Positions 1 through 64,000 of a stretch of 64,000 nt of DNA are shown here, one piece after another (the first letter of the stretch is position 1; each line of letters starts with the position of its first letter). The DNA is from Maridesulfovibrio sp. (lineage in GTDB: Bacteria; Desulfobacterota; Desulfovibrionia; Desulfovibrionales; Desulfovibrionaceae). The stretch lies in NCBI RefSeq assembly GCF_963676065.1, contig NZ_OY780933.1, positions 3,676,501 through 3,740,500 on the forward strand, read 5' to 3'. The notes below the pieces were generated by a model. That model ran no database searches and was not told the origin of the DNA. It saw nothing but the letters and a program-made list of their open reading frames with translations. The position numbers and the translations under genes are program-made.

Positions 1-169
1 TGGCTTCTCCAAGGTAAGATCGTACATACCTGTCCTGAAAAAAATTGACCAACTGAGAGCAGAAGACGCGGAAAAAGCTGGAAAGATGACTTCGTGGAAC
101 GAACTTGCTCAAGGGTGTGAAGCCGAAGAGGCTGATACCGCCGGGAACGGACTTGAGAGCAAGGCCTAG
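1..169 (+). CDS. 3' end of an unidentified gene (partial)
   Basis: The reading frame is open from base 2 to a TAG at 167-169 and gives 55 residues that begin off the left edge. The fragment is hydrophilic and charged (SYIPVLKKIDQL, then an acidic tail), which looks like a real C-terminus rather than random sequence. No family can be named from it. It ends about 50 bp before the PhnD-like gene on the same strand, so it may belong to the same transcription unit. Confidence 0.45.
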   Translation, partial: GFSKVRSYIPVLKKIDQLRAEDAEKAGKMTSWNELAQGCEAEEADTAGNGLESKA

Positions 170-184
170 CACCGAACGAAGAAA

Positions 185-217
185 TCTCCGCAGTGATATT
201 CCCCGTCTCTGCGGAGA
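185..217 (+). promoter_or_regulatory. Stem-loop overlapping the ribosome binding site of the PhnD-like gene
   Basis: A perfect 9-bp inverted repeat (TCTCCGCAG / CTGCGGAGA) with a 15-nt loop lies just before the ATG at 222. The GGAG Shine-Dalgarno is inside the 3' arm, so folding would hide it. There is no T-run, so it is not a classical terminator. It could set the translation level of the binding protein; that role is inference. Confidence 0.5.
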
Positions 218-221
218 ATTC

Positions 222-1178
222 ATGTTCAAACTCAAATATTCCCTTCCGGCAATACTTCTTTTTATCGGAGTCGCCCTCTATTTTTTCGGTTCACAACCGG
301 AAGAAAAAATCGTGCGGGTCGATATGTCCGTACGCGAGGAAATAAGGGTTCCCGAGCCGAAACCGGCCATCACTTACGCATACCTTCCCCAATATTCACA
401 TAAAGTATCCTACCTGCGCCATAGCAAGCTTATCGATTACCTCTCCCGTGAATCGGGTCTGACCATACGGCAGGTATTTCCCGATACCTTTGAAGAACAC
501 CGCCGCATGGTTGAAAAAGGTGAAATTGATATCTCTTTTTCCAACCCCATGACCTATGTCGAAATAGCCAGAAGCGGAGCTAGGGCATTTGCGCGAATTA
601 TCGAGCCTTCCGGCAGCCCCACTTTCAAGGGGCAGATTATCACCCGTAAAGACAACCGGGCCATTACGAGGATTGAAGACTGCATCGGTAAAACATGGAT
701 CGCAGTAGATCCTCTCTCCGCCGGCGGATATCTCTTTCCGCTCGGTTTATTCCTCAAGCACGGAATCAAGGAATCAGAATTCAAGGAAATTTCCTTTGCC
801 CCCGGTCCGGGAGGTAAGCAGGAAAAGGCAGTGCTGGCTGTCTATGCCGGAAAATATGATTTTGCCTCTATCCGTGAAGGTACTTTGAATGTGGTCCGCG
901 ACAAGATCAATATTGATAAAATCAGGATAGTTGCGGAAACAGAATCCTACCCCGGATGGGTTTATGCCGCGCGTAAAGGGCTTCCTGAAGAAATTATTGA
1001 TAAGATCAAATCTTGCATGTTTGCCATGTCAATGGATAATCCTGAGCAGGCTTCCATACTTTATCAGGCCGGTATGCGCGGGATTATTCCGGCGCAAGAC
1101 AGCGATTATGATTCAGTAAGAAAACTCACAGAGAAACTCGGACTGGATGCGGACGCTCAGCAGGGAGACACACAATGA
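222..1178 (+). CDS. PhnD-like periplasmic binding protein (phosphate/phosphonate family)
   Basis: This 318-residue protein has an N-terminal hydrophobic stretch (residues 5-22), either a signal peptide or a membrane anchor. A PhnD-type binding fold follows, recognisable from the segments YAYLPQYSHK, DISFSNPMTY and GKTWIAVDPLSAGGYLFP. The ATG at 222 was chosen over 105 because GGAG precedes it and the signal sequence then starts the protein. The stop overlaps the histidine kinase start (ATGA), so the two are translationally coupled. In this arrangement such proteins usually present a ligand to a sensor kinase rather than feed an ABC importer, and no permease or ATPase gene is next to it. The ligand cannot be told from sequence. 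Confidence 0.8.
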   Translation: MFKLKYSLPAILLFIGVALYFFGSQPEEKIVRVDMSVREEIRVPEPKPAITYAYLPQYSHKVSYLRHSKLIDYLSRESGLTIRQVFPDTFEEHRRMVEKGEIDISFSNPMTYVEIARSGARAFARIIEPSGSPTFKGQIITRKDNRAITRIEDCIGKTWIAVDPLSAGGYLFPLGLFLKHGIKESEFKEISFAPGPGGKQEKAVLAVYAGKYDFASIREGTLNVVRDKINIDKIRIVAETESYPGWVYAARKGLPEEIIDKIKSCMFAMSMDNPEQASILYQAGMRGIIPAQDSDYDSVRKLTEKLGLDADAQQGDTQ

Positions 1179-3106
1179 CAGATATATTTTCCCGCTTACG
1201 CTTCAGAACTAAAATCAATCTCGGCTTAACCCTGATTGTGGCTTTTACTTCACTGATCATTGCTCTCTTTGTTATCCGTATGTCTGCGGACGCGCTTATA
1301 GAACAATCCCGCAAACGGGGTGAAGTGCTTGCAGGCAATCTGGCACTGCGAGCGGAAAACCCGCTCCTTTCGGTAGATCTGCTTAATCTGGGATCAATGG
1401 TTAATGAGCTGAAAAAAGCTGACAACGAGATCGTGTATGCCTTTATCATGGATGATCAGGACAGGATTCTGGCTAATACCTTCAGTGATGGATTTCCGGT
1501 ACAGCTCAAGGGTGCCAATCACAGCATGGGAAATAAAATAAGCATTGTGACAGTTGATACCGGGAAAAGCCGTGTTTTCGATTTTGCCGCCCCTATTCTT
1601 CTCAGCGACAAAAAACTGGGAACAGTCCGCATCGGCCTTTCCCGAGCCGGAATTCACGCCGTAGTCCAGAACCTGATCTTCGCCATTATGGCCCTCACCG
1701 GAGGGGTTCTGCTGCTGGCTGTACTTATTTCCACGCAGTTTGCCCGTCAATTGACCTTACGGCTGGGCTCACTCCAGAAACATGCTGAAGATATTGTCGC
1801 CACCCATCTGGGGCCCAGTCTGCGTAAAGAAAAGAATAAGACCGAAAAACTCACGGATAAATTCAAACGTATCATCAGCAATCCTCCCAAAGGCGATGAA
1901 ATTCAGGAGCTGACTGAAACTTTTGATGCGATGGGCATGAGCCTTGCCTGCCATATCGAAGACCTCCAGATAACCGAAGCGGACCTGACCAGGCAAAAAG
2001 AACTGCTTAAAACTATCATTAATGTATCTCCGGATTTTGTTTCGCTACTGGGGCCGCAGCTGACTTACCTTGCGGTCAATAAAACATATGCCGAGCATAT
2101 GAATCGCAGCGAGGAAGAAATCATCGGTCTGACGGATAATGATCTGTATTCTGAGGAGATTGCAGCCACACGTATGGAAGAGGCAAGGATGGTCCTTAAC
2201 ACAGGTAATCCCGTTAACAAGGAAACCCGCGAGCCGGAAACTGACGAATCGCCGACCCGCTGGTTCCATACCATCCGCGTACCGGTATACGGACAGAAGA
2301 ACAACATCATCGGGGTGCTTTCCACTTCACGCGAGATAACTGAGCTAAAGAACTACCAAGCACAATTGATTCAGTCTCAGAAGATGGAATCCATCGGTAA
2401 ACTGGCTGGGGGCGTGGCCCATGAGATCAACACCCCGCTAGGAATAATCCTCGGTTATGCTCAGCTGCTGCAAGAAGATTTCGACCCGGAAAACCAGATT
2501 GCGAAAGACATCGGCATCATCGAAAAGCAGGCCCGTGTGTGCCGCAAAATCGTGGCCGACCTGCTCGGTTTCTCCCGCCAGACAGAGAGTGAAAAAATCC
2601 CCATGTGCTTCAACAACTCCATTCTGGAGGTGGTCCAGCTGGTCAGCCACACCTTCAAGCTGGAGCAGGTACAGATTTCAACCGAGCTTGATGACCGCTT
2701 CCCCATAATTCACGGTGACCCGGAAAAATTGAAACAGGTCTGGCTGAATCTGCTTTCCAACGCACTTGAAGCGATTGAAGACAAAGGCAACATCCATATC
2801 TCCACCCAGCTCGATATCTCATCCATGACCATTACCGCCATCTTCGCCGATACAGGACACGGAATCGAAGCGAAGAACCTTAATACCATATTCGATCCTT
2901 TCTATTCCACCAAGCCGGTGGGAAAAGGTACCGGACTGGGCCTTTCAGTTTCTTTCGGGATCATCAAGGATCATGGAGGAACTATCGCGGCCATAAGTCC
3001 TCTACCCCGTAAATTGCGTAACAAGCTTAACCTTCCGACTGCAGCCGGACCCGGAACGTTATTCAAGGTAATACTGCCACTCGACGACCTTTCGGCAGAA
3101 GAGTAA
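1175..3106 (+). CDS. Membrane PAS sensor histidine kinase
   Basis: This is a 643-residue hybrid-free sensor kinase. It has TM1 at about residues 15-37, an extracytoplasmic sensor to about 164, TM2 at 165-187, a HAMP-like linker to about 260, a PAS domain at 275-395 and HisKA with H416 in AHEINTPLG. The HATPase domain shows an N-box (LLSNALEAI), a G1 box (DTGHGI) and an F/G2 region (FDPFYSTK, GTGLGLS). All catalytic motifs are intact. It is coupled by a 4-bp overlap to the PhnD-like gene, which suggests that the liganded binding protein signals to the periplasmic sensor domain. No response regulator gene is adjacent, so the partner is elsewhere or left of the window. Confidence 0.9.
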   Translation: MTDIFSRLRFRTKINLGLTLIVAFTSLIIALFVIRMSADALIEQSRKRGEVLAGNLALRAENPLLSVDLLNLGSMVNELKKADNEIVYAFIMDDQDRILANTFSDGFPVQLKGANHSMGNKISIVTVDTGKSRVFDFAAPILLSDKKLGTVRIGLSRAGIHAVVQNLIFAIMALTGGVLLLAVLISTQFARQLTLRLGSLQKHAEDIVATHLGPSLRKEKNKTEKLTDKFKRIISNPPKGDEIQELTETFDAMGMSLACHIEDLQITEADLTRQKELLKTIINVSPDFVSLLGPQLTYLAVNKTYAEHMNRSEEEIIGLTDNDLYSEEIAATRMEEARMVLNTGNPVNKETREPETDESPTRWFHTIRVPVYGQKNNIIGVLSTSREITELKNYQAQLIQSQKMESIGKLAGGVAHEINTPLGIILGYAQLLQEDFDPENQIAKDIGIIEKQARVCRKIVADLLGFSRQTESEKIPMCFNNSILEVVQLVSHTFKLEQVQISTELDDRFPIIHGDPEKLKQVWLNLLSNALEAIEDKGNIHISTQLDISSMTITAIFADTGHGIEAKNLNTIFDPFYSTKPVGKGTGLGLSVSFGIIKDHGGTIAAISPLPRKLRNKLNLPTAAGPGTLFKVILPLDDLSAEE

Positions 3107-3151
3107 GCATGGACTTCCTTTATACTGTTCTCTCTGATATAGTGTGTACTT

Positions 3152-5098
3152 ATGGCATTTAGACATGTTTTCACCCACTGGACCTACGAGACCTTCCCCC
3201 CGGGACGGTTGCTCAGACGCAGATATAACTCCTTTAAAAAACTAATGGAGCTGGAGGAGAAATGCCTTGAGGCAATCTCTCATATTGAAGACATCGGCTT
3301 CGGACTGACCGTGACCGACTGGGCCTACGTTGAAAAACAGGCCGCAGATCTGGGCATTAACATTCGTACTATGCTGGAGCATCTTCAGGATATGAACCCG
3401 GTACGGTTCATGGACATCATGGATTACTATAACAAGATCAATTTCTATGTACGCATGGCTGTAACCGTGCAGGACCCGGAAATTTCAAAGCCATTCACCT
3501 TTCCACTTGATGACGCCATAGACTATGAATTCAAGGCAGGAGCCTGCGCCGCAGATCTCGCTAGACTCAAAAAAGCAGGTCTTCCGGTACTGGACGGCAT
3601 GGTAATCGGCTCGGATGTTTATAATTATTACATCGAAGCAAACAATCTGCGTATCGCCATTGACGAAATTCTTGAAGCTGCGGTTACGACAAACATTTCT
3701 GACCTAAGTAAGATTTCGCGCACGATAATAGACCGTTTCATGCAGGGAGTAATGCCGGAGGCGATAGCCAATGAAATTGAAATAGCGGCCCTTGAAACTT
3801 CACGCGGAAGCGGCAACCTGACCCTGACCGCATCCTCCACACCGGAGGGAAGTATTTATGCCCTGCCTGAAAACAAGTGTACAATCTCTCCGGTTGCAGC
3901 TCAGAATGTGGTTGAAGCGTGGAAAAAAGCGGTTACCTGCAAATTCTCAGCTGAATCCATCAGGGCCCGCATTGAATTCGGTTATGCTGACCGCGAAAGC
4001 CCGGCATCAGTAATCATCCAGCCCTTCAAAGAACTGCATGATTACGGGGAACTGGAAACCCTTCACGAATCGGCAAATCTTCCGCCCAAAGACCGGGAGC
4101 ACGGTTGTTCTGCCATTTTCAGCAAGAATTCATCAACGCCCTATCTGATCTCAAGAAGAGAAGGACAAAGAATTCTCCGCAAACCTGAAAACGCTTCGCT
4201 TTCCACACATTCGGCAAAAACGATATCCGCCATGGGAGCTAAAGCCGAAGAACTGTTAAATCAGCCTCAAAAATGCAGTTGGGTAACAGACCTGCGTAAC
4301 CGGGTCATGATCACTTCGACGCGATCTTATCCCTTTAAGGGTGAGAAAGAGACTGTGCGCATCAAACAGGCTCTCTCCTACATTGCCAACCTGAATATCT
4401 CACCGCGCAACACGGAAATGTTTCTACCTGAAAAAAGCCGCTCCATGTATGATCTGGTGCGCTTTGCCAATGAAAAGGGAATTGAAGAAATGTTTTCGCT
4501 GGTCAGCAAGCAGGGGCTGGGACTTGACGGCGCCAAACATTTAAGCGCGCGCCAGCCCATTGATATCACCGTCCTCAATCTTGCGGACAGTTTGTTCTCC
4601 ACCGCTGCGGGTAAATTGGATATTTCTCCGGACGACATCAAATCCGCCCCTATGTGGGCACTCTGGTTCGGACTTGGCGCAGAGCGTTCAGGATGGGAAG
4701 GGCAAAACAGCATTGACGGTTACGCCATTCTTTCCCGCACCTATATGAATATCACCCTGAAATCGGAAAAAGATCTTACGGAAGTGGATGCGGTATGCGA
4801 TCCCGATGCTGAAGCCAATCATATACATTTCCGGTTCAAAGGCGGAATCGGAACTCCTGAACAGCGCATAGCCCGCATCAGATTTATAAAGACTACATTG
4901 GAGTCACAAGGATTCTCTACAACCCATCAGGGTGATATGATTGAAGGAATTTTCAAAAAAGGAATTGAACCGGAAATTCAGAAACTGCTGGCCACCACAG
5001 GACACCTGATAGCCTATATAGCCACCCACCATCCAGTGGTAGCGGACGGTGAAGATGTGGATCAGTGTGCAGCAAAATTTATTTCTGAACTCGGCTGA
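3152..5098 (+). CDS. PEP synthase-like protein (PPDK N-terminal ATP-binding domain)
   Basis: A 648-residue protein. After an alpha-helical N-terminal region (about 1-120) it carries a pyruvate phosphate dikinase PEP/ATP-binding fold at roughly 120-295 (AGACAADLARLKKAGLPV, later ESPASVIIQPF). The C-terminal half matches no domain I can name. The phosphohistidine swivel domain and the PEP-binding barrel of true PpsA/PpdK are not visible, so catalytic conversion of pyruvate to PEP is doubtful and a regulatory or phosphotransfer role is possible. The gene starts 45 bp after the kinase gene and probably shares its transcript. The start at 3152 lacks a clear Shine-Dalgarno, but the first residues look like the usual start of related proteins. 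Confidence 0.65.
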   Translation: MAFRHVFTHWTYETFPPGRLLRRRYNSFKKLMELEEKCLEAISHIEDIGFGLTVTDWAYVEKQAADLGINIRTMLEHLQDMNPVRFMDIMDYYNKINFYVRMAVTVQDPEISKPFTFPLDDAIDYEFKAGACAADLARLKKAGLPVLDGMVIGSDVYNYYIEANNLRIAIDEILEAAVTTNISDLSKISRTIIDRFMQGVMPEAIANEIEIAALETSRGSGNLTLTASSTPEGSIYALPENKCTISPVAAQNVVEAWKKAVTCKFSAESIRARIEFGYADRESPASVIIQPFKELHDYGELETLHESANLPPKDREHGCSAIFSKNSSTPYLISRREGQRILRKPENASLSTHSAKTISAMGAKAEELLNQPQKCSWVTDLRNRVMITSTRSYPFKGEKETVRIKQALSYIANLNISPRNTEMFLPEKSRSMYDLVRFANEKGIEEMFSLVSKQGLGLDGAKHLSARQPIDITVLNLADSLFSTAAGKLDISPDDIKSAPMWALWFGLGAERSGWEGQNSIDGYAILSRTYMNITLKSEKDLTEVDAVCDPDAEANHIHFRFKGGIGTPEQRIARIRFIKTTLESQGFSTTHQGDMIEGIFKKGIEPEIQKLLATTGHLIAYIATHHPVVADGEDVDQCAAKFISELG

Positions 5099-5101
5099 TT
5101 T

Positions 5102-5851
5102 TTAGCTTTCAGCTCGCGATTTCTTATGAATCTGGACCAGGAAATGAACCAGCTTATCCTCAATTTCCCGATCATCGACGTACTCAATAATCATTTCCTT
5201 GGCGTCCTCAAGGTCATACTCTTTTAAAAGCTCACGCAACCGCATCCGCAGCTGCGCTTTTTCGCGTTTTATCTGCAAATCTTCCAGAATATCAGTGACA
5301 TAATCAAAATCTTTTTTCGCAAGGGCCTTCCTGAAACTGGTACGCACGAAATGCTGATAAAAACGCCCGGAAATACCAGTAAGAAGTGTACCCAGCCAGA
5401 CACCAAGAACCAAAGTCACAAGATCGGCAATTCTTTCCTTGGCGATATTGACCCATTCGCTAAAATCACGGTCCTTAAGCAAATCCTGAGTCTTGCGCAT
5501 TTCGAGCACCATGCGTTTGGCTGCCGGATTATTCTTATTGATGTCCAAGGCCTTCCGAAACTGGGCTTCGGCCTGCTCCAGATCTCCATTCTTAAAATAA
5601 GCCCGCCCAAGCAGGCTGTACAGCCAGTCCGAGCGGGGGTGATCCTTTAACGAACGTTCAAGACTGGAAACAGCAAGTTCGTATTCCCCGCGATCAATCA
5701 ACTCCTGGCCCATCCTGCCGCAGTAAACCTCAGATTCAATGGCGGTTTGTGATGCGGTAGCGGTATCCGCCCGGCATTCAATAATCCCGAACATTACGGT
5801 CAAGGTCAGAAGTATACAAATAACCCAGATAATTCTTTCTGTTCTATTCAT
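5102..5851 (-). CDS. TPR-repeat membrane protein
   Basis: A 249-residue protein with an N-terminal hydrophobic signal or anchor (residues 8-25). It has TPR-like repeats at about 45-115 (LAVSSLERSLKDHPRSDW, YFKNGDLEQAEAQFRKAL), a second membrane segment near 140-160 (LVTLVLGVWLGTLL) and a charged alpha-helical C-terminus. It is the last gene of the eight-gene envelope operon, 16 bp after the SpoIID gene. It is likely a periplasmic or membrane scaffold for the other products; this is inferred from TPRs and context. It converges on the PEP-synthase-like gene with only 3 bp between the stops. Confidence 0.7.
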   Translation of the reverse strand: MNRTERIIWVICILLTLTVMFGIIECRADTATASQTAIESEVYCGRMGQELIDRGEYELAVSSLERSLKDHPRSDWLYSLLGRAYFKNGDLEQAEAQFRKALDINKNNPAAKRMVLEMRKTQDLLKDRDFSEWVNIAKERIADLVTLVLGVWLGTLLTGISGRFYQHFVRTSFRKALAKKDFDYVTDILEDLQIKREKAQLRMRLRELLKEYDLEDAKEMIIEYVDDREIEDKLVHFLVQIHKKSRAES

Positions 5852-5867
5852 TAACGGCCTTACTTAT

Positions 5868-7484
5868 CTACCAGAGCCGCTTAATGCTGCTGCCGGGATA
5901 ATAGAATTTTAAAATTTCATTATATTTCTTGCTCTTACCCAATTCCGCAGCTCCCCATTGCGAATATCCTACACCGTGACCCCATCCACGTCCTTTAAAG
6001 GTATAGGAGTCACCTTTCTTATCAATTTGCAAAAGAATATCAGGCAGTTTCAAAACACGTGAACTGCCCAGAGTTGTACGGGTACGCAGATCGCGATGCC
6101 CGGATTTATATTTAATACGCACTTTCACTATTCTGCCGGACGGTCCTCTTTCCAAAGCGGTAATGGAACGGATACCGGGTACGGAGATACCGATTTTCTT
6201 CAATTTGGCCTCGATATCTTTCCGGCTGTACTTCTTGGTCCATGAAGCCATCTTACCTTTCAAGCTTGCCGGGTCCTTATGAGCGACAAGATATGCCTTG
6301 CCTGCACCAAAAATAGCCTTGGCGTCCGCGGTAAAGCCACCGCTGTTCGCTGTATATTGGGAAAGAATAGGCTTGTCCTTATATAGAAGAACATGGCCGC
6401 TGGTCGCTTTTACGGCCTTGTCAGCACGTTTATCCTCGCGATCCACACCAGCATACATCTGGTCATAAGTATCCGCGTAAACATCATAAAAAAGATGGCT
6501 GCGATGTTTCTTCTGATAATAAGCGTAAGTTCTAGCGGCAACAGCCTGAGCCTTCAGGGTTTCGGTCGGCCATGAGGCGTAGGATTCCGCAGGAACGACC
6601 GAACGCAGGTAGTCCTCAATATCGACCAGATTGAGAATCAAGAGTTTACCCTTGCGGATACTCACATCAATAATTCCCCGGACCTTCTTGCTTTCAGAGC
6701 CGTACTTAACCTTAAGAGTGCCGGTAGATTTAAATTTAATGCGGTTAGCGGAAACAACCTTACCGTCCAGAATTAGCTTGTTACTGGACAAACTGACTTT
6801 ATACTTACGTTCGCAACCAAGATCATCAGTGCAGATTTTATCTTTGCCTGATCCGGTGGTCACGGTCATGGAAGTTACCTTCCGGCTCAAACAAACCCTG
6901 AGCGAGGGTTCTTTACCTATTTTCTCGGGAATCTTCTGATCCGGCTTTTCGTCAGGCTTCTGTTCGGGTTTCTGCTCCGGTTTCTGTTCCTGCTTTACCT
7001 TCATGGAAGATATGACCGCTTCGGCCTGATACTTAAACTTACCCTTGGGAAAATAGCGCAGATACTGCTGAAAAACAGATTTGGCCCGATCAAATTTATT
7101 CATCTGGTAGTAAAGGAAGCCTAAACGATAGAGGGCTGTATCAGCATAATCTGGATAACTACGCCCAACCATGCGGTAAAGATCGGCAGCCTTTTCAGGA
7201 GCATCCAGAAAAGTGGAAAGCACCATCGCCTTACCGAACATTGCGTTTACTCTTGTCTTGGCAACCGGAGAATAGTCAACGGCGGTATCATACTGTTCAA
7301 GAGCCTCAAAATATTTACCTATATCGATCAGATAACTGGCGTAATTGATATGCCATTGGGCCTGAGCCTGATCCTCCAGTTCAACGGGAGAATACTTGCG
7401 GGCCTGTGCTCCTGCCGGAATCAGCAGCATCAAAACCAGGACTGAAAAAAGAAGTTTCTGTATTATGGCTATTCTATTTTTCAT
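5868..7484 (-). CDS. SpoIID/LytB-domain protein with N-terminal TPRs
   Basis: A 538-residue exported protein with a signal peptide at residues 1-28, a tetratricopeptide region at about 38-165, a low-complexity EQKP linker near 170-190, and a SpoIID/LytB domain from about 255 to the end. Diagnostic segments are VVPAESYASWPTETLKAQAV, ARTYAYYQ, QYTANSGG and GWGHGVGYSQWGA. SpoIID of sporulating bacteria is a lytic transglycosylase acting on denuded glycan. Homologs in non-sporulators are thought to bind or trim peptidoglycan. Here it probably remodels or anchors in the cell wall for the envelope system. Its start overlaps the upstream lipoprotein gene by 11 bp. Confidence 0.85.
   Translation of the reverse strand: MKNRIAIIQKLLFSVLVLMLLIPAGAQARKYSPVELEDQAQAQWHINYASYLIDIGKYFEALEQYDTAVDYSPVAKTRVNAMFGKAMVLSTFLDAPEKAADLYRMVGRSYPDYADTALYRLGFLYYQMNKFDRAKSVFQQYLRYFPKGKFKYQAEAVISSMKVKQEQKPEQKPEQKPDEKPDQKIPEKIGKEPSLRVCLSRKVTSMTVTTGSGKDKICTDDLGCERKYKVSLSSNKLILDGKVVSANRIKFKSTGTLKVKYGSESKKVRGIIDVSIRKGKLLILNLVDIEDYLRSVVPAESYASWPTETLKAQAVAARTYAYYQKKHRSHLFYDVYADTYDQMYAGVDREDKRADKAVKATSGHVLLYKDKPILSQYTANSGGFTADAKAIFGAGKAYLVAHKDPASLKGKMASWTKKYSRKDIEAKLKKIGISVPGIRSITALERGPSGRIVKVRIKYKSGHRDLRTRTTLGSSRVLKLPDILLQIDKKGDSYTFKGRGWGHGVGYSQWGAAELGKSKKYNEILKFYYPGSSIKRLW
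6938..6995 (-). repeat. 12-bp tandem repeat coding an EQKP linker
   Basis: Four to five imperfect 12-bp units encode (E/D)(Q/E)KP repeats between the TPR and SpoIID domains. This is a flexible charged linker, and repeat copy number may vary between strains. Confidence 0.7.
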
Positions 7485-9915
7485 CTTTATTTTCCTCCGG
7501 CTTTACTTCACCCAGACTTTCATTAACCGAAACATCTTCAGCTGACTTAACCTCTTCCTTCTCCTTCTGCACCGGAGGGGATTCTGCATCATGCTCATCA
7601 GCAGGAATATCCAAATGGTCGAGGTAATCTTTCATATACAATAAATTACTGTCGGCAGGACTGAGCAACAAGGCTTTATCCAGTACTTGACGAGCCTGCT
7701 TCAAATCTCCCTTGTTCAGCAGATAGCGCACATAAAGCTGATGCAGACGCACATCGTAAGGAAACTTTGAAATACCTTCATCCAATATTTCTGCAAGAGC
7801 AATATCATCACTCAAGGCCAGCAAGGTATAAGAAAGGTACAGATAAACATCACGGTCATCCTTCATCTTAACCGCTTTATTCAAAGCCTGATACGCATCT
7901 CCATAATGCTGGGCGTGAAATGAGCTGACGCCCCGCTCCTTGAGCTTAGCAAATTTCTTTTGCAAATCTTCGGGAGTGATATCTTTATCATCCACCAGAA
8001 TAATCCTGCGGCCATGTGGGTAAGGTGCATCCAGAATAGATTTGACCAGAACATCACCCTCAATTTTCAAATTATCAGCTGCAGCGCTCCCTAGATAATT
8101 ATCACTGACCACCAATTTACCAGCAGTTTTCAAGTTAACTTTATTATCATAAATATTATTGTTTTCAATCACGACATTACCGTCGTTAAAAATAATACCC
8201 TGAGTGCAGTTGGTTATGCTGGAGCGGAGCACAGTTCCGTTACCGGCATTCAGCAGCATTCCAGTACGGGCGTTACTTATACGCAACCCCTTGAAATCAT
8301 AATTACCAGTTTCCATCACCGCCACAGCATATTCTCCGCCATTAAATGACGAAGAACGAGCTTCTACATAGCCACCGGCAGCTGTGAGCGCTTTACTAAA
8401 TCCGGTTAATTCACACTGAGAAAGTACCGCCTTGCCACCGGGCATAACCTTTATGCCCTCGGTGGAGTTCGATGCAAAACGTACCGGAGAGCTAAGCTCT
8501 CCAAGGGCATCCATTACCCCGAGCACATCAATACGCCCTTTACCGTCAAAACGGATTTTTGTTCCGGACTGCACAGAAAATTCAGCGCCTTCAGGGACAG
8601 TCACCGGAAAGGAGATGCGGTAATTACCCTTAACCAGAACTCCGGAAAGCTCGCCGAAGAGATCCCGCTCATCAAATTGGGGCATGACAACCCGGGTAAT
8701 GCCGTCGAGAGGGGAAAGGTTTCCGGCCTTATCCTTGATGCGTACCCTGTAAAAAACCGTGGTTCCCTGCATTACATCTGAATCTACGAATTCAGGTTTC
8801 CGGGTACTGGCCACGATCTCAAAATCACCCACAGGATCAGATCCTTTCTCGATCACAAATTCATCCAGATCGTCAGCATTCGGAACTTCCCACTTCAGCA
8901 CAACTCCATCGCGCCCGGTCTGAGATTTTATCTCCTTCAATACCGGAGGCAACTCCCCATCCAAAGTTATTAAAGAACCGGATTCCGGCCATAGCCGATC
9001 CACACCGTTTGCCTTACGCATCCTGACCATCAGGGTATCATCTACAGACTTATCGCCGGTGCGGACCACATAAAAGCCTTCGTATACTCCCTGCGCGGTC
9101 TGAGGCAGGGGGATATTTTTCTTGAAATCACCTATATCAAAAGAACACTTAAGCCCCGGCTCAGCATCAACCCGTACAGAAATTTTCTGCCCGGCTCCGA
9201 AAAGCCGATTATCAACGTTGGTATCAACAGCGATCACCTCAGGCAACTTCGGTCCTTTAGGACAATCCGGCAAAACCTGCGCCATATTCCACGCCCAATC
9301 GTAAACGACCATACGCATCTGCCGTCTGATAGGGTCAGAAAAAACTTCCTCCACAATAGTCCCGGCAAGGCCGACTACACCAGTAGGCACGGAGATACGG
9401 CGTTTTGAAGCACTGTCCCGCCATTTACCGACTAAAGTTCCGGCGGAGTTATACATCGTTACTTCCGCGTCAAGCTGGAACAGATCAAAGGCCAGAGCTT
9501 TGATCATATCCGCGCTGTAAATATCTGTCTTGACGATACCGTCGGCATTCAGAAGTTTGCATAGTTCCGCATCGCTCATACTGCGCCAACCATCATCCTG
9601 CCCCAGCTCAGCAAGAGTGTTGTCCACCACATCCTTTTGCAGAGGCATAAAACCCTTACCCGCCAACTGGTTGGAGATCGATGCGCGGGTAATGTCCGCA
9701 ACAAAAACACGATCATCATCCAGCACCAGTACGGATTTATGCTCTGTAGAATTGGCTGAGTGGTCCACATATTCCGCTGGAAGAACTGCAATTTTATATG
9801 GGATTGCTTCTTCATCGGCATATTGAACTGACTGCGGTGTTTTTTTAACAAAACACCCCCCCAGTAAAAACGACGCCAGCAACAAAAAAACTACGGAATG
9901 ATACTTGTTCATCAT
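7474..9915 (-). CDS. Large GNA1162-like lipoprotein with Fn3, beta-helix and TPR regions
   Basis: An 813-residue protein. It begins with a lipoprotein signal (lipobox LLGGC, Cys near residue 21) and continues with a GNA1162-like module (about 40-215: IAVLPAEYVDHSANS, GFMPLQKDVVDNTLAELG). One Fn3-like domain follows near 330-410, then a right-handed parallel beta-helix with right-handed repeats (about 440-640), and TPRs at about 680-770 before an acidic tail. GNA1162/CsgG-type folds occur in outer-membrane pore or assembly lipoproteins. With TPRs and a beta-helix this looks like an outer-membrane scaffold. It starts 2 bp after the AsmA-like stop, so translation is coupled. It is the largest member of the operon and unlike any named system I know. 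Confidence 0.75.
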   Translation of the reverse strand: MMNKYHSVVFLLLASFLLGGCFVKKTPQSVQYADEEAIPYKIAVLPAEYVDHSANSTEHKSVLVLDDDRVFVADITRASISNQLAGKGFMPLQKDVVDNTLAELGQDDGWRSMSDAELCKLLNADGIVKTDIYSADMIKALAFDLFQLDAEVTMYNSAGTLVGKWRDSASKRRISVPTGVVGLAGTIVEEVFSDPIRRQMRMVVYDWAWNMAQVLPDCPKGPKLPEVIAVDTNVDNRLFGAGQKISVRVDAEPGLKCSFDIGDFKKNIPLPQTAQGVYEGFYVVRTGDKSVDDTLMVRMRKANGVDRLWPESGSLITLDGELPPVLKEIKSQTGRDGVVLKWEVPNADDLDEFVIEKGSDPVGDFEIVASTRKPEFVDSDVMQGTTVFYRVRIKDKAGNLSPLDGITRVVMPQFDERDLFGELSGVLVKGNYRISFPVTVPEGAEFSVQSGTKIRFDGKGRIDVLGVMDALGELSSPVRFASNSTEGIKVMPGGKAVLSQCELTGFSKALTAAGGYVEARSSSFNGGEYAVAVMETGNYDFKGLRISNARTGMLLNAGNGTVLRSSITNCTQGIIFNDGNVVIENNNIYDNKVNLKTAGKLVVSDNYLGSAAADNLKIEGDVLVKSILDAPYPHGRRIILVDDKDITPEDLQKKFAKLKERGVSSFHAQHYGDAYQALNKAVKMKDDRDVYLYLSYTLLALSDDIALAEILDEGISKFPYDVRLHQLYVRYLLNKGDLKQARQVLDKALLLSPADSNLLYMKDYLDHLDIPADEHDAESPPVQKEKEEVKSAEDVSVNESLGEVKPEENKDEK

Positions 9916-9917
9916 AA

Positions 9918-12098
9918 TTACGACTTCAACTTTCTGTCCACATTAAAGGAATTGACCGTACCGAAAACGGAACGGACTTGCCCCTCCAGTTGCAGGTGTT
10001 TCTCATCAAGGGAATACTTCCCCCCTCCCCAGGCCTGCAATTGACGTCCACTGAGATTAAAAGATTTGATGAGCATCTCTTTCCCGCTTAAAGCGGCACT
10101 CAACCGTGCAGAACTGAAATTCAGCCCCTGCCCTGACTGCGGGTTAAAGGAAACAGCATCAAGCAGGTCGATAAAAAATCCCAGACGTGGATCAAGGTTG
10201 GCAAGGTTAAAAATATGCAGGTCATCAATTTTAGCCGAAGCTTCTCCACGCACGGAACGCATTAACTCACCGGAGTTGCTTCCCTGCATGAACATATTTG
10301 CATTGAGATATATTTTGCCCCGTAGCGAAACGGACAAATCCTTGGCAAAGCACGCTATCAGGCTGGGCAGGCTGGTCCCCCGCCCTTTAATATTGCATTG
10401 AGCGGCCAGTTGTTCCTGAGCCAGAACGACATCGGCATTCAGATTAAGATGAAAAAGTTTTCCGCTGGCTTTTACCAGAGCACGATCAGCACCCGAATGA
10501 ACAAAAACCGCCACATCACTGAACGGCCAATCATTGTAGTAAAACTTACGAATAGAGGCTTTACCGTTGATGTCCCGACCAAGCAATTGCTCAAAATTAA
10601 ATTTCTCAGTCGCTTCAGAAGTTGCCACTGAAGAATCGCTTTTAGGGGTATTTGTCTCAGGGATACGGATACTTAAGGATTTTAGCTGGGCCTCATAGCC
10701 GGAAAGATTGTTACGAGGAGTATTGAAATAACCTGATGCTGAAATTCGTGTTTCCCTGTGATTCAACTGCGTATCAAACTCGGTCCGCAAAGGATTTTTT
10801 TTTTGAGCCTCGCAGGTAATTATGTAATCGAAAAGAGAAAAATCACGGGCTTCCGCCTTGAACCTAAGACGTTTAAGATCAAGAGGAAAAGACATATAAG
10901 CCTGCATATCACAGCTTCCACCTGTTGCCGAAGCGACATTAAAACTACGCACAGACACCACAGGTTTACCATCTTTCAGTTCCACATCGGCATCAATCTC
11001 GGAAATACTGAGTTCCTGTTTTTTACCGTCTGCTGCTTCGAGAACCAGTACCAGATCCTTGGCACTGACAGTCATCTTCCCGGAAAGTCCTTTATTAGTC
11101 ACAGTGCTTGGCGGGGTAGAAAGAGAAACATCTTTAAAGATCAAGGTCCCACGCGGATTAATGGATTTCAACTTCGCTGATTCGCACAGTGAACTGGTGG
11201 CATTCCGACCTCTTTCACTCTTTTGGGCCATAGCGAAAAGTTCCCCGGCATCGACCTGCGCCTCATCAAGAGAAACCTGAAAAGTTCCTCCCTGCCCCAT
11301 ATGCAGCAAAAGTCCTTTACCGCTGGTGGAATCAAGCACCAACCCACCGGCCTTTACATCCATGGTACCGACTGCATTATCTATGCTGAAATCAAGATCT
11401 GTGGTCTCAAAGTTACCGGCCTCTGCCAACTCGGGAAGGGTCGAATTGGACATGTAATCGAATCCGGTCAAAAATCCCAAGAAAGCTGCCGGATCAATTG
11501 AACATTGTGTAGCCTGAAGATTAAGCTTCAAAGGTGAGGTGGAAGCCATATCCAGACGGCCGGAAAATTTAAACCCCAACTCAGAAATGGAAGCGCTGCG
11601 AACATTAAATGTGAATCCGCCACTTTCCTTTTCCATACTGGCGGAAACGGTCAGCGGCTCCGCCTGATAGGAGTTGGTCAACTGCACTTTGCCTGAAACA
11701 ACGTCGATCTTTTCAGGAAAGAGAGAAGGCAACTCAAACGTACCGGTAGCGGAATCACTTCCTTTCCGATGTGCAAGAGCCCTTACATCCGGGTCTTGTA
11801 AAATCACATGGCGCAGCTTAATTTCACCGCTTAAAAGACTAGTAACATCGGGGAAGATTTCCAGTTGCGGAATAAGGATCGTATCCATACCGCTCTGGAC
11901 ACGCAGGTTGGTAACCCGCAGGGAAGGAAGGGGGGAGTAATGGAATTCGATATCCTCCATCACTACCCCCATGTTGGTCATATCAGAAAGCAGTTTTTGC
12001 GCGGCGTCCACAAAATGAACCCTGATCAGCACAATGGAGCCAACCGTGAGAATGGTCGCAATAATTCCGCCAATGAGGAATCCTTTTTTATGAAACAC
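9918..12098 (-). CDS. AsmA-like / DUF748-type inner-membrane-anchored protein
   Basis: A 726-residue protein with a single N-terminal membrane anchor (residues 7-27) and a long periplasmic region built of beta-strand-rich repeats. Typical AsmA-family phrases are IEFHYSPLPSLRVTNLRVQS near the start and repeated 'amphipathic strand, Gly-rich turn' patterns. The C-terminal AsmA_2-like region (about 560-720) ends with GGGKYSLDEKHLQLEGQ. AsmA-like proteins such as YhdP and TamB bridge the envelope and move lipids or assist outer-membrane assembly. It starts with GTG and has only a weak Shine-Dalgarno. It lies between the secreted FlgT-like gene and the GNA1162-like lipoprotein in the operon. Confidence 0.8.
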   Translation of the reverse strand: MFHKKGFLIGGIIATILTVGSIVLIRVHFVDAAQKLLSDMTNMGVVMEDIEFHYSPLPSLRVTNLRVQSGMDTILIPQLEIFPDVTSLLSGEIKLRHVILQDPDVRALAHRKGSDSATGTFELPSLFPEKIDVVSGKVQLTNSYQAEPLTVSASMEKESGGFTFNVRSASISELGFKFSGRLDMASTSPLKLNLQATQCSIDPAAFLGFLTGFDYMSNSTLPELAEAGNFETTDLDFSIDNAVGTMDVKAGGLVLDSTSGKGLLLHMGQGGTFQVSLDEAQVDAGELFAMAQKSERGRNATSSLCESAKLKSINPRGTLIFKDVSLSTPPSTVTNKGLSGKMTVSAKDLVLVLEAADGKKQELSISEIDADVELKDGKPVVSVRSFNVASATGGSCDMQAYMSFPLDLKRLRFKAEARDFSLFDYIITCEAQKKNPLRTEFDTQLNHRETRISASGYFNTPRNNLSGYEAQLKSLSIRIPETNTPKSDSSVATSEATEKFNFEQLLGRDINGKASIRKFYYNDWPFSDVAVFVHSGADRALVKASGKLFHLNLNADVVLAQEQLAAQCNIKGRGTSLPSLIACFAKDLSVSLRGKIYLNANMFMQGSNSGELMRSVRGEASAKIDDLHIFNLANLDPRLGFFIDLLDAVSFNPQSGQGLNFSSARLSAALSGKEMLIKSFNLSGRQLQAWGGGKYSLDEKHLQLEGQVRSVFGTVNSFNVDRKLKS

Positions 12099-12117
12099 CG
12101 TAATACCGCCGTTTTTA

Positions 12118-13095
12118 CTACTTAAGTACGAACACTACTCTTGCCTGAGCCAGCAGATTATACTTCTGGTCATAGGCGAATACGGTAGCCGCATCATCAA
12201 CACTTACCACCGCGTCAGTCACATTCTGCACGGTCTTGCCCTTGAGCACCATAGGAGACTTGCTGCCCCAAGATTCGAGCAGAGCGCGAGCCTTTTGCAG
12301 ATCAGTGGTATAACCGCCGCAACCTCTTTCTATAAGGACCTGATTGAGAACCTTTGAAGGATCAAAAAGGACTTCATTCTTATCGGTCAGGATACGGTTG
12401 ACCAGAGCGGGTTTGAAATCAAAATCACGCACATCGACGATGATACCGTCGACCGGAGTGGCCACAGCTTCCTGAATCTTTTGAGAAGCGGTTTCGGTGG
12501 TCTGGACCGGAGCTTCAACCTTTTCGGCAACTTTGGCGGGAGCTTCTTCCTTGACCGGAGTTTCTACTTTGGCTGCAACCTCTTCTTTTTTATCTTCAAC
12601 CACCGGAGCGATGATTGCAGGAAGAGTTTCAGGCTTGAAAGCCGGAATGTTACGAATATTTAAAGCTTCCGGCTCCTTACGGATAATCTCGTCAAATGCA
12701 CCGTAAACCGAATCATTACCGTGCAGATTCAACCGCAGGCAGACCCGAGCATACCCTTCGGTACGGTCAAAAGATTCACCGCAGGGCACTGCGCCACGCA
12801 GGGTTCCCTTAACGGTGGTGCGAATACGGTCACTGGAGAGCATACCGTCGCGGACCGTTGTTTTTCCGCTGAGACGCAAACCCTGAAAGATTTCAAGCAT
12901 CCTTCTCTGGGCAACTACTTCCGCAGCGCGTTTAGCGCGGTAACGGCTCTGTCCTGCTTCAGATTCACCGATTACCTGAATGTATCCCCTCTGGAATACT
13001 TCATCCGCATTTACGACCTCTACAATCCTTTCCCCTGCGACAGCGGAGCTTGCAAAAAGCACTACCGCAGTAAGGGCGAGTAATAATTTTTTCAC
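12118..13095 (-). CDS. Secreted FlgT/LPP20-like protein
   Basis: A 325-residue secreted protein with a signal peptide (VKKLLLALTAVVLFASSAVA). An N-terminal LPP20/FlgT-like module (AKRAAEVVAQRRMLEIFQG, then GTLRGAVPCGESFDRTEGYA) is followed by a Glu/Pro/Ala/Lys-rich linker (about 160-210). The conserved C-terminal domain starts GIIVDVRDFDFKPALVNRI and ends SVDDAATVFAYDQ. The same C-terminal domain occurs in the gene at 32841-33890. The GTG at 13095 is chosen because GGAGG sits 5 nt before it; the longer GTG at 13107 would contain the Shine-Dalgarno. FlgT-like modules are known from flagellar basal-body and outer-membrane lipoproteins; the function here is not known. Confidence 0.75.
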   Translation of the reverse strand: MKKLLLALTAVVLFASSAVAGERIVEVVNADEVFQRGYIQVIGESEAGQSRYRAKRAAEVVAQRRMLEIFQGLRLSGKTTVRDGMLSSDRIRTTVKGTLRGAVPCGESFDRTEGYARVCLRLNLHGNDSVYGAFDEIIRKEPEALNIRNIPAFKPETLPAIIAPVVEDKKEEVAAKVETPVKEEAPAKVAEKVEAPVQTTETASQKIQEAVATPVDGIIVDVRDFDFKPALVNRILTDKNEVLFDPSKVLNQVLIERGCGGYTTDLQKARALLESWGSKSPMVLKGKTVQNVTDAVVSVDDAATVFAYDQKYNLLAQARVVFVLK

Positions 13096-13109
13096 TTTAT
13101 CCTCCACTG

Positions 13110-14315
13110 TTAATAAATATTCATGATGTTGCGCAACCGCATAAGGGAAAGAATCAAATCCGCGCCATCCATATTGTCATCTGGACGAAAGGCTCCGGAA
13201 AGATCCGTTTCCATCAGATTACGGTTAACCACAGTGACGATGGCGTTGTACCATGCATCAGTCGGTTCAACATCCGGATAGAGAGATTTTTTCTGTCCCA
13301 TATGCTGGGTGGACATTTCTTCATCACCAGTCAGCTTAATGAGCACGTCTTCCAGCACGAAGGCCAGTTCCTTACGGTTCATCGGCTTCTTGGGATGAAA
13401 AAGATAAGCACGGGTCTGTTCATCATAGGTGGGTTCAAGACCACGGACATGCCATTTGAGGACAGTCATAATTTCCGGCTCGAACATATGTCCCACAATA
13501 TCAGCAGGTGTGAACTCAGCCTTCATTTCATTTCCGGGAACGGGAATGCGTCCGGCAAAGAGTCTATCCAGATGAAGTTCATCCACCAACAGCGCGGCAA
13601 CGTCTGCGCGATCAACCTCTTCCTTGACCGCGATTTTTTTAGCGACATCGGTAAGGGTATAATTGCTCATAGCCCGCAGGATTTTTTGAGCACGGTTATA
13701 CAAGGCATTAGCCTTATCATGCCATTTCCCCGGAGAACCGGACAAAACCACGCCGAGAACATCCTCGGCCTTGCGGAATTCGCCGCCTTTGAAGTAGGCC
13801 TCGCCCATAAAATAATGAACAGCCTCGGTCTGGCGATAATAGGGAAGATCTTCTTCAACTACATACTTAAGCATAAGCTTGGCATCAGCATAAAGGTCTT
13901 CGGCCCGCTGCAGCCAGCCACGGGTTGTGATGTGGGTGTAGACCCGGATACCGGTTACGTAAACGCTGAATTTCTGAGACCGGTCACGCCGTGCTTCGGA
14001 TACGGCTTTATCGAATTGGTCAATAGCCCGTTCGGCATCAACAGCGCTGTATTTATCATCACTTTCGGATTCGGCACGCATGGCGTAAACAAGGGCTTTC
14101 CCCGCAATAGCCGGTGCGTACTCGTCATCAAGAGCCACGGCCCGCTCAAAACGGACAAAAGCCTTTTCGGGCATACCCTTATCAATGAGCTCCATACCCA
14201 TTAAATAATGATGGGCCGGGTTATCTTCTATGGACATGGGTTTTACTTTCTTTCCGCATCCCGCAAGGGAGAGAATCAAAAGCAGGCCCGACATAAATAT
14301 TAAATATTTTTTCAT
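13110..14315 (-). CDS. TPR/SLH-domain lipoprotein
   Basis: A 401-residue protein. The lipoprotein signal ends at LSLAGCGKK, TPRs span about 30-200 (HHYLMGMELIDKGMPEKAFV), and there are two SLH-like modules at the C-terminus. These show VDRADVAALLVDELHL, KPMNRKELAFVLEDVL, SLYPDVEPTDAWYNAI and GAFRPDDNMDGADLILSLMR. SLH domains hold proteins to the cell wall or an S-layer-like surface, and in Gram-negatives they link the outer membrane to peptidoglycan or secondary polymers. The ATG at 14315 has an AAGGAGG 8 nt upstream, so the longer start at 14354 is rejected. It lies 14 bp before the FlgT-like gene. Confidence 0.8.
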   Translation of the reverse strand: MKKYLIFMSGLLLILSLAGCGKKVKPMSIEDNPAHHYLMGMELIDKGMPEKAFVRFERAVALDDEYAPAIAGKALVYAMRAESESDDKYSAVDAERAIDQFDKAVSEARRDRSQKFSVYVTGIRVYTHITTRGWLQRAEDLYADAKLMLKYVVEEDLPYYRQTEAVHYFMGEAYFKGGEFRKAEDVLGVVLSGSPGKWHDKANALYNRAQKILRAMSNYTLTDVAKKIAVKEEVDRADVAALLVDELHLDRLFAGRIPVPGNEMKAEFTPADIVGHMFEPEIMTVLKWHVRGLEPTYDEQTRAYLFHPKKPMNRKELAFVLEDVLIKLTGDEEMSTQHMGQKKSLYPDVEPTDAWYNAIVTVVNRNLMETDLSGAFRPDDNMDGADLILSLMRLRNIMNIY

Positions 14316-14441
14316 CCGGTTATCCTCCTTGCAGCGGATGCGTTCCGCCGACAATCATGGTTTACCTGCACACTACACTATCGTTATTATACAAGCGAAG
14401 GGTAAAATTAACCCATTCACCCTGCGCCCGGAAATCAGTTG

Positions 14442-15548
14442 TTAAAAACCTTCCGGATTCTGCCAGCGAAATCTGACGTTTCTACCATTAATCCTACTTT
14501 GAAACTTTTCCACGCCTAAATCCTTCAAGGCTGTAGAAACCCGCTTAAGCAGATTTTCAGGACGTAAAGTCGACCAGTAGGCGACTTCCATATTCAGCCC
14601 GTTCTGGCGCTTGACTTCCTTACGAACAAACCCTGGAACATCCTCAAGAGCGGTTCCAATGTGGGAAAGCTCCGGAAATCCCAGAAAAGTCAGCGTATAA
14701 CGGAAGCCTTTGCCTCGATCCAGCTCGCTTTCCATGTTTTCCAGCAGCTCACGTGCAAGGCGCACCGATGCCCAATAGGTTTCCGGCTTGGCAGCTTCCA
14801 CAGCACGGCTGTATACATCAGCCGGTTTACCTGAAAGGCTTACATATTTCTCAACCGGCCTGCGTATTTCACCGATTTTCAACCCGTCCGAAATACGTAC
14901 ACAGGTCATATGCATAACAGGATTGGCATGCTCAGGCAGCTTAAGATCAACTGTTACCAAGTAGTCAGCTTTTAGCAGGCTATTAAACTTAACGGCTTTT
15001 TTCAGATTCATGGAACCTTCAATCTCAGCGTACTTCGCGCGAGACATGGGCCAATCGATAACCTCAAACTGGAACTTTTTCCCGAAAGTACGTGCAACAT
15101 CATGCACCAATTCCTGCATAGATTGCGGGGGAACAGAATTGAAACCGGCCCCGGAACCGAAGATAAGCAGCCTTGGCAGGCCGGACATTTTCTGCAGGAT
15201 TGCAAGAGTGGTGTAGTCGGAATAGAGAAGATCGCTGTTTACCACTGCATCTATGGTAATGACATAGCCATCAGCAGTGGCGCCTTCCTGCAACACCTTA
15301 TAAGAAGTGACGTATCCCTTTGAATGGCTGACTATCTCGTCACGCACCAGCACTCCGGATTCCACAAGGGACTCGGAGGCAACAGCCGTACCGATCTGCA
15401 TTTCTACAGCAGTACGCAAAGCTGAATTAAGCGCCTGATTGCGGTCAATTCCCTCGCCGGTGGCCTCCACGGCAAATGCCGTGGAGGCGGCCAGCAATAT
15501 TGCAATCGCGATAGCACCCACCTGAGAGTACAGTTTTACGAAGGACAT
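14442..15548 (-). CDS. Secreted FlgT-like protein
   Basis: A 368-residue protein with a signal peptide (AIAIAILLAASTAFA). Its N-terminal module resembles FlgT/LPP20-type domains: GEGIDRNQALNSALRTAVEM, then VRDEIVSHSKGYVTSYKVL and ADGYVITIDAVV. A middle domain (about 115-240) has a Rossmann-like pattern (LPRLLIFGSG). The C-terminal part (about 265-368) is alpha/beta and shows features like secreted accessory proteins of the FlgO/FlgP/FlgT group. It starts 30 bp after the first gene of the operon. Envelope assembly is inferred from signal peptide, module type and neighbours. Confidence 0.7.
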   Translation of the reverse strand: MSFVKLYSQVGAIAIAILLAASTAFAVEATGEGIDRNQALNSALRTAVEMQIGTAVASESLVESGVLVRDEIVSHSKGYVTSYKVLQEGATADGYVITIDAVVNSDLLYSDYTTLAILQKMSGLPRLLIFGSGAGFNSVPPQSMQELVHDVARTFGKKFQFEVIDWPMSRAKYAEIEGSMNLKKAVKFNSLLKADYLVTVDLKLPEHANPVMHMTCVRISDGLKIGEIRRPVEKYVSLSGKPADVYSRAVEAAKPETYWASVRLARELLENMESELDRGKGFRYTLTFLGFPELSHIGTALEDVPGFVRKEVKRQNGLNMEVAYWSTLRPENLLKRVSTALKDLGVEKFQSRINGRNVRFRWQNPEGF

Positions 15549-15578
15549 ACAGACCTCATTTTTTTACGGCGGGAAAAC

Positions 15579-16514
15579 CTACCATTCACTGTTGCTCTGC
15601 TGTCTGCGTTGCTTAACGCGATGCTGCTTCACGATCTTCACTTCATTACCGGAAACGTAGACACGTCCCTTCATGTTCAGCTTTCTGAGCATGCGCACCA
15701 TATTACGCTTCAGATGAGAAGAATTAATGGAGGACTTGTACCACATTTCATGGTGTGAAGAAGTGTTCAGAGCATTCGTTTTGGGGCGATGGCTGTCGTA
15801 ACCGGTGAAGATGGTAATATAATCTTCAACATCGAGCATATCATCATCACTGAAACCGTCGAAAACGAGAGTCCATTCAAGAAGACGCCCAGTTGCACCT
15901 ACGCCGGAACCGGAACCTGCACCTGAACCACCAGCGTCAGAGGAACTTGCGCCTTCCGGGTGGTACTGATCAAGTCTGTCCGCCAAAACAGCGCCGACAT
16001 CGGAACCGATAATTTTGGAAAGCTTACCGACAGCTTCGAGAACATCATTTCTGCTGTAAGGTCTGGGAACCAGCTGATACTGCTGCGGCTCAGATTCAAA
16101 ATTACCCAGTCTGGAACCATCCCAAACGGAAAGGAGGCGGCCTTCAATACGGGCGGTAACCCTTACGCTGTTCTGGTTGGTCTTGGCATTGGGATAAATG
16201 CTGAAAATACAAAGAACGTCGATACCTGCATCCTTAGCGATCTGGATTAGTTCCGCATCATTACGTCTGATGCGGCCCTGAGCATGAGTCATATAAGTCA
16301 GGGCAGTTTCATCTTTAACGTCGAACCCAAGATTGACCATCTCATTTGAGATAGCATTAAGGACTCGTTTAAAAACTCTCGAGTTGCGGGGGACAGTATC
16401 TTTATCAACGTCTTCCCCGACAATCATGACCCTCGGCAGGTCGGTAGCAAGCGCAATGGTAGGCGCAACGAAAAAGCAGACTATGGCGATGAGAAGTAAT
16501 GCTGATTTCCTCAT
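15579..16514 (-). CDS. Secreted protein, first gene of the envelope operon
   Basis: A 311-residue protein with a signal peptide (LLIAIVCFFVAPTIALA). It has a CsgG/LpoB-like alpha/beta domain (about 28-190: PRVMIVGEDVDKDTVPRNS, VRVTARIEGRLLSV), a Gly/Ser linker (about 190-210), and a C-terminal domain with a basic tail (QHRVKQRRQQ). A good AAGGAG precedes the ATG. No named family is certain; the N-terminal half has the flavour of secreted FlgO/LpoB-type lipoprotein domains but lacks a lipobox. It is first behind the promoter at 16744-16772 and leads eight co-directional, closely spaced genes. Confidence 0.6.
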   Translation of the reverse strand: MRKSALLLIAIVCFFVAPTIALATDLPRVMIVGEDVDKDTVPRNSRVFKRVLNAISNEMVNLGFDVKDETALTYMTHAQGRIRRNDAELIQIAKDAGIDVLCIFSIYPNAKTNQNSVRVTARIEGRLLSVWDGSRLGNFESEPQQYQLVPRPYSRNDVLEAVGKLSKIIGSDVGAVLADRLDQYHPEGASSSDAGGSGAGSGSGVGATGRLLEWTLVFDGFSDDDMLDVEDYITIFTGYDSHRPKTNALNTSSHHEMWYKSSINSSHLKRNMVRMLRKLNMKGRVYVSGNEVKIVKQHRVKQRRQQSNSEW

Positions 16515-16710
16515 GTCACTCTCCTTAAAAGTGGGTGGTTAAACTATTTATCCGACTCTGTAGGTCGAGATGGTCGTAAAAAGTACTCCTAAACCCCACC
16601 GGGTTTTTCCAACAATGACTAGACAAGTTAAGATAGCTTAAAACTTATTAGTAACTATATTATATTACACGACTTATGCAACATAATTTGAATCATTCAA
16701 TAAACTTTTT

Positions 16711-16732
16711 TTCGCTTATTTTGATAAGCGAA
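16711..16732 (-). promoter_or_regulatory. 9-bp inverted repeat just downstream of the envelope-operon promoter
   Basis: TTCGCTTAT and ATAAGCGAA are perfect inverted repeats with a 4-nt loop. On the minus strand they begin about 5 nt after the expected transcription start. It could be a repressor operator or a 5' stem-loop that protects the leader. The sequence cannot decide which. Confidence 0.5.
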
Positions 16733-16743
16733 ATAACCTTAGA

Positions 16744-16772
16744 ATAATAGAACAATTAAAAAACCTAGTCAA
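16744..16772 (-). promoter_or_regulatory. Sigma-70-type promoter of the envelope operon
   Basis: On the minus strand TTGACT (16767-16772) and TATTAT (16744-16749) are 17 nt apart, each close to consensus. Transcription would start near 16737, giving a leader of about 220 nt before the ATG at 16514. Confidence 0.6.
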
Positions 16773-16860
16773 ACTATCTTAAAAAAAAAGACATTCTTGA
16801 AGGTTATTTTGTCCTTTTTCACTCCCCTCCCTCCGTTGCTTCTGTTGGATTACAAGTGTC

Positions 16861-16901
16861 CTTATTGAAAATAAGCCCTGTTTTATGTATATCACATAAA
16901 A
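16861..16901. promoter_or_regulatory. Two palindromes upstream of the small regulator gene
   Basis: CTTATT-GAA-AATAAG (16861-16875) is followed by TTTTATGT-ATATC-ACATAAAA (16881-16901), an 8-bp perfect inverted repeat. The second resembles a CRP/FNR-family operator in outline (TGT...ACA), though only one TCACA half-site fits. It lies in the shared upstream region of the minus-strand envelope operon and the plus-strand gene at 17048. The rest of 16515-17047 is AT-rich and holds no gene I can support. Confidence 0.4.
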
Positions 16902-17047
16902 ACAATACTTATCCACGGTTTTTATAATGAATCCTTTGAGAATGAAAAGCGAGGGGAAAAATTAACCTGTTCAACCTACACATTCTCAAATAACACATTC
17001 AAAGCTTCAGGCGTGACATAAAGGAAAGCTAAAAAGGCATCACAAAA

Positions 17048-17524
17048 ATGAAACCAAAAAGAACTAATAATGCAACCCATACGTGGGAAATGATGCAGTG
17101 CTCGCGCGATGTGCTCGGCCCCACCTCTATGCAAAAAATATTTTCACGAGGCCAAAGCCAGATCAACCGCTACTGTTCATCACCGCAGCACGAAGACCAC
17201 CAGCGAAATCCTCTGGACAGGCTGCATCTGCTTTTCAGCATGCTGGATGAAGAAGGAGAAAGGGAACTGGTAATCGCAGCGCTGAATCATCTATGCGCTT
17301 CAATTGGATACCGCATTCAAGAACAGCTGAATGTGGTTCCGGACAAACTGACTGTGGAAGAAGAATGTCTGGATGATTATCCTGAAAAAGTGGAACTGGA
17401 CCGCCTGATCGCCTGCAATGCCGCTCCGGAACTCGTCCGCCGGCAGGGCGAACACACCTGTCGGGAAATAATGGAGACGGTGGCCAGCTATGAAGCCCAC
17501 TGCAAAATAAATGGAACAAAATAA
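17048..17524 (+). CDS. Small phage-regulator-like protein
   Basis: A 158-residue cytoplasmic protein. The N-terminal part (about 12-60) contains a helix-turn-helix-like stretch (QKIFSRGQSQINRYCSSP) followed by PLDRLHLLFSMLDEEGEREL. That pattern resembles CII-type phage regulatory proteins that count on paired helices. The rest is acidic and helical. It is divergent from the envelope operon across a 530-bp region with palindromes, so it may regulate that operon or itself. The DNA-binding role is an inference from pattern only. Confidence 0.55.
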   Translation: MKPKRTNNATHTWEMMQCSRDVLGPTSMQKIFSRGQSQINRYCSSPQHEDHQRNPLDRLHLLFSMLDEEGERELVIAALNHLCASIGYRIQEQLNVVPDKLTVEEECLDDYPEKVELDRLIACNAAPELVRRQGEHTCREIMETVASYEAHCKINGTK

Positions 17525-17559
17525 AAGACTCCCCGAGAAAAATCCCGAAGAGTCCTTTT
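17523..17559. terminator. Bidirectional rho-independent terminator
   Basis: An imperfect stem (AAAAGACTC / GAGTCCTTTT arms around an A-rich loop) lies between the convergent regulator and yajQ genes, with A/T tracts on both sides. Confidence 0.7.
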
Positions 17560-17590
17560 AGTACTATAATACTTAATGTATTCTATCCGG

Positions 17591-18082
17591 CTATTTCTTC
17601 ATGTTCACGAACTGGAAAGGCATATCCAGATCAGAATCTCTGACCAGTGAAATAACGGACTGCAGGTCATCGAGTTTTTTGCCGGTAACGCGTACCTGCT
17701 CATCCTGAATGGACGCCTGAACCTTAATTTTTGTACCCTTGATCATCTTCACGATTTTCTTAGCGGTATCCTTGTCGATTCCTTCCTTCAGCTTTACTTC
17801 CTGCTTCAGCTGCCCGTTGGAGGTCGGCTCGAATTTACCGAATTCAAGTGATCTGGGATCGACTTTACGTCTGGTAAAATGAGTAATCATCATATCCCGT
17901 ACGGCCTTCATTTTCATTTCATCGCCGGTAACAACATTGATGGTATTGGTCTTTTTATTAAGTTCTATCTCAGTATTTACCCCGCGAAAATCATAACGGG
18001 TATCAACTTCCTTAAGCACATTATTTACGGCGTTATCGACTTCCTGAGCATCAATCTGGCTTACAATATCAAAAGACGGCAT
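17591..18082 (-). CDS. yajQ: YajQ family nucleotide-binding protein
   Basis: A 163-residue protein matching YajQ from end to end: it begins [11 protein letters not shown], contains [10 protein letters not shown], and ends [13 protein letters not shown]. YajQ has two ferredoxin-like folds, binds nucleotides, and some family members bind cyclic di-GMP and act with transcription factors. The ATG at 18082 is preceded by GGAGG at 7 nt; a longer frame from 18124 has no support. It is a single gene between two terminators or promoters. Cyclic di-GMP binding by this member is not shown by sequence. Confidence 0.92.
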
Positions 18083-18173
18083 TGTATATCCTCCATATAA
18101 GATTTGGCAATTTGAAGTGATCAAGTAATTTAACTATCAGCAAGACATAGTCAAGCCCGTATTCTGGCGCAAC

Positions 18174-18503
18174 TCAGGTCATTAGGGCTTCATCAACGGA
18201 GGAGTAAATATCAAAAAGGGTATCAAGACCTGTAAGCCGGAAGATCTGTGCCAGTCTCGGGTGGAGACCGGTAAGCATAAAGCAACCGCCGGGGGCTATT
18301 TCATGAGCTGTAGGAATCAGCCCCGCAAGTCCACAGGAATCCATAAAAAGTACGGAGGAGAGGTCAAGCACCAATTTACAATTTCCCCCTTCCGCCAAAG
18401 CGCAAACATGTTCATGCAACACAGTAAAATTGTTCGCATCGACCCTACTATCACCGACACTTAACACGACAAAGTCCCCGACCCTTTTCTGGGACAAAAT
18501 CAT
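18174..18503 (-). CDS. STAS-domain anti-sigma factor antagonist
   Basis: A 109-residue single STAS domain. The phosphorylatable serine is in FMDSCGLAGL (Ser about 56), as in SpoIIAA/RsbV proteins. Such proteins are switched by a kinase/phosphatase pair and release a sigma or other regulator. No partner kinase gene is next to it. GGAG lies 6 nt before the ATG. It is monocistronic by spacing. Confidence 0.85.
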   Translation of the reverse strand: MILSQKRVGDFVVLSVGDSRVDANNFTVLHEHVCALAEGGNCKLVLDLSSVLFMDSCGLAGLIPTAHEIAPGGCFMLTGLHPRLAQIFRLTGLDTLFDIYSSVDEALMT

Positions 18504-18642
18504 ATTCTGCTCCTAGGCAGTTAGTAAAATCCCCGGTTCCCTCATTGAAACAAACACAGAAAAATACTAGACGTATAACTTCACCAAGAGTAATAAAGCA
18601 ATAACAATAATCACAACAGAAGACTATCAGAAGGACCAGAAT

Positions 18643-18939
18643 ATGTACATACTGAATTTAAGCTATATCAAACCGCTGGAAAATATTGATTCCCTTTTGG
18701 AAGAACATATTAAGTTTCTTAAAAAAAATTATGAAGCCGGGATTTTTATAGCCTCCGGTCGCAAAGTACCACGCACCGGAGGAGTTATTCTGGCTAAGAA
18801 CATCTCGCTGAACGAGCTTGAAAAAATCATTAATGAAGATCCCTTCAAACGGGAAAAAGCAGCCGAATACGAGATTGTCCATTTCATCCCGACCATGATG
18901 GCGGACGGCTATGAACTTCTGAAGGATGATCCGGAATAA
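18643..18939 (+). CDS. YCII-domain protein
   Basis: A 98-residue YCII-family protein (YILNLSYIKPLENIDSLLEEH near the N-terminus, GIFIASGRKVPRTGGVIL in the middle). The fold is ferredoxin-like and the family is mostly of unknown function, with a conserved His and Asp proposed as an active site. The His in LEEHIKFL fits. The gene stands alone and ends in a strong hairpin. Confidence 0.85.
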   Translation: MYILNLSYIKPLENIDSLLEEHIKFLKKNYEAGIFIASGRKVPRTGGVILAKNISLNELEKIINEDPFKREKAAEYEIVHFIPTMMADGYELLKDDPE

Positions 18940-18954
18940 AACCGCTACTCGTAA

Positions 18955-18990
18955 AAATCCCCGCGCCAATAAAAAATGGTGCGGGGATTT
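18955..18990. terminator. Bidirectional terminator
   Basis: A 14-bp stem (AAATCCCCGCGCCA / TGGTGCGGGGATTT) between convergent genes. The minus-strand tail is T-rich; the plus-strand tail is weaker. Confidence 0.75.
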
Positions 18991-19003
18991 ATCACCTGAA
19001 GAG

Positions 19004-20134
19004 CTAATTAAGTTCGTTCAACTTGGTAGTTAATTTCCTGAATTCTGTCTTCATTTCTGAATTCTGGAATACAATCAGGTCAGGAGTCTGCAATTCTGAT
19101 ATACGATCCAGCATTGCATTGGCATCACGCATCAAAGTTATTAAATTGTGAGCACCCTGTACGGTCTCATAAGTGTTCAAAGCAACTTCATACTCATGAA
19201 ATATACCGGATTTTGCATCAGCGATCCGCTCCCGGTTCTTCCCAAGGTATTGCGCATACATTTTTGCTGTACGCACAGTAAGTCCCTGTGCAGCGAGGTT
19301 CGTTTTGTAGATTCCCCGATATTTGGCCGGTTCGTTTTCGATTTTTGCTATGGTCCTTTGAATCAATTCTTCCTGCTTGGTAATGATCTCTTTGATTCTT
19401 ACAAGATAGACATCATCAATCTTATTTTCATAATTTTCATAAAGATTAATGAGAATACGCAGTAACAGGGTATGCATCCCGTAATAACGCTTGGCCATTT
19501 CTATATTTTCATTGGCTTCGGCTGTAAGCCGCTGCAGCTCGGTGGTAATTAATTTCACGTTATTGAAAACCGAGACAAGGCGCACATCATCATCGCCGGT
19601 GACGCTGTAAACGAGTGTTTCCACTTGTTCACGGTCCACCTTCATACCGATGTCCTTCATCTCCACAAGAAGCTTATCAATCAAAGATTCCACCTGCTTC
19701 TCATTTTCTTCCTGACGAATTTCAAGATCTTTGACCTCTTCATCAATGGAACCGACATCCTTTTTCCAGACTTCCCACTTTTTAACTTTCTTGGGAGCCG
19801 CCAGACGTTCAATCTTTAATTCCGCAACCCGCTCGCGGCACTTAGCCGAATCATCCTGCAATTTGCGTATAGCTTCTTTGGTTTCCGACATACCGGAGAT
19901 TCCCAGAACTTCGATACATTCATCCAACAAACCATTAATCTTGCCGTCAACACTCTTCTTATCCTCCTTCAACGGATTCCATGAGGAGTCCGGGACGTTT
20001 CCACGCAAATCCAGCTCCGCCACAGCTTCGGACAACAAAGGATGAACCTCACCCCAAACATCCTCTAGGGAGGAAGCAAGAACAGAAGTAGCAAAACAAC
20101 AAACCAAGACAATTGCACAAAAAAGACTTTTCAC
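19004..20134 (-). CDS. Secreted coiled-coil protein of unknown function
   Basis: A 376-residue protein with a signal peptide (FCAIVLVCCFATSVLASS). The mature part is almost wholly alpha-helical with long coiled-coil stretches (about 100-180, DEEVKDLEIRQEENEKQVE). I recognise no family. The GTG at 20134 makes the signal peptide conventional; a GTG at 20158 is also open and neither has a strong Shine-Dalgarno. It lies 29 bp after a small acidic membrane protein gene on the same strand, so the two are probably one transcript. Confidence 0.65.
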   Translation of the reverse strand: MKSLFCAIVLVCCFATSVLASSLEDVWGEVHPLLSEAVAELDLRGNVPDSSWNPLKEDKKSVDGKINGLLDECIEVLGISGMSETKEAIRKLQDDSAKCRERVAELKIERLAAPKKVKKWEVWKKDVGSIDEEVKDLEIRQEENEKQVESLIDKLLVEMKDIGMKVDREQVETLVYSVTGDDDVRLVSVFNNVKLITTELQRLTAEANENIEMAKRYYGMHTLLLRILINLYENYENKIDDVYLVRIKEIITKQEELIQRTIAKIENEPAKYRGIYKTNLAAQGLTVRTAKMYAQYLGKNRERIADAKSGIFHEYEVALNTYETVQGAHNLITLMRDANAMLDRISELQTPDLIVFQNSEMKTEFRKLTTKLNELN

Positions 20135-20163
20135 CTGAATACACCTTGATCCAAACACAGAAA

Positions 20164-20361
20164 TTAATCGTCCCCGCTGGAATCGTCACCACCGGAATCA
20201 TAATCGCCGGAATCATCATCCCGGTCATCATTATCATAATAATCGTCATCCCGATTATGATCGTCGCGACGACTAACACCGTTGTTCTTTTTCTTAAGTT
20301 TAAAAAGAATCCATACAACCACCAATACAGCAAGCAAGCTCAGAAGACTTTCAAAATCCAT
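20164..20361 (-). CDS. Small membrane protein with an Asp-rich tail
   Basis: A 65-residue protein with one membrane helix (residues 6-21, LLSLLAVLVVVWILF), then a Lys/Asn stretch, then a tail of more than 30 residues that is mostly Asp, Ser, Gly and Tyr. GGGAGG lies 4 nt before the ATG. Its function is unknown. The tail may bind divalent cations or lie in the periplasm or cytoplasm as an acidic brush, which is speculative. It is followed by the secreted coiled-coil gene. Confidence 0.65.
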   Translation of the reverse strand: MDFESLLSLLAVLVVVWILFKLKKKNNGVSRRDDHNRDDDYYDNDDRDDDSGDYDSGGDDSSGDD

Positions 20362-20603
20362 ATGACCTCCCGTCACTTGATTATTATGCACATATCATAG
20401 CATCTGATCAAAACAGGTGTCATGTATTAAATTTGAAAATGAAGTTTTTTCAGCACTCAAAGCTGAATAATAATTATGACCCAGCAATTGAGAGAGTCAC
20501 ACTGATTATAAACTAAAAATCATATAATACTATAATTTAGGACAACATAACTGGACATCTAATCAACAGAAGAATATAAACTCCTACTGAGGATAGGTGA
20601 ATT

Positions 20604-20750
20604 GTCCACCCCCTACATACCGAAGCCTGCGGGACCCGCCCCGGACCACGTAAGCTTCGGAAATGGACGCGGCGCGCTCTGCGCCAGAACAAGTTTTAAG
20701 CACCTCTCGGTCCCCAGGCAAAATCACATCACATACAGAGATATGCCTGG
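20604..20750 (+). promoter_or_regulatory. GC-rich structured 5' leader of nhaB, candidate riboswitch
   Basis: Between an AT-rich promoter region and the ATG at 20804 lies a GC-rich stretch with nested and neighbouring stems. These are GTCCA(604)/TGGAC(668), CCGAAGC(620-626)/GCTTCGG(654-660), GCGG/CCGC (629-639), GGCGC/GCGCC (671-685) and CCAGGCA/TGCCTGG (714-750), numbers within 20 kb. GGGACC (631-636) can alternatively pair with GGTCCC (709-714), suggesting a switch or pseudoknot. Sodium and lithium riboswitches are known upstream of cation antiporters, so this is a candidate of that kind, but I cannot match it to a consensus. 20392-20603 shows only AT-rich DNA with a TATAAT at about 20523. 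Confidence 0.5.
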
Positions 20751-20803
20751 TTCACTACTTCAGTACCCATATGTTTTACTGACTAAGCGAATGGAGAAAA
20801 ACG

Positions 20804-22426
20804 ATGACACAACCATTGTCAAAAACTTTTGTAAATACCTTTCTGGGCCATGCCCCGATGTGGTACAAACTGGCTATTATTGCATTTCTGGTCATAAACC
20901 CGATACTGATGGTCACTGTCGGCCCTTTTATTGCGGGTTGGGCCCTGATTGCGGAATTCATCTTTACGCTGACCATGGCCCTTAAATGCTACCCTCTGCC
21001 AGCAGGTGGGTTGCTCGCAATTGAAGCAATTATTATCGGCCTGACGAATCCGGAAACCGTATACCACGAAGCGCATAATAACTTTGAAGTTATCCTGCTG
21101 CTGATCTTCATGGTTGCGGGTATCCACTTCATGAAAGATTTTCTGCAGTTCACATTTACCCGTATTCTGGTCAATGTACGTTCCAAGAAGATAATCTCAT
21201 TACTATTCTGTCTTGCAGGGGCATTCCTTTCCGCATTTCTGGATGCCCTGACCGTAACCGCGGTTATCATGGCCGTTGCCTACGGATTCTACAGTGTTTA
21301 CCACAAATATGTTTCCAGCGAGATGGGTAAAGGGTCTCACAGTCTTGATTCCGACCTGCATCTTAAAGACAAAAACCGTGAAGAGCTTAAAGAATTCAGA
21401 GGTTTTCTGCGCAACCTTATGATGCATGGTGCGGTTGGTACCGCTCTGGGCGGCGTATGCACACTTGTCGGTGAACCCCAGAACCTGCTTATCGGACATG
21501 AAATGGGCTGGCACTTCATCCCATTCGCTATAAACGTTTCTCCCGTAACCATGCCCGTATTGATAGTCGGTCTGCTGACCTGTTTCCTTACTGAACAGTT
21601 CAAAATTTTCGGCTATGGTTTTTCACTGCCGGGCAACATCCGCTCCTTTCTTTTTGAAGAAGCAATGCGAAACGAAGAAAAACAGGGGCAGGCCGGTAAA
21701 CTGAGACTGATCATTCAGGCCATCATCGGAATCTGGCTCATTGCCGCACTGGCCTTTCACCTCGCTGCTGTCGGTATCGTCGGTCTTTCAGTTATCATTT
21801 TACTGACCGCTTTTACCGGTATCATCGAAGAAAGCCGTTTCGGTCCTGCTTTTGAGGAAGCTCTGCCTTTTACCGCACTGCTGGTGGTCTTCTTCGCGGT
21901 TGTTGCTGTTATTCACTCTCAGGAACTATTCAAGCCGATCATTGAATTCGTACTCAGCATGCAGGGACAGACTCAGCTCATGGCTTACTACATTGCCAAC
22001 GGTCTTCTTTCCGCCATCTCGGATAATGTATTTGTTGCGACCGTATACATTTCCGAAACCAAACTGCACTTTGTACATGTGCTTAACTCCATCCCCAACA
22101 TCGGCATGACTGGTCAGCAGCTTATGGATAAACTGACTGATCCTCACGTAGCCCGTGCCGACGTTCTGGCTACTCTGCCTCAGGCTGCCGCCGAACAGGC
22201 TCACGCTGTTATGCATCAGCTCGATAAGCTGGCTGTTGCCATCAACACCGGTACCAACATTCCTTCCGTTGCAACACCCAACGGACAGGCTGCATTCCTC
22301 TTTCTGCTGACCAGTGCTCTTGCCCCGGTCATCAGGCTTTCTTACGGCAGAATGGTTATGCTCGCCCTGCCCTACACAATCACCATGTCAGTCACCGGCC
22401 TGCTGGCTGTAGACTGGTTTTTGTAG
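20804..22426 (+). CDS. nhaB: Na+/H+ antiporter NhaB
   Basis: A 540-residue inner-membrane antiporter with about 12 membrane segments. Key stretches are [19 protein letters not shown]-like [16 protein letters not shown], and [13 protein letters not shown] near residue 400. It exchanges cytoplasmic Na+ for external protons and supports salt and pH tolerance, fitting a marine lifestyle. GGAG precedes the ATG at 20804. A 200-nt structured leader precedes it and a strong terminator follows, so it is monocistronic. Confidence 0.93.
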
Positions 22427-22448
22427 ACCACGTATAAATACACGCTAA

Positions 22449-22487
22449 AAAGCGGGCACTCAGGATTATGAGTGTCCGCTTTCTTTT
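22449..22487 (+). terminator. Rho-independent terminator of nhaB
   Basis: A 14-bp stem (AAAGCGGGCACTCA / TGAGTGTCCGCTTT) with a 6-nt loop, then CTTTTA. Confidence 0.9.
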
Positions 22488-22560
22488 ATCCTAATTCTGG
22501 ACATGAAAAAATAAAGGAACTAACAAGGAACTAATATCAACAATCAACAATAGCACTACT

Positions 22561-22947
22561 ATGAATACAACACTGGAAATTATCGGCTATATCCGCTCGA
22601 CAATAAAAGACAGGAAAAATGCCCCAAAGCAAGGATGTGAAGGGGGCGTGGAAGCAATTGTTGAAATCAAGGAAGATTACAAGGATTCGATGGATGGGTT
22701 ATCTGTTGGAAGCAAAATTATACTGCTGAGCTGGTTGCATGCTGCAGACCGGAGCTGCCAGAAAGTTCATCCACGTGGGGATTTATCCCGCCCGATACGG
22801 GGCGTATTCTCCACACGATCACCAGATAGACCCAACCCAATCGGTTTACATCCTGTAACCATAACAGAAATAAACGGCTGCGAAATGAAAGTTCATCCGG
22901 TGGAAGCCATAGACGGAACACCGCTAGTCGACATTAAATCTGACTAG
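22561..22947 (+). CDS. trmO: tRNA m6t6A37 methyltransferase TrmO/TsaA family
   Basis: A 128-residue UPF0066/TsaA protein with signature RGVFSTRSPDRPNPIGLHPV and DGTPLVDIK. TrmO methylates N6 of t6A37 in certain tRNAs using S-adenosylmethionine. The E. coli protein is larger because of a C-terminal extension; the short form is common elsewhere. No strong Shine-Dalgarno is visible before the ATG. It ends at a hairpin that mainly serves the convergent infA. Confidence 0.85.
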   Translation: MNTTLEIIGYIRSTIKDRKNAPKQGCEGGVEAIVEIKEDYKDSMDGLSVGSKIILLSWLHAADRSCQKVHPRGDLSRPIRGVFSTRSPDRPNPIGLHPVTITEINGCEMKVHPVEAIDGTPLVDIKSD

Positions 22948-22965
22948 CAGCATAAAAAGGAATCC

Positions 22966-23011
22966 CCCCATCCCACGGGGTCGGCTACATAATGACCGAC
23001 CCCGCATGGGG
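22966..23011 (-). terminator. Rho-independent terminator of infA
   Basis: A two-part stem (CCCCAT outer, CGGGGTCGG inner) with an 11-nt loop. On the minus strand it is followed by a TTCCTTTTTA tract; it may also stop trmO transcripts. Confidence 0.8.
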
Positions 23012-23051
23012 TATTCCATCGATACAGGTATCGTGAAATCTCGGGTTATTA

Positions 23052-23270
23052 CTACCGGGGACGGTAAGTAATTCTACCACGAGTCAGATCGTAAGGAGAA
23101 AGCTCAACAGTAACTTTATCACCGGGCATAACTCTGATGCGAAATTTACGCATCTTACCGGAAATATGAGCCAAAACCTCATGACCATTTTCAAGCTCTA
23201 CGCGAAACATAGCGTTGGGGAGAGCTTCTTCTACAACACCATTAACTGCAATGCCTTCTTCTTTAGCCAA
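23052..23270 (-). CDS. infA: Translation initiation factor IF-1
   Basis: A 72-residue S1/OB-fold protein ([38 protein letters not shown]). IF-1 binds the 30S A site and helps IF-2 and IF-3 start translation. Length and sequence fit the family from end to end. It lies downstream of the RRM gene, with a terminator between them, so it has its own promoter. Confidence 0.97.
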
Positions 23271-23305
23271 AACTTTTCCTCTACTCTTAACTAGTTACAT
23301 AAAAG

Positions 23306-23337
23306 AAGCCCGCATTCGCAGCAGCGACAGCGGGCTT
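23306..23337 (-). terminator. Terminator of the RRM-protein gene
   Basis: An 8-bp stem (AAGCCCGC / GCGGGCTT). The minus-strand tail is TCTTTTATG, and the plus-strand tail is also T-rich. Confidence 0.75.
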
Positions 23338-23453
23338 AATTTTAGATTTTCCCAAATTCGGGAATATCAGACTGTCTTTAGGTACAAAATGGTGTAGGTA
23401 AGAACAACATATTCTCACCAGCCCAAAGGGGCTTTATACCAAATCGCAACAAA

Positions 23454-23720
23454 TTACCAGCGCCTGGGACGTGGTTCACGGGGACGAGCTTCGTTTACTT
23501 TAAGATTACGGCCGCCAAAATCAGTACCATCGAGACTCTCAATAGCCTGAATAGCGCCTTCATCTTCCATTTCAACAAAACCGAATCCACGGGGACGGCC
23601 AGTTTCACGATCATTGATGAGTTTAACGGAAATAACTTCACCAAATTCTTCAAAAGCCGCCCGCACATCTTCTTCGGAAGAGCTCCAGGGAAGATTGCCC
23701 ACGTAAATGTTCTTCGACAT
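23454..23720 (-). CDS. RRM RNA-binding protein
   Basis: An 88-residue protein consisting of one RNA recognition motif: RNP2 IYVGNLPW near the N-terminus and RNP1 RGFGFVEM in the middle. A short Arg/Pro tail follows. Bacterial stand-alone RRM proteins are common in cyanobacteria and deltaproteobacteria and are often cold-induced RNA chaperones, but the role here is not shown. MSKNIYVGN at 23720 is taken as the start over the longer frame at 23735. Confidence 0.92.
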   Translation of the reverse strand: MSKNIYVGNLPWSSSEEDVRAAFEEFGEVISVKLINDRETGRPRGFGFVEMEDEGAIQAIESLDGTDFGGRNLKVNEARPREPRPRRW

Positions 23721-23928
23721 CTCAAAAAACTCCATAAAACGTTAGAACTTAAAACAATACCAGACGCCGTTCTTGAACTTAAAAAATTCTTTACGACTTA
23801 TGCTGTACTCAGAAACCCGCTGAGATAACCAGCCACTCAACTAAATACCTATAAAGACAATCTATGATATTCGGCTGATATCCGGTAGCCTACTTAGCCC
23901 CATACCCCAGTAAGGATAAAAGAGCAAT

Positions 23929-23975
23929 AGGCCCACGCAAAAAAGATTATTAATTAACCTTTTTTACGTGGGCCT
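23929..23975 (-). terminator. Terminator of the ilv operon
   Basis: A long stem (AGGCCCACG plus an A6/T6 extension) whose minus-strand tail after the stem is TATTGCTCTTTTATCC. It follows the ilvC stop by about 25 bp. It lies within 23721-23999, which otherwise holds nothing I can name. Confidence 0.85.
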
Positions 23976-23999
23976 GATTATTTTAAAAAGAGCAATAGC

Positions 24000-24989
24000 T
24001 TATTTCTTAAGCCAGCTCATCATTTTACGGAGTTCGCCACCGACCTGTTCGATCTGGTGTTCTTTACCAATGCGGCGCATAGCACTGAAGTGTGCCTTAC
24101 CAGTCATATTTTCAGCTATGAATTCACGTGCGAATTCACCCTGCTGGATTTCTTTGAGGATCTTTTTCATTTCCTTACGGCTTTCCTCGTTAATAACGCG
24201 AGGACCGCGGGTAAGGTCACCGTATTCAGCGGTGTCGGAAATGGAATCACGCATTTTGGCAAGACCACCTTCGTAGATGAGATCGATGATGAGTTTGCAC
24301 TCATGCAGGCACTCAAAGTAAGCGATTTCAGGTTTATAACCAGCTTCTACGAGGGTTTCAAAACCTGCTTTGATCAGCTCGGAAAGACCACCGCAGAGCA
24401 CTGCCTGCTCACCGAAAAGGTCAGTTTCAGTCTCTTCACGGAAAGTTGTTTCCAATACGCCGGAACGTGTTGCTCCGATACCTTTTGCGTAAGCAAGTGC
24501 GATATCGAAAGCCTTACCGGAAGCATCCTGATCTACAGCGATGATAGCGGGAACAGCTCCGCCTTCGGTGTAAGTACGGCGTACGAGGTGACCGGGACCC
24601 TTGGGAGCTGCCATAATAACGTCAACATCCGGGCTGGGAACAATCTGCTCGAAATGGACGTTAAAACCGTGTCCGAAAGCAAGGATGTTACCGGGTTTCA
24701 AGTTAGGTGCGATGTCTTTTTTGTAAACATCGGCCTGTACCTGGTCGGGCAGGAGGATCATGATCAGATCAGCCTGTGCTGCTGCTTCTGCTGCGCTTAC
24801 GGGCTCGAAGCCGTGTTCTTTGGCAAGGTCATAGTTCGGTCCGCCGGGACGCTGACCGACAATAACCTTAACGCCGGAATCACGAAGGTTCTGTGCGTGG
24901 GCATGACCCTGACTACCGTAGCCGATGATGGCAACTGTCTTATCTTTCAGCAGATTAAGATCAGCGTCATTTTCATAATAAACTTTCAT
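24000..24989 (-). CDS. ilvC: Ketol-acid reductoisomerase
   Basis: A 329-residue class I enzyme. The NADPH-binding motif is [13 protein letters not shown], and the metal and substrate site shows [14 protein letters not shown] and [11 protein letters not shown]. It converts acetolactate or acetohydroxybutyrate to the dihydroxy acid, the second shared step of valine, leucine and isoleucine synthesis. AGGAG lies before the ATG. It follows ilvH after a 117-bp gap that may hold a hairpin. Confidence 0.97.
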
Positions 24990-25116
24990 TGCTTTCTCCT
25001 AGATATTATTCTCTTTAATTCGGACACGAAACTTGTGAATAGTTTCCCGGCAGCTCGCTCTGAGAAAAGCCAACCAGAGGGCACTCCTGTGCCGAAATGT
25101 TTATGAAATTTTTGAC

Positions 25117-25599
25117 CTAAACTTGTATGGCTCTTTTCATTGCGACAGTTCCGGTACGGGCAATTTCCTTAATACCGAAACGGGTGAGCATATTGATCAA
25201 TGCTTCAATCTTGCCGTGATCGCCCGTAACTTCAATTGACAATTCGTCCGGGCTTACGTCGACAACCTTGCAGCGGAAAATATCCACAATTCGCAGAATC
25301 TCCGCTCTTTTGTTATCTTCGGCATTGACCTTGATGATGACCATTTCACGTTCAACGGCCTTATGTTCAACCATATCAACTACTTTTATGACAGTAACAA
25401 GCTTGCGCAGTTGCTTTACGATCTGCTCGACGATGTGCTCATCGCCAAAGGTCGTAATAGTCATTTGGGATACTCCCTCCTCAAGGGTGGGAGCAACGTT
25501 GAGGGATTCGATGTTGAATCCACGCCCGCTGAACAATCCTACAACTCTGGAAAGAACCCCGGGCTCGTTTTCAACTGTCACGGATAAAGTATGTCTCAT
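25117..25599 (-). CDS. ilvH: Acetolactate synthase regulatory (small) subunit
   Basis: A 160-residue protein with an N-terminal ACT domain (LSVTVENEPGVLSRVVGLFSG) and a C-terminal ACT-like domain (LSIEVTGDHGKIEALINML). It activates IlvB and gives feedback inhibition by valine. The gene starts 9 bp after ilvB, typical coupling for the two subunits. ilvN is an alternative symbol for the same role. Confidence 0.95.
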   Translation of the reverse strand: MRHTLSVTVENEPGVLSRVVGLFSGRGFNIESLNVAPTLEEGVSQMTITTFGDEHIVEQIVKQLRKLVTVIKVVDMVEHKAVEREMVIIKVNAEDNKRAEILRIVDIFRCKVVDVSPDELSIEVTGDHGKIEALINMLTRFGIKEIARTGTVAMKRAIQV

Positions 25600-25608
25600 T
25601 ACTTCCTC

Positions 25609-27303
25609 CTAAACGAGCAGCATGTCGGTTAATGAAGCACCGGCGGGCACCATGGGGTACACGTTTTCTTCCGGATCCACGCGAACATCGATAATTGTCG
25701 GCTTTCCATTGGCGAAAGCTTCTCTGAGTATCGGTTCGAGGTCTTTTTCTTCAGTAATCCTGTACCCTGCGGCTCCGTATGCTTCTGCAAGCTTTACGAA
25801 ATCCGGCTGAGCATCCATGCAGGTTTCACAGTAATTGCGATTGTAAAAGAGCTCCTGCCACTGGCGAACCATTCCGAGATAGCCGTTATTCAAGATAACT
25901 ATTTTTACGGGAAGGTTGTTACAGACGGCAGTCATCATTTCCTGAATGTTCATCTGAATGGAGCCGTCTCCGGCAATATTCACGACAAGTTTGTCCGGGA
26001 AGGCCATCTGAGCGCCGATAGCTGCGGGAAAACCGAAGCCCATGGTGCCTAGACCACCGGATGAGAGGAAAGATTTTGAACTTTTAAACTTATAGAACTG
26101 GGCGGCCCACATCTGATTCTGGCCCACTTCAGTGGCGACAATGGCGTCCCCGTTGCTGATTTCGTAGACTTTTTCCACGACCTGCTGGGGTTTGATGAAC
26201 TCATTCTCACTCTTTTTGTAGCGTAAGGGATGAGTTTCCGACCATTCCTGGACCTGTCTTACCCAAACAGCATGGGCAAGTTCCCAGTCTACGGAATCGA
26301 TCTTGGTTTCCATTTCACTCTTTAATGCGGACAATGCGCTTTTGCAGTCAGCGACCAAAGGCACGTGTACGGCGACGTTCTTCTGAATTGAGGTGGGGTC
26401 AATATCGATATGAACAAGAGTGGCTTTAGGGGCAAAAGTACTGACCTTGCCGGTGACACGGTCATCGAACCTCGCCCCGATTGCCAGGACGAGGTCCGCG
26501 TTATTAACTGCCATGTTTGCGGCGTAGGTGCCATGCATTCCCAGCATCCCAAGCCATAAGGGATCATTTCCGGGAAAGGCGCCCAGCCCCATGAGGGTTG
26601 CTGTCACCGGGATGTCAAGGCTTCTGGCAAGCCAAGTCAATTCATCCTCAGCTCCAGAGCTGATAACCCCTCCGCCTGCATAAATCAAGGGTCTTTCTGC
26701 TCCCTCGATTAATTTTGCGACTTTTTTTATCTGCCGAGCATGCGGTTTAAGGTTCGGATGGTAACTCCGCAGCGACACATCTTCAGGCCATTCAAACTTG
26801 AATTTCTGCTGCATAATGTCCTTGGGAAGGTCGACCAGAACCGGGCCGGGACGTCCTGTACGGGCCAGAAAAAAGGCCTGACGGACAGTGAAAGCAAGGT
26901 CCTTTATGTCCTTTACAAGATAATTATGCTTTGTGCAGGGACGCGTGATTCCTACTATGTCCACTTCCTGAAACGCATCGTTTCCGATCAATGGAGTGGG
27001 AACCTGCCCGGTAAAAATAACTACCGGAATCGAATCCATGTACGCCGTTGCTATGCCGGTAACGGTGTTGGTTGCCCCGGGACCTGATGTCACGAGACAA
27101 ACCCCTACATCGCCGGTGGCGCGTGCATAGCCGTCCGCAGCGTGAATTGCGCCCTGTTCGTGCCTTACCAATATGTGCTTAAACGGATAGTTGGGTATTT
27201 CGTCGTATATATCGATTACGGCCCCTCCGGGAAATCCGAATACGACGTCCACACCCTCCTTTTTCAGACATTCAAGAAATATCTGAGCCCCGGTGAGCTC
27301 CAT
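25609..27303 (-). CDS. ilvB: Acetolactate synthase catalytic (large) subunit
   Basis: A 564-residue ThDP- and FAD-dependent enzyme. Diagnostic stretches are [33 protein letters not shown] and the ThDP motif [19 protein letters not shown]. It joins two pyruvates to acetolactate, or pyruvate and 2-oxobutyrate to acetohydroxybutyrate. It is followed closely by ilvH and preceded by a DUF465 gene 12 bp upstream, so the ilv genes are read with a small cell-division/unknown gene cluster. Confidence 0.96.
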
Positions 27304-27315
27304 GGCTCCCCTCCC

Positions 27316-27534
27316 TTATTTATGCTTATCGAGCAAAGCCTGCAGCTTTGTCTTTCCAGCGAGTTTTTTCTTTTTCAATTCTTTTACTTCCTGAGTTTCA
27401 GTTTCGCTCAGGTAAGACTTGGCTTCCATTTTATCAATGAGCTTATCGTATTCTTTGTGCTGATCCCATAGAGCGTTAATTTCGCTGTTCTGACCCACTA
27501 GCTGCTCGATCATTTCAATTTCTCTCTGTTCCAT
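27316..27534 (-). CDS. DUF465/YdcH-type small coiled-coil protein
   Basis: A 72-residue helical protein (MIEQLVGQNSEINALWDQH, LSETETQEVKELKKKKLAGK) of the DUF465 family, function unknown. AAGGAG lies 7 nt before the ATG at 27534; the longer frame from 27597 is rejected. It sits between DUF167 and ilvB in the same operon. Confidence 0.85.
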   Translation of the reverse strand: MEQREIEMIEQLVGQNSEINALWDQHKEYDKLIDKMEAKSYLSETETQEVKELKKKKLAGKTKLQALLDKHK

Positions 27535-27566
27535 TTGAAACTCCTTTTTTGCAATTTGTTTGCAAT

Positions 27567-27887
27567 TCAGGCGTCGGCAGGAATTATCCCGTCCCAACGC
27601 GGTTCAACATCGGACTCCACCAGTAAAACCTTTTTACGGCTGGAATGCCCAGATGCAATGGAAATGTTGCGTTTTTTCAGACCCAGTCGGGTCGCGACAA
27701 ATGAGGCGAGAGCCTTATTGGCCTTGTTATCAACTGCGGGTGCATTTATCCGCACACGCACACTATCCTGGTACTCCCCGGTAACACCTTCTTTTTTGGC
27801 TCCGGGCTGCACCCACACAGAGACCCTCCACGAACTTTGTCCGCAGGGCCTGATGTATGAGGGTAGTTCTGTTGTAACTTCGGTCAC
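27567..27887 (-). CDS. DUF167 (YggU) family protein
   Basis: A 106-residue protein with the DUF167 signature RINAPAVDNKANKALASFVA. The function is unknown. It is often found with yggT, as here. Its start overlaps the DivIVA stop by 4 bp. Confidence 0.9.
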   Translation of the reverse strand: MTEVTTELPSYIRPCGQSSWRVSVWVQPGAKKEGVTGEYQDSVRVRINAPAVDNKANKALASFVATRLGLKKRNISIASGHSSRKKVLLVESDVEPRWDGIIPADA

Positions 27888-28387
27888 TTGGCCTTCTTAA
27901 AGAATTTAAGTTTGGATTCTATGGCTTCAACCTTGTCGACTTCGGGATCACCGATTTCCAAAGTTTTGAGGTGGGATTCAAGGAGGGCCTTCAATTCGAC
28001 CTCGAAACGGGTTCGTTGCCGTTTCAGCTCATTGATGTCCTCATGTATCTGCGCCAGCCTGTTATGGGCCTGCTGCAAAATAACCTCAGCCCTTGAATGG
28101 GCTTCATTGATGATGAGTTCAGCTTCTTTCCGAGCGGTAGCTTTGAGGTCGTCCACCATTCTTTGGGTGGTCATCAGGGTATCGCGCAGAGTTTCCTCAC
28201 GCTGCCGGAATTCAGTAATAGTACTTTCCCGACGGGAAACTTTTTTCTGAAGCTGCTTTTTTTCATCGGCAGAAGCGCCCAGAACTTCCGCGAGCTCGAC
28301 CATAAGCTGGTCCACTTCGCTCTTGGAATACCCGAACAGGGATTTGGAGAACTTTTTATTAAGCAAGTCGATTTTTGAAAGACTCAT
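27884..28387 (-). CDS. DivIVA-domain coiled-coil protein
   Basis: A 167-residue protein beginning with a DivIVA N-terminal box (LLNKKFSKSLFGYSKSEVDQ) and continuing as a long coiled coil (residues 30-150). DivIVA proteins mark curved membrane or septa in Gram-positives; in deltaproteobacteria some DivIVA-domain proteins guide polar growth or division. The ATG at 28387 has GGAGG before it. It is followed by DUF167 with a 4-bp overlap and preceded by yggT, as in many bacteria. Confidence 0.85.
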   Translation of the reverse strand: MSLSKIDLLNKKFSKSLFGYSKSEVDQLMVELAEVLGASADEKKQLQKKVSRRESTITEFRQREETLRDTLMTTQRMVDDLKATARKEAELIINEAHSRAEVILQQAHNRLAQIHEDINELKRQRTRFEVELKALLESHLKTLEIGDPEVDKVEAIESKLKFFKKAK

Positions 28388-28402
28388 GCCCACCTCCGGC
28401 AT

Positions 28403-28693
28403 CTACATACCATAAGCGATTCTGGTGAGGTTACCCACCAGAGCGATATCGATCATCTGGATAGCCAGAAGAACGACAATGGGGGAAAGATCAAATCCAC
28501 CGATATTCACAAAGGGCAGATACTGCCGCACCTTGGCGAAAACCGGCTCGGTAACACTGCGTAAAAATCTGACAATGGGATTGTAGGGATCAGGATTGAC
28601 CCAAGTTATCAGGGCGGAAACGATGACCACCCACATATAGAGATTAAGTACAAGCGAAAGAACCTTCGCCACGGCAAGAATCACGTAATCCAT
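28403..28693 (-). CDS. YggT family membrane protein
   Basis: A 96-residue membrane protein with about two hydrophobic segments (LNLYMWVVIVSALITWVNPD, LSPIVVLLAIQMIDIALV) of the YggT family. Members are linked to division and osmotic shock. It is first in the run yggT-divIVA-DUF167-DUF465-ilvB-ilvH-ilvC. The 200 bp upstream show no clear promoter. Confidence 0.9.
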   Translation of the reverse strand: MDYVILAVAKVLSLVLNLYMWVVIVSALITWVNPDPYNPIVRFLRSVTEPVFAKVRQYLPFVNIGGFDLSPIVVLLAIQMIDIALVGNLTRIAYGM

Positions 28694-28895
28694 TTAACTT
28701 ACTCCTAACGGACTGAATCAGAAGCAGCAGCTTCCAATCTTGACTATAAATTGGCACAGCAGGATTCAAGAATCAACTGTTTTTCCAATTTTACCTTAAT
28801 TCGATCAAATATAAGAACACGGTTAACAGGAGCAGATCAAAGAATGCCTCCCGGCAACTCCACCGCACCATTCATTATTGTTCAAAAGTATTTCA

Positions 28896-29591
28896 CTAAC
28901 CGCAATTACAATCAGTCCAGACATCATTGCGGGCTTTTTCCAGAAAGTTGCAGAGAGTCCAGTAACTATCCACGTGAAAGCGGGCGTTTAGTGTCGGGCT
29001 GCGGTAGGCCCAGAATTCAACCCCGGCACGCTCGGCGCAACTTTCGTCAACCCATGTATCACCGATATATACTACATCCTCGGGCTTCATATTCCACTTT
29101 TGCAGTATATAGTGAACGCCTTCAGGATGCGGCTTGCTGTTGGGCAGGGTTTCCGAGGTAACCATTGGGGAGAAAAACCCTTCAATATCAAACATCTGCA
29201 GAACAGTAGGCAGGGTATCGGTACGGTTTGTATTGATGCCCATACGGATATTATTAGTTCTCAGCCATTCCAGCAACCGGGCCAGACCTTCCTCTACTTC
29301 AATATAATTGATCCCCTCTTTGAGAGAAGGATCAGTACTGAACTCAAAAGCCTCTTCATGAAATTCTTCCGGAAGGATATACTTCAGGGCTTCGGCATGG
29401 GTCAGCGCATGAACCTGCTTTTCTTCTTCAGCGTTCATGGGTTCAAGACCGAATTTTTCCTTAAACTTATTGTAGTACCATTTATTGGAATTGAACGAGT
29501 TAATCAGCACCCCGTCGCAATCGAAGATTACGCCTTTAATTTTTTTCACCAGATTGGGAGGGGTTACCGGACTTATATGTATAGAATCCAT
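28896..29591 (-). CDS. HAD-family hydrolase (phosphoglycolate phosphatase-like)
   Basis: A 231-residue haloacid dehalogenase-like phosphatase. Motif I is FDCDGVLINS (nucleophile Asp), motif II is near GINTNRTDT, and motif III/IV is SKPHPEGV and YIGDTWVDESCAE. The cap is between motifs I and II. The substrate is not clear; a phosphoglycolate phosphatase or beta-phosphoglucomutase-like role is possible. It starts 14 bp after the gene at 29606-30403 and is co-transcribed with it. Confidence 0.85.
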   Translation of the reverse strand: MDSIHISPVTPPNLVKKIKGVIFDCDGVLINSFNSNKWYYNKFKEKFGLEPMNAEEEKQVHALTHAEALKYILPEEFHEEAFEFSTDPSLKEGINYIEVEEGLARLLEWLRTNNIRMGINTNRTDTLPTVLQMFDIEGFFSPMVTSETLPNSKPHPEGVHYILQKWNMKPEDVVYIGDTWVDESCAERAGVEFWAYRSPTLNARFHVDSYWTLCNFLEKARNDVWTDCNCG

Positions 29592-29605
29592 TCTTGAATC
29601 GCTCC

Positions 29606-30403
29606 TTAATTATCTTCAACTGCATTGAGGACCACGGTAAATTCCCGGTCAAGCCACGGCTTATCCTCGGGAACGGAAGACAGCCCAAGCAGTTTCCACG
29701 TTTTTTCACGCAGCGCCAAAGCTTTTTCTTCCAGTAATCCTTCTTTTTCATAAAATTCAAAATCAAGGTCTCTCCAATAAGAGACCGCCTCAACATCGGA
29801 AGTTACCAAAACGCAATTCTCAGGCAACAGCAGGGCAAAACCTTCCAGCACTTTCTGCCACGGCAGCTGTACAGTGCTTCCCACCACACCCGGCAGATTG
29901 GCCATGAGTCCGCCGAGAGCTATAGCCTTGCGCTCATCCTCATCATCAACATCAATCCCCAGGCTCTCACCGAAACCGGCCCATTTATCGCTCAGGTTCT
30001 TTTCCAGAAAGCCAAGCTCGAGATGCTTTTCCTCGTATGCGTAAACAAGGGCCAGCACGACCTGATTCTGGGCCCGCACGTCCTCATCGTTTGATTCTAC
30101 GGATTCGGAAGAGAGTCGCGCTGAAAGTTCAGTATGAATTGCGGAAGTTTTTTCACCGAACTGATCCCGGTCATAGGGCTGGGGGTTGACTATAAATTTA
30201 AACATGTCGCCGAGGCTTTCACCATAACTGATGAAATCATCTACCATACGTCGGCATTTCTGCGGTTCCACGGGCAGGTTTTCAGGACGAAAGACAGAGA
30301 CAACGGACTCTTTATCACGGTCTATGCCCGGATCGAAAATCGATGCTCCCTCAACTTTTTCCTTGATCAATTCCTCATGCATCTGCGGAAAATATATCAA
30401 CAC
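29606..30403 (-). CDS. Conserved hypothetical protein
   Basis: A 265-residue acidic cytoplasmic protein with no membrane segment. It begins MLIYFPQMHEEL and is rich in helices (QNQVVLALVYAYEEKHLELG). I recognise no family. It is followed by the HAD phosphatase gene at 14 bp, so a shared function is likely. Confidence 0.65.
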   Translation of the reverse strand: MLIYFPQMHEELIKEKVEGASIFDPGIDRDKESVVSVFRPENLPVEPQKCRRMVDDFISYGESLGDMFKFIVNPQPYDRDQFGEKTSAIHTELSARLSSESVESNDEDVRAQNQVVLALVYAYEEKHLELGFLEKNLSDKWAGFGESLGIDVDDEDERKAIALGGLMANLPGVVGSTVQLPWQKVLEGFALLLPENCVLVTSDVEAVSYWRDLDFEFYEKEGLLEEKALALREKTWKLLGLSSVPEDKPWLDREFTVVLNAVEDN

Positions 30404-30465
30404 GGCAAAACTCCTTATTGGGATCGCTACTGCTGGTAGCTTGATTCATGTACCGGACTAAAATA

Positions 30466-30834
30466 TTATTTATTGCGTGGTTTAAAGTGATTGCATACGC
30501 CCCCGCATTCAGGCTGCTCGAACAAACATATTTCTTTATGCAGTGCAGCACAAAAAGGAAGGCCTTCTTCGTCGTGCGGCACCATTTTGCGACACACCAC
30601 TGCGGATTTCAAGTATTCTTCTATTCTTTGTTCCCAAAATTCACTAAAGGCATGCTCGTCAAGATGAAAATTATCAGCCTGACGCAGAAGTTTGTCATAC
30701 TCCCCTTCAAGACCTTTAAGGACTGTACACCGCCACTGACGATTGTATCCCGGATTAAGCTTCTCCTCATAAAGACACTTTCCATTTTTATAAAACCGGC
30801 ACATGCGTCCCGGCATTTTCGTCACCCTAGCCAA
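30466..30834 (-). CDS. Cysteine-rich hypothetical protein
   Basis: A 122-residue protein with nine cysteines, including CRFYKNGKCLY at the N-terminus and CAALHKEICLFEQPECGGVC at the C-terminus; the spacing suggests metal or iron-sulphur binding. The start is uncertain. TTG at 30834 has GGAGG 7 nt before it; a longer in-frame ATG at 30924 would make a hydrophobic N-terminus and lacks a Shine-Dalgarno. It is 62 bp upstream of the hypothetical gene at 29606. Confidence 0.55.
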   Translation of the reverse strand: MARVTKMPGRMCRFYKNGKCLYEEKLNPGYNRQWRCTVLKGLEGEYDKLLRQADNFHLDEHAFSEFWEQRIEEYLKSAVVCRKMVPHDEEGLPFCAALHKEICLFEQPECGGVCNHFKPRNK

Positions 30835-31025
30835 AACCTTTCCTCCGGGTACCTGCAGCCACAGGTAAAAAATTAAATATACAAATGATGAGTTATGTAC
30901 GCTTCGCTGCTTTGTAAAGATCAAAAATATAAATTTTCCGTGCCGTTCCGGGATAGGAAGACATTCTTGACCAAAGAGCCGGGCACGTGTAAATGTTCTC
31001 TACCGTCTAGCAATGGAGGATTAAA

Positions 31026-31208
31026 ATGTTCGGTTTAGGAATCACAGAAATTCTTTTAATTTTAGGTATTATTATCCTGATTTTCGGAGCTAAAAAGCTT
31101 CCCGAGGTGGGCAGCGGACTGGGCCGTGCAATTCAGAATTTTAAAAAGGCAAGCAGCGAGTCCGAAGAAATTGACGTTACGCCGTCAGATAAGGACAAAG
31201 ACGCTTAA
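31026..31208 (+). CDS. tatA: Sec-independent protein translocase TatA
   Basis: A 60-residue protein with one N-terminal membrane helix ([20 protein letters not shown]), the conserved [17 protein letters not shown] amphipathic helix and an acidic tail. TatA oligomers form the pore of the twin-arginine pathway. TGGAGG lies 7 nt before the ATG. tatC and tatB are not here, so the Tat genes are dispersed. Confidence 0.95.
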
Positions 31209-31248
31209 TATCACTGAAACAAGCTTAATTTTTATGCAGTTTTTCTGC

Positions 31249-31281
31249 AAGGCCCCGTGTTGCTCAGCGATCCGGGGCCTT
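31249..31281 (+). terminator. Terminator of tatA
   Basis: A 9-bp stem (AAGGCCCCG / CGGGGCCTT) after the tatA stop; the T-tract is weak (ATTATGTTCTCTTTT). Confidence 0.6.
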
Positions 31282-31282
31282 A

Positions 31283-31855
31283 TTATGTTCTCTTTTCCAC
31301 TTCATCTGAAAACATAACCAGCCCCCGCCTAAGATACACAGCTCCGGAAATACATGTAAAAAAAGCAGTAACAATCTCCACTCCGGGAGACAAAAAACTT
31401 ACATCAAAGCCGAAAGCAAGACCGGTAAGTACGGAAAATACGACCAGAAGCTGCAATGCAGTAGTTATCTTACTGGACCGGAGGGGATCAATCTTTTTTT
31501 CTACATCCACTCCGTAAAATTTGAGCAAAAAAAGTCCGCCCACAATTATCAGATCACGGGAAACAGCGAGCACAGTCAGCCAGACGGGAATATATCCCTG
31601 TGCGGTAAGACAGATAAAGGAAGTTACGAGCAGGATCTTATCGGCAAGGGGGTCGATCATCGCCCCGAATTCGGTTCGCTGCTTCATTAGCCGTGCCAAA
31701 AAACCATCCAGACCGTCTGAAATGCCGGCAACCATAAAAAGCAGCCATGCCGCAAGGAAGTTGCTGTCGAGATAGGCGATAACGAATCCCGGCGTCAGCA
31801 ATATCCTGAAAATGGTGATCAGGTTAGGAATGGTCCATATTTTCCGGCTCGGCAC
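31283..31855 (-). CDS. pgsA: CDP-diacylglycerol-glycerol-3-phosphate 3-phosphatidyltransferase
   Basis: A 190-residue membrane enzyme with the CDP-alcohol phosphotransferase signature DGLDGFLARLMKQRTEFG followed by ID and ADK. Several membrane helices surround it. It makes phosphatidylglycerophosphate, the committed step to phosphatidylglycerol. It is the last gene of a minus-strand run and 9 bp after the DUF2066-like gene. Confidence 0.92.
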   Translation of the reverse strand: MPSRKIWTIPNLITIFRILLTPGFVIAYLDSNFLAAWLLFMVAGISDGLDGFLARLMKQRTEFGAMIDPLADKILLVTSFICLTAQGYIPVWLTVLAVSRDLIIVGGLFLLKFYGVDVEKKIDPLRSSKITTALQLLVVFSVLTGLAFGFDVSFLSPGVEIVTAFFTCISGAVYLRRGLVMFSDEVEKRT

Positions 31856-31864
31856 TATACCTCC

Positions 31865-32848
31865 TTACTGTTTTGCCTCCTCAAGACCTTCCAGACTGAA
31901 GGTCAATCCACGGGGAGGCAGATAATCATTCAGGTAGCCGCGAAGCACCCACTGATCTGAAATTTCAAGGGACCAGCTGGCGGAAACCGTGGTAGGACTC
32001 ATTTCCACATCCAGCAGATTAACTTCCTGCACAGCGGAATCCCATGTTTTGAGTTTGCGTCCGAATTCTCGCACACCGTCGGGGTTGAACCAACCGTTAA
32101 CCACCAGAACAGCCTTGGGATTGGTGAGTTCATCAATGTTTTCCGACCCGAAATATTTACCCCAGAGTTCGCGCCAGACGGATTCTAAGTCAGCCCCGGA
32201 AGCAAACCACTTTCCCTGTGGTGACTGCAAATCTCCGCTCCAGCGTTTACTGGATGCATGGCGGATAGAAATGACAGGAACAGTTCCGTTACTGTCGGCA
32301 CCTGAGCTTTCGCTCAATCCATAAAGAATGCTCAGACTTTTAATATTGTCGTCCTGCTCCTGTTGAAGCTCTTTGCTCAGGGTATATTTTCCATTGGAAA
32401 CGTTAATTTGAGCAGGAACTTCAGAAGTAGAAAAAAGACCCATTTTTTTCAGTGCGGTCTGTAGATTCTTACGATTCACGTTCACATCAATTGAGACCGA
32501 GACGCCGTCTTCGGCAATTGAAACATCCATGTCCTTATAACCGCTGATATAATCTTCATAGTATTTGCCAAAAGATTCTTTTACCAATTCAGCTCTGGCC
32601 GCAGGTAATGTTCCGGGAATTATTCGTGTGGCTTCGGCAAACAAAGCCTGAGCAAATGCCTCGGTAACAGCTTCCCGCCGCAAAGTTCCCTGTGAAACTT
32701 CTTTTTCCGGATCAACGGGTTTGAAGATCTGTACCTTCACCGCGTGGGCGGGAAGTGCTGAAAGAAGCAGCGTTAAAACAAAGGCTGTCAAAACAAAGGA
32801 TTTTATCTGGTAGAAAAATTTCAATTTACCGCTCCGGTATTTATTCAT
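31865..32848 (-). CDS. Secreted DUF2066-like protein
   Basis: A 327-residue protein with a signal peptide (VLTAFVLTLLLSALPAHA) and a DUF2066-type region: EAVTEAFAQALFAEATRIIP, then VSIAEDGVSVSIDVNVNRKN, like the FlgT-type module of other secreted proteins here. Its function is unknown. The ATG at 32848 overlaps the upstream stop (ATGAATAA), so it is translationally coupled; the longer frame from 32884 is not needed. Confidence 0.75.
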   Translation of the reverse strand: MNKYRSGKLKFFYQIKSFVLTAFVLTLLLSALPAHAVKVQIFKPVDPEKEVSQGTLRREAVTEAFAQALFAEATRIIPGTLPAARAELVKESFGKYYEDYISGYKDMDVSIAEDGVSVSIDVNVNRKNLQTALKKMGLFSTSEVPAQINVSNGKYTLSKELQQEQDDNIKSLSILYGLSESSGADSNGTVPVISIRHASSKRWSGDLQSPQGKWFASGADLESVWRELWGKYFGSENIDELTNPKAVLVVNGWFNPDGVREFGRKLKTWDSAVQEVNLLDVEMSPTTVSASWSLEISDQWVLRGYLNDYLPPRGLTFSLEGLEEAKQ

Positions 32849-33890
32849 CAGCGCTGCTTGTGCTTGGTGCTGCATTTTCGTCAAGTGAATTTTCCTGAAT
32901 TACACTCTCATTTATCACGGCCGGGATTTCCTGTTTCTGGTCATTTACATCAGATTTCGCAGAATCATTATTCGTTGCCGCAGAAAAATGTTTATCCATA
33001 AGTACTGCCACGGCGCAATTATCTATCACGGTCTTGCGCTTGAGTACTGCTCTCACTTTTGCGGCATCGTCAATGGACAGGATAAAATTGCTTCGTGAGG
33101 GCCCATTGGTATTCACCGCCTTGATAATCAAAGGGAAATTACCAACTCTGGCGCGCAAATTTTCAGATTTATCATTAACCATATAAGAGACAAGTCCACG
33201 TTTAAGCACAGCCTCTCTGCTGACAGCAAAAGCTCCGTAGACACCTATCCCCTTACCGTCATAAATCAAGGGCAGAAGCACAGGATGACAAGACAGGCCC
33301 CTCGCATCGACAATTACCCCGCTGTAGACAGAACCCTTCTCCAAACCGCTGCCCCCGCCTTCAAGAGCCTGCCGTTCCACTCCTATTTCACCGCGTTTGC
33401 CGGAAAGAGTAGGAGGAATACCGGTCTGAAAAGAAAGGGTCGGAGGTATAAGAATTGATGAAAGACCGTTACGCAGATTCAGCGAGGCGGAAACCTTAAC
33501 TGTCCCATTGGTCATCTCGGTATTAAGTAACGAATTCTGCACATATCCACGCAGGGAATTCATGGACTTAGGGTCATCTTCAAGAAGAGCGGCAACTTTG
33601 CGTTTTCCATCCAAAGGCAGGCCGAGAATTACATCGAGCAAAGCTTTGCGTGACTCCACTCCGCCCTGCCTAACTGCAAGAGCCTTACTGCGTATAGGGT
33701 CGATGCTACCCGGCATCAACTTAATCTCCGCAGAAGCGGCAATAAAACCGTCTGCCCAGTTAATCACGACGCCGTCTGTATTTTCAATCAGCCCGCCGAA
33801 GCCGTTACCATTATCTATTGCCTGTTCCTGCGCGAATGCGGAAGAAACTACCAGCAGGATAAATAAAGCAAGAAATGTATATATTCTCAT
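32841..33890 (-). CDS. Secreted FlgT/LPP20-like protein
   Basis: A 349-residue secreted protein with a signal peptide (LALFILLVVSSAFA). It has a FlgT-like N-terminal module (about 45-145) and the C-terminal domain GVIVDARGLSCHPVLLPLIY, ending SIDDAAKVRAV...VAVLMD. The same domain is in the gene at 12118-13095 (IIVDVR, SVDDAATV, VVFVL). It is thus linked by descent to the envelope operon, although it sits with tRNA and phospholipid genes. The Ser/Asn/Glu-rich C-terminus is low complexity. Confidence 0.75.
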   Translation of the reverse strand: MRIYTFLALFILLVVSSAFAQEQAIDNGNGFGGLIENTDGVVINWADGFIAASAEIKLMPGSIDPIRSKALAVRQGGVESRKALLDVILGLPLDGKRKVAALLEDDPKSMNSLRGYVQNSLLNTEMTNGTVKVSASLNLRNGLSSILIPPTLSFQTGIPPTLSGKRGEIGVERQALEGGGSGLEKGSVYSGVIVDARGLSCHPVLLPLIYDGKGIGVYGAFAVSREAVLKRGLVSYMVNDKSENLRARVGNFPLIIKAVNTNGPSRSNFILSIDDAAKVRAVLKRKTVIDNCAVAVLMDKHFSAATNNDSAKSDVNDQKQEIPAVINESVIQENSLDENAAPSTSSADE

Positions 33891-34030
33891 TTTGTTCCTG
33901 TTAAGGCCTTCGGCGAATATTTCGGCACACTCTTAACCCGTTAAAGTAAGGGGCTGAAAAGAAGAGAACTAATCTATAAAATTCGCCGTTGATATTTAAA
34001 TACGCATCAAAACCATTACCCTTACCGGAC

Positions 34031-34948
34031 TCAATCCGCAAGCCACTGCCCTACAAATTTAACAGCCTTGTCATACTCATGCGGCGAGAACCAATGAATA
34101 TCCTGCTCACGTTTAAACCATGTAAGCTGCCGTTTGGCATAGGCACGAGTATTTTTAGCCCAAAGACGGATGGTTTCATCCATATCGATTTCACCTTTGA
34201 TAAAACGCATCAGCTCCATACAACCGATCCCGGTCCAGCCGGGCGCGCTTTCATCCGGGCATCTTTCCCATGCTCTGCGGGCTTCATCTATTGCCCCGGA
34301 TTCAAGCATTTTTTCAATGCGCAGTTTGAGCAAAGGAGTCAACTCTTCAAGATCAACCTTTATGCCGATCTTAAGAAAATCATATTTGGAAGGGGGAACT
34401 TCTCGGTTATGCCACCATGTAAACGGCTTGCCTGTGGCCTCGTAGACTTCAAGGGCGCGGGCATTGCGCTGGCGGTTGTTGGGATGGGTACGCTTGCAGT
34501 ACTGCGGGTCAACCTTTTCAAGCTCGGCATAAAGAGCCGGACCTCCCTCCACTTCAGCGCGCTTGCGAATCCGTTCACGTATTTCATCCGGTATATCGGG
34601 GATAGGCGCCAGACCGGAAGTAAGACTTTGCAGATACATTCCTGTCCCGCCGACCAACACCGGGAGTTCATTCTCCCCGGCAGCATCTATGTGCTGCTTG
34701 GCAAGATCAACAAATCCGGCAGCGTTGATGCTTTCAGTGGTGGGCAGAAAGCCGTACAATTCGTGCGGACATACGGCTCTCTCTTCCGGGCTGGGCTGGG
34801 CTGTTATCACCGGAAAATCCATATAGACCTGCCGGGAATCAAAATTGATAACCCGGACCGGGAATTTCCGGGCCATACCCAGTGAAGTCGCGGTCTTACC
34901 GGCCCCGGTTGGACCGAGTATGCATACAACAGGTCTGCGCTTTTCCAT
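34031..34948 (-). CDS. miaA: tRNA dimethylallyltransferase
   Basis: A 305-residue enzyme with a P-loop (GPTGAGKTATS), the NFDSRQVY motif and LVGGTGMYLQSL. It adds a dimethylallyl group to N6 of A37 in tRNAs that read UNN codons. It starts 3 bp after coaD's stop in a tightly packed operon. Confidence 0.95.
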   Translation of the reverse strand: MEKRRPVVCILGPTGAGKTATSLGMARKFPVRVINFDSRQVYMDFPVITAQPSPEERAVCPHELYGFLPTTESINAAGFVDLAKQHIDAAGENELPVLVGGTGMYLQSLTSGLAPIPDIPDEIRERIRKRAEVEGGPALYAELEKVDPQYCKRTHPNNRQRNARALEVYEATGKPFTWWHNREVPPSKYDFLKIGIKVDLEELTPLLKLRIEKMLESGAIDEARRAWERCPDESAPGWTGIGCMELMRFIKGEIDMDETIRLWAKNTRAYAKRQLTWFKREQDIHWFSPHEYDKAVKFVGQWLAD

Positions 34949-34951
34949 TCT

Positions 34952-35455
34952 CTATTTTCCTGCGGGAACAAGCCTTTCGAGGACTTCATCATAAATCTGA
35001 CGAGGCACAAGACCTTTGATATCCCCGCCGTTCACGGCCACATCTTTGATGATGGTGGAACTGAGGTACATCCATTTGTAATCGGTCATCAGAAAGATAG
35101 TCTGGATATCATTATCAAGGCGGCGGTTCATAAGAGCCATCTGAAATTCGTATTCAAAATCAGAAACAGCACGCAGCCCGCGCATGATAACATTCGCCGG
35201 ACTCTGCTCCACATAATGAACCAGTAATCCATCAAAGGAATCAACCTCCACCTGCGGATGATGCGCGAAAATGCGCTCAGCCATATCGACCCTTTCTTCA
35301 AGGGAGAACTTGCAGTTCTTGGAGGTACTGCCCGCCACGGCTACAATTACTTTATGAAAGGTTTTGATCCCACGCATGACCAATGAGAAATGGCCACGGG
35401 TAAAAGGATCAAAAGTCCCGGGGAATACCGCTGTTACAGGCTTTACTTCTGCCAT
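34952..35455 (-). CDS. coaD: Pantetheine-phosphate adenylyltransferase
   Basis: A 167-residue nucleotidyltransferase with FPGTFDPFTRGHF (the HxGH-like start, here with a T) and a late WMYLSSTIIKDV motif. It transfers AMP to 4'-phosphopantetheine, the penultimate step of CoA synthesis. It overlaps the end of rsmD by 13 bp. Confidence 0.95.
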   Translation of the reverse strand: MAEVKPVTAVFPGTFDPFTRGHFSLVMRGIKTFHKVIVAVAGSTSKNCKFSLEERVDMAERIFAHHPQVEVDSFDGLLVHYVEQSPANVIMRGLRAVSDFEYEFQMALMNRRLDNDIQTIFLMTDYKWMYLSSTIIKDVAVNGGDIKGLVPRQIYDEVLERLVPAGK

Positions 35456-36003
35456 AATAAAATCCTTGTTTGACCGTAAAGTTTGTTGACCAGCAAATCG
35501 AGGCGATCAACCTGCTCTGACTGCGGAGGCTCAACCTTGTCCTCAACTTCAGCCAGCACAAAACCGTCCTCGGACAGCCAACCGTTTTCAAGAGCTGCCT
35601 CAAGAGCCTTGGGCAGCAGGTCATATCCGTACGGAGGGTCGATAAAAATGAGATCGTAAGGTTTTTCCGGTCTTTTCCCGAGCAGCTTAAACAAGTCTGT
35701 CTTGAAAACACGGTACTCTTTCGAAGAAACTCCCAAATCCTTAAGATTGGTGCCTATCAAAGATGCGGCGCGCCCGTTTTTCTCAACGAAAATGGCATAT
35801 TCCGCCCCTCGGCTAAGAGCCTCTATGGCCAGACTGCCGCTCCCGGCGAACATATCCGCCACGCGCAGTCCATCCCAATCGATCCCTCTCGATTCCAGCA
35901 TGGAGAAAATAGCCTGCCGGACCTTGGATGTCGCCGGGCGATAACCGGGACCGCTTGCGGTCTTGATTACCCGCCCACCATACTTGCCGCTGATAAGTCT
36001 CAT
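35443..36003 (-). CDS. rsmD: 16S rRNA (guanine966-N2)-methyltransferase
   Basis: A 186-residue class I SAM methyltransferase. The SAM motif is VADMFAGSGSLAIEALSRGA and the catalytic motif is DLIFIDPPYGYDL (DPPY). It methylates G966 of 16S rRNA. The gene order beta-CASP nuclease, rsmD, coaD, miaA fits the usual rsmD-coaD pairing. Confidence 0.95.
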   Translation of the reverse strand: MRLISGKYGGRVIKTASGPGYRPATSKVRQAIFSMLESRGIDWDGLRVADMFAGSGSLAIEALSRGAEYAIFVEKNGRAASLIGTNLKDLGVSSKEYRVFKTDLFKLLGKRPEKPYDLIFIDPPYGYDLLPKALEAALENGWLSEDGFVLAEVEDKVEPPQSEQVDRLDLLVNKLYGQTRILLWQK

Positions 36004-36006
36004 GTT

Positions 36007-37614
36007 TTAAAGTTCCGATATAAGTTCAACAATCTGGCGATTGATTTCAAGCAGTTTATCGCGCAATTCAGTCTGACTGAGAAATGGCTGCGCCTGCACT
36101 TTATCCAATCTGTTCCTGAATTCATCATACAACTTTTCAGAATCCTTGAGCAGGAATTCCCAGTCAATTTCAGGTTTGACAGGCTTGGATTTGACCACGG
36201 GATTCATCTCTCCACCAGGTACCAGCATAAGCTCTTCCCGGTAATCAGCGACATGCACCTTGTATCCGAGTTTCTGCTTGATCAGTCCGGCCAGAACTTT
36301 TTGACCTTTGGGTTCGCCGTGGGTCAATATGACTTTCATGGACGGGCTGTCAAAGTTTTTCAGCCAGTCAATCATTTCATCCTGCCCGGCATGTCCGGAA
36401 AAACCGTTGATAGTGAAAATCTTTGCCTCAACAGCCAGCTTTTCACCGAAAATAGTTATGTTGTCAGCGCCGTTGACCAGTCTTCGTCCCGGCGTACCGA
36501 CACCCTGATACCCCACAAAGACAACGCTGGAATCCTTACGCCAGATATTATGGCGCAGGTGATGTTTGATGCGTCCGGCGTTAGCCATGCCGCTGGCGGA
36601 AATGATAATTGCCGGCCCAGAGCTATTATTGATGGCCTGAGATTCCTCAGTTGTGAGGGTAAATTTCAAATTTGGCAATGAAAGAGGGTCATCGCCATTA
36701 TGCATCATCTCTTTGGTATCGAGATCAAAAAACTCGGGATGATTACGGAATATTTCCGTAGCCTTGATGGCAAGAGGGCTGTCCAGAAACACGGGCATAT
36801 CTTCAGGAAGCTTGCCTGCCTTATAAAGCCGGTGCAGAGTATAAATCATCTGCTGTGAACGCTCCACCGCAAATGCAGGGATAACAACACGCCCGCCACG
36901 TTCATAACTCCATGATATGGCTTCGGCCAATTCATCGAGACTGTTGGATGAATCCTTATGATTGCGATCGCCGTAGGTGGATTCCATAAGCAGGTAATCC
37001 GCCTTCTCGATTATGCTGGGATTGCGGACAATGAGCTGGTCCTTATGGCCGAGGTCACCGGAAAAAACAATTTTAGTAGTCTCTCCGCCTTCCTTGATCC
37101 ACAGCTCGATAAATGCAGAGCCGAGAATATGACCGGCATCCTTAAAGTTTACGGTCACACCTTCCGCGGGATCAAAGCTGGAGCCGTACTGCACAGTGCG
37201 CATAAGCGGAACGGTCTTTATGGCGTCTTCCTGCTCATAAATGGGTTTAATGGGGGGCAGCCCTTTGCGACGCCTTTTACGGTTGCCCCACTCCGCTTCC
37301 ATTTCCTGAATGTAAGCGCTGTCCAGCAGCATGATATCCAGAAGGTCGCGGGTAGGGGTAGTCATATAAATCGGGCCGTCGAAGCCTGCCCGCACTGCGG
37401 CCGGAAGCAGACCGGTATGGTCGATATGGGCGTGAGTAATCAGAATGAAATCAAGTTTTTTGGGATCATAATCAGCGATGCCCCGGTTACGCTTTTCAAT
37501 TTCAGCATTACCCTGATGAAGTCCGCAATCAACTGCGAATCTGACTGTATCGGTTTCGATTATATAGCAGGAACCGGTAACGGTCTTGGCTGCGCCCATA
37601 AAAGTTATCTTCAT
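36007..37614 (-). CDS. Beta-CASP metallo-beta-lactamase-fold RNA nuclease
   Basis: A 535-residue protein with the metal motif THAHIDHTGLLP (HxHxDH), SGDLGHKD, ESTYGDRNH and a C-terminal GFSGHAGQDEM motif (beta-CASP His). Proteins of this architecture act on RNA ends (CPSF/RNase J-like exo- or endonucleases). It is first of the operon that continues with rsmD 3 bp after it. The exact substrate is unknown. Confidence 0.9.
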   Translation of the reverse strand: MKITFMGAAKTVTGSCYIIETDTVRFAVDCGLHQGNAEIEKRNRGIADYDPKKLDFILITHAHIDHTGLLPAAVRAGFDGPIYMTTPTRDLLDIMLLDSAYIQEMEAEWGNRKRRRKGLPPIKPIYEQEDAIKTVPLMRTVQYGSSFDPAEGVTVNFKDAGHILGSAFIELWIKEGGETTKIVFSGDLGHKDQLIVRNPSIIEKADYLLMESTYGDRNHKDSSNSLDELAEAISWSYERGGRVVIPAFAVERSQQMIYTLHRLYKAGKLPEDMPVFLDSPLAIKATEIFRNHPEFFDLDTKEMMHNGDDPLSLPNLKFTLTTEESQAINNSSGPAIIISASGMANAGRIKHHLRHNIWRKDSSVVFVGYQGVGTPGRRLVNGADNITIFGEKLAVEAKIFTINGFSGHAGQDEMIDWLKNFDSPSMKVILTHGEPKGQKVLAGLIKQKLGYKVHVADYREELMLVPGGEMNPVVKSKPVKPEIDWEFLLKDSEKLYDEFRNRLDKVQAQPFLSQTELRDKLLEINRQIVELISEL

Positions 37615-37737
37615 TCTTCCTCCGGAATGTGAACTGGAAAATTTTGTACCTATGCTAGCAAAGTTTTTTTTGATAGTTCGGATGCAGAGTTACATGCACC
37701 AATATTCAGATTCAGGCAACAGCGCAGAGGTTAGAAA

Positions 37738-38625
37738 TTGCAACAGCATAATCAGAAAAGGGCCTATCTTTACGGTCTTTCCGCCGTATTCATCTGGTCT
37801 ACGGTGGCCTCGGCGTTCAAGATATCTCTAGGCTATATGGACCCGTTGCAACTGCTATTCTACGCAGTTGTTTTCTCTACGATATCTCTTTTCGCCATAT
37901 TAAAGATACAAAATAAAACCGCAGAGCTAACAAAGCTGGGCAAAAAAGAACTGATCAAATGCGCACTGCCCGGCATGCTTAATCCTTTTCTATATTACAT
38001 CGTTCTTTTTAAAGCTTACGACCTGCTTCCGGCACAAGAAGCGCAACCGCTTAATTATACATGGGCCATCACGCTTTCCCTGCTTTCCATTCCGCTGCTG
38101 GGCCAGAAGATGACCCTGCGTGAACTGCTGGCTATAATTACCAGTTATATCGGAGTGGTGATTATCTCCACGCACGGGAACCTGCTCAATATCCAATTCA
38201 GTGACGGTTACGGAGTGTTCTTGGCCCTCTTCAGCACAATAATCTGGTCTCTTTACTGGATAATCAACGCCAAAAGCAAAACAGATCCACTCATAGGCCT
38301 ATTTCTTAATTTTTGTCTCGGGCTTCCGTTAGTAACCGTGACGATGCTTATATTTTCCGGTCCTCCTCCACTTAATTTACCGGCGGTGCTCTCCGCTGCC
38401 TATGTGGGAATATTTGAAATGGGCATAACCTTCGCATTATGGTTAAACGCCCTTAAGCTGACCGAAAAAGCGTCCCGGGTCAGTAATCTTATTTTTCTTT
38501 CTCCCTTTCTTTCATTGATCCTGATCCACTTTATTCTGGGAGAAGAAATACTGCCTTCCACGCTCGTGGGCCTGCTGTTCATCGTGGGCGGAAACACCAT
38601 CCAGCAATTGGCAAAAAAAAATTAG
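37738..38625 (+). CDS. EamA/DMT-family transporter
   Basis: A 295-residue membrane protein with about ten helices in two EamA repeats (each near 140 residues): LYGLSAVFIWSTVASAFK at the start and GYGVFLALFSTIIWSLYWII mid-protein. DMT proteins export metabolites such as amino acids. The substrate is not evident. The start is a TTG with AGAGG 7 nt upstream. It diverges from the beta-CASP nuclease gene. Confidence 0.85.
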   Translation: MQQHNQKRAYLYGLSAVFIWSTVASAFKISLGYMDPLQLLFYAVVFSTISLFAILKIQNKTAELTKLGKKELIKCALPGMLNPFLYYIVLFKAYDLLPAQEAQPLNYTWAITLSLLSIPLLGQKMTLRELLAIITSYIGVVIISTHGNLLNIQFSDGYGVFLALFSTIIWSLYWIINAKSKTDPLIGLFLNFCLGLPLVTVTMLIFSGPPPLNLPAVLSAAYVGIFEMGITFALWLNALKLTEKASRVSNLIFLSPFLSLILIHFILGEEILPSTLVGLLFIVGGNTIQQLAKKN

Positions 38626-38639
38626 TCAGAAAAATATAT

Positions 38640-39116
38640 TTTAGATGTTGACGCATGGCTGAAGCGGAGTTATCTTTTAGTCAAGGCAGAGGAAGTTGTT
38701 CAAAATGCAACTTGTAACAAACCCTCAAGACGGGAGTGAAATCAATTTGATGTCACTTTCTCAAAGCGAGTCTCCAAGCGAGGCTCAATTCGAGGGGAGC
38801 CTACCGCGAGAGTTCTTTTAAGACCTCCTAAGGGCCCTGGAGAGATTGGAAACCGCCGGTTATTCCGGCAAATGCGACAACGGTCCCCCTCTTCTACGGC
38901 AAAACGGATTTATTGAAACTTTGTAACCAACCATCAAATCGGTTTAGACGCGTTTAAGAATAACTTCATAACAACCGCTAATCCTGGTTGATACGCGATT
39001 TTAGGTAAAACTGAAAGAAAACCGTTAACATGTGGTTAGGACACGGTACTAACTAATCTGTGAAACATGTATCATAACCCCCCGGGTGGAACGAATGTTC
39101 TACCCGGGGTTTTTTT
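38640..39116 (+). ncRNA. Candidate non-coding RNA with an orphan strong terminator
   Basis: Between the EamA gene and the next genes lie about 450 nt ending in an excellent terminator with no convincing gene before it. Local hairpins include AGTTG/CAACT near 38690-38710, a 9-bp stem near 38742-38762, AGGCTC/GAGCCT near 38783-38806, GCCGG/CCGGC near 38862-38878 and GTTAG/CTAAC near 39030-39050. A 38-codon ORF (38705-38821) continues in frame past its stop for 34 more codons, so a tiny or decayed gene is an alternative. No match to tmRNA, RNase P RNA, SRP RNA or 6S RNA could be seen. The 5' end is a guess. Confidence 0.35.
39080..39116 (+). terminator. Very strong rho-independent terminator
   Basis: A 13-bp stem (CCCCGGGTGGAAC / GTTCTACCCGGGG, one G-U pair), a 4-nt GAAT loop, and seven Ts. 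It is too far (about 450 bp) from the EamA gene stop to be an ordinary terminator for it, so it likely ends another transcript. Confidence 0.92.
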
Positions 39117-39253
39117 GTGCAAAAACATAGATACAACTATAAAACTATATAAAATAAATATTCCCAATGATACTGCAAGATATTACAAAGCCCCCCACTC
39201 AGCATAGTCATACACAAGTATATTGATTAAATTCATCTCTAAACAGGCTTAGT

Positions 39254-39537
39254 ATGTTTAATAAACTTTCTGCATCTTTTTTTGTAAGAAAAAAACGTTA
39301 TACTCGTTTCCGCCATTCTGTCGATTTTTATTTTTTAATGGTAATACAGGATGTGGTTCCAATATTGAATCCGGAATATTTGAGAAAGTAGATGCGCAGG
39401 ATTTCAGTAATGATAGCTGGCTTGATGCTTATGACAATTTCCAAGCGCATAGACATTTTTCAGCACCTATGTCACTATTATGTAGAGCCACAATAAATAT
39501 AACCATCAATTATTGTCTGTCATTTTCAATATTCTAG
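39254..39537 (+). pseudogene. Broken small lipoprotein gene (frameshifted)
   Basis: Frame 1 opens with ATG at 39254 (MFNKLSASFFVRKK, hydrophobic/basic) and stops at 39391. A shifted frame carries a lipobox-like NTGCGSNIESGIFEK, then FSNDSWLDAYDNF, and runs to a TAG at 39537. A frameshift, for example in the A7 run near 39286, would join a signal peptide to a lipoprotein. No full-length reading exists. It could be chance, and is given low confidence. Confidence 0.35.
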
Positions 39538-39555
39538 CTGGGGACAGTACTAAAC

Positions 39556-40335
39556 ATGCTCAAGCGTCTTTTTACCGCAACAAGCTGCATAGTAATTACC
39601 TTATCCACTCTATTTATCCTACGCAGTGTCGCCTTTGCAGACCACCTGACGGTTGGATACATAGAACTCCCACCTTATTACTATACAAACTCACAGCAAA
39701 AACCAGAAGGCTTTCTTCTAAATCTTACCCAAAGGATCATGAATAAAGCTGGATGTGACTGCAGCTATGTAAGCATGCCCTCCAAACGGATACTGCATAC
39801 CCTGAAAAAAAAGAGGGCTTTCGCATCCATAGGATGGTTTAAAACTCCTCAACGAGAAAAATACGCTAAATTTTCGCTATCTATTTATGAGAATAAACCT
39901 ATTGTTGTGCTTTTAAGACAGGAAGATCACGAGGCATTTGCAAAATACAGCACACTGGAAAAACTTTTAAAGGAGAATAAATTCAAGACAGGGCTTATCG
40001 CAGGGCATTCCATGGGAGGATATATTGATTATCTTCTGAAAAAATACTCCCGAGCAGTCCATCTCTTATCAGGAACAACCGAACAACTTGTCAAAATGCT
40101 GCATGACGGACACATTGATTTTTGTCTTCTGGCACCAGTTGAAATTGCTAAAATAATTAAAAAATCATCTTACAAAGAAGATGATTTCTACTTCATGTCT
40201 ATGAAAGACATAATAAAAGGTAACACACGCCATTTGATCTTTTCCAAAGATGTTTCAAACGACACTATCAGCAAAATCAACGCAGCTATCACTGAAATTA
40301 AATACGAAACAAAACTTAGCAGGTATGCAGAGTAA
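39556..40335 (+). CDS. Periplasmic solute-binding protein, family 3-like
   Basis: A 259-residue protein with a signal peptide (VITLSTLFILRSVAFA) and an SBP_bac_3-like fold: LTVGYIELPPYYYTN, EGFLLNLTQRIMNKAG and GLIAGHSMGGYIDYLL. Such solitary proteins are frequent in this group and feed ABC systems or sensors. No transporter is adjacent. The AT content is higher than that of its neighbours. Confidence 0.75.
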   Translation: MLKRLFTATSCIVITLSTLFILRSVAFADHLTVGYIELPPYYYTNSQQKPEGFLLNLTQRIMNKAGCDCSYVSMPSKRILHTLKKKRAFASIGWFKTPQREKYAKFSLSIYENKPIVVLLRQEDHEAFAKYSTLEKLLKENKFKTGLIAGHSMGGYIDYLLKKYSRAVHLLSGTTEQLVKMLHDGHIDFCLLAPVEIAKIIKKSSYKEDDFYFMSMKDIIKGNTRHLIFSKDVSNDTISKINAAITEIKYETKLSRYAE

Positions 40336-40411
40336 CAGATCAGCTTATCTGGAGGGAATTTAACAGGGCGTGGCTTAAAAATACATATAAGCAGAAAAAT
40401 TCATCAATATC

Positions 40412-41278
40412 TTACCGCCGTTTCTTCGGCATGGCAGCAGTACAGACCCAATCGAGCACCAAGGGCGGATTCACATTGTAATTAAGGGATTCCTGCGCCT
40501 TTCCAAGCACAAGATCAAGCCTGCGCAAACCTTTAGGATCGAACATGCCGGAAAGCGCATTGGCTGCGGAAGTGGACTTAGGATTAATAAGCGCATTTTT
40601 AAGTTCCCGCTGACAGCCCATGACCACCTGCAACCCCATTTCCTTATCAAGGGCCCCTTTGGCGGAAGTCCGCGCAAACCACCCCTGACCTGAACGCCAG
40701 AAAGTGAGCATGGCATTTACCCATTCAGCTACTTCAGGAGAATTCTGCCGGTCGGTGGGCCATGCAAGAGTGATCACCCAACTGCGTGAAACAAGGGTTT
40801 CGAGCAACCGCTCACGCTGAGGTGCAGTAAGAACAAAGACATTACCCGGACGAGGTTCTTCAAGTGTTTTGAGAAGCGCATTGGCAGAGTTGCCGTTCAG
40901 GTGCTGGGCTTCACGAACTACGGTTACGCGGGTTCCGCCGCCATGAGGAGGCTGCCCCCAGACCGGAAGTAATTCACGAATGGAATCCACGGAAATATCC
41001 TGCTTAAGCCCGGTTCCGCTATCATTTTCTTCACGATCAATGAGCAGGAAATCGTTAAAGGCATTATCCGCTATCTGCTGGCAGGACTGACAGGTTCCGC
41101 AAGGTTCCTGACCTTTCTCGCAGTTTAGCACGCAAGCCCAGTAACGGGCCATATCCATTCGTTCGTCTGCGCTACCGCCCTCGATCAACAGGCATTGCGG
41201 AGGCTTGGCCGCCAATTTGGCAAGCCGGGGCAGAACCAGATTCTGTCTGGAAGCAGTTTCTTGAATAGATGTGAACAT
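40412..41278 (-). CDS. holB: DNA polymerase III delta' subunit-like protein
   Basis: A 288-residue clamp-loader subunit. It shows a four-cysteine zinc site (CVLNCEKGQEPCGTCQSCQQ), a sensor-type SANALLKTLEEP motif and the tail expected of HolB. The Walker A loop is degenerate (EGGSADERMDMA), as in many delta' subunits, which do not hydrolyse ATP. It is separated from purA by a repeat-rich gap. Confidence 0.88.
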   Translation of the reverse strand: MFTSIQETASRQNLVLPRLAKLAAKPPQCLLIEGGSADERMDMARYWACVLNCEKGQEPCGTCQSCQQIADNAFNDFLLIDREENDSGTGLKQDISVDSIRELLPVWGQPPHGGGTRVTVVREAQHLNGNSANALLKTLEEPRPGNVFVLTAPQRERLLETLVSRSWVITLAWPTDRQNSPEVAEWVNAMLTFWRSGQGWFARTSAKGALDKEMGLQVVMGCQRELKNALINPKSTSAANALSGMFDPKGLRRLDLVLGKAQESLNYNVNPPLVLDWVCTAAMPKKRR

Positions 41279-41280
41279 AA

Positions 41281-41545
41281 ATGCCTCCGGCGGCTCTAAG
41301 ATGGTCAGCGAAACTTTTTCTAAAAAGATTCTCTGAACTCTTCAAAAACTTTTAATAAGCTTCGCGCCTCTTACTCAAAAAACGCACGAGCTAAAAAAGC
41401 CAAATCCCACGCAAAATTATACGTGGGAAAGAAATATCAAAAAATATAAACTCAGACTACTCCCCTGCGACAAAGCCTACTAAAAGGTTTTGAAGGGGAT
41501 GGGGTCTAAGGAAGGGGAAACTCTTGCAAGAGAATCCCCTCCCTC
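41281..41545. repeat. REP-like intergenic repeat between purA and holB
   Basis: A CCTCCGGCGGCTCTAAG block is followed by a stretch of near-repeats rich in CTTTTT and AAAAACTTTT. A 3' element contains GGGGAAACTCTTGCAAGAG plus TCCCC, which can fold. The same element recurs near 46317-46370. Such mosaics are common between genes in this group; no gene is present. Confidence 0.6.
41405..41428 (-). terminator. Probable terminator of purA
   Basis: A 7-bp stem (TCCCACG / CGTGGGA) with a 10-nt loop. The minus-strand tail has TTTGGCTTTTTTAG, so it could end the purA transcript. Confidence 0.55.
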
Positions 41546-41563
41546 AGCCGCCTAACGTATCAA

Positions 41564-42844
41564 TTATCTTACAATAGTCTGAGCGCGGTCAGGACCGACG
41601 GAGACTATGCCGACTTTAACGCCGGAAAGTTCTTCAATGCGAGATATGTAGTTACGTGCTGCTTCGGGCAATTCATCGTAAGATGATGCTTTGGTGATGT
41701 CTTCATCCCAGCCGGGCATGGATTCATATACGGGTTTAACATAAGCCATACCGTTCTGTTCCTGCGGGGGATAATCTACTTTTTCACCACGATACTCGTA
41801 AGCAACGCAGATTTTAATTTCTTTAAGACCGGAAAGAACATCCAGCTTGGTCAGGGCAAACTCAGTGAGATCACAGAGCCTTGCAGTTTCGCGCAGGACA
41901 ACCATATCAAGCCATCCGCAACGGCGCTTACGACCAGTGGTTGCACCAAATTCATGACCGTTCTTCTGCAGAGTATCGCCAACTTCGTCAAAAAGCTCAG
42001 TGGCAAAAGGACCGGCACCTACACGTGTGGTGTAAGCTTTACAGATACCGATGATACGTTCCAGCTGACGGGGACCGCAGCCTGAACCGGCAGCGGCGTT
42101 ACCGGCAACAACATTAGAAGAGGTAACAAACGGATAAGTTCCGTGATCGATATCAAGATGCACGCCCTGCGCACCTTCAAAAAGAACCATTCTTCCAGCC
42201 TTGGTTTCCTCCTGAATTATGGATGAAACATCGGCAAGATATGGAACAACCCTTTCAGCGATGGGCAAAATTTCCTGAAAAACCTTTTCGGCATCAAGCG
42301 GTTCTACATCGAAAAGTTTTTCAAAAAGGACATTCTTTTCCTGAAGACCGGCCACAATTTTCTTGCGCAGCAATTCAGGATCAGCGAGATCCGCAGCACG
42401 GATACCGCAGCGGTTCATTTTATCTTCGTAGCAGGGGCCGATTCCGCGACCGGTAGTACCGATTTTGTTATCAGCGGACTTAAGAGATTCACGACAGTTA
42501 TCCATTAACTTATGGTAAGGCATGATGATCTGGGTCTTTTTGCTGATCATCAGTCTCTCCGGTGAAACCTCTACACCCTTTTCGGCAAGTCCATCAATCT
42601 CCTTGAGAAAAACCTCGGGGTCGAGTACTACCCCGTTACCGATAAGGCACTTTTTACCCTTATGGAGAACCCCGGACGGGATGAGATGCAGGATACACTG
42701 CTCTCCTTCCACAACAAGTGTGTGACCTGCGTTGTTTCCACCTTGGAAACGTACAATCGCACCTGCTTGTTCGGCGAGCATATCAACGATTTTGCCCTTG
42801 CCTTCGTCCCCCCACTGGGTTCCCACGATTACGGTATTAGCCAT
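41564..42844 (-). CDS. purA: Adenylosuccinate synthetase
   Basis: A 426-residue enzyme with the P-loop [16 protein letters not shown] and NNAGHTLV, and the conserved C-terminal stretch ending near [13 protein letters not shown]. It uses GTP to couple IMP and aspartate, the first step from IMP to AMP. ATG at 42844 with AAGGAG 10 nt upstream; the extra 11 codons from 42877 are not the usual start. Confidence 0.97.
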
Positions 42845-42947
42845 TACTAATGTGCTCCTTCTACAGTATTTCCGCATACCTTGATGTAAGGCATGGAATT
42901 CTTGCTGTAATTTGATTACTTGATTGCGGCACTGCGTCTGACGTATA

Positions 42948-42975
42948 TTGACAGGAACGAGCCTGTCGCTAAATA
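42948..42975 (+). promoter_or_regulatory. Sigma-70-like promoter with operator-like repeat
   Basis: TTGACA (42948-42953), 16 nt, TAAATA (42970-42975). The spacer carries an inverted repeat GACAGG-AACGAG-CCTGTC (42950-42967). It points to the MltF-like gene at 43075 and lies upstream of purA on the other strand. Confidence 0.45.
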
Positions 42976-43074
42976 AAAAATCCGTAAGAGCCGCTCAAGA
43001 AGGTCCGCTAAGCTGCTGCCAAAAAACTTCCATGAAGAAGATGAGACAGCAATAAGCACGGCAGACGGGTTTTA

Positions 43075-44556
43075 ATGCGTAAAAAATCTTTCGGGGAAAT
43101 GTCAATACATCAAAGTAAATTAAATCGCCCAAAAACGGGAATTTTGACACTTTTTTCACAACATATTTTCAATATTGTTGTGTACTTGGCGTTATTCTCT
43201 TTTTTTTATTACATTTATTCAGTAAAACACGACATTCCTCTGCCCAACACAATCAGAGTCGCCGCTGTCAATATTGAAAGGGTATTCCCGAAGCTTTCTC
43301 CTTGGGGACCGGGATTTGACCGGGAACTGTTAGACCAATTCATAAAATATGCCGGAACCAAACTCGAAATAAAAGCCTACCCCACCCATGATAAGGCATT
43401 CCAGGCACTGGTAAAGGGCAAGGCCGATATTATGATGGCAACCGGCTATAACCCTGACCTCACGTCTACATCCACTCCGCTGAAGAAAGGACCGGTCTAT
43501 GAAAAAAATCCGGCCTCAATGCTGCATCATATTCTCAGATTTGAGCTACGCACCCCTTTTGAACTCTGCGATCAGGAAGTCTTTATACCGGACCACTCGG
43601 GTTTGAAAAAAACCTTCAAAGAGCTGAGTGAACAGTTGGACTGTAAACCGACTGTCGTCATCGGCGAAGATTCATCGCATTTATCCCCTCTTCTAAAATA
43701 CAATGAAGATAAAAGCATGCGCTTTCACTTAGTGGAAACCGGTGCCTTAACTCCCATCCGGCCTTTCCTGCATAAACTCAGGATAACCGACGAGTTCGGG
43801 AAAGATCTGGAGTACAGATGGTATCTGCGAGAAGACGTTTACGGGCTTGATCAGAAGGTTCAGGATTACTGGCGGCTGGTGCAATCAAACGGCACGCTGA
43901 GCAATTTACGGGAAAAATATTTCGGATTCATCCCCGAAGAAACCGATTTTTACGATCTTTATTCCCTGCGCAAAGATATCCGTGAAAGATTACCACTCTA
44001 CCGGAATTATATAATAAAGGCCGCGAAAAAATACGGCATTGATCCGCTACTGCTAGCCGCTGTAATGTATCAGGAATCGCGGTTCGATCCTTTGGCGCGC
44101 AGTAAAACAGGAGTACGCGGACTGATGCAGCTAACCAATGATACTGCTCAACTTCTGGGACTGACCAGCAGGCTGGACCCACAGCAGGCCATCTATGGCG
44201 GAGCGCGCTACCTGAAATTTCTCTGGACTAAAATCGGAAAACGGGACGTTCACGGCTGGGACCGCTGGTTTTTCACCCTTGCGGCTTACAATCAGGGATT
44301 AGGGCATGTTTTCGACGCCATCGATATCGCTAAATATACCAACAAAGACCCGGGGACATGGCGTTCACTTAAGCTGGTGTTCCCCCTGCTTACCCGAGCC
44401 AAATACCATTCAAAAACAAAACACGGCTACACACGCGGGTATGAAGCCGTGGATTATGTCGATCACGTTCGCTACTATTTTTACATCATGAACGGACTAG
44501 CTATCCTTCCGGGGCTTGAGGCGAATGACCTTGCTCCCCTTGCTGCCGCCCGCTGA
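43075..44556 (+). CDS. mltF: MltF-like lytic transglycosylase
   Basis: A 493-residue envelope protein with an N-terminal membrane anchor (residues 25-48), a solute-binding-protein-like domain (about 58-285) and an SLT domain (about 320-480). The catalytic Glu is in MYQESRFDPLARSKTGVRGL. Later AAYNQG and Y motifs are intact. MltF-type enzymes cleave the glycan strand with anhydro-ring formation. The 3' 60 bp overlap the convergent gene at 44497. A modest Shine-Dalgarno makes the start uncertain. Confidence 0.88.
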   Translation: MRKKSFGEMSIHQSKLNRPKTGILTLFSQHIFNIVVYLALFSFFYYIYSVKHDIPLPNTIRVAAVNIERVFPKLSPWGPGFDRELLDQFIKYAGTKLEIKAYPTHDKAFQALVKGKADIMMATGYNPDLTSTSTPLKKGPVYEKNPASMLHHILRFELRTPFELCDQEVFIPDHSGLKKTFKELSEQLDCKPTVVIGEDSSHLSPLLKYNEDKSMRFHLVETGALTPIRPFLHKLRITDEFGKDLEYRWYLREDVYGLDQKVQDYWRLVQSNGTLSNLREKYFGFIPEETDFYDLYSLRKDIRERLPLYRNYIIKAAKKYGIDPLLLAAVMYQESRFDPLARSKTGVRGLMQLTNDTAQLLGLTSRLDPQQAIYGGARYLKFLWTKIGKRDVHGWDRWFFTLAAYNQGLGHVFDAIDIAKYTNKDPGTWRSLKLVFPLLTRAKYHSKTKHGYTRGYEAVDYVDHVRYYFYIMNGLAILPGLEANDLAPLAAAR

Positions 44557-44865
44557 TCCGCCGGAACCTTTCGATTTAGAACCGAACAATTCATCTTCCC
44601 CTTTACCGGGAATAAAATCAGGACGCGGAGACATGGCCTCCGGACCGGCTGTCTGAGCCCAATGATAATTAAAAAGCTGGTTTTTAAGCCGCACTGCCTG
44701 TATCATTCCGAACACGACTGCGGCTTCCTCCCACTTGCGGGTGGGCTCGAAAGCGGCCACTTCAGCTTCATACTTGTTCCATAATTCAGTAAGTGAAGCC
44801 TCGTCATAGGCGTTAAGCTGTTTCGCCAATTTCAACAGGGCCTTTTCCATATAACCTTCTGACAT
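44497..44865 (-). CDS. Conserved hypothetical protein
   Basis: A 122-residue hydrophilic protein (AFEPTRKWEEAAVVFGMIQA, LFNYHWAQTAGPEAMSPRPD) with a Gly/Ser/Lys-rich tail. I recognise no family. Its 3' end overlaps mltF's 3' end by 60 bp in a convergent arrangement, unusual for a compact genome and a possible source of antisense RNA pairing. The start has no strong Shine-Dalgarno. Confidence 0.65.
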   Translation of the reverse strand: MSEGYMEKALLKLAKQLNAYDEASLTELWNKYEAEVAAFEPTRKWEEAAVVFGMIQAVRLKNQLFNYHWAQTAGPEAMSPRPDFIPGKGEDELFGSKSKGSGGSAGGSKGSKVIRLKPRKDS

Positions 44866-45041
44866 AAATTCTCCCCATAAGGTGATGGCTGCGGACTCAA
44901 TTAAAAAATTGAACTTTTTCCGCGCATTTGATCGGATTCAACCTACAAAAAGATTGCTGGTACCGCAATTCAAAATTGCCCGCCGGAAAAGGGTGTGCTA
45001 TGAGCGGCTTACCACAAGGCAACAACTCACGGAGAACAACT

Positions 45042-46316
45042 ATGAGCGATCTTAAAAAAATGTACAAAACCCTGCAGCAGGACCCCTTTCCTGCTGATAT
45101 GACAGTTACACTGGGCGAGCAGAAACTTACCTTCAAAAAAAGAACCTGGGAAATCGACGGCGAGACCAAAGGTCTCCGGTACGGAGAAAATCCCGATCAG
45201 CCCGCCGCTCTCTACGAACTCGTTTCAGGGGGACTGGAATACGACGGAATCAAATTTCGCAGTGAAGGACAGGGACTTGTTTCCGCACTTACTGAAGAGC
45301 ACATGATCCAGGCAGGAAAACATCCCGGAAAAACTAACCTTACCGATGTTGATAACGCCCTGAACATACTGCAATATCTCACCGCTAAACCAGCAGCGGT
45401 TATCCTCAAACACAACAATCCCTGCGGAGCTTCATGGTCCGAAGAAGGTGTGGGAACCGCACTGCGTAATGCTTTTCAGGCTGACCGCATCGCAGCTTTC
45501 GGTGGAGCTATTGTAGTCAACCGCCCGTTCACCATGGAAGCAGCAGAAGTCGTCGACAGTGCATACTTTGAAGTTGTTGCTGCTCCTTCTTTTGAAGAAG
45601 GAACCCTTGAAGTTCTCAAAAAACGCAAGAACCTGCGTATTCTCCAGATTCCCGGCATTGCCAATCTGGAAAAAATGCTCGGCCAGCCTTTCCTTGATGT
45701 GAAATCCCTCATGGATGGCGGCATGGTTGTACAGTTCTCTTTCCGCAACCGCATCCTTGATGCAGAAGATTTCATCCCCGCAACAGCAGAGAAAGACGGT
45801 TCCACCTTCTCTTCCCGCGCTCCTTCCAAACAAGAAATGGACGACATGCTTTTCGCGTGGGCAGTTGAAGCAGGCGTAACCTCCAACTCTGTAATTTTTG
45901 CCAAAGACGGCGTGACAACTGCCATCGGTACAGGTGAGCAGGACCGCGTAGGTTGTGTAGAACTGGCCGTTACCAAAGCCCGTATCAAATACGCTGACGG
46001 ACTCTGCTTTGAAAAATTCAAGATGTCTCTTTTCGAACTGAAGCTTAAGGCTCTCAAAGATGAACAGGCTGCCAAAGACCTTGCCGAAATCGAACAGGCT
46101 GCTGTCGAAGCTAAAGGCGGACTCAAAGGCTCCGTACTGGTTTCAGACGGATTCTTCCCGTTCCGCGACGGTGTGGACCTGTGCATGGCTCAGGGAATCA
46201 CCGCCATCGCCCAGCCCGGCGGCTCCATCCGTGACCACGAAGTAATTCAGGCTACCAATGAAGCCTCACCGCAGGTCGCCATGGTTTTCACCGGACAGCG
46301 TTCTTTTAAGCATTAA
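45042..46316 (+). CDS. purH: AICAR transformylase (PurH transformylase domain alone)
   Basis: A 424-residue protein that corresponds to the AICARFT domain of PurH and lacks the N-terminal IMP cyclohydrolase domain. Recognisable stretches are GLRYGENPDQPAALYEL, AVILKHNNPCGAS, and AITAIAQPGGSIRDHEV. It formylates AICAR to FAICAR in purine synthesis; the cyclohydrolase must be a separate gene. CGGAG precedes the ATG at 45042; the longer frame from 44928 is rejected. It ends in a repeat-containing hairpin region. Confidence 0.9.
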   Translation: MSDLKKMYKTLQQDPFPADMTVTLGEQKLTFKKRTWEIDGETKGLRYGENPDQPAALYELVSGGLEYDGIKFRSEGQGLVSALTEEHMIQAGKHPGKTNLTDVDNALNILQYLTAKPAAVILKHNNPCGASWSEEGVGTALRNAFQADRIAAFGGAIVVNRPFTMEAAEVVDSAYFEVVAAPSFEEGTLEVLKKRKNLRILQIPGIANLEKMLGQPFLDVKSLMDGGMVVQFSFRNRILDAEDFIPATAEKDGSTFSSRAPSKQEMDDMLFAWAVEAGVTSNSVIFAKDGVTTAIGTGEQDRVGCVELAVTKARIKYADGLCFEKFKMSLFELKLKALKDEQAAKDLAEIEQAAVEAKGGLKGSVLVSDGFFPFRDGVDLCMAQGITAIAQPGGSIRDHEVIQATNEASPQVAMVFTGQRSFKH

Positions 46317-46333
46317 GATGCTTCCGGCGTCTG

Positions 46334-46369
46334 GGGAAAGGGGAACTCTCGCAAGAGATCCCCTTTCCT
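46334..46369. repeat. REP-like hairpin after purH, copy of the one near 41510
   Basis: GGAAAGGGGAACTCTCGCAA followed by an arm reading AGAGATCCCCTTTCC. It shares its core with the element at 41510-41543 (GGGGAAACTCTTGCAAGAG). It may act as a terminator or mRNA-stabilising hairpin. 46370-46649 otherwise holds only a hairpin (CGGGAA / TTCCCG) ending near the RNase gene Shine-Dalgarno. Confidence 0.65.
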
Positions 46370-46649
46370 CAGACTCGATTACTTTCAGAAACTTATAGTT
46401 GACTTCGCCTGAAAGAATTCCCCCATCCCGCCGATTTTTCCAGTCAAAAACAGATTTTTTTGGCAAAGCATGCCATTTCAATAATTAACCATTTATGTTA
46501 AGTATGCCCGGATATCTTTTCAAGACGTACGGGGTTTATTTTTTTACGACTAAGCAAGTTTGAACATTTCTTCCGCCTGATTGCGAACAGACGGAGTACG
46601 GGAAACGTTTACTGTACCGGCAAACACAGCAGTTCCCGAAAGGATTTAC

Positions 46650-48713
46650 ATGTCCCTATTCAAAGAAGGACGTTACGTAGCGCCCGGAAATATTGTAGAA
46701 TTTATGCACGGCAACCAGCCTCAGCTGGCATTTGTTATGGAAGAGCAGGCTGGCAAGCTCAAGCTTTACACCATCACAAAACGTGAAGCCAAAATGCCCG
46801 CGGCGCGGGTTCTTCCATGGGTCGGGCCGCAGTATTCCGCCTCCGCCTCCCGGCAGGAAATGCTTGATTACATGCTTGCCCATCAGGAAAAAAGGGGCGA
46901 ACTTCAAGCCGGGCTGGACACCATGGAAATATGGGAACTGGCACAGGGTGAACTGGAAAAAGCACCACTCAAATGGTTTGCCGGACTGCTCTGGGAAGAA
47001 CCGGATGCCGATCAGATTTCCGCCCTCGGACGGGCTATGATCGCGGCCAAAACCCACTTCAAATTTCAACCGCCAGAGTTTACCATCTACACCAAAGAAA
47101 AGGTGGAGCTCCGTCTTCAGCAACAGGCCGAAGAAAAAGCCCATGAAGAAATCATGAGCGTCGGGCAGGAATTATTCAAGAAAATCTGGAACGCCCGTGA
47201 GTCTGGAAGCAGAATCAGACCGGATCAGATTCCCGATATGTCTGATGAAATCAAAGAAGGATTAAAATCTTTCCTCATGGATAGAATCTCCGGCTTGAAC
47301 GAAGAAAAATCCAACAAAATGTGGTCCGCTCTGCGTAAAGGTCTGCCGGACCATCCCCACCTGCCTCTACTGCTGGCACAGGGCTGGGGAATAGTGCCTC
47401 CGCACCACAACTACCTGCTGAATGAAGCGGAATACGTCCCTGACGACAGCTGGGCCGAAGAACACAGCGCTGAAATTGAAAGACTGGTTAAGGCGGTGGA
47501 AACAAACGCTGGAGATCCCTGCCCGCTGCCTATGCGAAGCATAGATTCCGCCACCACCAAAGACATTGATGACGCTTTCAATCTCCGCAAAAGAGATGAC
47601 GGTGGTTACACCTTGACCATAGCTCTTGCCCGGCCCTGTATGGACTGGAAATTCGAGTCCGGCCTGGATCAGGCAGTGATGAACCGCGGAACCAGCATCT
47701 ACCTGCCTGAAGGCACTAGCCACATGCTTCCCGAAGCACTCGGCATCGGAGCACTCAGCCTTTTCTCCGGAAAAAACAGACCGGCACTGATTACAACTTT
47801 CGAGATTGATGCCCACGGGATTCTGCAATCAGTTGATCCGCATACCGGATGGGTAAAAATCACCGACAATTCAACATACCTTGCGGTGGAGCAGATGCTT
47901 GAGGAGGGCAGTGACGATGAGATGGCCCTTGCCCACGAGCTATCTGAAAAGCTGCTGCAGGAACGTATAAAACACGGTGCCATAGTTATCCGCAGACCGG
48001 AACCGGAACTTGCTCTTGAAGGATGGCCGCAGCAGACCAAAGTAATCATGTCCGCCAAGGAGTCTACTCCCCGTGCGGATCAGATTATCAGTGAATTCAT
48101 GATCCTTGCGAATTCCGGGCTGGGGAAATATGCTGAAGAGAACAATTTCCCCCTGCTGTACCGCACTCAGGATATCGCCTTGCCCTCTGATTTAAGCGGA
48201 ATCATCACCGAACCGCACGAGATATTCCTTAGGGTGCGCCAGATGATTCCTCCACAGATGGAGACTACACCTAAAAAGCACGCTACACTGGCTGTTAACG
48301 GTTACAGCCCTATCACATCGCCGTTGCGCCGTTACGCTGATTTTATAAACATGGCGCAGCTTTGCCATTATCTGATTGAAGGAGAGGCCAAGTGGGACGC
48401 CGATGAGCTGAAAGATCTTGCTGACAATCTACAGTTACGTTTGCAGTCGGTTATCAAAGTCCAGCGTTTCAGGCCGCGATATTGGAAACTGCTCTATCTG
48501 GCCCAGCACAAAAAAAGCTGGCACCATGCAGTTGTAGTGGATGACAGCGGCCCCTTGACAACTTTGGCCATGCCGGAAATACAAATTAATGTACGGGTTC
48601 CAAGGCCCATGCTTGGTGATAAGCTATATCCCGGACAGGGATTTCAGATCAGATTCAATAAGATTGATCCGCTTACCAATGAACTGCGGGTAATGGAAGC
48701 AATGGAAGAATAA
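46650..48713 (+). CDS. RNase II/RNB-family exoribonuclease
   Basis: A 687-residue protein. The RNB catalytic motif DSATTKDIDDAFNLRKRD (with essential Asps) is followed by other RNB stretches near PLRRYADFINMAQLCHYL. The N-terminal 60 residues form a small OB-like domain. A clear C-terminal S1 domain is not seen, so it is a divergent member of the RNase II/R family that degrades RNA 3' to 5'. AAAGGA lies before the ATG at 46650; a longer frame from 46581 is less likely. Confidence 0.85.
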   Translation: MSLFKEGRYVAPGNIVEFMHGNQPQLAFVMEEQAGKLKLYTITKREAKMPAARVLPWVGPQYSASASRQEMLDYMLAHQEKRGELQAGLDTMEIWELAQGELEKAPLKWFAGLLWEEPDADQISALGRAMIAAKTHFKFQPPEFTIYTKEKVELRLQQQAEEKAHEEIMSVGQELFKKIWNARESGSRIRPDQIPDMSDEIKEGLKSFLMDRISGLNEEKSNKMWSALRKGLPDHPHLPLLLAQGWGIVPPHHNYLLNEAEYVPDDSWAEEHSAEIERLVKAVETNAGDPCPLPMRSIDSATTKDIDDAFNLRKRDDGGYTLTIALARPCMDWKFESGLDQAVMNRGTSIYLPEGTSHMLPEALGIGALSLFSGKNRPALITTFEIDAHGILQSVDPHTGWVKITDNSTYLAVEQMLEEGSDDEMALAHELSEKLLQERIKHGAIVIRRPEPELALEGWPQQTKVIMSAKESTPRADQIISEFMILANSGLGKYAEENNFPLLYRTQDIALPSDLSGIITEPHEIFLRVRQMIPPQMETTPKKHATLAVNGYSPITSPLRRYADFINMAQLCHYLIEGEAKWDADELKDLADNLQLRLQSVIKVQRFRPRYWKLLYLAQHKKSWHHAVVVDDSGPLTTLAMPEIQINVRVPRPMLGDKLYPGQGFQIRFNKIDPLTNELRVMEAMEE

Positions 48714-48916
48714 TTTTCAGGAAGAAAGGACGCATATTTCCGGCTGTTATTTTAACGGAAATTAGCATATATGTAATTTCGGTTTTTAAAATATACTAAA
48801 AAATAAAAACCGATTTCTAATGGAAAATCACAGGTTATAAAGGCCCTCCTGCCAAGGGGAAATCTCTGGACGGACCGAGAGACCTGAAACGGTAAAAGAC
48901 TTAGAGGAGTTAGCTC

Positions 48917-49504
48917 ATGCTCTGGATATTCTGGCTGGTTTTCGCCTATTTTCTGGGATCTATTCCCTTCGGACTTTTCATCGGCAAGATATGCTGTAAT
49001 CTCGACATCCGTACAGAAGGCAGCAAAAGCACCGGCGCCACCAATGTGGCCCGTCTCTGTGGATTCAAGTACGGCGTAGCCGCCTTGGCCCTGGATCTTG
49101 GTAAAGGATTCATCCCCGTACTTATGGCCTACCAGTACAGTCACAACTGGATTTTTATCTCCCTCGTTGCTGCGGCAGCAGTACTCGGTCATGTATTTTC
49201 CATCTTTCTTGACATGAAAGGCGGCAAGGCTGTAGCGACGACTATAGGCGTTTTTCTGGCGCTTGCCCCGGTGGCAACGATCTACTCCGTAATCTTCCTG
49301 CTGGCAGTAATCGCCCTTTCTGGATTTGTTTCCATGGGTTCACTCACTTTTGCGATATCGCTGCCTTTCTTTACGCTGATAACCGGCTGTGTAGGCATGG
49401 TTCCGCTGGCATGCGGAATGACGGTACTCCTGTTCTGGACTCACCGAGACAACATTAAACGTCTGGCTACAGGCGAAGAACATTCCTGGAAGAAGAAAAA
49501 ATAG
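48917..49504 (+). CDS. plsY: Glycerol-3-phosphate acyltransferase PlsY
   Basis: A 195-residue integral membrane enzyme with the motifs GSIPFGLFIGKICCNLDIR and GSKSTGATNVARLCG, and a later GKAVATTIGVF stretch. It makes 1-acylglycerol-3-phosphate from acyl phosphate, the first step in phospholipid synthesis. GAGGAG lies 8 nt before the ATG. It is followed by a strong bidirectional terminator. Confidence 0.93.
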   Translation: MLWIFWLVFAYFLGSIPFGLFIGKICCNLDIRTEGSKSTGATNVARLCGFKYGVAALALDLGKGFIPVLMAYQYSHNWIFISLVAAAAVLGHVFSIFLDMKGGKAVATTIGVFLALAPVATIYSVIFLLAVIALSGFVSMGSLTFAISLPFFTLITGCVGMVPLACGMTVLLFWTHRDNIKRLATGEEHSWKKKK

Positions 49505-49540
49505 CATTAAGATCAGAAATAAAATTTAAGCTATACATAG

Positions 49541-49578
49541 CAATAAAAAAGGGAGTCCTATGACTCCCTTTTTTATTG
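49541..49578. terminator. Strong bidirectional terminator
   Basis: A 17-bp near-perfect stem (AATAAAAAAGGGAGTC / GACTCCCTTTTTTATT) with a 4-nt loop and flanking A/T tracts between plsY and the HD-GYP gene. Confidence 0.9.
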
Positions 49579-49580
49579 CT

Positions 49581-51152
49581 TTATGGTTCGTCCTTATATT
49601 TTTTTCTGACATCCATAATCTTATCCAGATTATCAAAGAAAATATCTACCAGTCCGGGATCAAACATGGTTTCCCTCTTGGACTTAAGGAATTCCAACAC
49701 GCGATCAACTTCCCAAGACTCTTTATATACTCGGTCGCTGCACAAAGCATCAAACACATCGGTAAGACATATTATGCGCCCGGCAATACTTATCTCCTCA
49801 CCCTTCAACCCCTGTGGATAACCTGAACCATCCCAGTATTCATGATGCTCGTGGGCGATTGTTGCCGCGGTTTTAAGCAGCTTACGGTTGCTGGCCCGCA
49901 AAATATTGTACCCAATTTCTGTATGAGTACGCATTATCTCCATTTCCTCGGCAGTCAGTTTTCCCGGCTTAAGGAGAATGGAATCAGGTATGCCGATCTT
50001 GCCGACATCGTGCATAGGTGATGCATAATACAGTTCATCAACTTTGACCGGATCAAGACCAACCGCCATGCCCAGCAACCGGGCAATCTCAGAAACCCTG
50101 ATTACGTGAAAAGCCGTTTCCTTAGACCGAAACTCCACAACCTCGCCCAGCATTCGCACAATCTCTTTCTGAGTATCCAGAATTTCCTGATTGAGATAAA
50201 TATTGTCGAAAGCAACTCCGACATTATCGGAAAAAATCCGCAACAGATCTTCATCCTGCTCACAGAATTCCGTGCCGCAATTTTCCACATAAAGCAGATG
50301 GGCTCCATGTTGATGAGTAGGCAGATAGCCGATATAGTCGGAACCGACAAAACAGCCAATCCCTTTATTGCGGACTTCCTGCAATTGCTCTTTTGTTGTT
50401 TCGGAGATAACCGGACAATCGTCAACCAAAGCATCACAAACGGAATATTTTCCAGTAGATGCAATAATTTTCATCTTATCCTGCTCAGGACTGGTCAAGG
50501 CGACGCCATCACCATCAATATAAACAGAATCCCGCAGTCCCATCAGTGAAATAACCTGAGTAAGGACCCCCTGCGCAAGGCGGCTTACAGACTGCTGCTT
50601 GAAAAGACTGCCTGAGGCTTCAATAATATGCTTTAGTCCCTTCCGATTCTGCTCGATAACCTGCAAGTCCCTATAGGACCGCAAAGCAGAAAGTACTGAG
50701 GTAAAAAGTCGCTGGGCGGTAAGCTCGGCCTTATGCTTATAGTCATTAATATCGTATTCAATGATGACCTGCCGTTCAGGAGCCTGTCCCGGCTGCCCTG
50801 TTCGCAGGATTATACGCACCAACCTGTTCTGCATTTCCTGACGTATGGTTCGGACCAGATCCAGCCCGGCATGATTGGTTTCCATAACAACATCAAGCAG
50901 AATAACAGCTACATCAGGATGATCGTTCAATATTGAGACTGCCTCTTCAGCAGAATACGCACTCAGAAAATCAAGCCCAGACCCCTCGAACATAAAATCG
51001 CCCAGCACAAGACGGGTGGTGCTGTGAACATCTTCTTCATCATCCACAATGAGTATTTTCCAATTTTTGCTTTTCCTGACATGTCTCTCTTCAGGAGCTT
51101 CATCCGCAAAAAGGAGCTCATCATTATCATCTGGATTCCAACTCGCAACCAT
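49581..51152 (-). CDS. Response regulator with REC, DUF3369 and HD-GYP domains
   Basis: A 523-residue protein with REC at about residues 30-155 (phosphoacceptor in ILLDVVMETNHAG), a DUF3369/GAF-like region at about 175-315, and an HD-GYP domain at about 330-505. HDVGKIGIPDSILL and HEHHEYWDGSGYP are intact, so it should hydrolyse cyclic di-GMP. The partner is the neighbouring histidine kinase gene, 19 bp upstream. The ATG at 51152 follows GAGGTCAGAT; the GTG at 51164 carries that Shine-Dalgarno and is rejected. Confidence 0.9.
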   Translation of the reverse strand: MVASWNPDDNDELLFADEAPEERHVRKSKNWKILIVDDEEDVHSTTRLVLGDFMFEGSGLDFLSAYSAEEAVSILNDHPDVAVILLDVVMETNHAGLDLVRTIRQEMQNRLVRIILRTGQPGQAPERQVIIEYDINDYKHKAELTAQRLFTSVLSALRSYRDLQVIEQNRKGLKHIIEASGSLFKQQSVSRLAQGVLTQVISLMGLRDSVYIDGDGVALTSPEQDKMKIIASTGKYSVCDALVDDCPVISETTKEQLQEVRNKGIGCFVGSDYIGYLPTHQHGAHLLYVENCGTEFCEQDEDLLRIFSDNVGVAFDNIYLNQEILDTQKEIVRMLGEVVEFRSKETAFHVIRVSEIARLLGMAVGLDPVKVDELYYASPMHDVGKIGIPDSILLKPGKLTAEEMEIMRTHTEIGYNILRASNRKLLKTAATIAHEHHEYWDGSGYPQGLKGEEISIAGRIICLTDVFDALCSDRVYKESWEVDRVLEFLKSKRETMFDPGLVDIFFDNLDKIMDVRKKYKDEP

Positions 51153-51171
51153 ATCTGACCTCACTTAAATA

Positions 51172-52326
51172 TCACAAAGGAATTGCCACGGAAAAAACGG
51201 CTCCGCCTTCATCAGAACAGGAAACATCCACAGTCCAGTTATACCCACTGCTAATTCTGTTTACAATACTTAATCCCATCCCGACCGCTTCCGGTCTGGT
51301 GGTAAAGAACGGATCAAAAATATAAGGCAGATCGTTACCCGCAATGCAGGCACCGTTATCCTCCACCACCAACATGCAATAATCCCCCACAACCTTGAGA
51401 CTAACGCTTACACGGGGCTGCTGTTCATCGGCAAAGAAAATCGCATTTGAGACAAGCTCGATTATAACTTTTGTCAACAAATCCGGACGGGCATCAACAT
51501 TAAGCTCTGTAAAATCTATATCAAACTGTACGTCCCTGCTAAGGGTCTTCGCATATTCCCGACAAACCTTCAGGGCTTCTTCCGCCACTTCTGATATCTC
51601 GGTTCTGCAATGATCACAGTTATCTATTGCCGCAAAGAAAGAAACACTTTTCACTATTTCTTCAAGACGGGCTGTTTCGTGAGATATAGTTTCAAGATAT
51701 TCCAAAACATCTGAGTCCGGTCCTAGTTTACGTGATGCAAGATTAGCGAAACCGTTGATAGTCATTGTGCGATTGCGAATCTGATGTGCTACTGACGTTG
51801 CCATATTCGCCAGACTTTCACGGTTCAACTCAATTTTGTGCATATCGCGATAAGAACGCAGAGCTGTTGTCATTGAGGTGGTCAGCCTCCGGGAAGTAAG
51901 CTCGGCCTTCTGCCAGTAGTCATTAATATCCAGTTCGGTAATTACCTTACTTTCCGGGGCGAAACCGGGCTGCCCGGTCCTTAAGATAATACGTATAAAC
52001 TGATTGTTGAGCTCTGTCCTAATACGCCGGGCAACATCCAGCCCAGCAACATTGGTCTCCATAACAACATCGAGCAGAATTACCGCAAAATCAGACCGTT
52101 CCCTCAATATTTCGAGAGAGTCCTCGCCAGAATAAGCACTGACAAACTCAAGGGGGCGATCCTCGAATTCAAAATCACCGAGAACCATTCTGGTCATGGA
52201 ATGTATATCCGGCTCATCGTCAACGATCAGCACATGCCACGGATCAACATTCCGTACCAAAGGCTCTTCGTTTTCCTCCCCGGAAAAGAGCAATTCATCA
52301 TTTGCAGACATTTTTTCCGAATGCAT
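51172..52326 (-). CDS. REC-histidine kinase with atypical H-box
   Basis: A 384-residue cytoplasmic protein with REC at about 25-150 (ILLDVVMETNVAG, LRTGQPGF), then a HisKA region with H in SVAHQIRNRTMTINGFANL and a HATPase domain (ELVSNAIFFADEQ, FDPFFTTRPEAVGMGLSIV). The H-box reads HQIRNR where HEIRNP is usual. The REC and the DELLF-type N-terminus resemble the next gene, so they are a related pair. A phosphorelay to the HD-GYP regulator is inferred. ATG at 52326 with GGGGAT upstream. Confidence 0.85.
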   Translation of the reverse strand: MHSEKMSANDELLFSGEENEEPLVRNVDPWHVLIVDDEPDIHSMTRMVLGDFEFEDRPLEFVSAYSGEDSLEILRERSDFAVILLDVVMETNVAGLDVARRIRTELNNQFIRIILRTGQPGFAPESKVITELDINDYWQKAELTSRRLTTSMTTALRSYRDMHKIELNRESLANMATSVAHQIRNRTMTINGFANLASRKLGPDSDVLEYLETISHETARLEEIVKSVSFFAAIDNCDHCRTEISEVAEEALKVCREYAKTLSRDVQFDIDFTELNVDARPDLLTKVIIELVSNAIFFADEQQPRVSVSLKVVGDYCMLVVEDNGACIAGNDLPYIFDPFFTTRPEAVGMGLSIVNRISSGYNWTVDVSCSDEGGAVFSVAIPL

Positions 52327-52542
52327 TAATATCCCCAACAAAAATCAAAATTATTGATAGCCGTAACATTTTAAATGTTAACCCACTTGGCTAAAAATTC
52401 AACAGTATTTTCCCCTAACTAATTATTCTTTAATTTATTATACATATTACATATTATTTTAAGCGGATAGCTATTTTTACTTGAATATACAGGCTATATA
52501 ACCTAAGGTCCAATCATTAAATCCATACAAGGATAAAATCAT

Positions 52543-52779
52543 ATGACGGAAATGCTTATAGCATCGATTGCACTTATAATTTTTGCCTTTATTATTTACT
52601 CAACCTACGCTGCCCAAAGCTCTAAATATGCCCAAAAAGAGAAGGCCTATGAGCTAAAACAGGGACACATGGAAAAATCCATGGATAAAATACGTTCCGA
52701 AATCAGTTTAATTGAACAAGAAGTGGCCGAAACCGAGAAAAAGCTTAACGATTTGAACAACACTACTGATGAGCCCTAG
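52543..52779 (+). CDS. Small membrane coiled-coil protein
   Basis: A 78-residue protein with an N-terminal membrane helix (residues 3-20) and a coiled coil (about 28-74, MEKSMDKIRSEISLIEQEVA). AAGGAT lies before the ATG. It is followed by a second small membrane/coiled-coil gene 32 bp on. Function unknown; the arrangement suggests two subunits of one complex. Confidence 0.65.
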   Translation: MTEMLIASIALIIFAFIIYSTYAAQSSKYAQKEKAYELKQGHMEKSMDKIRSEISLIEQEVAETEKKLNDLNNTTDEP

Positions 52780-52811
52780 GCTTCTGAACGATTTTACCAA
52801 AAGACAAGCAA

Positions 52812-53225
52812 ATGATTTTTTCTATTACATTTACCGTTGTAGGTTTTTTTGCCACAATTTTTATATGCAAAACTATTAACGGCAACTTTGAACTCAAATC
52901 AACAAGGTTAGCCGGCAAAGAAAAAAAACTGACCGAAGAACTGCAGAGTCTCCGCAACAGGCGAAAAGATCTTTCGCGAAAGCTGGAGAACCTGAAGACG
53001 CTTCTAAAAGCGGGCATTAAGTCCGAGTCTACAGTCAAACCGGAAGCGGTTGCTACAGATCTCAAGGGCTGGCTGCTGCAAAAAAAGATATTGACTGAAG
53101 CCCAGTTTCTCTCTGCTGAAATTTACGCTGTAGAAAAAAACATCGATGTTATCGGAGCGCTGCTGACTTTAAATATGGTTTCAATAGATATATACGAAGA
53201 AGTAAAAAAGAAAAAACTGATCTAG
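52812..53225 (+). CDS. Membrane coiled-coil protein with a MshE-N-like end
   Basis: A 137-residue protein with an N-terminal membrane segment (residues 1-20), a coiled coil (about 28-70) and a C-terminal helical module (about 80-137: GWLLQKKILTEAQFLSAEIYA). The end resembles the N-terminal domains of type II secretion or MshE ATPases, which bind cyclic di-GMP in some cases, but it is too short to be sure. It ends at a strong terminator. Confidence 0.6.
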   Translation: MIFSITFTVVGFFATIFICKTINGNFELKSTRLAGKEKKLTEELQSLRNRRKDLSRKLENLKTLLKAGIKSESTVKPEAVATDLKGWLLQKKILTEAQFLSAEIYAVEKNIDVIGALLTLNMVSIDIYEEVKKKKLI

Positions 53226-53235
53226 AACAGAACAA

Positions 53236-53268
53236 AAAAAACCGCACTGGAATCCCAGTGCGGTTTTT
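53236..53268 (+). terminator. Rho-independent terminator
   Basis: A 14-bp stem (AAAAACCGCACTGG / CCAGTGCGGTTTTT), 4-nt loop, then CTTTTTT. It separates the small gene pair from the convergent CBS gene. Confidence 0.92.
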
Positions 53269-53286
53269 CTTTTTTAAGTACCGAGA

Positions 53287-53967
53287 CTAAAATTCATTCT
53301 CGTGAGTCTCTCCCCGATGAACATGGTAACTTAGATCATAAGTCTTTTTCAAATGCATCACCAATGATTGCACAACGTCATCATCAAGCTTCTGCACCCA
53401 GATGAATACACGGCGTTTCCCTTGCTCCACTCCTTCATAAGAAGTAAAAACGGTGGAAAGCCTTACCCCTCTGGCCCAGAGGTCATTAAGCAACTCCTCA
53501 AGAGCCGTTGCGGTGTCTTCCAGAACAAAAGCGAACTGGGAACTTCCTTTACTGACTCCGGTAACGGTAGTCAGAAAACGGTAGACATCAACTTCCGTAA
53601 TAATACCGACAAGACCGAACTCATCGACAACGGGCAGACCGCCGATCTTATTTTCCAGCAGTATTTCCGCGGCAACTTCCATGCATGTATCCGGAGAAAC
53701 TATGTAAGGATCATGGGTCATAATATCTTTGACCTTAAGTCCTTTTAATCCCTCACCTGCACCGTGAGTGTTATCACCGGGCAAGAATTTGGAGGGCATG
53801 GCATCGCGTATATCCCTGTCGGAAACAATACCAGCTACCAAACCGGAAGCCTCAGTCACCGGAATCTGTCGGATACCGGCATCGCGCATCATTTCCATGG
53901 CCTGAAGTATATGTGCTTCCGGTTGAATAGTCAGCACCTCTTCTGTCATCCAATCCCCTACTAACAT
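53287..53967 (-). CDS. CBS-pair domain protein with C-terminal ACT-like region
   Basis: A 226-residue protein with two CBS domains in tandem: VGDWMTEEVLTIQPEA, SGLVAGIVSDRDIRDAM, and VKDIMTHDPYIVSPDT, GLVGIITEVDVYRFL. The C-terminal 75 residues look ACT-like. CBS pairs sense adenosine nucleotides. AGGAG lies 6 nt before the ATG. It is followed by no obvious partner and is separate from the bio genes upstream. Confidence 0.88.
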   Translation of the reverse strand: MLVGDWMTEEVLTIQPEAHILQAMEMMRDAGIRQIPVTEASGLVAGIVSDRDIRDAMPSKFLPGDNTHGAGEGLKGLKVKDIMTHDPYIVSPDTCMEVAAEILLENKIGGLPVVDEFGLVGIITEVDVYRFLTTVTGVSKGSSQFAFVLEDTATALEELLNDLWARGVRLSTVFTSYEGVEQGKRRVFIWVQKLDDDVVQSLVMHLKKTYDLSYHVHRGETHENEF

Positions 53968-54066
53968 TTCTTAACTCCTGACTCTCATCATTAATCTTTC
54001 AAGGAGGTTCATACCGATCAGCAAAAAAGTCAAAAAGAAACTTCCTCATCTAACCGGCAGCTACTA

Positions 54067-54816
54067 TTATAGTTTTTCTCCGTATGCGAAGAATACCTTG
54101 TAACTGGCTTTAATGCCTTCCTCCTCCCTGTATAATGCTTCATATTCTTCAACAAACCGACTGTATCTATCTTTCCCCCACGATAACCCCTCGCTGGAGG
54201 CAACAGCCCCGGTCTGCTTATGCTTTTTTAAGAAGTGTTTTACAGAAGGGAAGAATTGTTCATGCCCCTCATTTGCGTAATCCACTTTAATTTCAGACAT
54301 ACTATCAAATAAATCTTTATAAAATTCACAGGACCGCAACTTCTGCACAGAACCGAATCCGGTTCTTGCACTTACATCGGCCAATTCGCAAAGAGTTCCC
54401 TGCGCAAAAATAGCTATCGCAAACCTACCTCCCGACTTGAGAACATCAAAACTCTGCAAAATTGATTTCCGGGGATGGCTGTACCATTGCATCGCTGAAG
54501 AACTGACCAGCAGATCAAACTTTTCACCGACAAAAGGCAATTCCTCGCCATCTGCGGCAACCAGCAATGCGCCGGAGCCCTGCTGTTCCATAAGCATCGG
54601 CCGGACCAGATCAAGAGAGACATAATTGCGGTACGTAATTCGTTTCTGCAATTCCTCGTGCAAAAAACCCACCCCAGATCCGACATCCAGAACATTTTCA
54701 TATTTGCCTTGCGGGCAAAGTCCGGCACAGTTGCGAGCAACGATACGCTGCACGGAAGCGGCCTCGCTGTAACTTGCAGCCGCCTTGCCGAAGCACTGGC
54801 AAATTCTCTTTTTCAC
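54067..54816 (-). CDS. bioC: Malonyl-ACP O-methyltransferase BioC
   Basis: A 249-residue SAM-dependent methyltransferase with motif I VLDVGSGVGFLHEEL and a following LVSSSAMQWYSHP. BioC methylates malonyl-ACP so it can enter the fatty acid cycle and become pimeloyl-ACP methyl ester. It is last in the run bioF, BioH-like, bioC, which supports the biotin assignment over a generic methyltransferase. Confidence 0.85.
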   Translation of the reverse strand: MKKRICQCFGKAAASYSEAASVQRIVARNCAGLCPQGKYENVLDVGSGVGFLHEELQKRITYRNYVSLDLVRPMLMEQQGSGALLVAADGEELPFVGEKFDLLVSSSAMQWYSHPRKSILQSFDVLKSGGRFAIAIFAQGTLCELADVSARTGFGSVQKLRSCEFYKDLFDSMSEIKVDYANEGHEQFFPSVKHFLKKHKQTGAVASSEGLSWGKDRYSRFVEEYEALYREEEGIKASYKVFFAYGEKL

Positions 54817-54823
54817 TTAATCT

Positions 54824-55423
54824 TTATCCCTTGATAATACTCATTAGTTTCGTTTCAGAAATTTTGTGACCACCGGCAATATCCATAATTACAGAATTCT
54901 GAACTATCCCCGCAACCTTATCAAAGGCCTTGCGGCGGACGATTCGGTCCTCTGCGGCGTGAACAAGCGTCAGGTTAGGACAGGAAAATTTTCCATCAAT
55001 CTCAATTCTGGAAGAATTAAGAAAATCAAGTCCGGCGACAAGCTGTACGGTCTGATCAGGATTGTAATCCGGAATATCAGTTTCACCGCAATTTTCATGA
55101 AATGAACGGACCACCGCGGCAGGATCATTTTCCATGCCGGCGATCATTCCCCTGATAAGACGTTTTGGAAAAGAATCCGTAAACGATAAAAACGGCGCAA
55201 TCAAGACAACCCTGTCATAGCCTGAAAATAAGTTGCGGCAGTCTTTTAGCAACATGTGCGCTCCGGTGGACCATCCCACCAGAACATCACCGCCTTCAGC
55301 GATTACCCCGCAAAGCTGCGTAGGTGCAAACCCGGTAAAAGGTATCAAGAAACGGGCAGAAGCTGCTAATCGCGGATACTGCTGCGCGGATGTCGCCCAA
55401 CCACCGACAAAAGTAATCTTCAT
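54824..55423 (-). CDS. BioH/BioG-type pimeloyl-ACP methyl ester esterase
   Basis: A 199-residue alpha/beta-hydrolase. The nucleophile elbow is GWSTG (Ser52), with Asp in AAEDRIV and His in GGHK. It lies between bioF and bioC, so it should cleave pimeloyl-ACP methyl ester to pimeloyl-ACP, replacing BioH or BioG. It is shorter than BioH (about 255 residues). Its ATG overlaps the bioF stop by 1 bp (TAATG), so translation is coupled. The exact non-orthologous type (BioG, BioK, BioJ) cannot be assigned. Confidence 0.8.
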   Translation of the reverse strand: MKITFVGGWATSAQQYPRLAASARFLIPFTGFAPTQLCGVIAEGGDVLVGWSTGAHMLLKDCRNLFSGYDRVVLIAPFLSFTDSFPKRLIRGMIAGMENDPAAVVRSFHENCGETDIPDYNPDQTVQLVAGLDFLNSSRIEIDGKFSCPNLTLVHAAEDRIVRRKAFDKVAGIVQNSVIMDIAGGHKISETKLMSIIKG

Positions 55424-56598
55424 TAAATCCGCCCCGCTTTCAGTCCGGCAAACGCATTTTTGATCTTCTGCAAATCATCGTCAGTTAAATCGGCCCGCAT
55501 TGAAAGCCGCAACCGAGCTGTTCCCTGCGGGACAGTCGGAGGTCTGATGGCAGCCGCGTAGATTCCCTCTTCGATAAGCCTGTCACGGGCAGCAAGAGCG
55601 GAAACGTTATCACCCAGAATTACAGGGATAATCTGGCTTTCCGAATCTCCGCAGTTGAACCCGCATGATTCGAGATAACCTTTCAGCTCCCGGCTAATTT
55701 TCAACAATCGCTCACCACGCGAAGAATTTTCGGCGACAAGCCGTATGGCCGCAAGATTAGCCCCGACAACGGCAGGCGGCAGGGCGGTGGAAAAAATAAA
55801 AGAACGACCTTTGTTACGCAGATACGAGACTAGTTCTCTACGACCGGACACTGCCCCGCCCAGAGACCCGAAACCTTTCGAAAAGGCCCCCATATGCAGG
55901 TCGACACGCCCGGCAAGACCGCGTTCATGCGCTATTCCTCTGCCCTGCCCGAAAACACCTTCAGCATGAGCTTCATCGATCACCAGCATGGTGTCATAAA
56001 AATCGCAAAGATCGGCAATTTCTTCCAGCAGGGCTGAATCGCCATCCATACTGAAAATAGTATCAGTAATCAGAATTTTATTTTCCGCATCCTTCACGGA
56101 TTCCATTCTGGATTTAAGATGCTTAAGGTCATTGTGGCGATAGCGTACATGCCTTGCACCGGAAAGACGGATACCGTCCAGGATACTCGCGTGATTAAGT
56201 TTATCGGAAAAAACAATGCTATGCCTTCCGGCAAAACTATCAATTATAGCCAGATTAGCAGCATATCCCGAAGTGAAGAGCATGGAATCATCCTGCTCTT
56301 TGAATCGGGCAAGTTCCTTTTCCAACTCGTCATACATCCCGAAATTTCCGGTAACAAGCCGCGAAGCAGCAGAACCGCACCCGTACTTTTTTACCGCCGC
56401 AACAGAGGCATGGACAAGACGCTCATCCTCAGCCAGCCCCAGATAATCATTAGAGGAAAGATTTAACAATTTCCTGCCCTTGAAAATGAGTTCCTTAGCT
56501 GCGCCATAATCGAGATCAGGCACCTCCCTGAGCAGGGAAGAATTCTCAAGTTCAATCAGTTCGCCCTCAATACGGCGATAAAAACTTTTTGGATTCAT
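55423..56598 (-). CDS. bioF: 8-amino-7-oxononanoate synthase
   Basis: A 391-residue PLP enzyme. It shows NDYLGLAEDERLVHA near the start, the lysine region HMGAFSKGFGSLGG and the Asp of VIDEAHAEGVFG. It condenses pimeloyl-ACP and alanine. The ATG at 56598 was preferred over 56682 because the extra N-terminus is hydrophobic and foreign to the family; neither has a strong Shine-Dalgarno. No classical BirA operator was found upstream. Confidence 0.92.
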   Translation of the reverse strand: MNPKSFYRRIEGELIELENSSLLREVPDLDYGAAKELIFKGRKLLNLSSNDYLGLAEDERLVHASVAAVKKYGCGSAASRLVTGNFGMYDELEKELARFKEQDDSMLFTSGYAANLAIIDSFAGRHSIVFSDKLNHASILDGIRLSGARHVRYRHNDLKHLKSRMESVKDAENKILITDTIFSMDGDSALLEEIADLCDFYDTMLVIDEAHAEGVFGQGRGIAHERGLAGRVDLHMGAFSKGFGSLGGAVSGRRELVSYLRNKGRSFIFSTALPPAVVGANLAAIRLVAENSSRGERLLKISRELKGYLESCGFNCGDSESQIIPVILGDNVSALAARDRLIEEGIYAAAIRPPTVPQGTARLRLSMRADLTDDDLQKIKNAFAGLKAGRI

Positions 56599-56793
56599 AA
56601 AAGCAAAACCCGGCGGTAATAAAAAGGATATTCCATAAGGTGAAGGAAAAAGGTAAATCTCATGGCCCAGAATAGCAACCATGTTTTTTACTGTGAGAAA
56701 AATTAGTAGATATGTTCAGTGTATTTCTGATAATTATGCATGCGAAACAATCACTTTGAGACAAAAAACAATAAACAGGACTACGGGCTGAGC

Positions 56794-57777
56794 ATGCATA
56801 AGAAACTGATATTATTGATTCTAATAGGAACAAGCCTCTTTTTTTGCGCCTGTATTTCAAAAAACACTAACAAAATCCCTGACAAGCCTGATTACTCTCA
56901 AAATAAATACTGGTCCATCAAGGATAAAAATATTTCACACAAAATTGACCTGTTTTTTGTTCACCCGACAACATACGGTCCACCTGCCGACGGTCATTTC
57001 ATTGCCGATCTTAATAATCAGGAATTGAATCAAACAACCGACCAGAACACCGTGCAGTGGATAACTTCCGCTTTTGCTGATTCCTGCAATATTTTTGCCC
57101 CCAGATACAGGCAGATGAACATTGAAGTACTGCAAATGAGTGACCAGAACATACAGGAATACCTAAAAATTCCAGTATCCGACATAGAAGCCGCGTTCAA
57201 ATATTATCTCAACAATTTAAATCATGGCAGACCATTCATTCTGGCAGGTCACAGTCAGGGGTCATACGTACTCAAAACCCTGCTGCTCAAAAAAAGCAAT
57301 CTGCTGGATAAAAATAAACTGGTTGCAGCCTACCTGCCGGGCTGGACCTTTACTGATAAGGATATTGCCGAACTGGGACTTGAGCTTAGTGAAAAACCGG
57401 ACCAGACAGGATGCCTCATAACCTGGAATACTATCGGTCCCGGTGGCATGTCTCCGACAGTTAAAAAAGATGCCCGTTGTGTCAATCCGCTTTCTTGGAA
57501 TACCGAGACAAAAGAATTTCCGGCATCCAGGAACATAGAAGCTAAAATTTTACTCAGCCCCGGAAAAGAGTTGCATATTAAAAATTTTACCGCCGCCCGC
57601 ATCAATAAAAAAGGTGCGTTGGAAATACCAACACCAGCAATAGAGATACTTGAGCAGTTAAATATGTCTTTAGGAAGTGAAGTATACCATAGATACGATT
57701 ATGATTTCTTTTTCGACAATGTCAGCACAAATGTTAACCAGCGCTGTAAAGCCTATTTGAAAACACTCAAAAAATAA
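56794..57777 (+). CDS. DUF3089 alpha/beta-hydrolase lipoprotein
   Basis: A 327-residue protein with an N-terminal lipoprotein signal (lipobox FFCAC). A DUF3089-type hydrolase fold follows, with the nucleophile elbow GHSQGSYVLK and FVHPTTYGPP near the N-terminus. The substrate is unknown. Start at 56794 gives a clean lipoprotein signal; 56740 is a longer in-frame option. It converges on the prophage genes. Confidence 0.8.
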   Translation: MHKKLILLILIGTSLFFCACISKNTNKIPDKPDYSQNKYWSIKDKNISHKIDLFFVHPTTYGPPADGHFIADLNNQELNQTTDQNTVQWITSAFADSCNIFAPRYRQMNIEVLQMSDQNIQEYLKIPVSDIEAAFKYYLNNLNHGRPFILAGHSQGSYVLKTLLLKKSNLLDKNKLVAAYLPGWTFTDKDIAELGLELSEKPDQTGCLITWNTIGPGGMSPTVKKDARCVNPLSWNTETKEFPASRNIEAKILLSPGKELHIKNFTAARINKKGALEIPTPAIEILEQLNMSLGSEVYHRYDYDFFFDNVSTNVNQRCKAYLKTLKK

Positions 57778-57784
57778 AAAAAGA

Positions 57785-57808
57785 GGCTGGTGGAAATTTC
57801 CACCAGCC
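57785..57808 (-). terminator. Terminator of the prophage tail operon
   Basis: A perfect 12-bp palindrome (GGCTGGTGGAAA / TTTCCACCAGCC). The minus-strand tail is CTCTTTTTTTATTTT, so it mainly stops minus-strand prophage transcription; it lies just before the DUF3089 stop on the other side. Confidence 0.88.
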
Positions 57809-57833
57809 CCTTCAAGATGAACTATACTACCAA

Positions 57834-58058
57834 TTACTTCAAAATTTCATCAACCACATTCCGCCCCAGCACAGATTCAAATACATGCCTGTAATCCTCC
57901 GGGGCTGCACCGCCATCCCGGCAGACACGAATAAAAGATTCCCGTGTCTCGGTGCTCATGAGGCTGACGTCAAAATCCTTGGAGCTGCGTTTTGCCGGTA
58001 TTTCACGGTGGATGGAAACTCCTGCCTGCTCCGTCACCTTATGCATAATCTCGCTCAT
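57834..58058 (-). CDS. Small prophage protein after the tail fibre
   Basis: A 74-residue hydrophilic protein (EQAGVSIHREIPAKRSSKDF). Its ATG overlaps the tail-fibre stop by 1 bp, so the two are translationally coupled. It may be a tail-fibre chaperone or accessory protein, by position only; I recognise no family. Confidence 0.6.
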   Translation of the reverse strand: MSEIMHKVTEQAGVSIHREIPAKRSSKDFDVSLMSTETRESFIRVCRDGGAAPEDYRHVFESVLGRNVVDEILK

Positions 58059-61000
58059 TACGGTTTCTCCTTGATATAAATTTTACCGGATTTGAAAGTC
58101 AGTCCATCCGCCCCGCTCACAGCCAGTGCCAAGCGCTTAAGCGCGGGATCGTCTTCCAGCGTTATCTCCGCCCCGGTAATTTTGAGGTCGCTACCGTCTA
58201 GCGCATAGCTATAACTGTCAGGAGAAAGTGTACAGCGATCAGGGATTGATACAGATTCAGGAACTGCCGGGAGTTCTACTTCAGGTGTAACAGTAGTAAT
58301 GGTTATATCTCCACGCTCTACGTAAAGAGCATTAATCTCGTCAGTAGTAAGAGTACGATTAAAAATACGTACCTGATCAAAAGGTGTGGTGGCATTTAAC
58401 TGACCGAGACGGATTAACTTGCAGGAGTCTCTTATAGTCGGCCCAACAGCTGACATTGCTGCCCTATAGACCTCAGCTCCTGCAACATAGACAACTATAT
58501 CGGTAGCCTCTATGTTGTAGACAATGTGATGCCATTCACCGTCTTGTAAAGGAAAGATCCAAGACATCTCTGGAATATCGCTACCAAAAAATCTAGCCCA
58601 TCCTCCAGGAGACGCGGTGGCTCCCTGTAAGCCAAGAAGGTACTGCGTACCTGAGTCATTCTCAAAGAAGAAGTATTGTTTGTTTGCGGAGCCACCAGTC
58701 TTATACCTTGTGGATATCGCGCAACCCGCTGCTAGATCTATTGTTGGGCCATCAATGAGATACTCAGGATTTAAAGGATACGTTAAGTTAGCAGCTTGCC
58801 CAAATACCCCATCTTCATATGCTACTGAGCCACACAAAAGTGTTGGAGCCACATTACCTAAAGAGTCTAATGTACCATCAAAAGTGTACGAGGCTACACA
58901 AGAGTCATCACCAAACGGTTGTGCAAGATTTGCAGTGTCACCCTCGGCAACAGACTCACTAGCAGAACTAATTTTTATGTCCTGCCCATCAACAATAAGG
59001 TTGTTGTGAATTCCTCCTTCAGTATAAATTTCAGTGGCATGTTCTCCCTCTACAACAATAGCTGTAGTCGTAGAGAATTCATCATATAGTAGACTACACT
59101 CACCAATCTGACACCAATGAGTAGACGCCTCTGTACTCTCGGGATTGATATCAAGTACTACGAGCCTATATTTAGGGTATACAGTTGTATTTTCAAAGGC
59201 AAAATTTTGAGTTTCTGCGTTAGACCACGTAGCTCCTGTAACAGAATGCAATAAGTCCCACGATAACCCATTCCATCCGTGAAAAGTAAACTGTGATGGC
59301 ATTCTCGATAGCATAAGAGCATCTGGAGTCAATCCAAATGGCGCTAGATCCAGACTCGTTACCGGGTCAGTAAACGGTCCAGAGAACAGGAAAACAGGAA
59401 AAGAGTTATCCATGTTTCCATCGTATGATTGTGGACCTGTTGCTGGGTCGCCATCAGCTATATTCCAATCAGCCCACACAGGATCATAAGAGCTACCAAA
59501 TTCATATGAAACCTTAAACCCTTCTGTTGTTCGTGCGGTCATATAAGGTAAGGCACGTCTACCTTTCAAAGTAAGAGACTTTTCAGGTCCGAGAGACTCC
59601 CCTTCTACGCCTGCTCCGACTTTAAGAGTGGCGTTAGATTTTTTTACTGCCACAGCAGGAACACTTGGTAGAGCTTCGGTTAGACTTACAGAACGGGTAG
59701 TATCTGTTGATTCCTCTCCATCAATGCTTGCCCAAATAAATGTTGAAGTTTGAGGTAGCCCGCCACTATCAGCGTCAGCAGTACTGCCAAAGAAAGGAGC
59801 TATACCAGAAGGACCAGACCTAAGTTTTAAGTAGTTATCATTGCTTGGTGTACTAACTTTAAATAGCAGCCAGTAATCATTGCCCACTGTAAAATTAGTC
59901 GTATCAGTCAAATCAAATGTGACCTTACCAGCAGTATTTATATTCTTAGTGCTTGACCAACCACTGGTGTTAGCAGGATCGCCAACAGGGTAAGATGCCC
60001 AAGGTGTAGCACCATCATCATTGTAGAAAGCACATTGCACACCCACGGCACCAGTACCGACAACTTCGGCAACGTCAATCTCTACTATATCGTAGGATGA
60101 TACTTCAGCGGTGAATCCAAGGCAGACATAAGCATTTGCGTCTTGTCCAAAATTTTCAGTTGTATTACCGGACACACTCGCAACGGTGCCTTGTCCCGTA
60201 TCCGCAAAAATAATATCGCCAACCTCGACAGGTTCTTGGGTGTCAAAGCCGTCAAGGCGTGGATTGAAGATATTGAGATTGCCGCTGGTCTGGGTAACCT
60301 CTGGCTGAGCCGAAACAATCTGATTTGTATTATCCGCTCCTACGGAATGGGCGGGAGCATGAACACCGTCAGCGTCTACGGTTGCTCCGGGATAGCCTGC
60401 TTCACTGTCGGCGAATGCCATGGTCGGGCCGGCTTGCACCGGAATATACTTCACCTGCAATTCATACGTAGCTATGTCGGACTGTAGCTCGCCTCTGCTT
60501 CTTCTGATTACTTCCATGATCTTAGGAGTGTCTGCTTCTGTTATTCCTAATTTCCAACTTATGGTGCTGCCTGAAATTATAGCCGAACCAAATCCGAACA
60601 CATTAACATCATACGAAGTAAGATCATCATCCACATGATCTGAGATTTCTATCAAAACGGTAGTTCCCTCCGGGGCCTCAACCGGGCCGGAAAGGACTGG
60701 AACGGGACTGCGCAGCTCAGCCAGATCACCAACAGCTATCTTAACAGCCGCATCTCTTGCCGCTTCCGCCTCCGATTGCGCAGACTGTGCAATCTCACTG
60801 GCCAGTTGTGCGGCAGCACTCATCTCACGAACGGTGTTTTCGGCACTAACCGCTTCATCGCCGGCGGCGACGGCTTCATCCCTCGCGCTGGAAATATTTT
60901 TAATCAATTCCTGCGGAGAAAGACGCTCTTCAGCCGATGTTGAAATCTCATATTTCAAAGCACGGTCCATCTGTTCCTGCAACTGCTGATCCCGCATCAC

Positions 61001-61339
61001 CCCCCGGTCAAATGCTTCATTCAATAACTGAACGGAAAAAGCATCGTTTTCAACCAGTTCCAATTCCTGTGTGTAGGAAATTTCCCGATAAAGGGTAATG
61101 CTTTCACCGACAGAAAGAGGATCACCGGAAACAGGGTACTGAACTTTTCCGGAATCCATGCCTATTCCAAAAATCAGTTTGAAATCTGTACCATGAACTA
61201 ATTTTTTTTCCGTACCTTCACTGTCACGCACTACCGCGCAAAGATCTTCCGTACTGAAAATACGAAAATTAAAATCAAAAAGATTCTGCACACCGTCCCC
61301 GGCAAAGGTTATGGTGTTTCCACTAGAAACAACTGTCAT
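58058..61339 (-). CDS. Prophage tail fibre/spike with LamG-like domain
   Basis: A 1093-residue protein. The N-terminal 130 residues resemble a phage tail-fibre attachment domain (TFAGDGVQNLFDFNFRIF, ISYTQELELVENDAFSVQLL). A helical coiled-coil shaft follows (about 145-200, rich in Ala/Glu), then beta-rich modules, and a LamG/concanavalin-like domain at about 840-1000 (YTFDGTLDSLGN, GEWHHIVYNIEATDIVVYVAG). This is the likely receptor-binding protein. The middle is more AT-rich than the ends, which suggests module exchange. A terminator lies upstream at 61405, so it has its own promoter. Confidence 0.85.
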   Translation of the reverse strand: MTVVSSGNTITFAGDGVQNLFDFNFRIFSTEDLCAVVRDSEGTEKKLVHGTDFKLIFGIGMDSGKVQYPVSGDPLSVGESITLYREISYTQELELVENDAFSVQLLNEAFDRGVMRDQQLQEQMDRALKYEISTSAEERLSPQELIKNISSARDEAVAAGDEAVSAENTVREMSAAAQLASEIAQSAQSEAEAARDAAVKIAVGDLAELRSPVPVLSGPVEAPEGTTVLIEISDHVDDDLTSYDVNVFGFGSAIISGSTISWKLGITEADTPKIMEVIRRSRGELQSDIATYELQVKYIPVQAGPTMAFADSEAGYPGATVDADGVHAPAHSVGADNTNQIVSAQPEVTQTSGNLNIFNPRLDGFDTQEPVEVGDIIFADTGQGTVASVSGNTTENFGQDANAYVCLGFTAEVSSYDIVEIDVAEVVGTGAVGVQCAFYNDDGATPWASYPVGDPANTSGWSSTKNINTAGKVTFDLTDTTNFTVGNDYWLLFKVSTPSNDNYLKLRSGPSGIAPFFGSTADADSGGLPQTSTFIWASIDGEESTDTTRSVSLTEALPSVPAVAVKKSNATLKVGAGVEGESLGPEKSLTLKGRRALPYMTARTTEGFKVSYEFGSSYDPVWADWNIADGDPATGPQSYDGNMDNSFPVFLFSGPFTDPVTSLDLAPFGLTPDALMLSRMPSQFTFHGWNGLSWDLLHSVTGATWSNAETQNFAFENTTVYPKYRLVVLDINPESTEASTHWCQIGECSLLYDEFSTTTAIVVEGEHATEIYTEGGIHNNLIVDGQDIKISSASESVAEGDTANLAQPFGDDSCVASYTFDGTLDSLGNVAPTLLCGSVAYEDGVFGQAANLTYPLNPEYLIDGPTIDLAAGCAISTRYKTGGSANKQYFFFENDSGTQYLLGLQGATASPGGWARFFGSDIPEMSWIFPLQDGEWHHIVYNIEATDIVVYVAGAEVYRAAMSAVGPTIRDSCKLIRLGQLNATTPFDQVRIFNRTLTTDEINALYVERGDITITTVTPEVELPAVPESVSIPDRCTLSPDSYSYALDGSDLKITGAEITLEDDPALKRLALAVSGADGLTFKSGKIYIKEKP

Positions 61340-61404
61340 TAATTACTCCTATTGTAGTGTTAACTCTCTAAATTACCTGCCTTATATTTTCAGTGTAAAA
61401 ACAA

Positions 61405-61438
61405 GGGCGGACCTGAACCATATGATTCAGGTCCGCCC
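61405..61438 (-). terminator. Terminator between the core-protein gene and the tail fibre
   Basis: A 13-bp perfect stem (GGGCGGACCTGAA / TTCAGGTCCGCCC), 8-nt loop. The minus-strand tail is TTGTTTTTAC. It would end the upstream virion-protein transcript before the tail-fibre gene. Confidence 0.88.
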
Positions 61439-61475
61439 GAGGCAGAATTTTACTGCTGTGATTTATCCCCCACCT

Positions 61476-62126
61476 TTAACTGAGCAACCCTCCCGCAAGA
61501 TTAGCTCCCTGTGAAATCAGCGATGACCCTATCGAAGCATTGCTTTTGTTGATTGCTTCCTGCTCCCTGTTATTGTTTAAGATAACATTGCTACGGGCGG
61601 ACCAGAGCGACATGTCGCCGCGGTCAACCATCCTGTTGGAATTAACTTCTGCCTGATACTTTACGATTTCAGCGTCATAAGCAGCCTGACGGATGGTATC
61701 TTCGTGCACATCCACAACGGAACCGGAATCAAGGCGCACTCCCTTGTGACCGGAAACAGAATGGTTGCGACGATAAAGCTCCCTGCGCATGGTTGCCAGC
61801 TTCATTTCCGCATCCTGCTTGATCAGCTTGGCTTCTTTGTTGCTGACCCTGCGATTATACACTCCCTGCTGCATGGTATGATAATTATTCATATCGGACA
61901 TCTGGGTGTTGTATCGTGATTCCCCCAGCTGCCGACTCCCGTTAAGTACGGATTGCCCGAAGGATGTCATCGCTCCCAGGTAATTGACGCCGGGACTCCC
62001 TCCTGCCGCACCGCCGCCCGCACCGGACTGAACGGCAGAGCCACCTACAGTGGCTCCGGTAGTGGCATATGCTACCGTATTAAACAACATTCCGACCCCT
62101 AAAGTTGCTACTGCACCTGTAGCCAT
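61476..62126 (-). CDS. Prophage internal virion/core protein
   Basis: A 216-residue protein with an Ala/Gly-rich N-terminus and a long helical region (about 80-190, QQGVYNRRVSNKEAKLIKQD). By size, composition and position between the gp13-like gene and the tail fibre it resembles T7 gp14-type ejection proteins; the identity is inferred. It starts just 1 bp after the gp13-like stop. Confidence 0.6.
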   Translation of the reverse strand: MATGAVATLGVGMLFNTVAYATTGATVGGSAVQSGAGGGAAGGSPGVNYLGAMTSFGQSVLNGSRQLGESRYNTQMSDMNNYHTMQQGVYNRRVSNKEAKLIKQDAEMKLATMRRELYRRNHSVSGHKGVRLDSGSVVDVHEDTIRQAAYDAEIVKYQAEVNSNRMVDRGDMSLWSARSNVILNNNREQEAINKSNASIGSSLISQGANLAGGLLS

Positions 62127-62127
62127 A

Positions 62128-62625
62128 TCAATTGACCTCCATCATACAAGTTCTCGCCCGCCGCCGGGCACGGAAATAATCATCCCTGCCCATGCGGACC
62201 GTTTGCTGTTCAAATTCAAAACCGCACCATTTATGCCAGATCAAACTTTTTTTATTCCGAGCGCACACCCATGTATCCAGCAACGGGAAAGTGCGTTGCA
62301 ACATATTCAGCAATTTTTTAGACGCTCTGGCAAAAGGAAGAGGGTCTTTTTCCACTTCCGCAGAACCGACAACCCAAGGCGAGCCCACACCCGAGACAAT
62401 TGGAATTACTCCGAAGACAGCCTGCACCCGGCTATCGCGATACAAGCCGTAAACCAACATTGAATATTCCACATCATTCATGATAATTTCACGTATGGAC
62501 ATTTCGGGATGAAGACCCTCGAGATCACGACGGTCCGATTCACGCAGATTAGCCGCCACAAAATCAACATCATCAAGGGTGGGAATTCCCAGCGTGATAA
62601 CGGATCTTCTGTTCAAGCGGCTCAT
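62128..62625 (-). CDS. Phage Gp13-like protein (GNAT-like fold)
   Basis: A 165-residue protein of the DUF2833/Gp13 type (DDVDFVAANLRESDRRDLEG at the start, TWVCARNKKSLIWHKWCGFE at the end). In T7 the gp13 product is needed for assembly of the internal core. The fold resembles GNAT acetyltransferases but an enzymatic role is not known. Its start overlaps the upstream gene's stop. Confidence 0.8.
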   Translation of the reverse strand: MSRLNRRSVITLGIPTLDDVDFVAANLRESDRRDLEGLHPEMSIREIIMNDVEYSMLVYGLYRDSRVQAVFGVIPIVSGVGSPWVVGSAEVEKDPLPFARASKKLLNMLQRTFPLLDTWVCARNKKSLIWHKWCGFEFEQQTVRMGRDDYFRARRRARTCMMEVN

Positions 62626-64000
62626 GAGTACACCGATATTTCAGGAATGAGAGCCAGCACGGAGAGAGGAAGAGGCTGATCCTGCCGGATATAAATCTGC
62701 CCGTCACGATCATAACCTCGATTGAATTTGACCTCGTAATCACCACTGTAAAGAGCCGGTGCACCGCCTACCTTGTCGGCGGAAGTACGAAACGGAGCCC
62801 GCTCTAAATGATCTCCATCATAGCCGACCTGTAGACCGAGCGACTGAAAAAGTCTTACAATCACATGCGAGATGCGCTTTTTCCGTCCCTGTGCGGTTCC
62901 GCCGGAAATAGCGCCGCCCTCGATGCGCAAAGTCTTCATGTTGGAGACATACGGCAACCCGGCGTGGACAACCTTCGCCGGGGCGGCCAAAGTTATACTA
63001 CCGTTCTGAACAACAACATCAGGCCGCACAGCACCGTCGGCCAACACGGAGACAGTCTTGCCCTCCAGATGTTCAAGTCCCGTAAAGACACTATCGCTGA
63101 CGCCCTGATCGTAACTCAGCCCTGAATCGACAAAAAAAGCATCATCAGAGCCTTCTCCCACAAACTGATTCTCCATCCGCTCAACATATTTATGAAGCTT
63201 ACCTCCGACCTCCCGCTCAACCACAGTCCAGACTTCCTCCTGAGTCGGACCGGGGATTGTACATACTGACCTGAACTTTCCATCCGTTGAATGACGATGA
63301 AATCCGACCACTTCATGCTCGCGCTGATAGGTCAAACCGATCATGATTCCATCGTCGCGCACCATCCAGATGATGGAATCAGGGGATTGCTGATAGGCCC
63401 ATTCGGTGATTGAATGAGAGCGGGTCAGATGCTCGGCCAGAATAGTCAAATCCGGGGCGATGTAACCGTCCGCCTCAAATGAATATGAAAGTTCACGGAT
63501 AGTCCGTCCTTCCCGCTGCAGGAAAATCATAACCCCACCGACCACAACAGGAGGAACCGAGGCAGAACCATGAGTAGTTTCACGGCGGACCATAACCGAA
63601 TTCGGCGTTACGGAATCCGCGCTGCTACCGCCGGAAAGCCACCATTCACCGCCGGATGTCCCCATGATCAGCTTCTTGGAACTTACCATCCAGCGGATGG
63701 CATTTACCTGATCGGCGGAAAGTGTATAGGTACAGGCATCATCATCCACCACAGGATCGGAAACACCGAAATCCTCATAAGATCCGGCCTTGCTCATCCA
63801 GACTGTCTGAGGATTGGCAGGACTGGCCGCAAAACAGAGCCGTTCCTCGAAAAAGGTCACACATGAAGGGAATCCTTTATCGCTGTTCCATTCATCAGGC
63901 GGAGAACTGAAAGCTACCAACCCCATTGTCCAATCGACATGGGAGGTACGGGATAATTTGTAAGGTTGAATTTCCGGATGGACCAGATACATTACATCCG
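62622..64000 (-). CDS. Large prophage virion protein (partial, 5' end off the window)
   Basis: The C-terminal 459 or so residues are present. The frame stays open past the ATG at 63992 to the right edge, so that ATG is internal. Typical phrases are LSRTSHVDWTMGLVAF and CVTFFEERLCFAASPANPQTVWMSKAG, found in a podovirus tail or adhesion-type protein whose strands look beta-propeller-like. The exact role is not certain; it may form part of the tail tube or its plug. Confidence 0.75.
   Translation of the reverse strand, partial: DVMYLVHPEIQPYKLSRTSHVDWTMGLVAFSSPPDEWNSDKGFPSCVTFFEERLCFAASPANPQTVWMSKAGSYEDFGVSDPVVDDDACTYTLSADQVNAIRWMVSSKKLIMGTSGGEWWLSGGSSADSVTPNSVMVRRETTHGSASVPPVVVGGVMIFLQREGRTIRELSYSFEADGYIAPDLTILAEHLTRSHSITEWAYQQSPDSIIWMVRDDGIMIGLTYQREHEVVGFHRHSTDGKFRSVCTIPGPTQEEVWTVVEREVGGKLHKYVERMENQFVGEGSDDAFFVDSGLSYDQGVSDSVFTGLEHLEGKTVSVLADGAVRPDVVVQNGSITLAAPAKVVHAGLPYVSNMKTLRIEGGAISGGTAQGRKKRISHVIVRLFQSLGLQVGYDGDHLERAPFRTSADKVGGAPALYSGDYEVKFNRGYDRDGQIYIRQDQPLPLSVLALIPEISVYS

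Follow-up and report, generated by a model that had tools for sequence, protein, structure and literature searches.

The ring and disk proteins FlgP and FlgT are discussed in PMC12222027 as flagellar motor parts adapted for torque. The same paper reports that, in the FlgP family, presence of a hairpin correlates with rings, a relation given as correlation only. Among cell wall enzymes, SpoIID of C. difficile uses E101 as a catalytic residue, according to PMC6221140. Here, we analyzed a window of 64,000 nucleotides (nt) from Maridesulfovibrio sp. that carries eight tandem minus-strand open reading frames (ORFs), named A to H, at positions 5102 to 16514. In a search of the open-access literature, with subscription literature mostly outside its scope, this cluster was not described in the title or abstract opening of any paper among those listed. 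Our preferred, still tentative reading is that the operon encodes a flagellum-independent complex of the envelope, akin to the ring-forming FlgP/FlgT systems.

An earlier note on this DNA had claimed eight closely packed minus-strand genes, which our analysis bore out. From A to H, the intergenic gaps are 30, 120, 2, 19, 2, -11, and 16 nt when gene C is counted from position 14321. The most likely start of gene C is the ATG at 14315, located behind AGGAGG, rather than the TTG at 14354; counted from this ATG, the B-C gap is 126 nt. Export signals and transmembrane (TM)-like stretches of A to H were judged by eye from the sequences alone, and all eight products appeared to be exported or membrane bound, as the note had it, by virtue of a signal peptide, a lipobox (C and F), or a membrane anchor (E).

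Gene D (positions 12118 to 13107, minus strand) encodes a secreted protein of 329 amino acids (aa) with an N-terminal FlgP/LPP20-type domain at about 12703 to 12990 and a C-terminal domain (about 12121 to 12456) similar to a stretch of PDB entry 5jir. The window copy had no Pfam match, and LPP20 was matched by 5 of the 22 aligned D rows. The D profile matched 9hmf_C, a C. jejuni motor scaffold lipoprotein, at 3.6e-19 and two chains named FlgP, 8z5n_2 at 3.4e-12 and 9yds_Aa at 6.9e-10; we take 9hmf_C to be FlgP as well. The D-9hmf_C alignment is gapless from the helix through the region that, in our reading, corresponds to the hairpin insert described in PMC12222027. On the strength of this profile alignment, D is predicted to have an FlgP-type SHS2 domain that includes the ring-linked hairpin region.

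Gene B (14442 to 15548, minus strand) encodes a secreted FlgT-like protein of 368 aa, with an FlgP/FlgT_N-type N-terminal domain, a TolB_N/CsgG-type middle domain, and a C-terminal alpha/beta domain. The window copy scored 19.5 bits against Pfam FlgT_N, below the cutoff of 28.8 bits, and this family was matched at E ≤ 0.1 by 11 of 19 aligned B rows, the window row included. The B profile matched 9hmf_C at 1.4e-5 and the N-terminal domain of D at 95.6%. In the structure model of B, strands 60 to 63 and 66 to 70 lie between the helix and the next long strand, where pLDDT is below 50, so that a hairpin region is suggested for B as well, less firmly than for D. Taken by their profiles, D and B are predicted members of the FlgP/FlgT superfamily, a specific point that goes beyond the part list of the earlier note.

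The modeled middle domain of B reached Z scores of about 10 to 11 with TolB, CsgG, PelC, and FlgT, and LpoB and PelBC were also among the fold matches. The comparison with FlgT 3w1e gave a Z score of 10.7 over 204 residues but an rmsd of 12.5, and Foldseek with the B model returned nothing at E ≤ 0.001 (best, 1.3e-3). Since tRNA-synthetase and polymerase-accessory chains reached Z scores of 8 to 9, the fold of B says little about function. The presence of TolB and LpoB among the best matches would fit an outer-membrane-peptidoglycan tether and maintenance system resembling Tol-Pal or Lpo, in which C would link, G would trim, E and, elsewhere, Mla would supply lipid, and the FlgP/FlgT/TolB-type proteins would be ringless periplasmic adaptors. 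The FlgP-type domain of D, with its ring-linked hairpin region, speaks against such adaptors, and we rate this alternative as unlikely.

The matches of B to PelC, PelBC, and CsgG, together with the beta-helix protein F, are in line with a portal secreting a polymer, either a protein fiber or a polysaccharide, through a CsgG- or PelC-type pore base, the other genes providing the channel through the wall. Relatives of the cluster add to this case, as a CsgG-family protein is encoded in 25 of the 59 loci compared outside the genus (E < 1e-30); that of locus L061 (136.9 bits), the one such protein scanned, also has FlgT_C above the cutoff. In contrast, no CsgG match was found by Pfam at E up to 1 among the eight window proteins, none of which stands out as a secreted substrate, a polymerase, or a chaperone. 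We consider a secretion portal improbable and keep the FlgP/FlgT-type complex as the preferred reading.

Gene A (15579 to 16514, minus strand) is an ORF for a secreted protein of 311 aa that belongs to no known family. It had no meaningful Pfam match, and its structure model, built from three sequences, had a pLDDT of 42.7, too poor for use. Profile comparisons of A with B (6.7%) and with the CsgG-family protein (13.0%), and of protein X with the CsgG-family protein (3.7%), were too weak for use, and we assign a CsgG role to neither A nor X. The CsgG/LpoB flavor previously ascribed to A found no sequence support.

Gene C (13110 to 14315, minus strand) encodes a TPR-SLH lipoprotein, with the Pfam SLH domain at about 13155 to 13280. 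SLH (PF00395) scored 29.8 bits, above the cutoff of 20.8 bits, and the cysteine of the lipobox is kept in 19 of 19 aligned rows, so the SLH/TPR lipoprotein recognized in the earlier note is confirmed. The same holds for its SpoIID protein: gene G (5868 to 7484, minus strand) encodes a secreted protein of 538 aa with TPRs and a SpoIID domain, which scored 96.1 bits with PF08486 (cutoff, 23 bits) and 213.2 bits with TIGR02669 (cutoff, 83.3 bits). Glutamate E300 of G (codon 6585 to 6587) aligns with E101 of C. difficile SpoIID, and G is a predicted SpoIID-type glycan lyase with a catalytic glutamate. Wall enzymes recur in related clusters: an Amidase_3-TPR protein was found in all 6 sister clusters that were tested for it (L113 was left out), an Amidase_3 protein lies beside SpoIID in two of them (L115 and L118), and a related cluster in the Maridesulfovibrio genome itself contains an SLT transglycosylase. 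Another sister-cluster protein, P334, showed no clear relation to B in a profile comparison (5.9%).

Gene E (9918 to 12098, minus strand) encodes a protein of 726 aa with an N-terminal membrane anchor and weak profile matches to the AsmA/YhdP/DUF748 group. E scored 28 bits with YhdP, for which the cutoff is 46 bits, and DUF748 matches were seen in its homologues; the profile search returned no solved structure at E ≤ 1. The AsmA-like label of the earlier note thus holds as a similarity but not as membership of the curated family. Of the 59 loci, 7 have MlaE/MlaD-type genes close to the cluster and another 11 have E, so that lipid-transport genes of one or the other type recur across loci. These genes, like the Amidase_3 proteins of the sister clusters, would also suit the Tol-Pal-like tether.

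Gene F (7474 to 9915, minus strand) encodes a lipoprotein of 813 aa with a fibronectin-III-like stretch, a beta-helix, and TPRs and, in homologues, a GNA1162-like N-terminal domain. The beta-helix/TPR part of its earlier description as a GNA1162-like lipoprotein was recovered, whereas the GNA1162-like family (PF05643) was matched by 5 of 14 aligned F rows (best, 1.5e-11), the window copy not among them; the F profile matched 4hrv at 1.8e-6. Gene H (5102 to 5851, minus strand) encodes a TPR protein of 249 aa by Pfam, with a second TM-like segment judged by eye. The overall part list proposed for the operon, namely, a lipid-bridge-like protein, a peptidoglycan-active enzyme, a wall-binding lipoprotein, and a scaffold, mostly stands at the domain level.

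Another 15 genomes of the genus keep the order A to H, with H reduced to a remnant in one (G011, locus L032); in one further member (G014), A, B, and C are missing. Synteny also covers neighboring genes, namely, a PPDK-like gene in 13 of 15 loci and YajQ in 14 of 15, which makes synteny within the genus weak evidence and places the stronger evidence outside it. Within the genus, 16 of 17 genomes carry gene A, versus 3 of 280 others in the class sample. Outside the genus, a clear H label was obtained only in genus g5, and the remaining H labels were weaker matches to TPRs. The view that the eight genes, treated by the earlier note as one unit, form a unit everywhere is thus not supported.

That note had also placed all eight genes behind one good promoter. 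Its TTGACT/TATTAT site was located at 16772 to 16744, but promoter-like sites were near chance in number (25 found versus 18.0, standard deviation of 4.8, in shuffled sequences), as were terminators (16 sites versus 16.0 expected). A promoter-like element, GTTGCATAAGTCGTGTAATATAATATA (16656 to 16682, minus strand), lies 141 nt before A and is partly conserved in the genus: in an alignment of 15 carriers (all 16 except L039), 6 sequences had it in near-identical form by eye, 7 had an altered but recognizable version, and L031 and L040 showed no such element. A 33-nt element has only two copies in the genome, one upstream of A (16947 to 16979, minus strand) and one in the B-C gap (14393 to 14425, minus strand), where TATAAT follows directly. 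The B-C copy with its TATAAT suggests a candidate internal promoter, and the occurrence of the element at just these two places makes a single promoter for all eight genes doubtful.

Gene C was found in 59 of 345 sampled Desulfobacterota genomes and in 26 of 118 sampled Nitrospirota genomes, at least three of these 26 (G310, G315, and G318) being already among earlier matches. Loci were then compared in a set of 59 from outside the genus, all chosen for having C and several of them cut by contig ends. This set comprised 28 of the initial 33 gene C loci (left out were L047 and L048, from the genus; L058, on the contig of L044; and L075 and L078, which are short), 10 and 20 loci hand-picked from further matches, and L044. 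Labels came from HMMs built in this analysis, some with few seeds; the seeds for X and Y included L041 by manual pairing (BLASTP support, 1e-13 and 1e-26). Reading frames in GC-rich loci were chosen crudely, with six-frame checks for L110 to L119 only, and in L111 D was detected beside C only by six-frame search. The C and D genes lie within 300 nt of each other in 50 of the 59 loci, and on the strand of C at E < 1e-30 we found D in 53, B in 31, F in 20, G in 16, and E in 11. Looser labels (E < 1e-8) gave B in 34, F in 29, G in 18, and a caspase in 8; the loose F count is inflated by TPR matches.

A core made of C linked with D, and often also with B, F, and G, is thus shared across two phyla and is present in the named isolates Thermosulfurimonas dismutans S95 and Geobacter sp. 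OR-1. With the order kept in the genus and the core linked beyond it, the locus passes the test of conserved gene order that the earlier note had set. Outside the genus, C is 43 to 60% identical, and B is 14 to 25% identical between groups. Good conservation of the SLH lipoprotein across phyla would fit the tether system, while the patchy spread of the cluster speaks against a housekeeping role of that sort.

The similarity of D and B to FlgP and FlgT could also mean that the operon encodes flagellar motor accessories, i.e., H-ring or basal-disk proteins, apart from the flagellar genes. We searched for FlgI and FlhA in 29 genomes from the initial 33 C loci: one or both were present in 16, as such accessories would have it, and neither was found in 13, all of them drafts or metagenome-assembled genomes (MAGs) of unreported completeness. 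These 13 genomes argue that the cluster is not only a flagellar accessory. Moreover, the immediate flanks of the operon in the window are not flagellar, and an SLH lipoprotein, a SpoIID protein, and an AsmA-like protein are not known as parts of such rings. A role as motor accessories is thus very improbable, and since genomes in which these two flagellar genes were not found have the core as well, it may build an unrecognized structure that lies between wall and outer membrane.

For the flagellum-independent FlgP/FlgT-type complex, we infer the following model, in which the assembly of rings, the binding of C to peptidoglycan, the enzymatic activity, the transfer of lipid, the protein locations, and the purpose are all proposed. 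In the outer periplasm, the FlgP-like D and the FlgT-like B would oligomerize to form rings or a disk. As a lipoprotein of the outer membrane, C would tie that membrane (through its lipid anchor and TPRs) to peptidoglycan (through SLH) and so hold the assembly. G would cut denuded glycan strands, allowing the structure to sit in, or pass, the wall. There, E, anchored in the inner membrane, would supply the outer membrane with lipid or form a lipid bridge to it. F, the second lipoprotein, and H, as an inner-membrane TPR protein, may be scaffolds at the two membranes, with A as a lineage-specific accessory. A further-reaching version, which we consider rather unlikely, is a distinct kind of trans-envelope machine that is widespread among Desulfobacterota and Nitrospirota, with SLH-anchored nonflagellar FlgP/FlgT-type rings, its own wall-cutting enzyme, and a lipid bridge, possibly the ancestral setting for flagellar outer rings or the reverse. 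A conserved cluster in which FlgP/FlgT-type proteins accompany a lipoprotein that binds the wall, a glycan lyase, and genes for lipid transport, including in genomes where FlgI and FlhA were not found, would mean that this ring module has a wider envelope role.

Several parts of the putative complex recall known systems. E resembles AsmA, YhdP, and TamB by its weak YhdP match, its N-terminal anchor, and DUF748 in homologues but stays below the curated cutoff and is encoded inside an envelope-scaffold operon. The middle domain of B shares the fold of the TolB/Pal, LpoB, CsgG, and PelC superfamily, at less than 20% identity, with no beta-propeller such as that of TolB and with no CsgG sequence match in the window cluster. 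As in the SpoIID/SpoIIP machine, G has a SpoIID domain and the aligned glutamate, and sister clusters have an Amidase_3 protein; in contrast, the eight window genes include no amidase, the N-terminal half of G is made of TPRs, and the envelope has two membranes. The Zn motif, reported only for C. difficile SpoIID in PMC6221140, is absent from G. There is also likeness to the FlgO/FlgP/FlgT rings (LPHT ring) and the Campylobacter FlgP basal disk, with which D shares the FlgP-type domain and hairpin region, B the FlgT-like N-terminal and middle domains, and the relatives' CsgG-family protein, in L061, FlgT_C. Unlike those rings, the cluster occurs also in genomes where neither FlgI nor FlhA was found, and it is linked to genes for an SLH lipoprotein, a SpoIID protein, and an AsmA-like protein.

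The eight tandem genes claimed in the earlier note were recovered on the minus strand, from 16514 down to 5102 (A to H, in order of transcription). They are separated by small gaps or overlap, with the exception of B and C, which lie ~120 nt apart. In line with the claim that all products are exported or membrane bound, a signal peptide, a lipobox, or a membrane anchor was recognized by eye in each. The genome, 4,227,349 bases long, forms one contig. In the window, the neighbors of the operon are genes for PPDK-domain, DUF520 (YajQ-type), and STAS proteins and a 158-aa ORF that matched nothing in Pfam.

The profile of D matched FlgP-type chains (best, 3.6e-19) over a region that we identify with the ring-linked hairpin described in PMC12222027, and its C-terminal domain matched 5jir_B (profile search, 1.6e-7). 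FlgT_N was found in 11 of 19 aligned B rows. In the predicted model of B (pLDDT 75), residues 121 to 277 showed a TolB/CsgG/PelC/FlgT fold with Z of ~10 to 11, chains of different kinds also reaching 8 to 9; the best Foldseek E value was only 1.3e-3. In relatives, a CsgG-family protein sits between B and C, and the one scanned, from locus L061, scored 136.9 bits for CsgG and 31.3 for FlgT_C (cut-off, 27). C combines TPR and SLH domains, with a Cys in 19/19 aligned rows. Alignment of G, a SpoIID-domain protein, showed the catalytic Glu; the Zn motif, which PMC6221140 reports for C. difficile SpoIID only, is absent. E is similar to YhdP/DUF748, below the cut-off, F contains GNA1162-like, FN3-like, beta-helix, and TPR segments, and H is a TPR protein by Pfam.

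Conservation of the gene order, a check proposed earlier, was confirmed: the A-to-H order was identical in the 15 other carriers of the genus, the sole exception being a short remnant of H in L032. Because neighboring genes are syntenic too, the order by itself says little about whether the eight genes work as a unit. B was present in 16/17 genus genomes (own included), and A in 16/17 versus 3 of the 280 remaining genomes of the class sample; A, B, and C had no match in genus genome G014. Another genus genome (G008) carries a divergent second A copy (45%) adjoining the operon (L039:1607-2473).

A 33-nt element lies upstream of A (16947-16979) and again in the B-C gap (14393-14425), where TATAAT follows directly. 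The pattern, written from both copies plus relatives, occurred at two places only in the 4.2-Mb genome with up to 3 mismatches, both in the operon, and gave zero matches in window shuffles and the reversed control. Allowing 5 mismatches, we found the copy upstream of A in 10 of the 16 genus loci, window counted, and the B-C copy in 2 (the window and L027). These positions suggest that A-B and C-H are two units under common regulation, in this genome at least.

Beyond the genus, a scan with the C alignment matched 33 loci, two of them from genus members, the closest named record being "Desulfovibrio sp. UBA2564" (95% in C); the others include Thermosulfurimonas, Desulfothermus, NaphS2, Desulfobacteraceae, Geobacter, and Nitrospirota records. 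At E ≤ 1e-30, C was present in 59/345 genomes of its phylum (own counted) and in 26/118 Nitrospirota genomes; C-like matches, part of them weak and TPR-length, occurred in 52/297 class-sample genomes. Partners on the same strand (E < 1e-30) were counted in 59 non-genus loci, all selected for having C: D in 53, B in 31, a CsgG-type gene in 25, F in 20, G in 16, E in 11, and X, an extra gene of relatives' clusters, in 8. C and D were at most 300 nt apart in 50 of these loci. Arrangements included B-X-Y-C-D-E-F-G (Y being a second extra gene), F-B-X-Y-C-D-E-G, E-G-F-B-CsgG-C-D, and B-CsgG-C-D. In the C tree (65 rows, midpoint rooted, some long branches flagged), the genus joined another genus of its family among Desulfobacterota rows (support, 100/96), a topology compatible with descent plus losses. 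A sister group comprised seven loci, five from the same family and two from other families of the order, holding D, C, and P334 (a protein of these clusters) or TPR genes. In Desulfothermus okinawensis (L055), the cluster genes, like FlgI and FlhA, seem to have broken frames, probably from draft sequence errors.

SpoIID is among the wall enzymes that recur in the clusters. An Amidase_3-TPR protein was found in 6/6 sister clusters tested (L114 to L119, other genera of the order); SpoIID lies beside it, upstream, in L115 and L118 and was not found in the fetched stretches of L113, L114, L116, L117, and L119. The clearest of these clusters is L115:5054-11783, with a FecR-domain gene downstream. 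Lipid-transport genes recur as well: MlaE, MlaF, and MlaD-type genes (one MlaD and one MlaE label were checked against Pfam) occurred in 7 loci other than the 11 with E, an absence of overlap that is not significant among 59 loci. These phospholipid-transport genes lie near the cluster in all seven (L069, L072, L132, L059, L065, L076, and L136) and are divergent from it in the last four. Caspase-domain proteins were detected nearby with a home-made model in 8/59 loci (E < 1e-8) or 4/59 (E < 1e-30), two being Pfam confirmed (L110:13049-14536 and L060:13928-15292), and some relatives have a CHASE2-cyclase gene close to F and SpoIID (L079:2377-4479, L071).

The same genome holds a second, related cluster (L041:3553-17436, within C1:2316001-2336000). 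Its A and B paralogues (42% and 27%) point away from each other. It also encodes homologues of X and Y, genes found in Desulfobacterales-type clusters as well, and a D-like protein. An SLT/MltC-type transglycosylase adds to the recurring wall enzymes, and a protein of 1046 aa contains numerous LGGDDAD-like repeats.

FlgI and/or FlhA were present in 16/29 non-genus cluster genomes, whose completeness is unreported; FlgI was not found in 15 and FlhA was not found in 14; 13 had neither, including NaphS2 (6.6 Mb). Judged by gene content, the cluster appears to be not only a flagellar accessory. Together, the sequence comparisons support a conserved envelope module that pairs FlgP/FlgT-type proteins with an SLH lipoprotein and has putative partners for wall cutting and lipid transport. 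Both a ring built by this module and the purpose of such a ring are inferred. A flagellar association was tested and did not hold throughout, so we place the cluster outside the flagellar system and assign it to the FlgP/FlgT/CsgG envelope superfamily, as a variant of its own.
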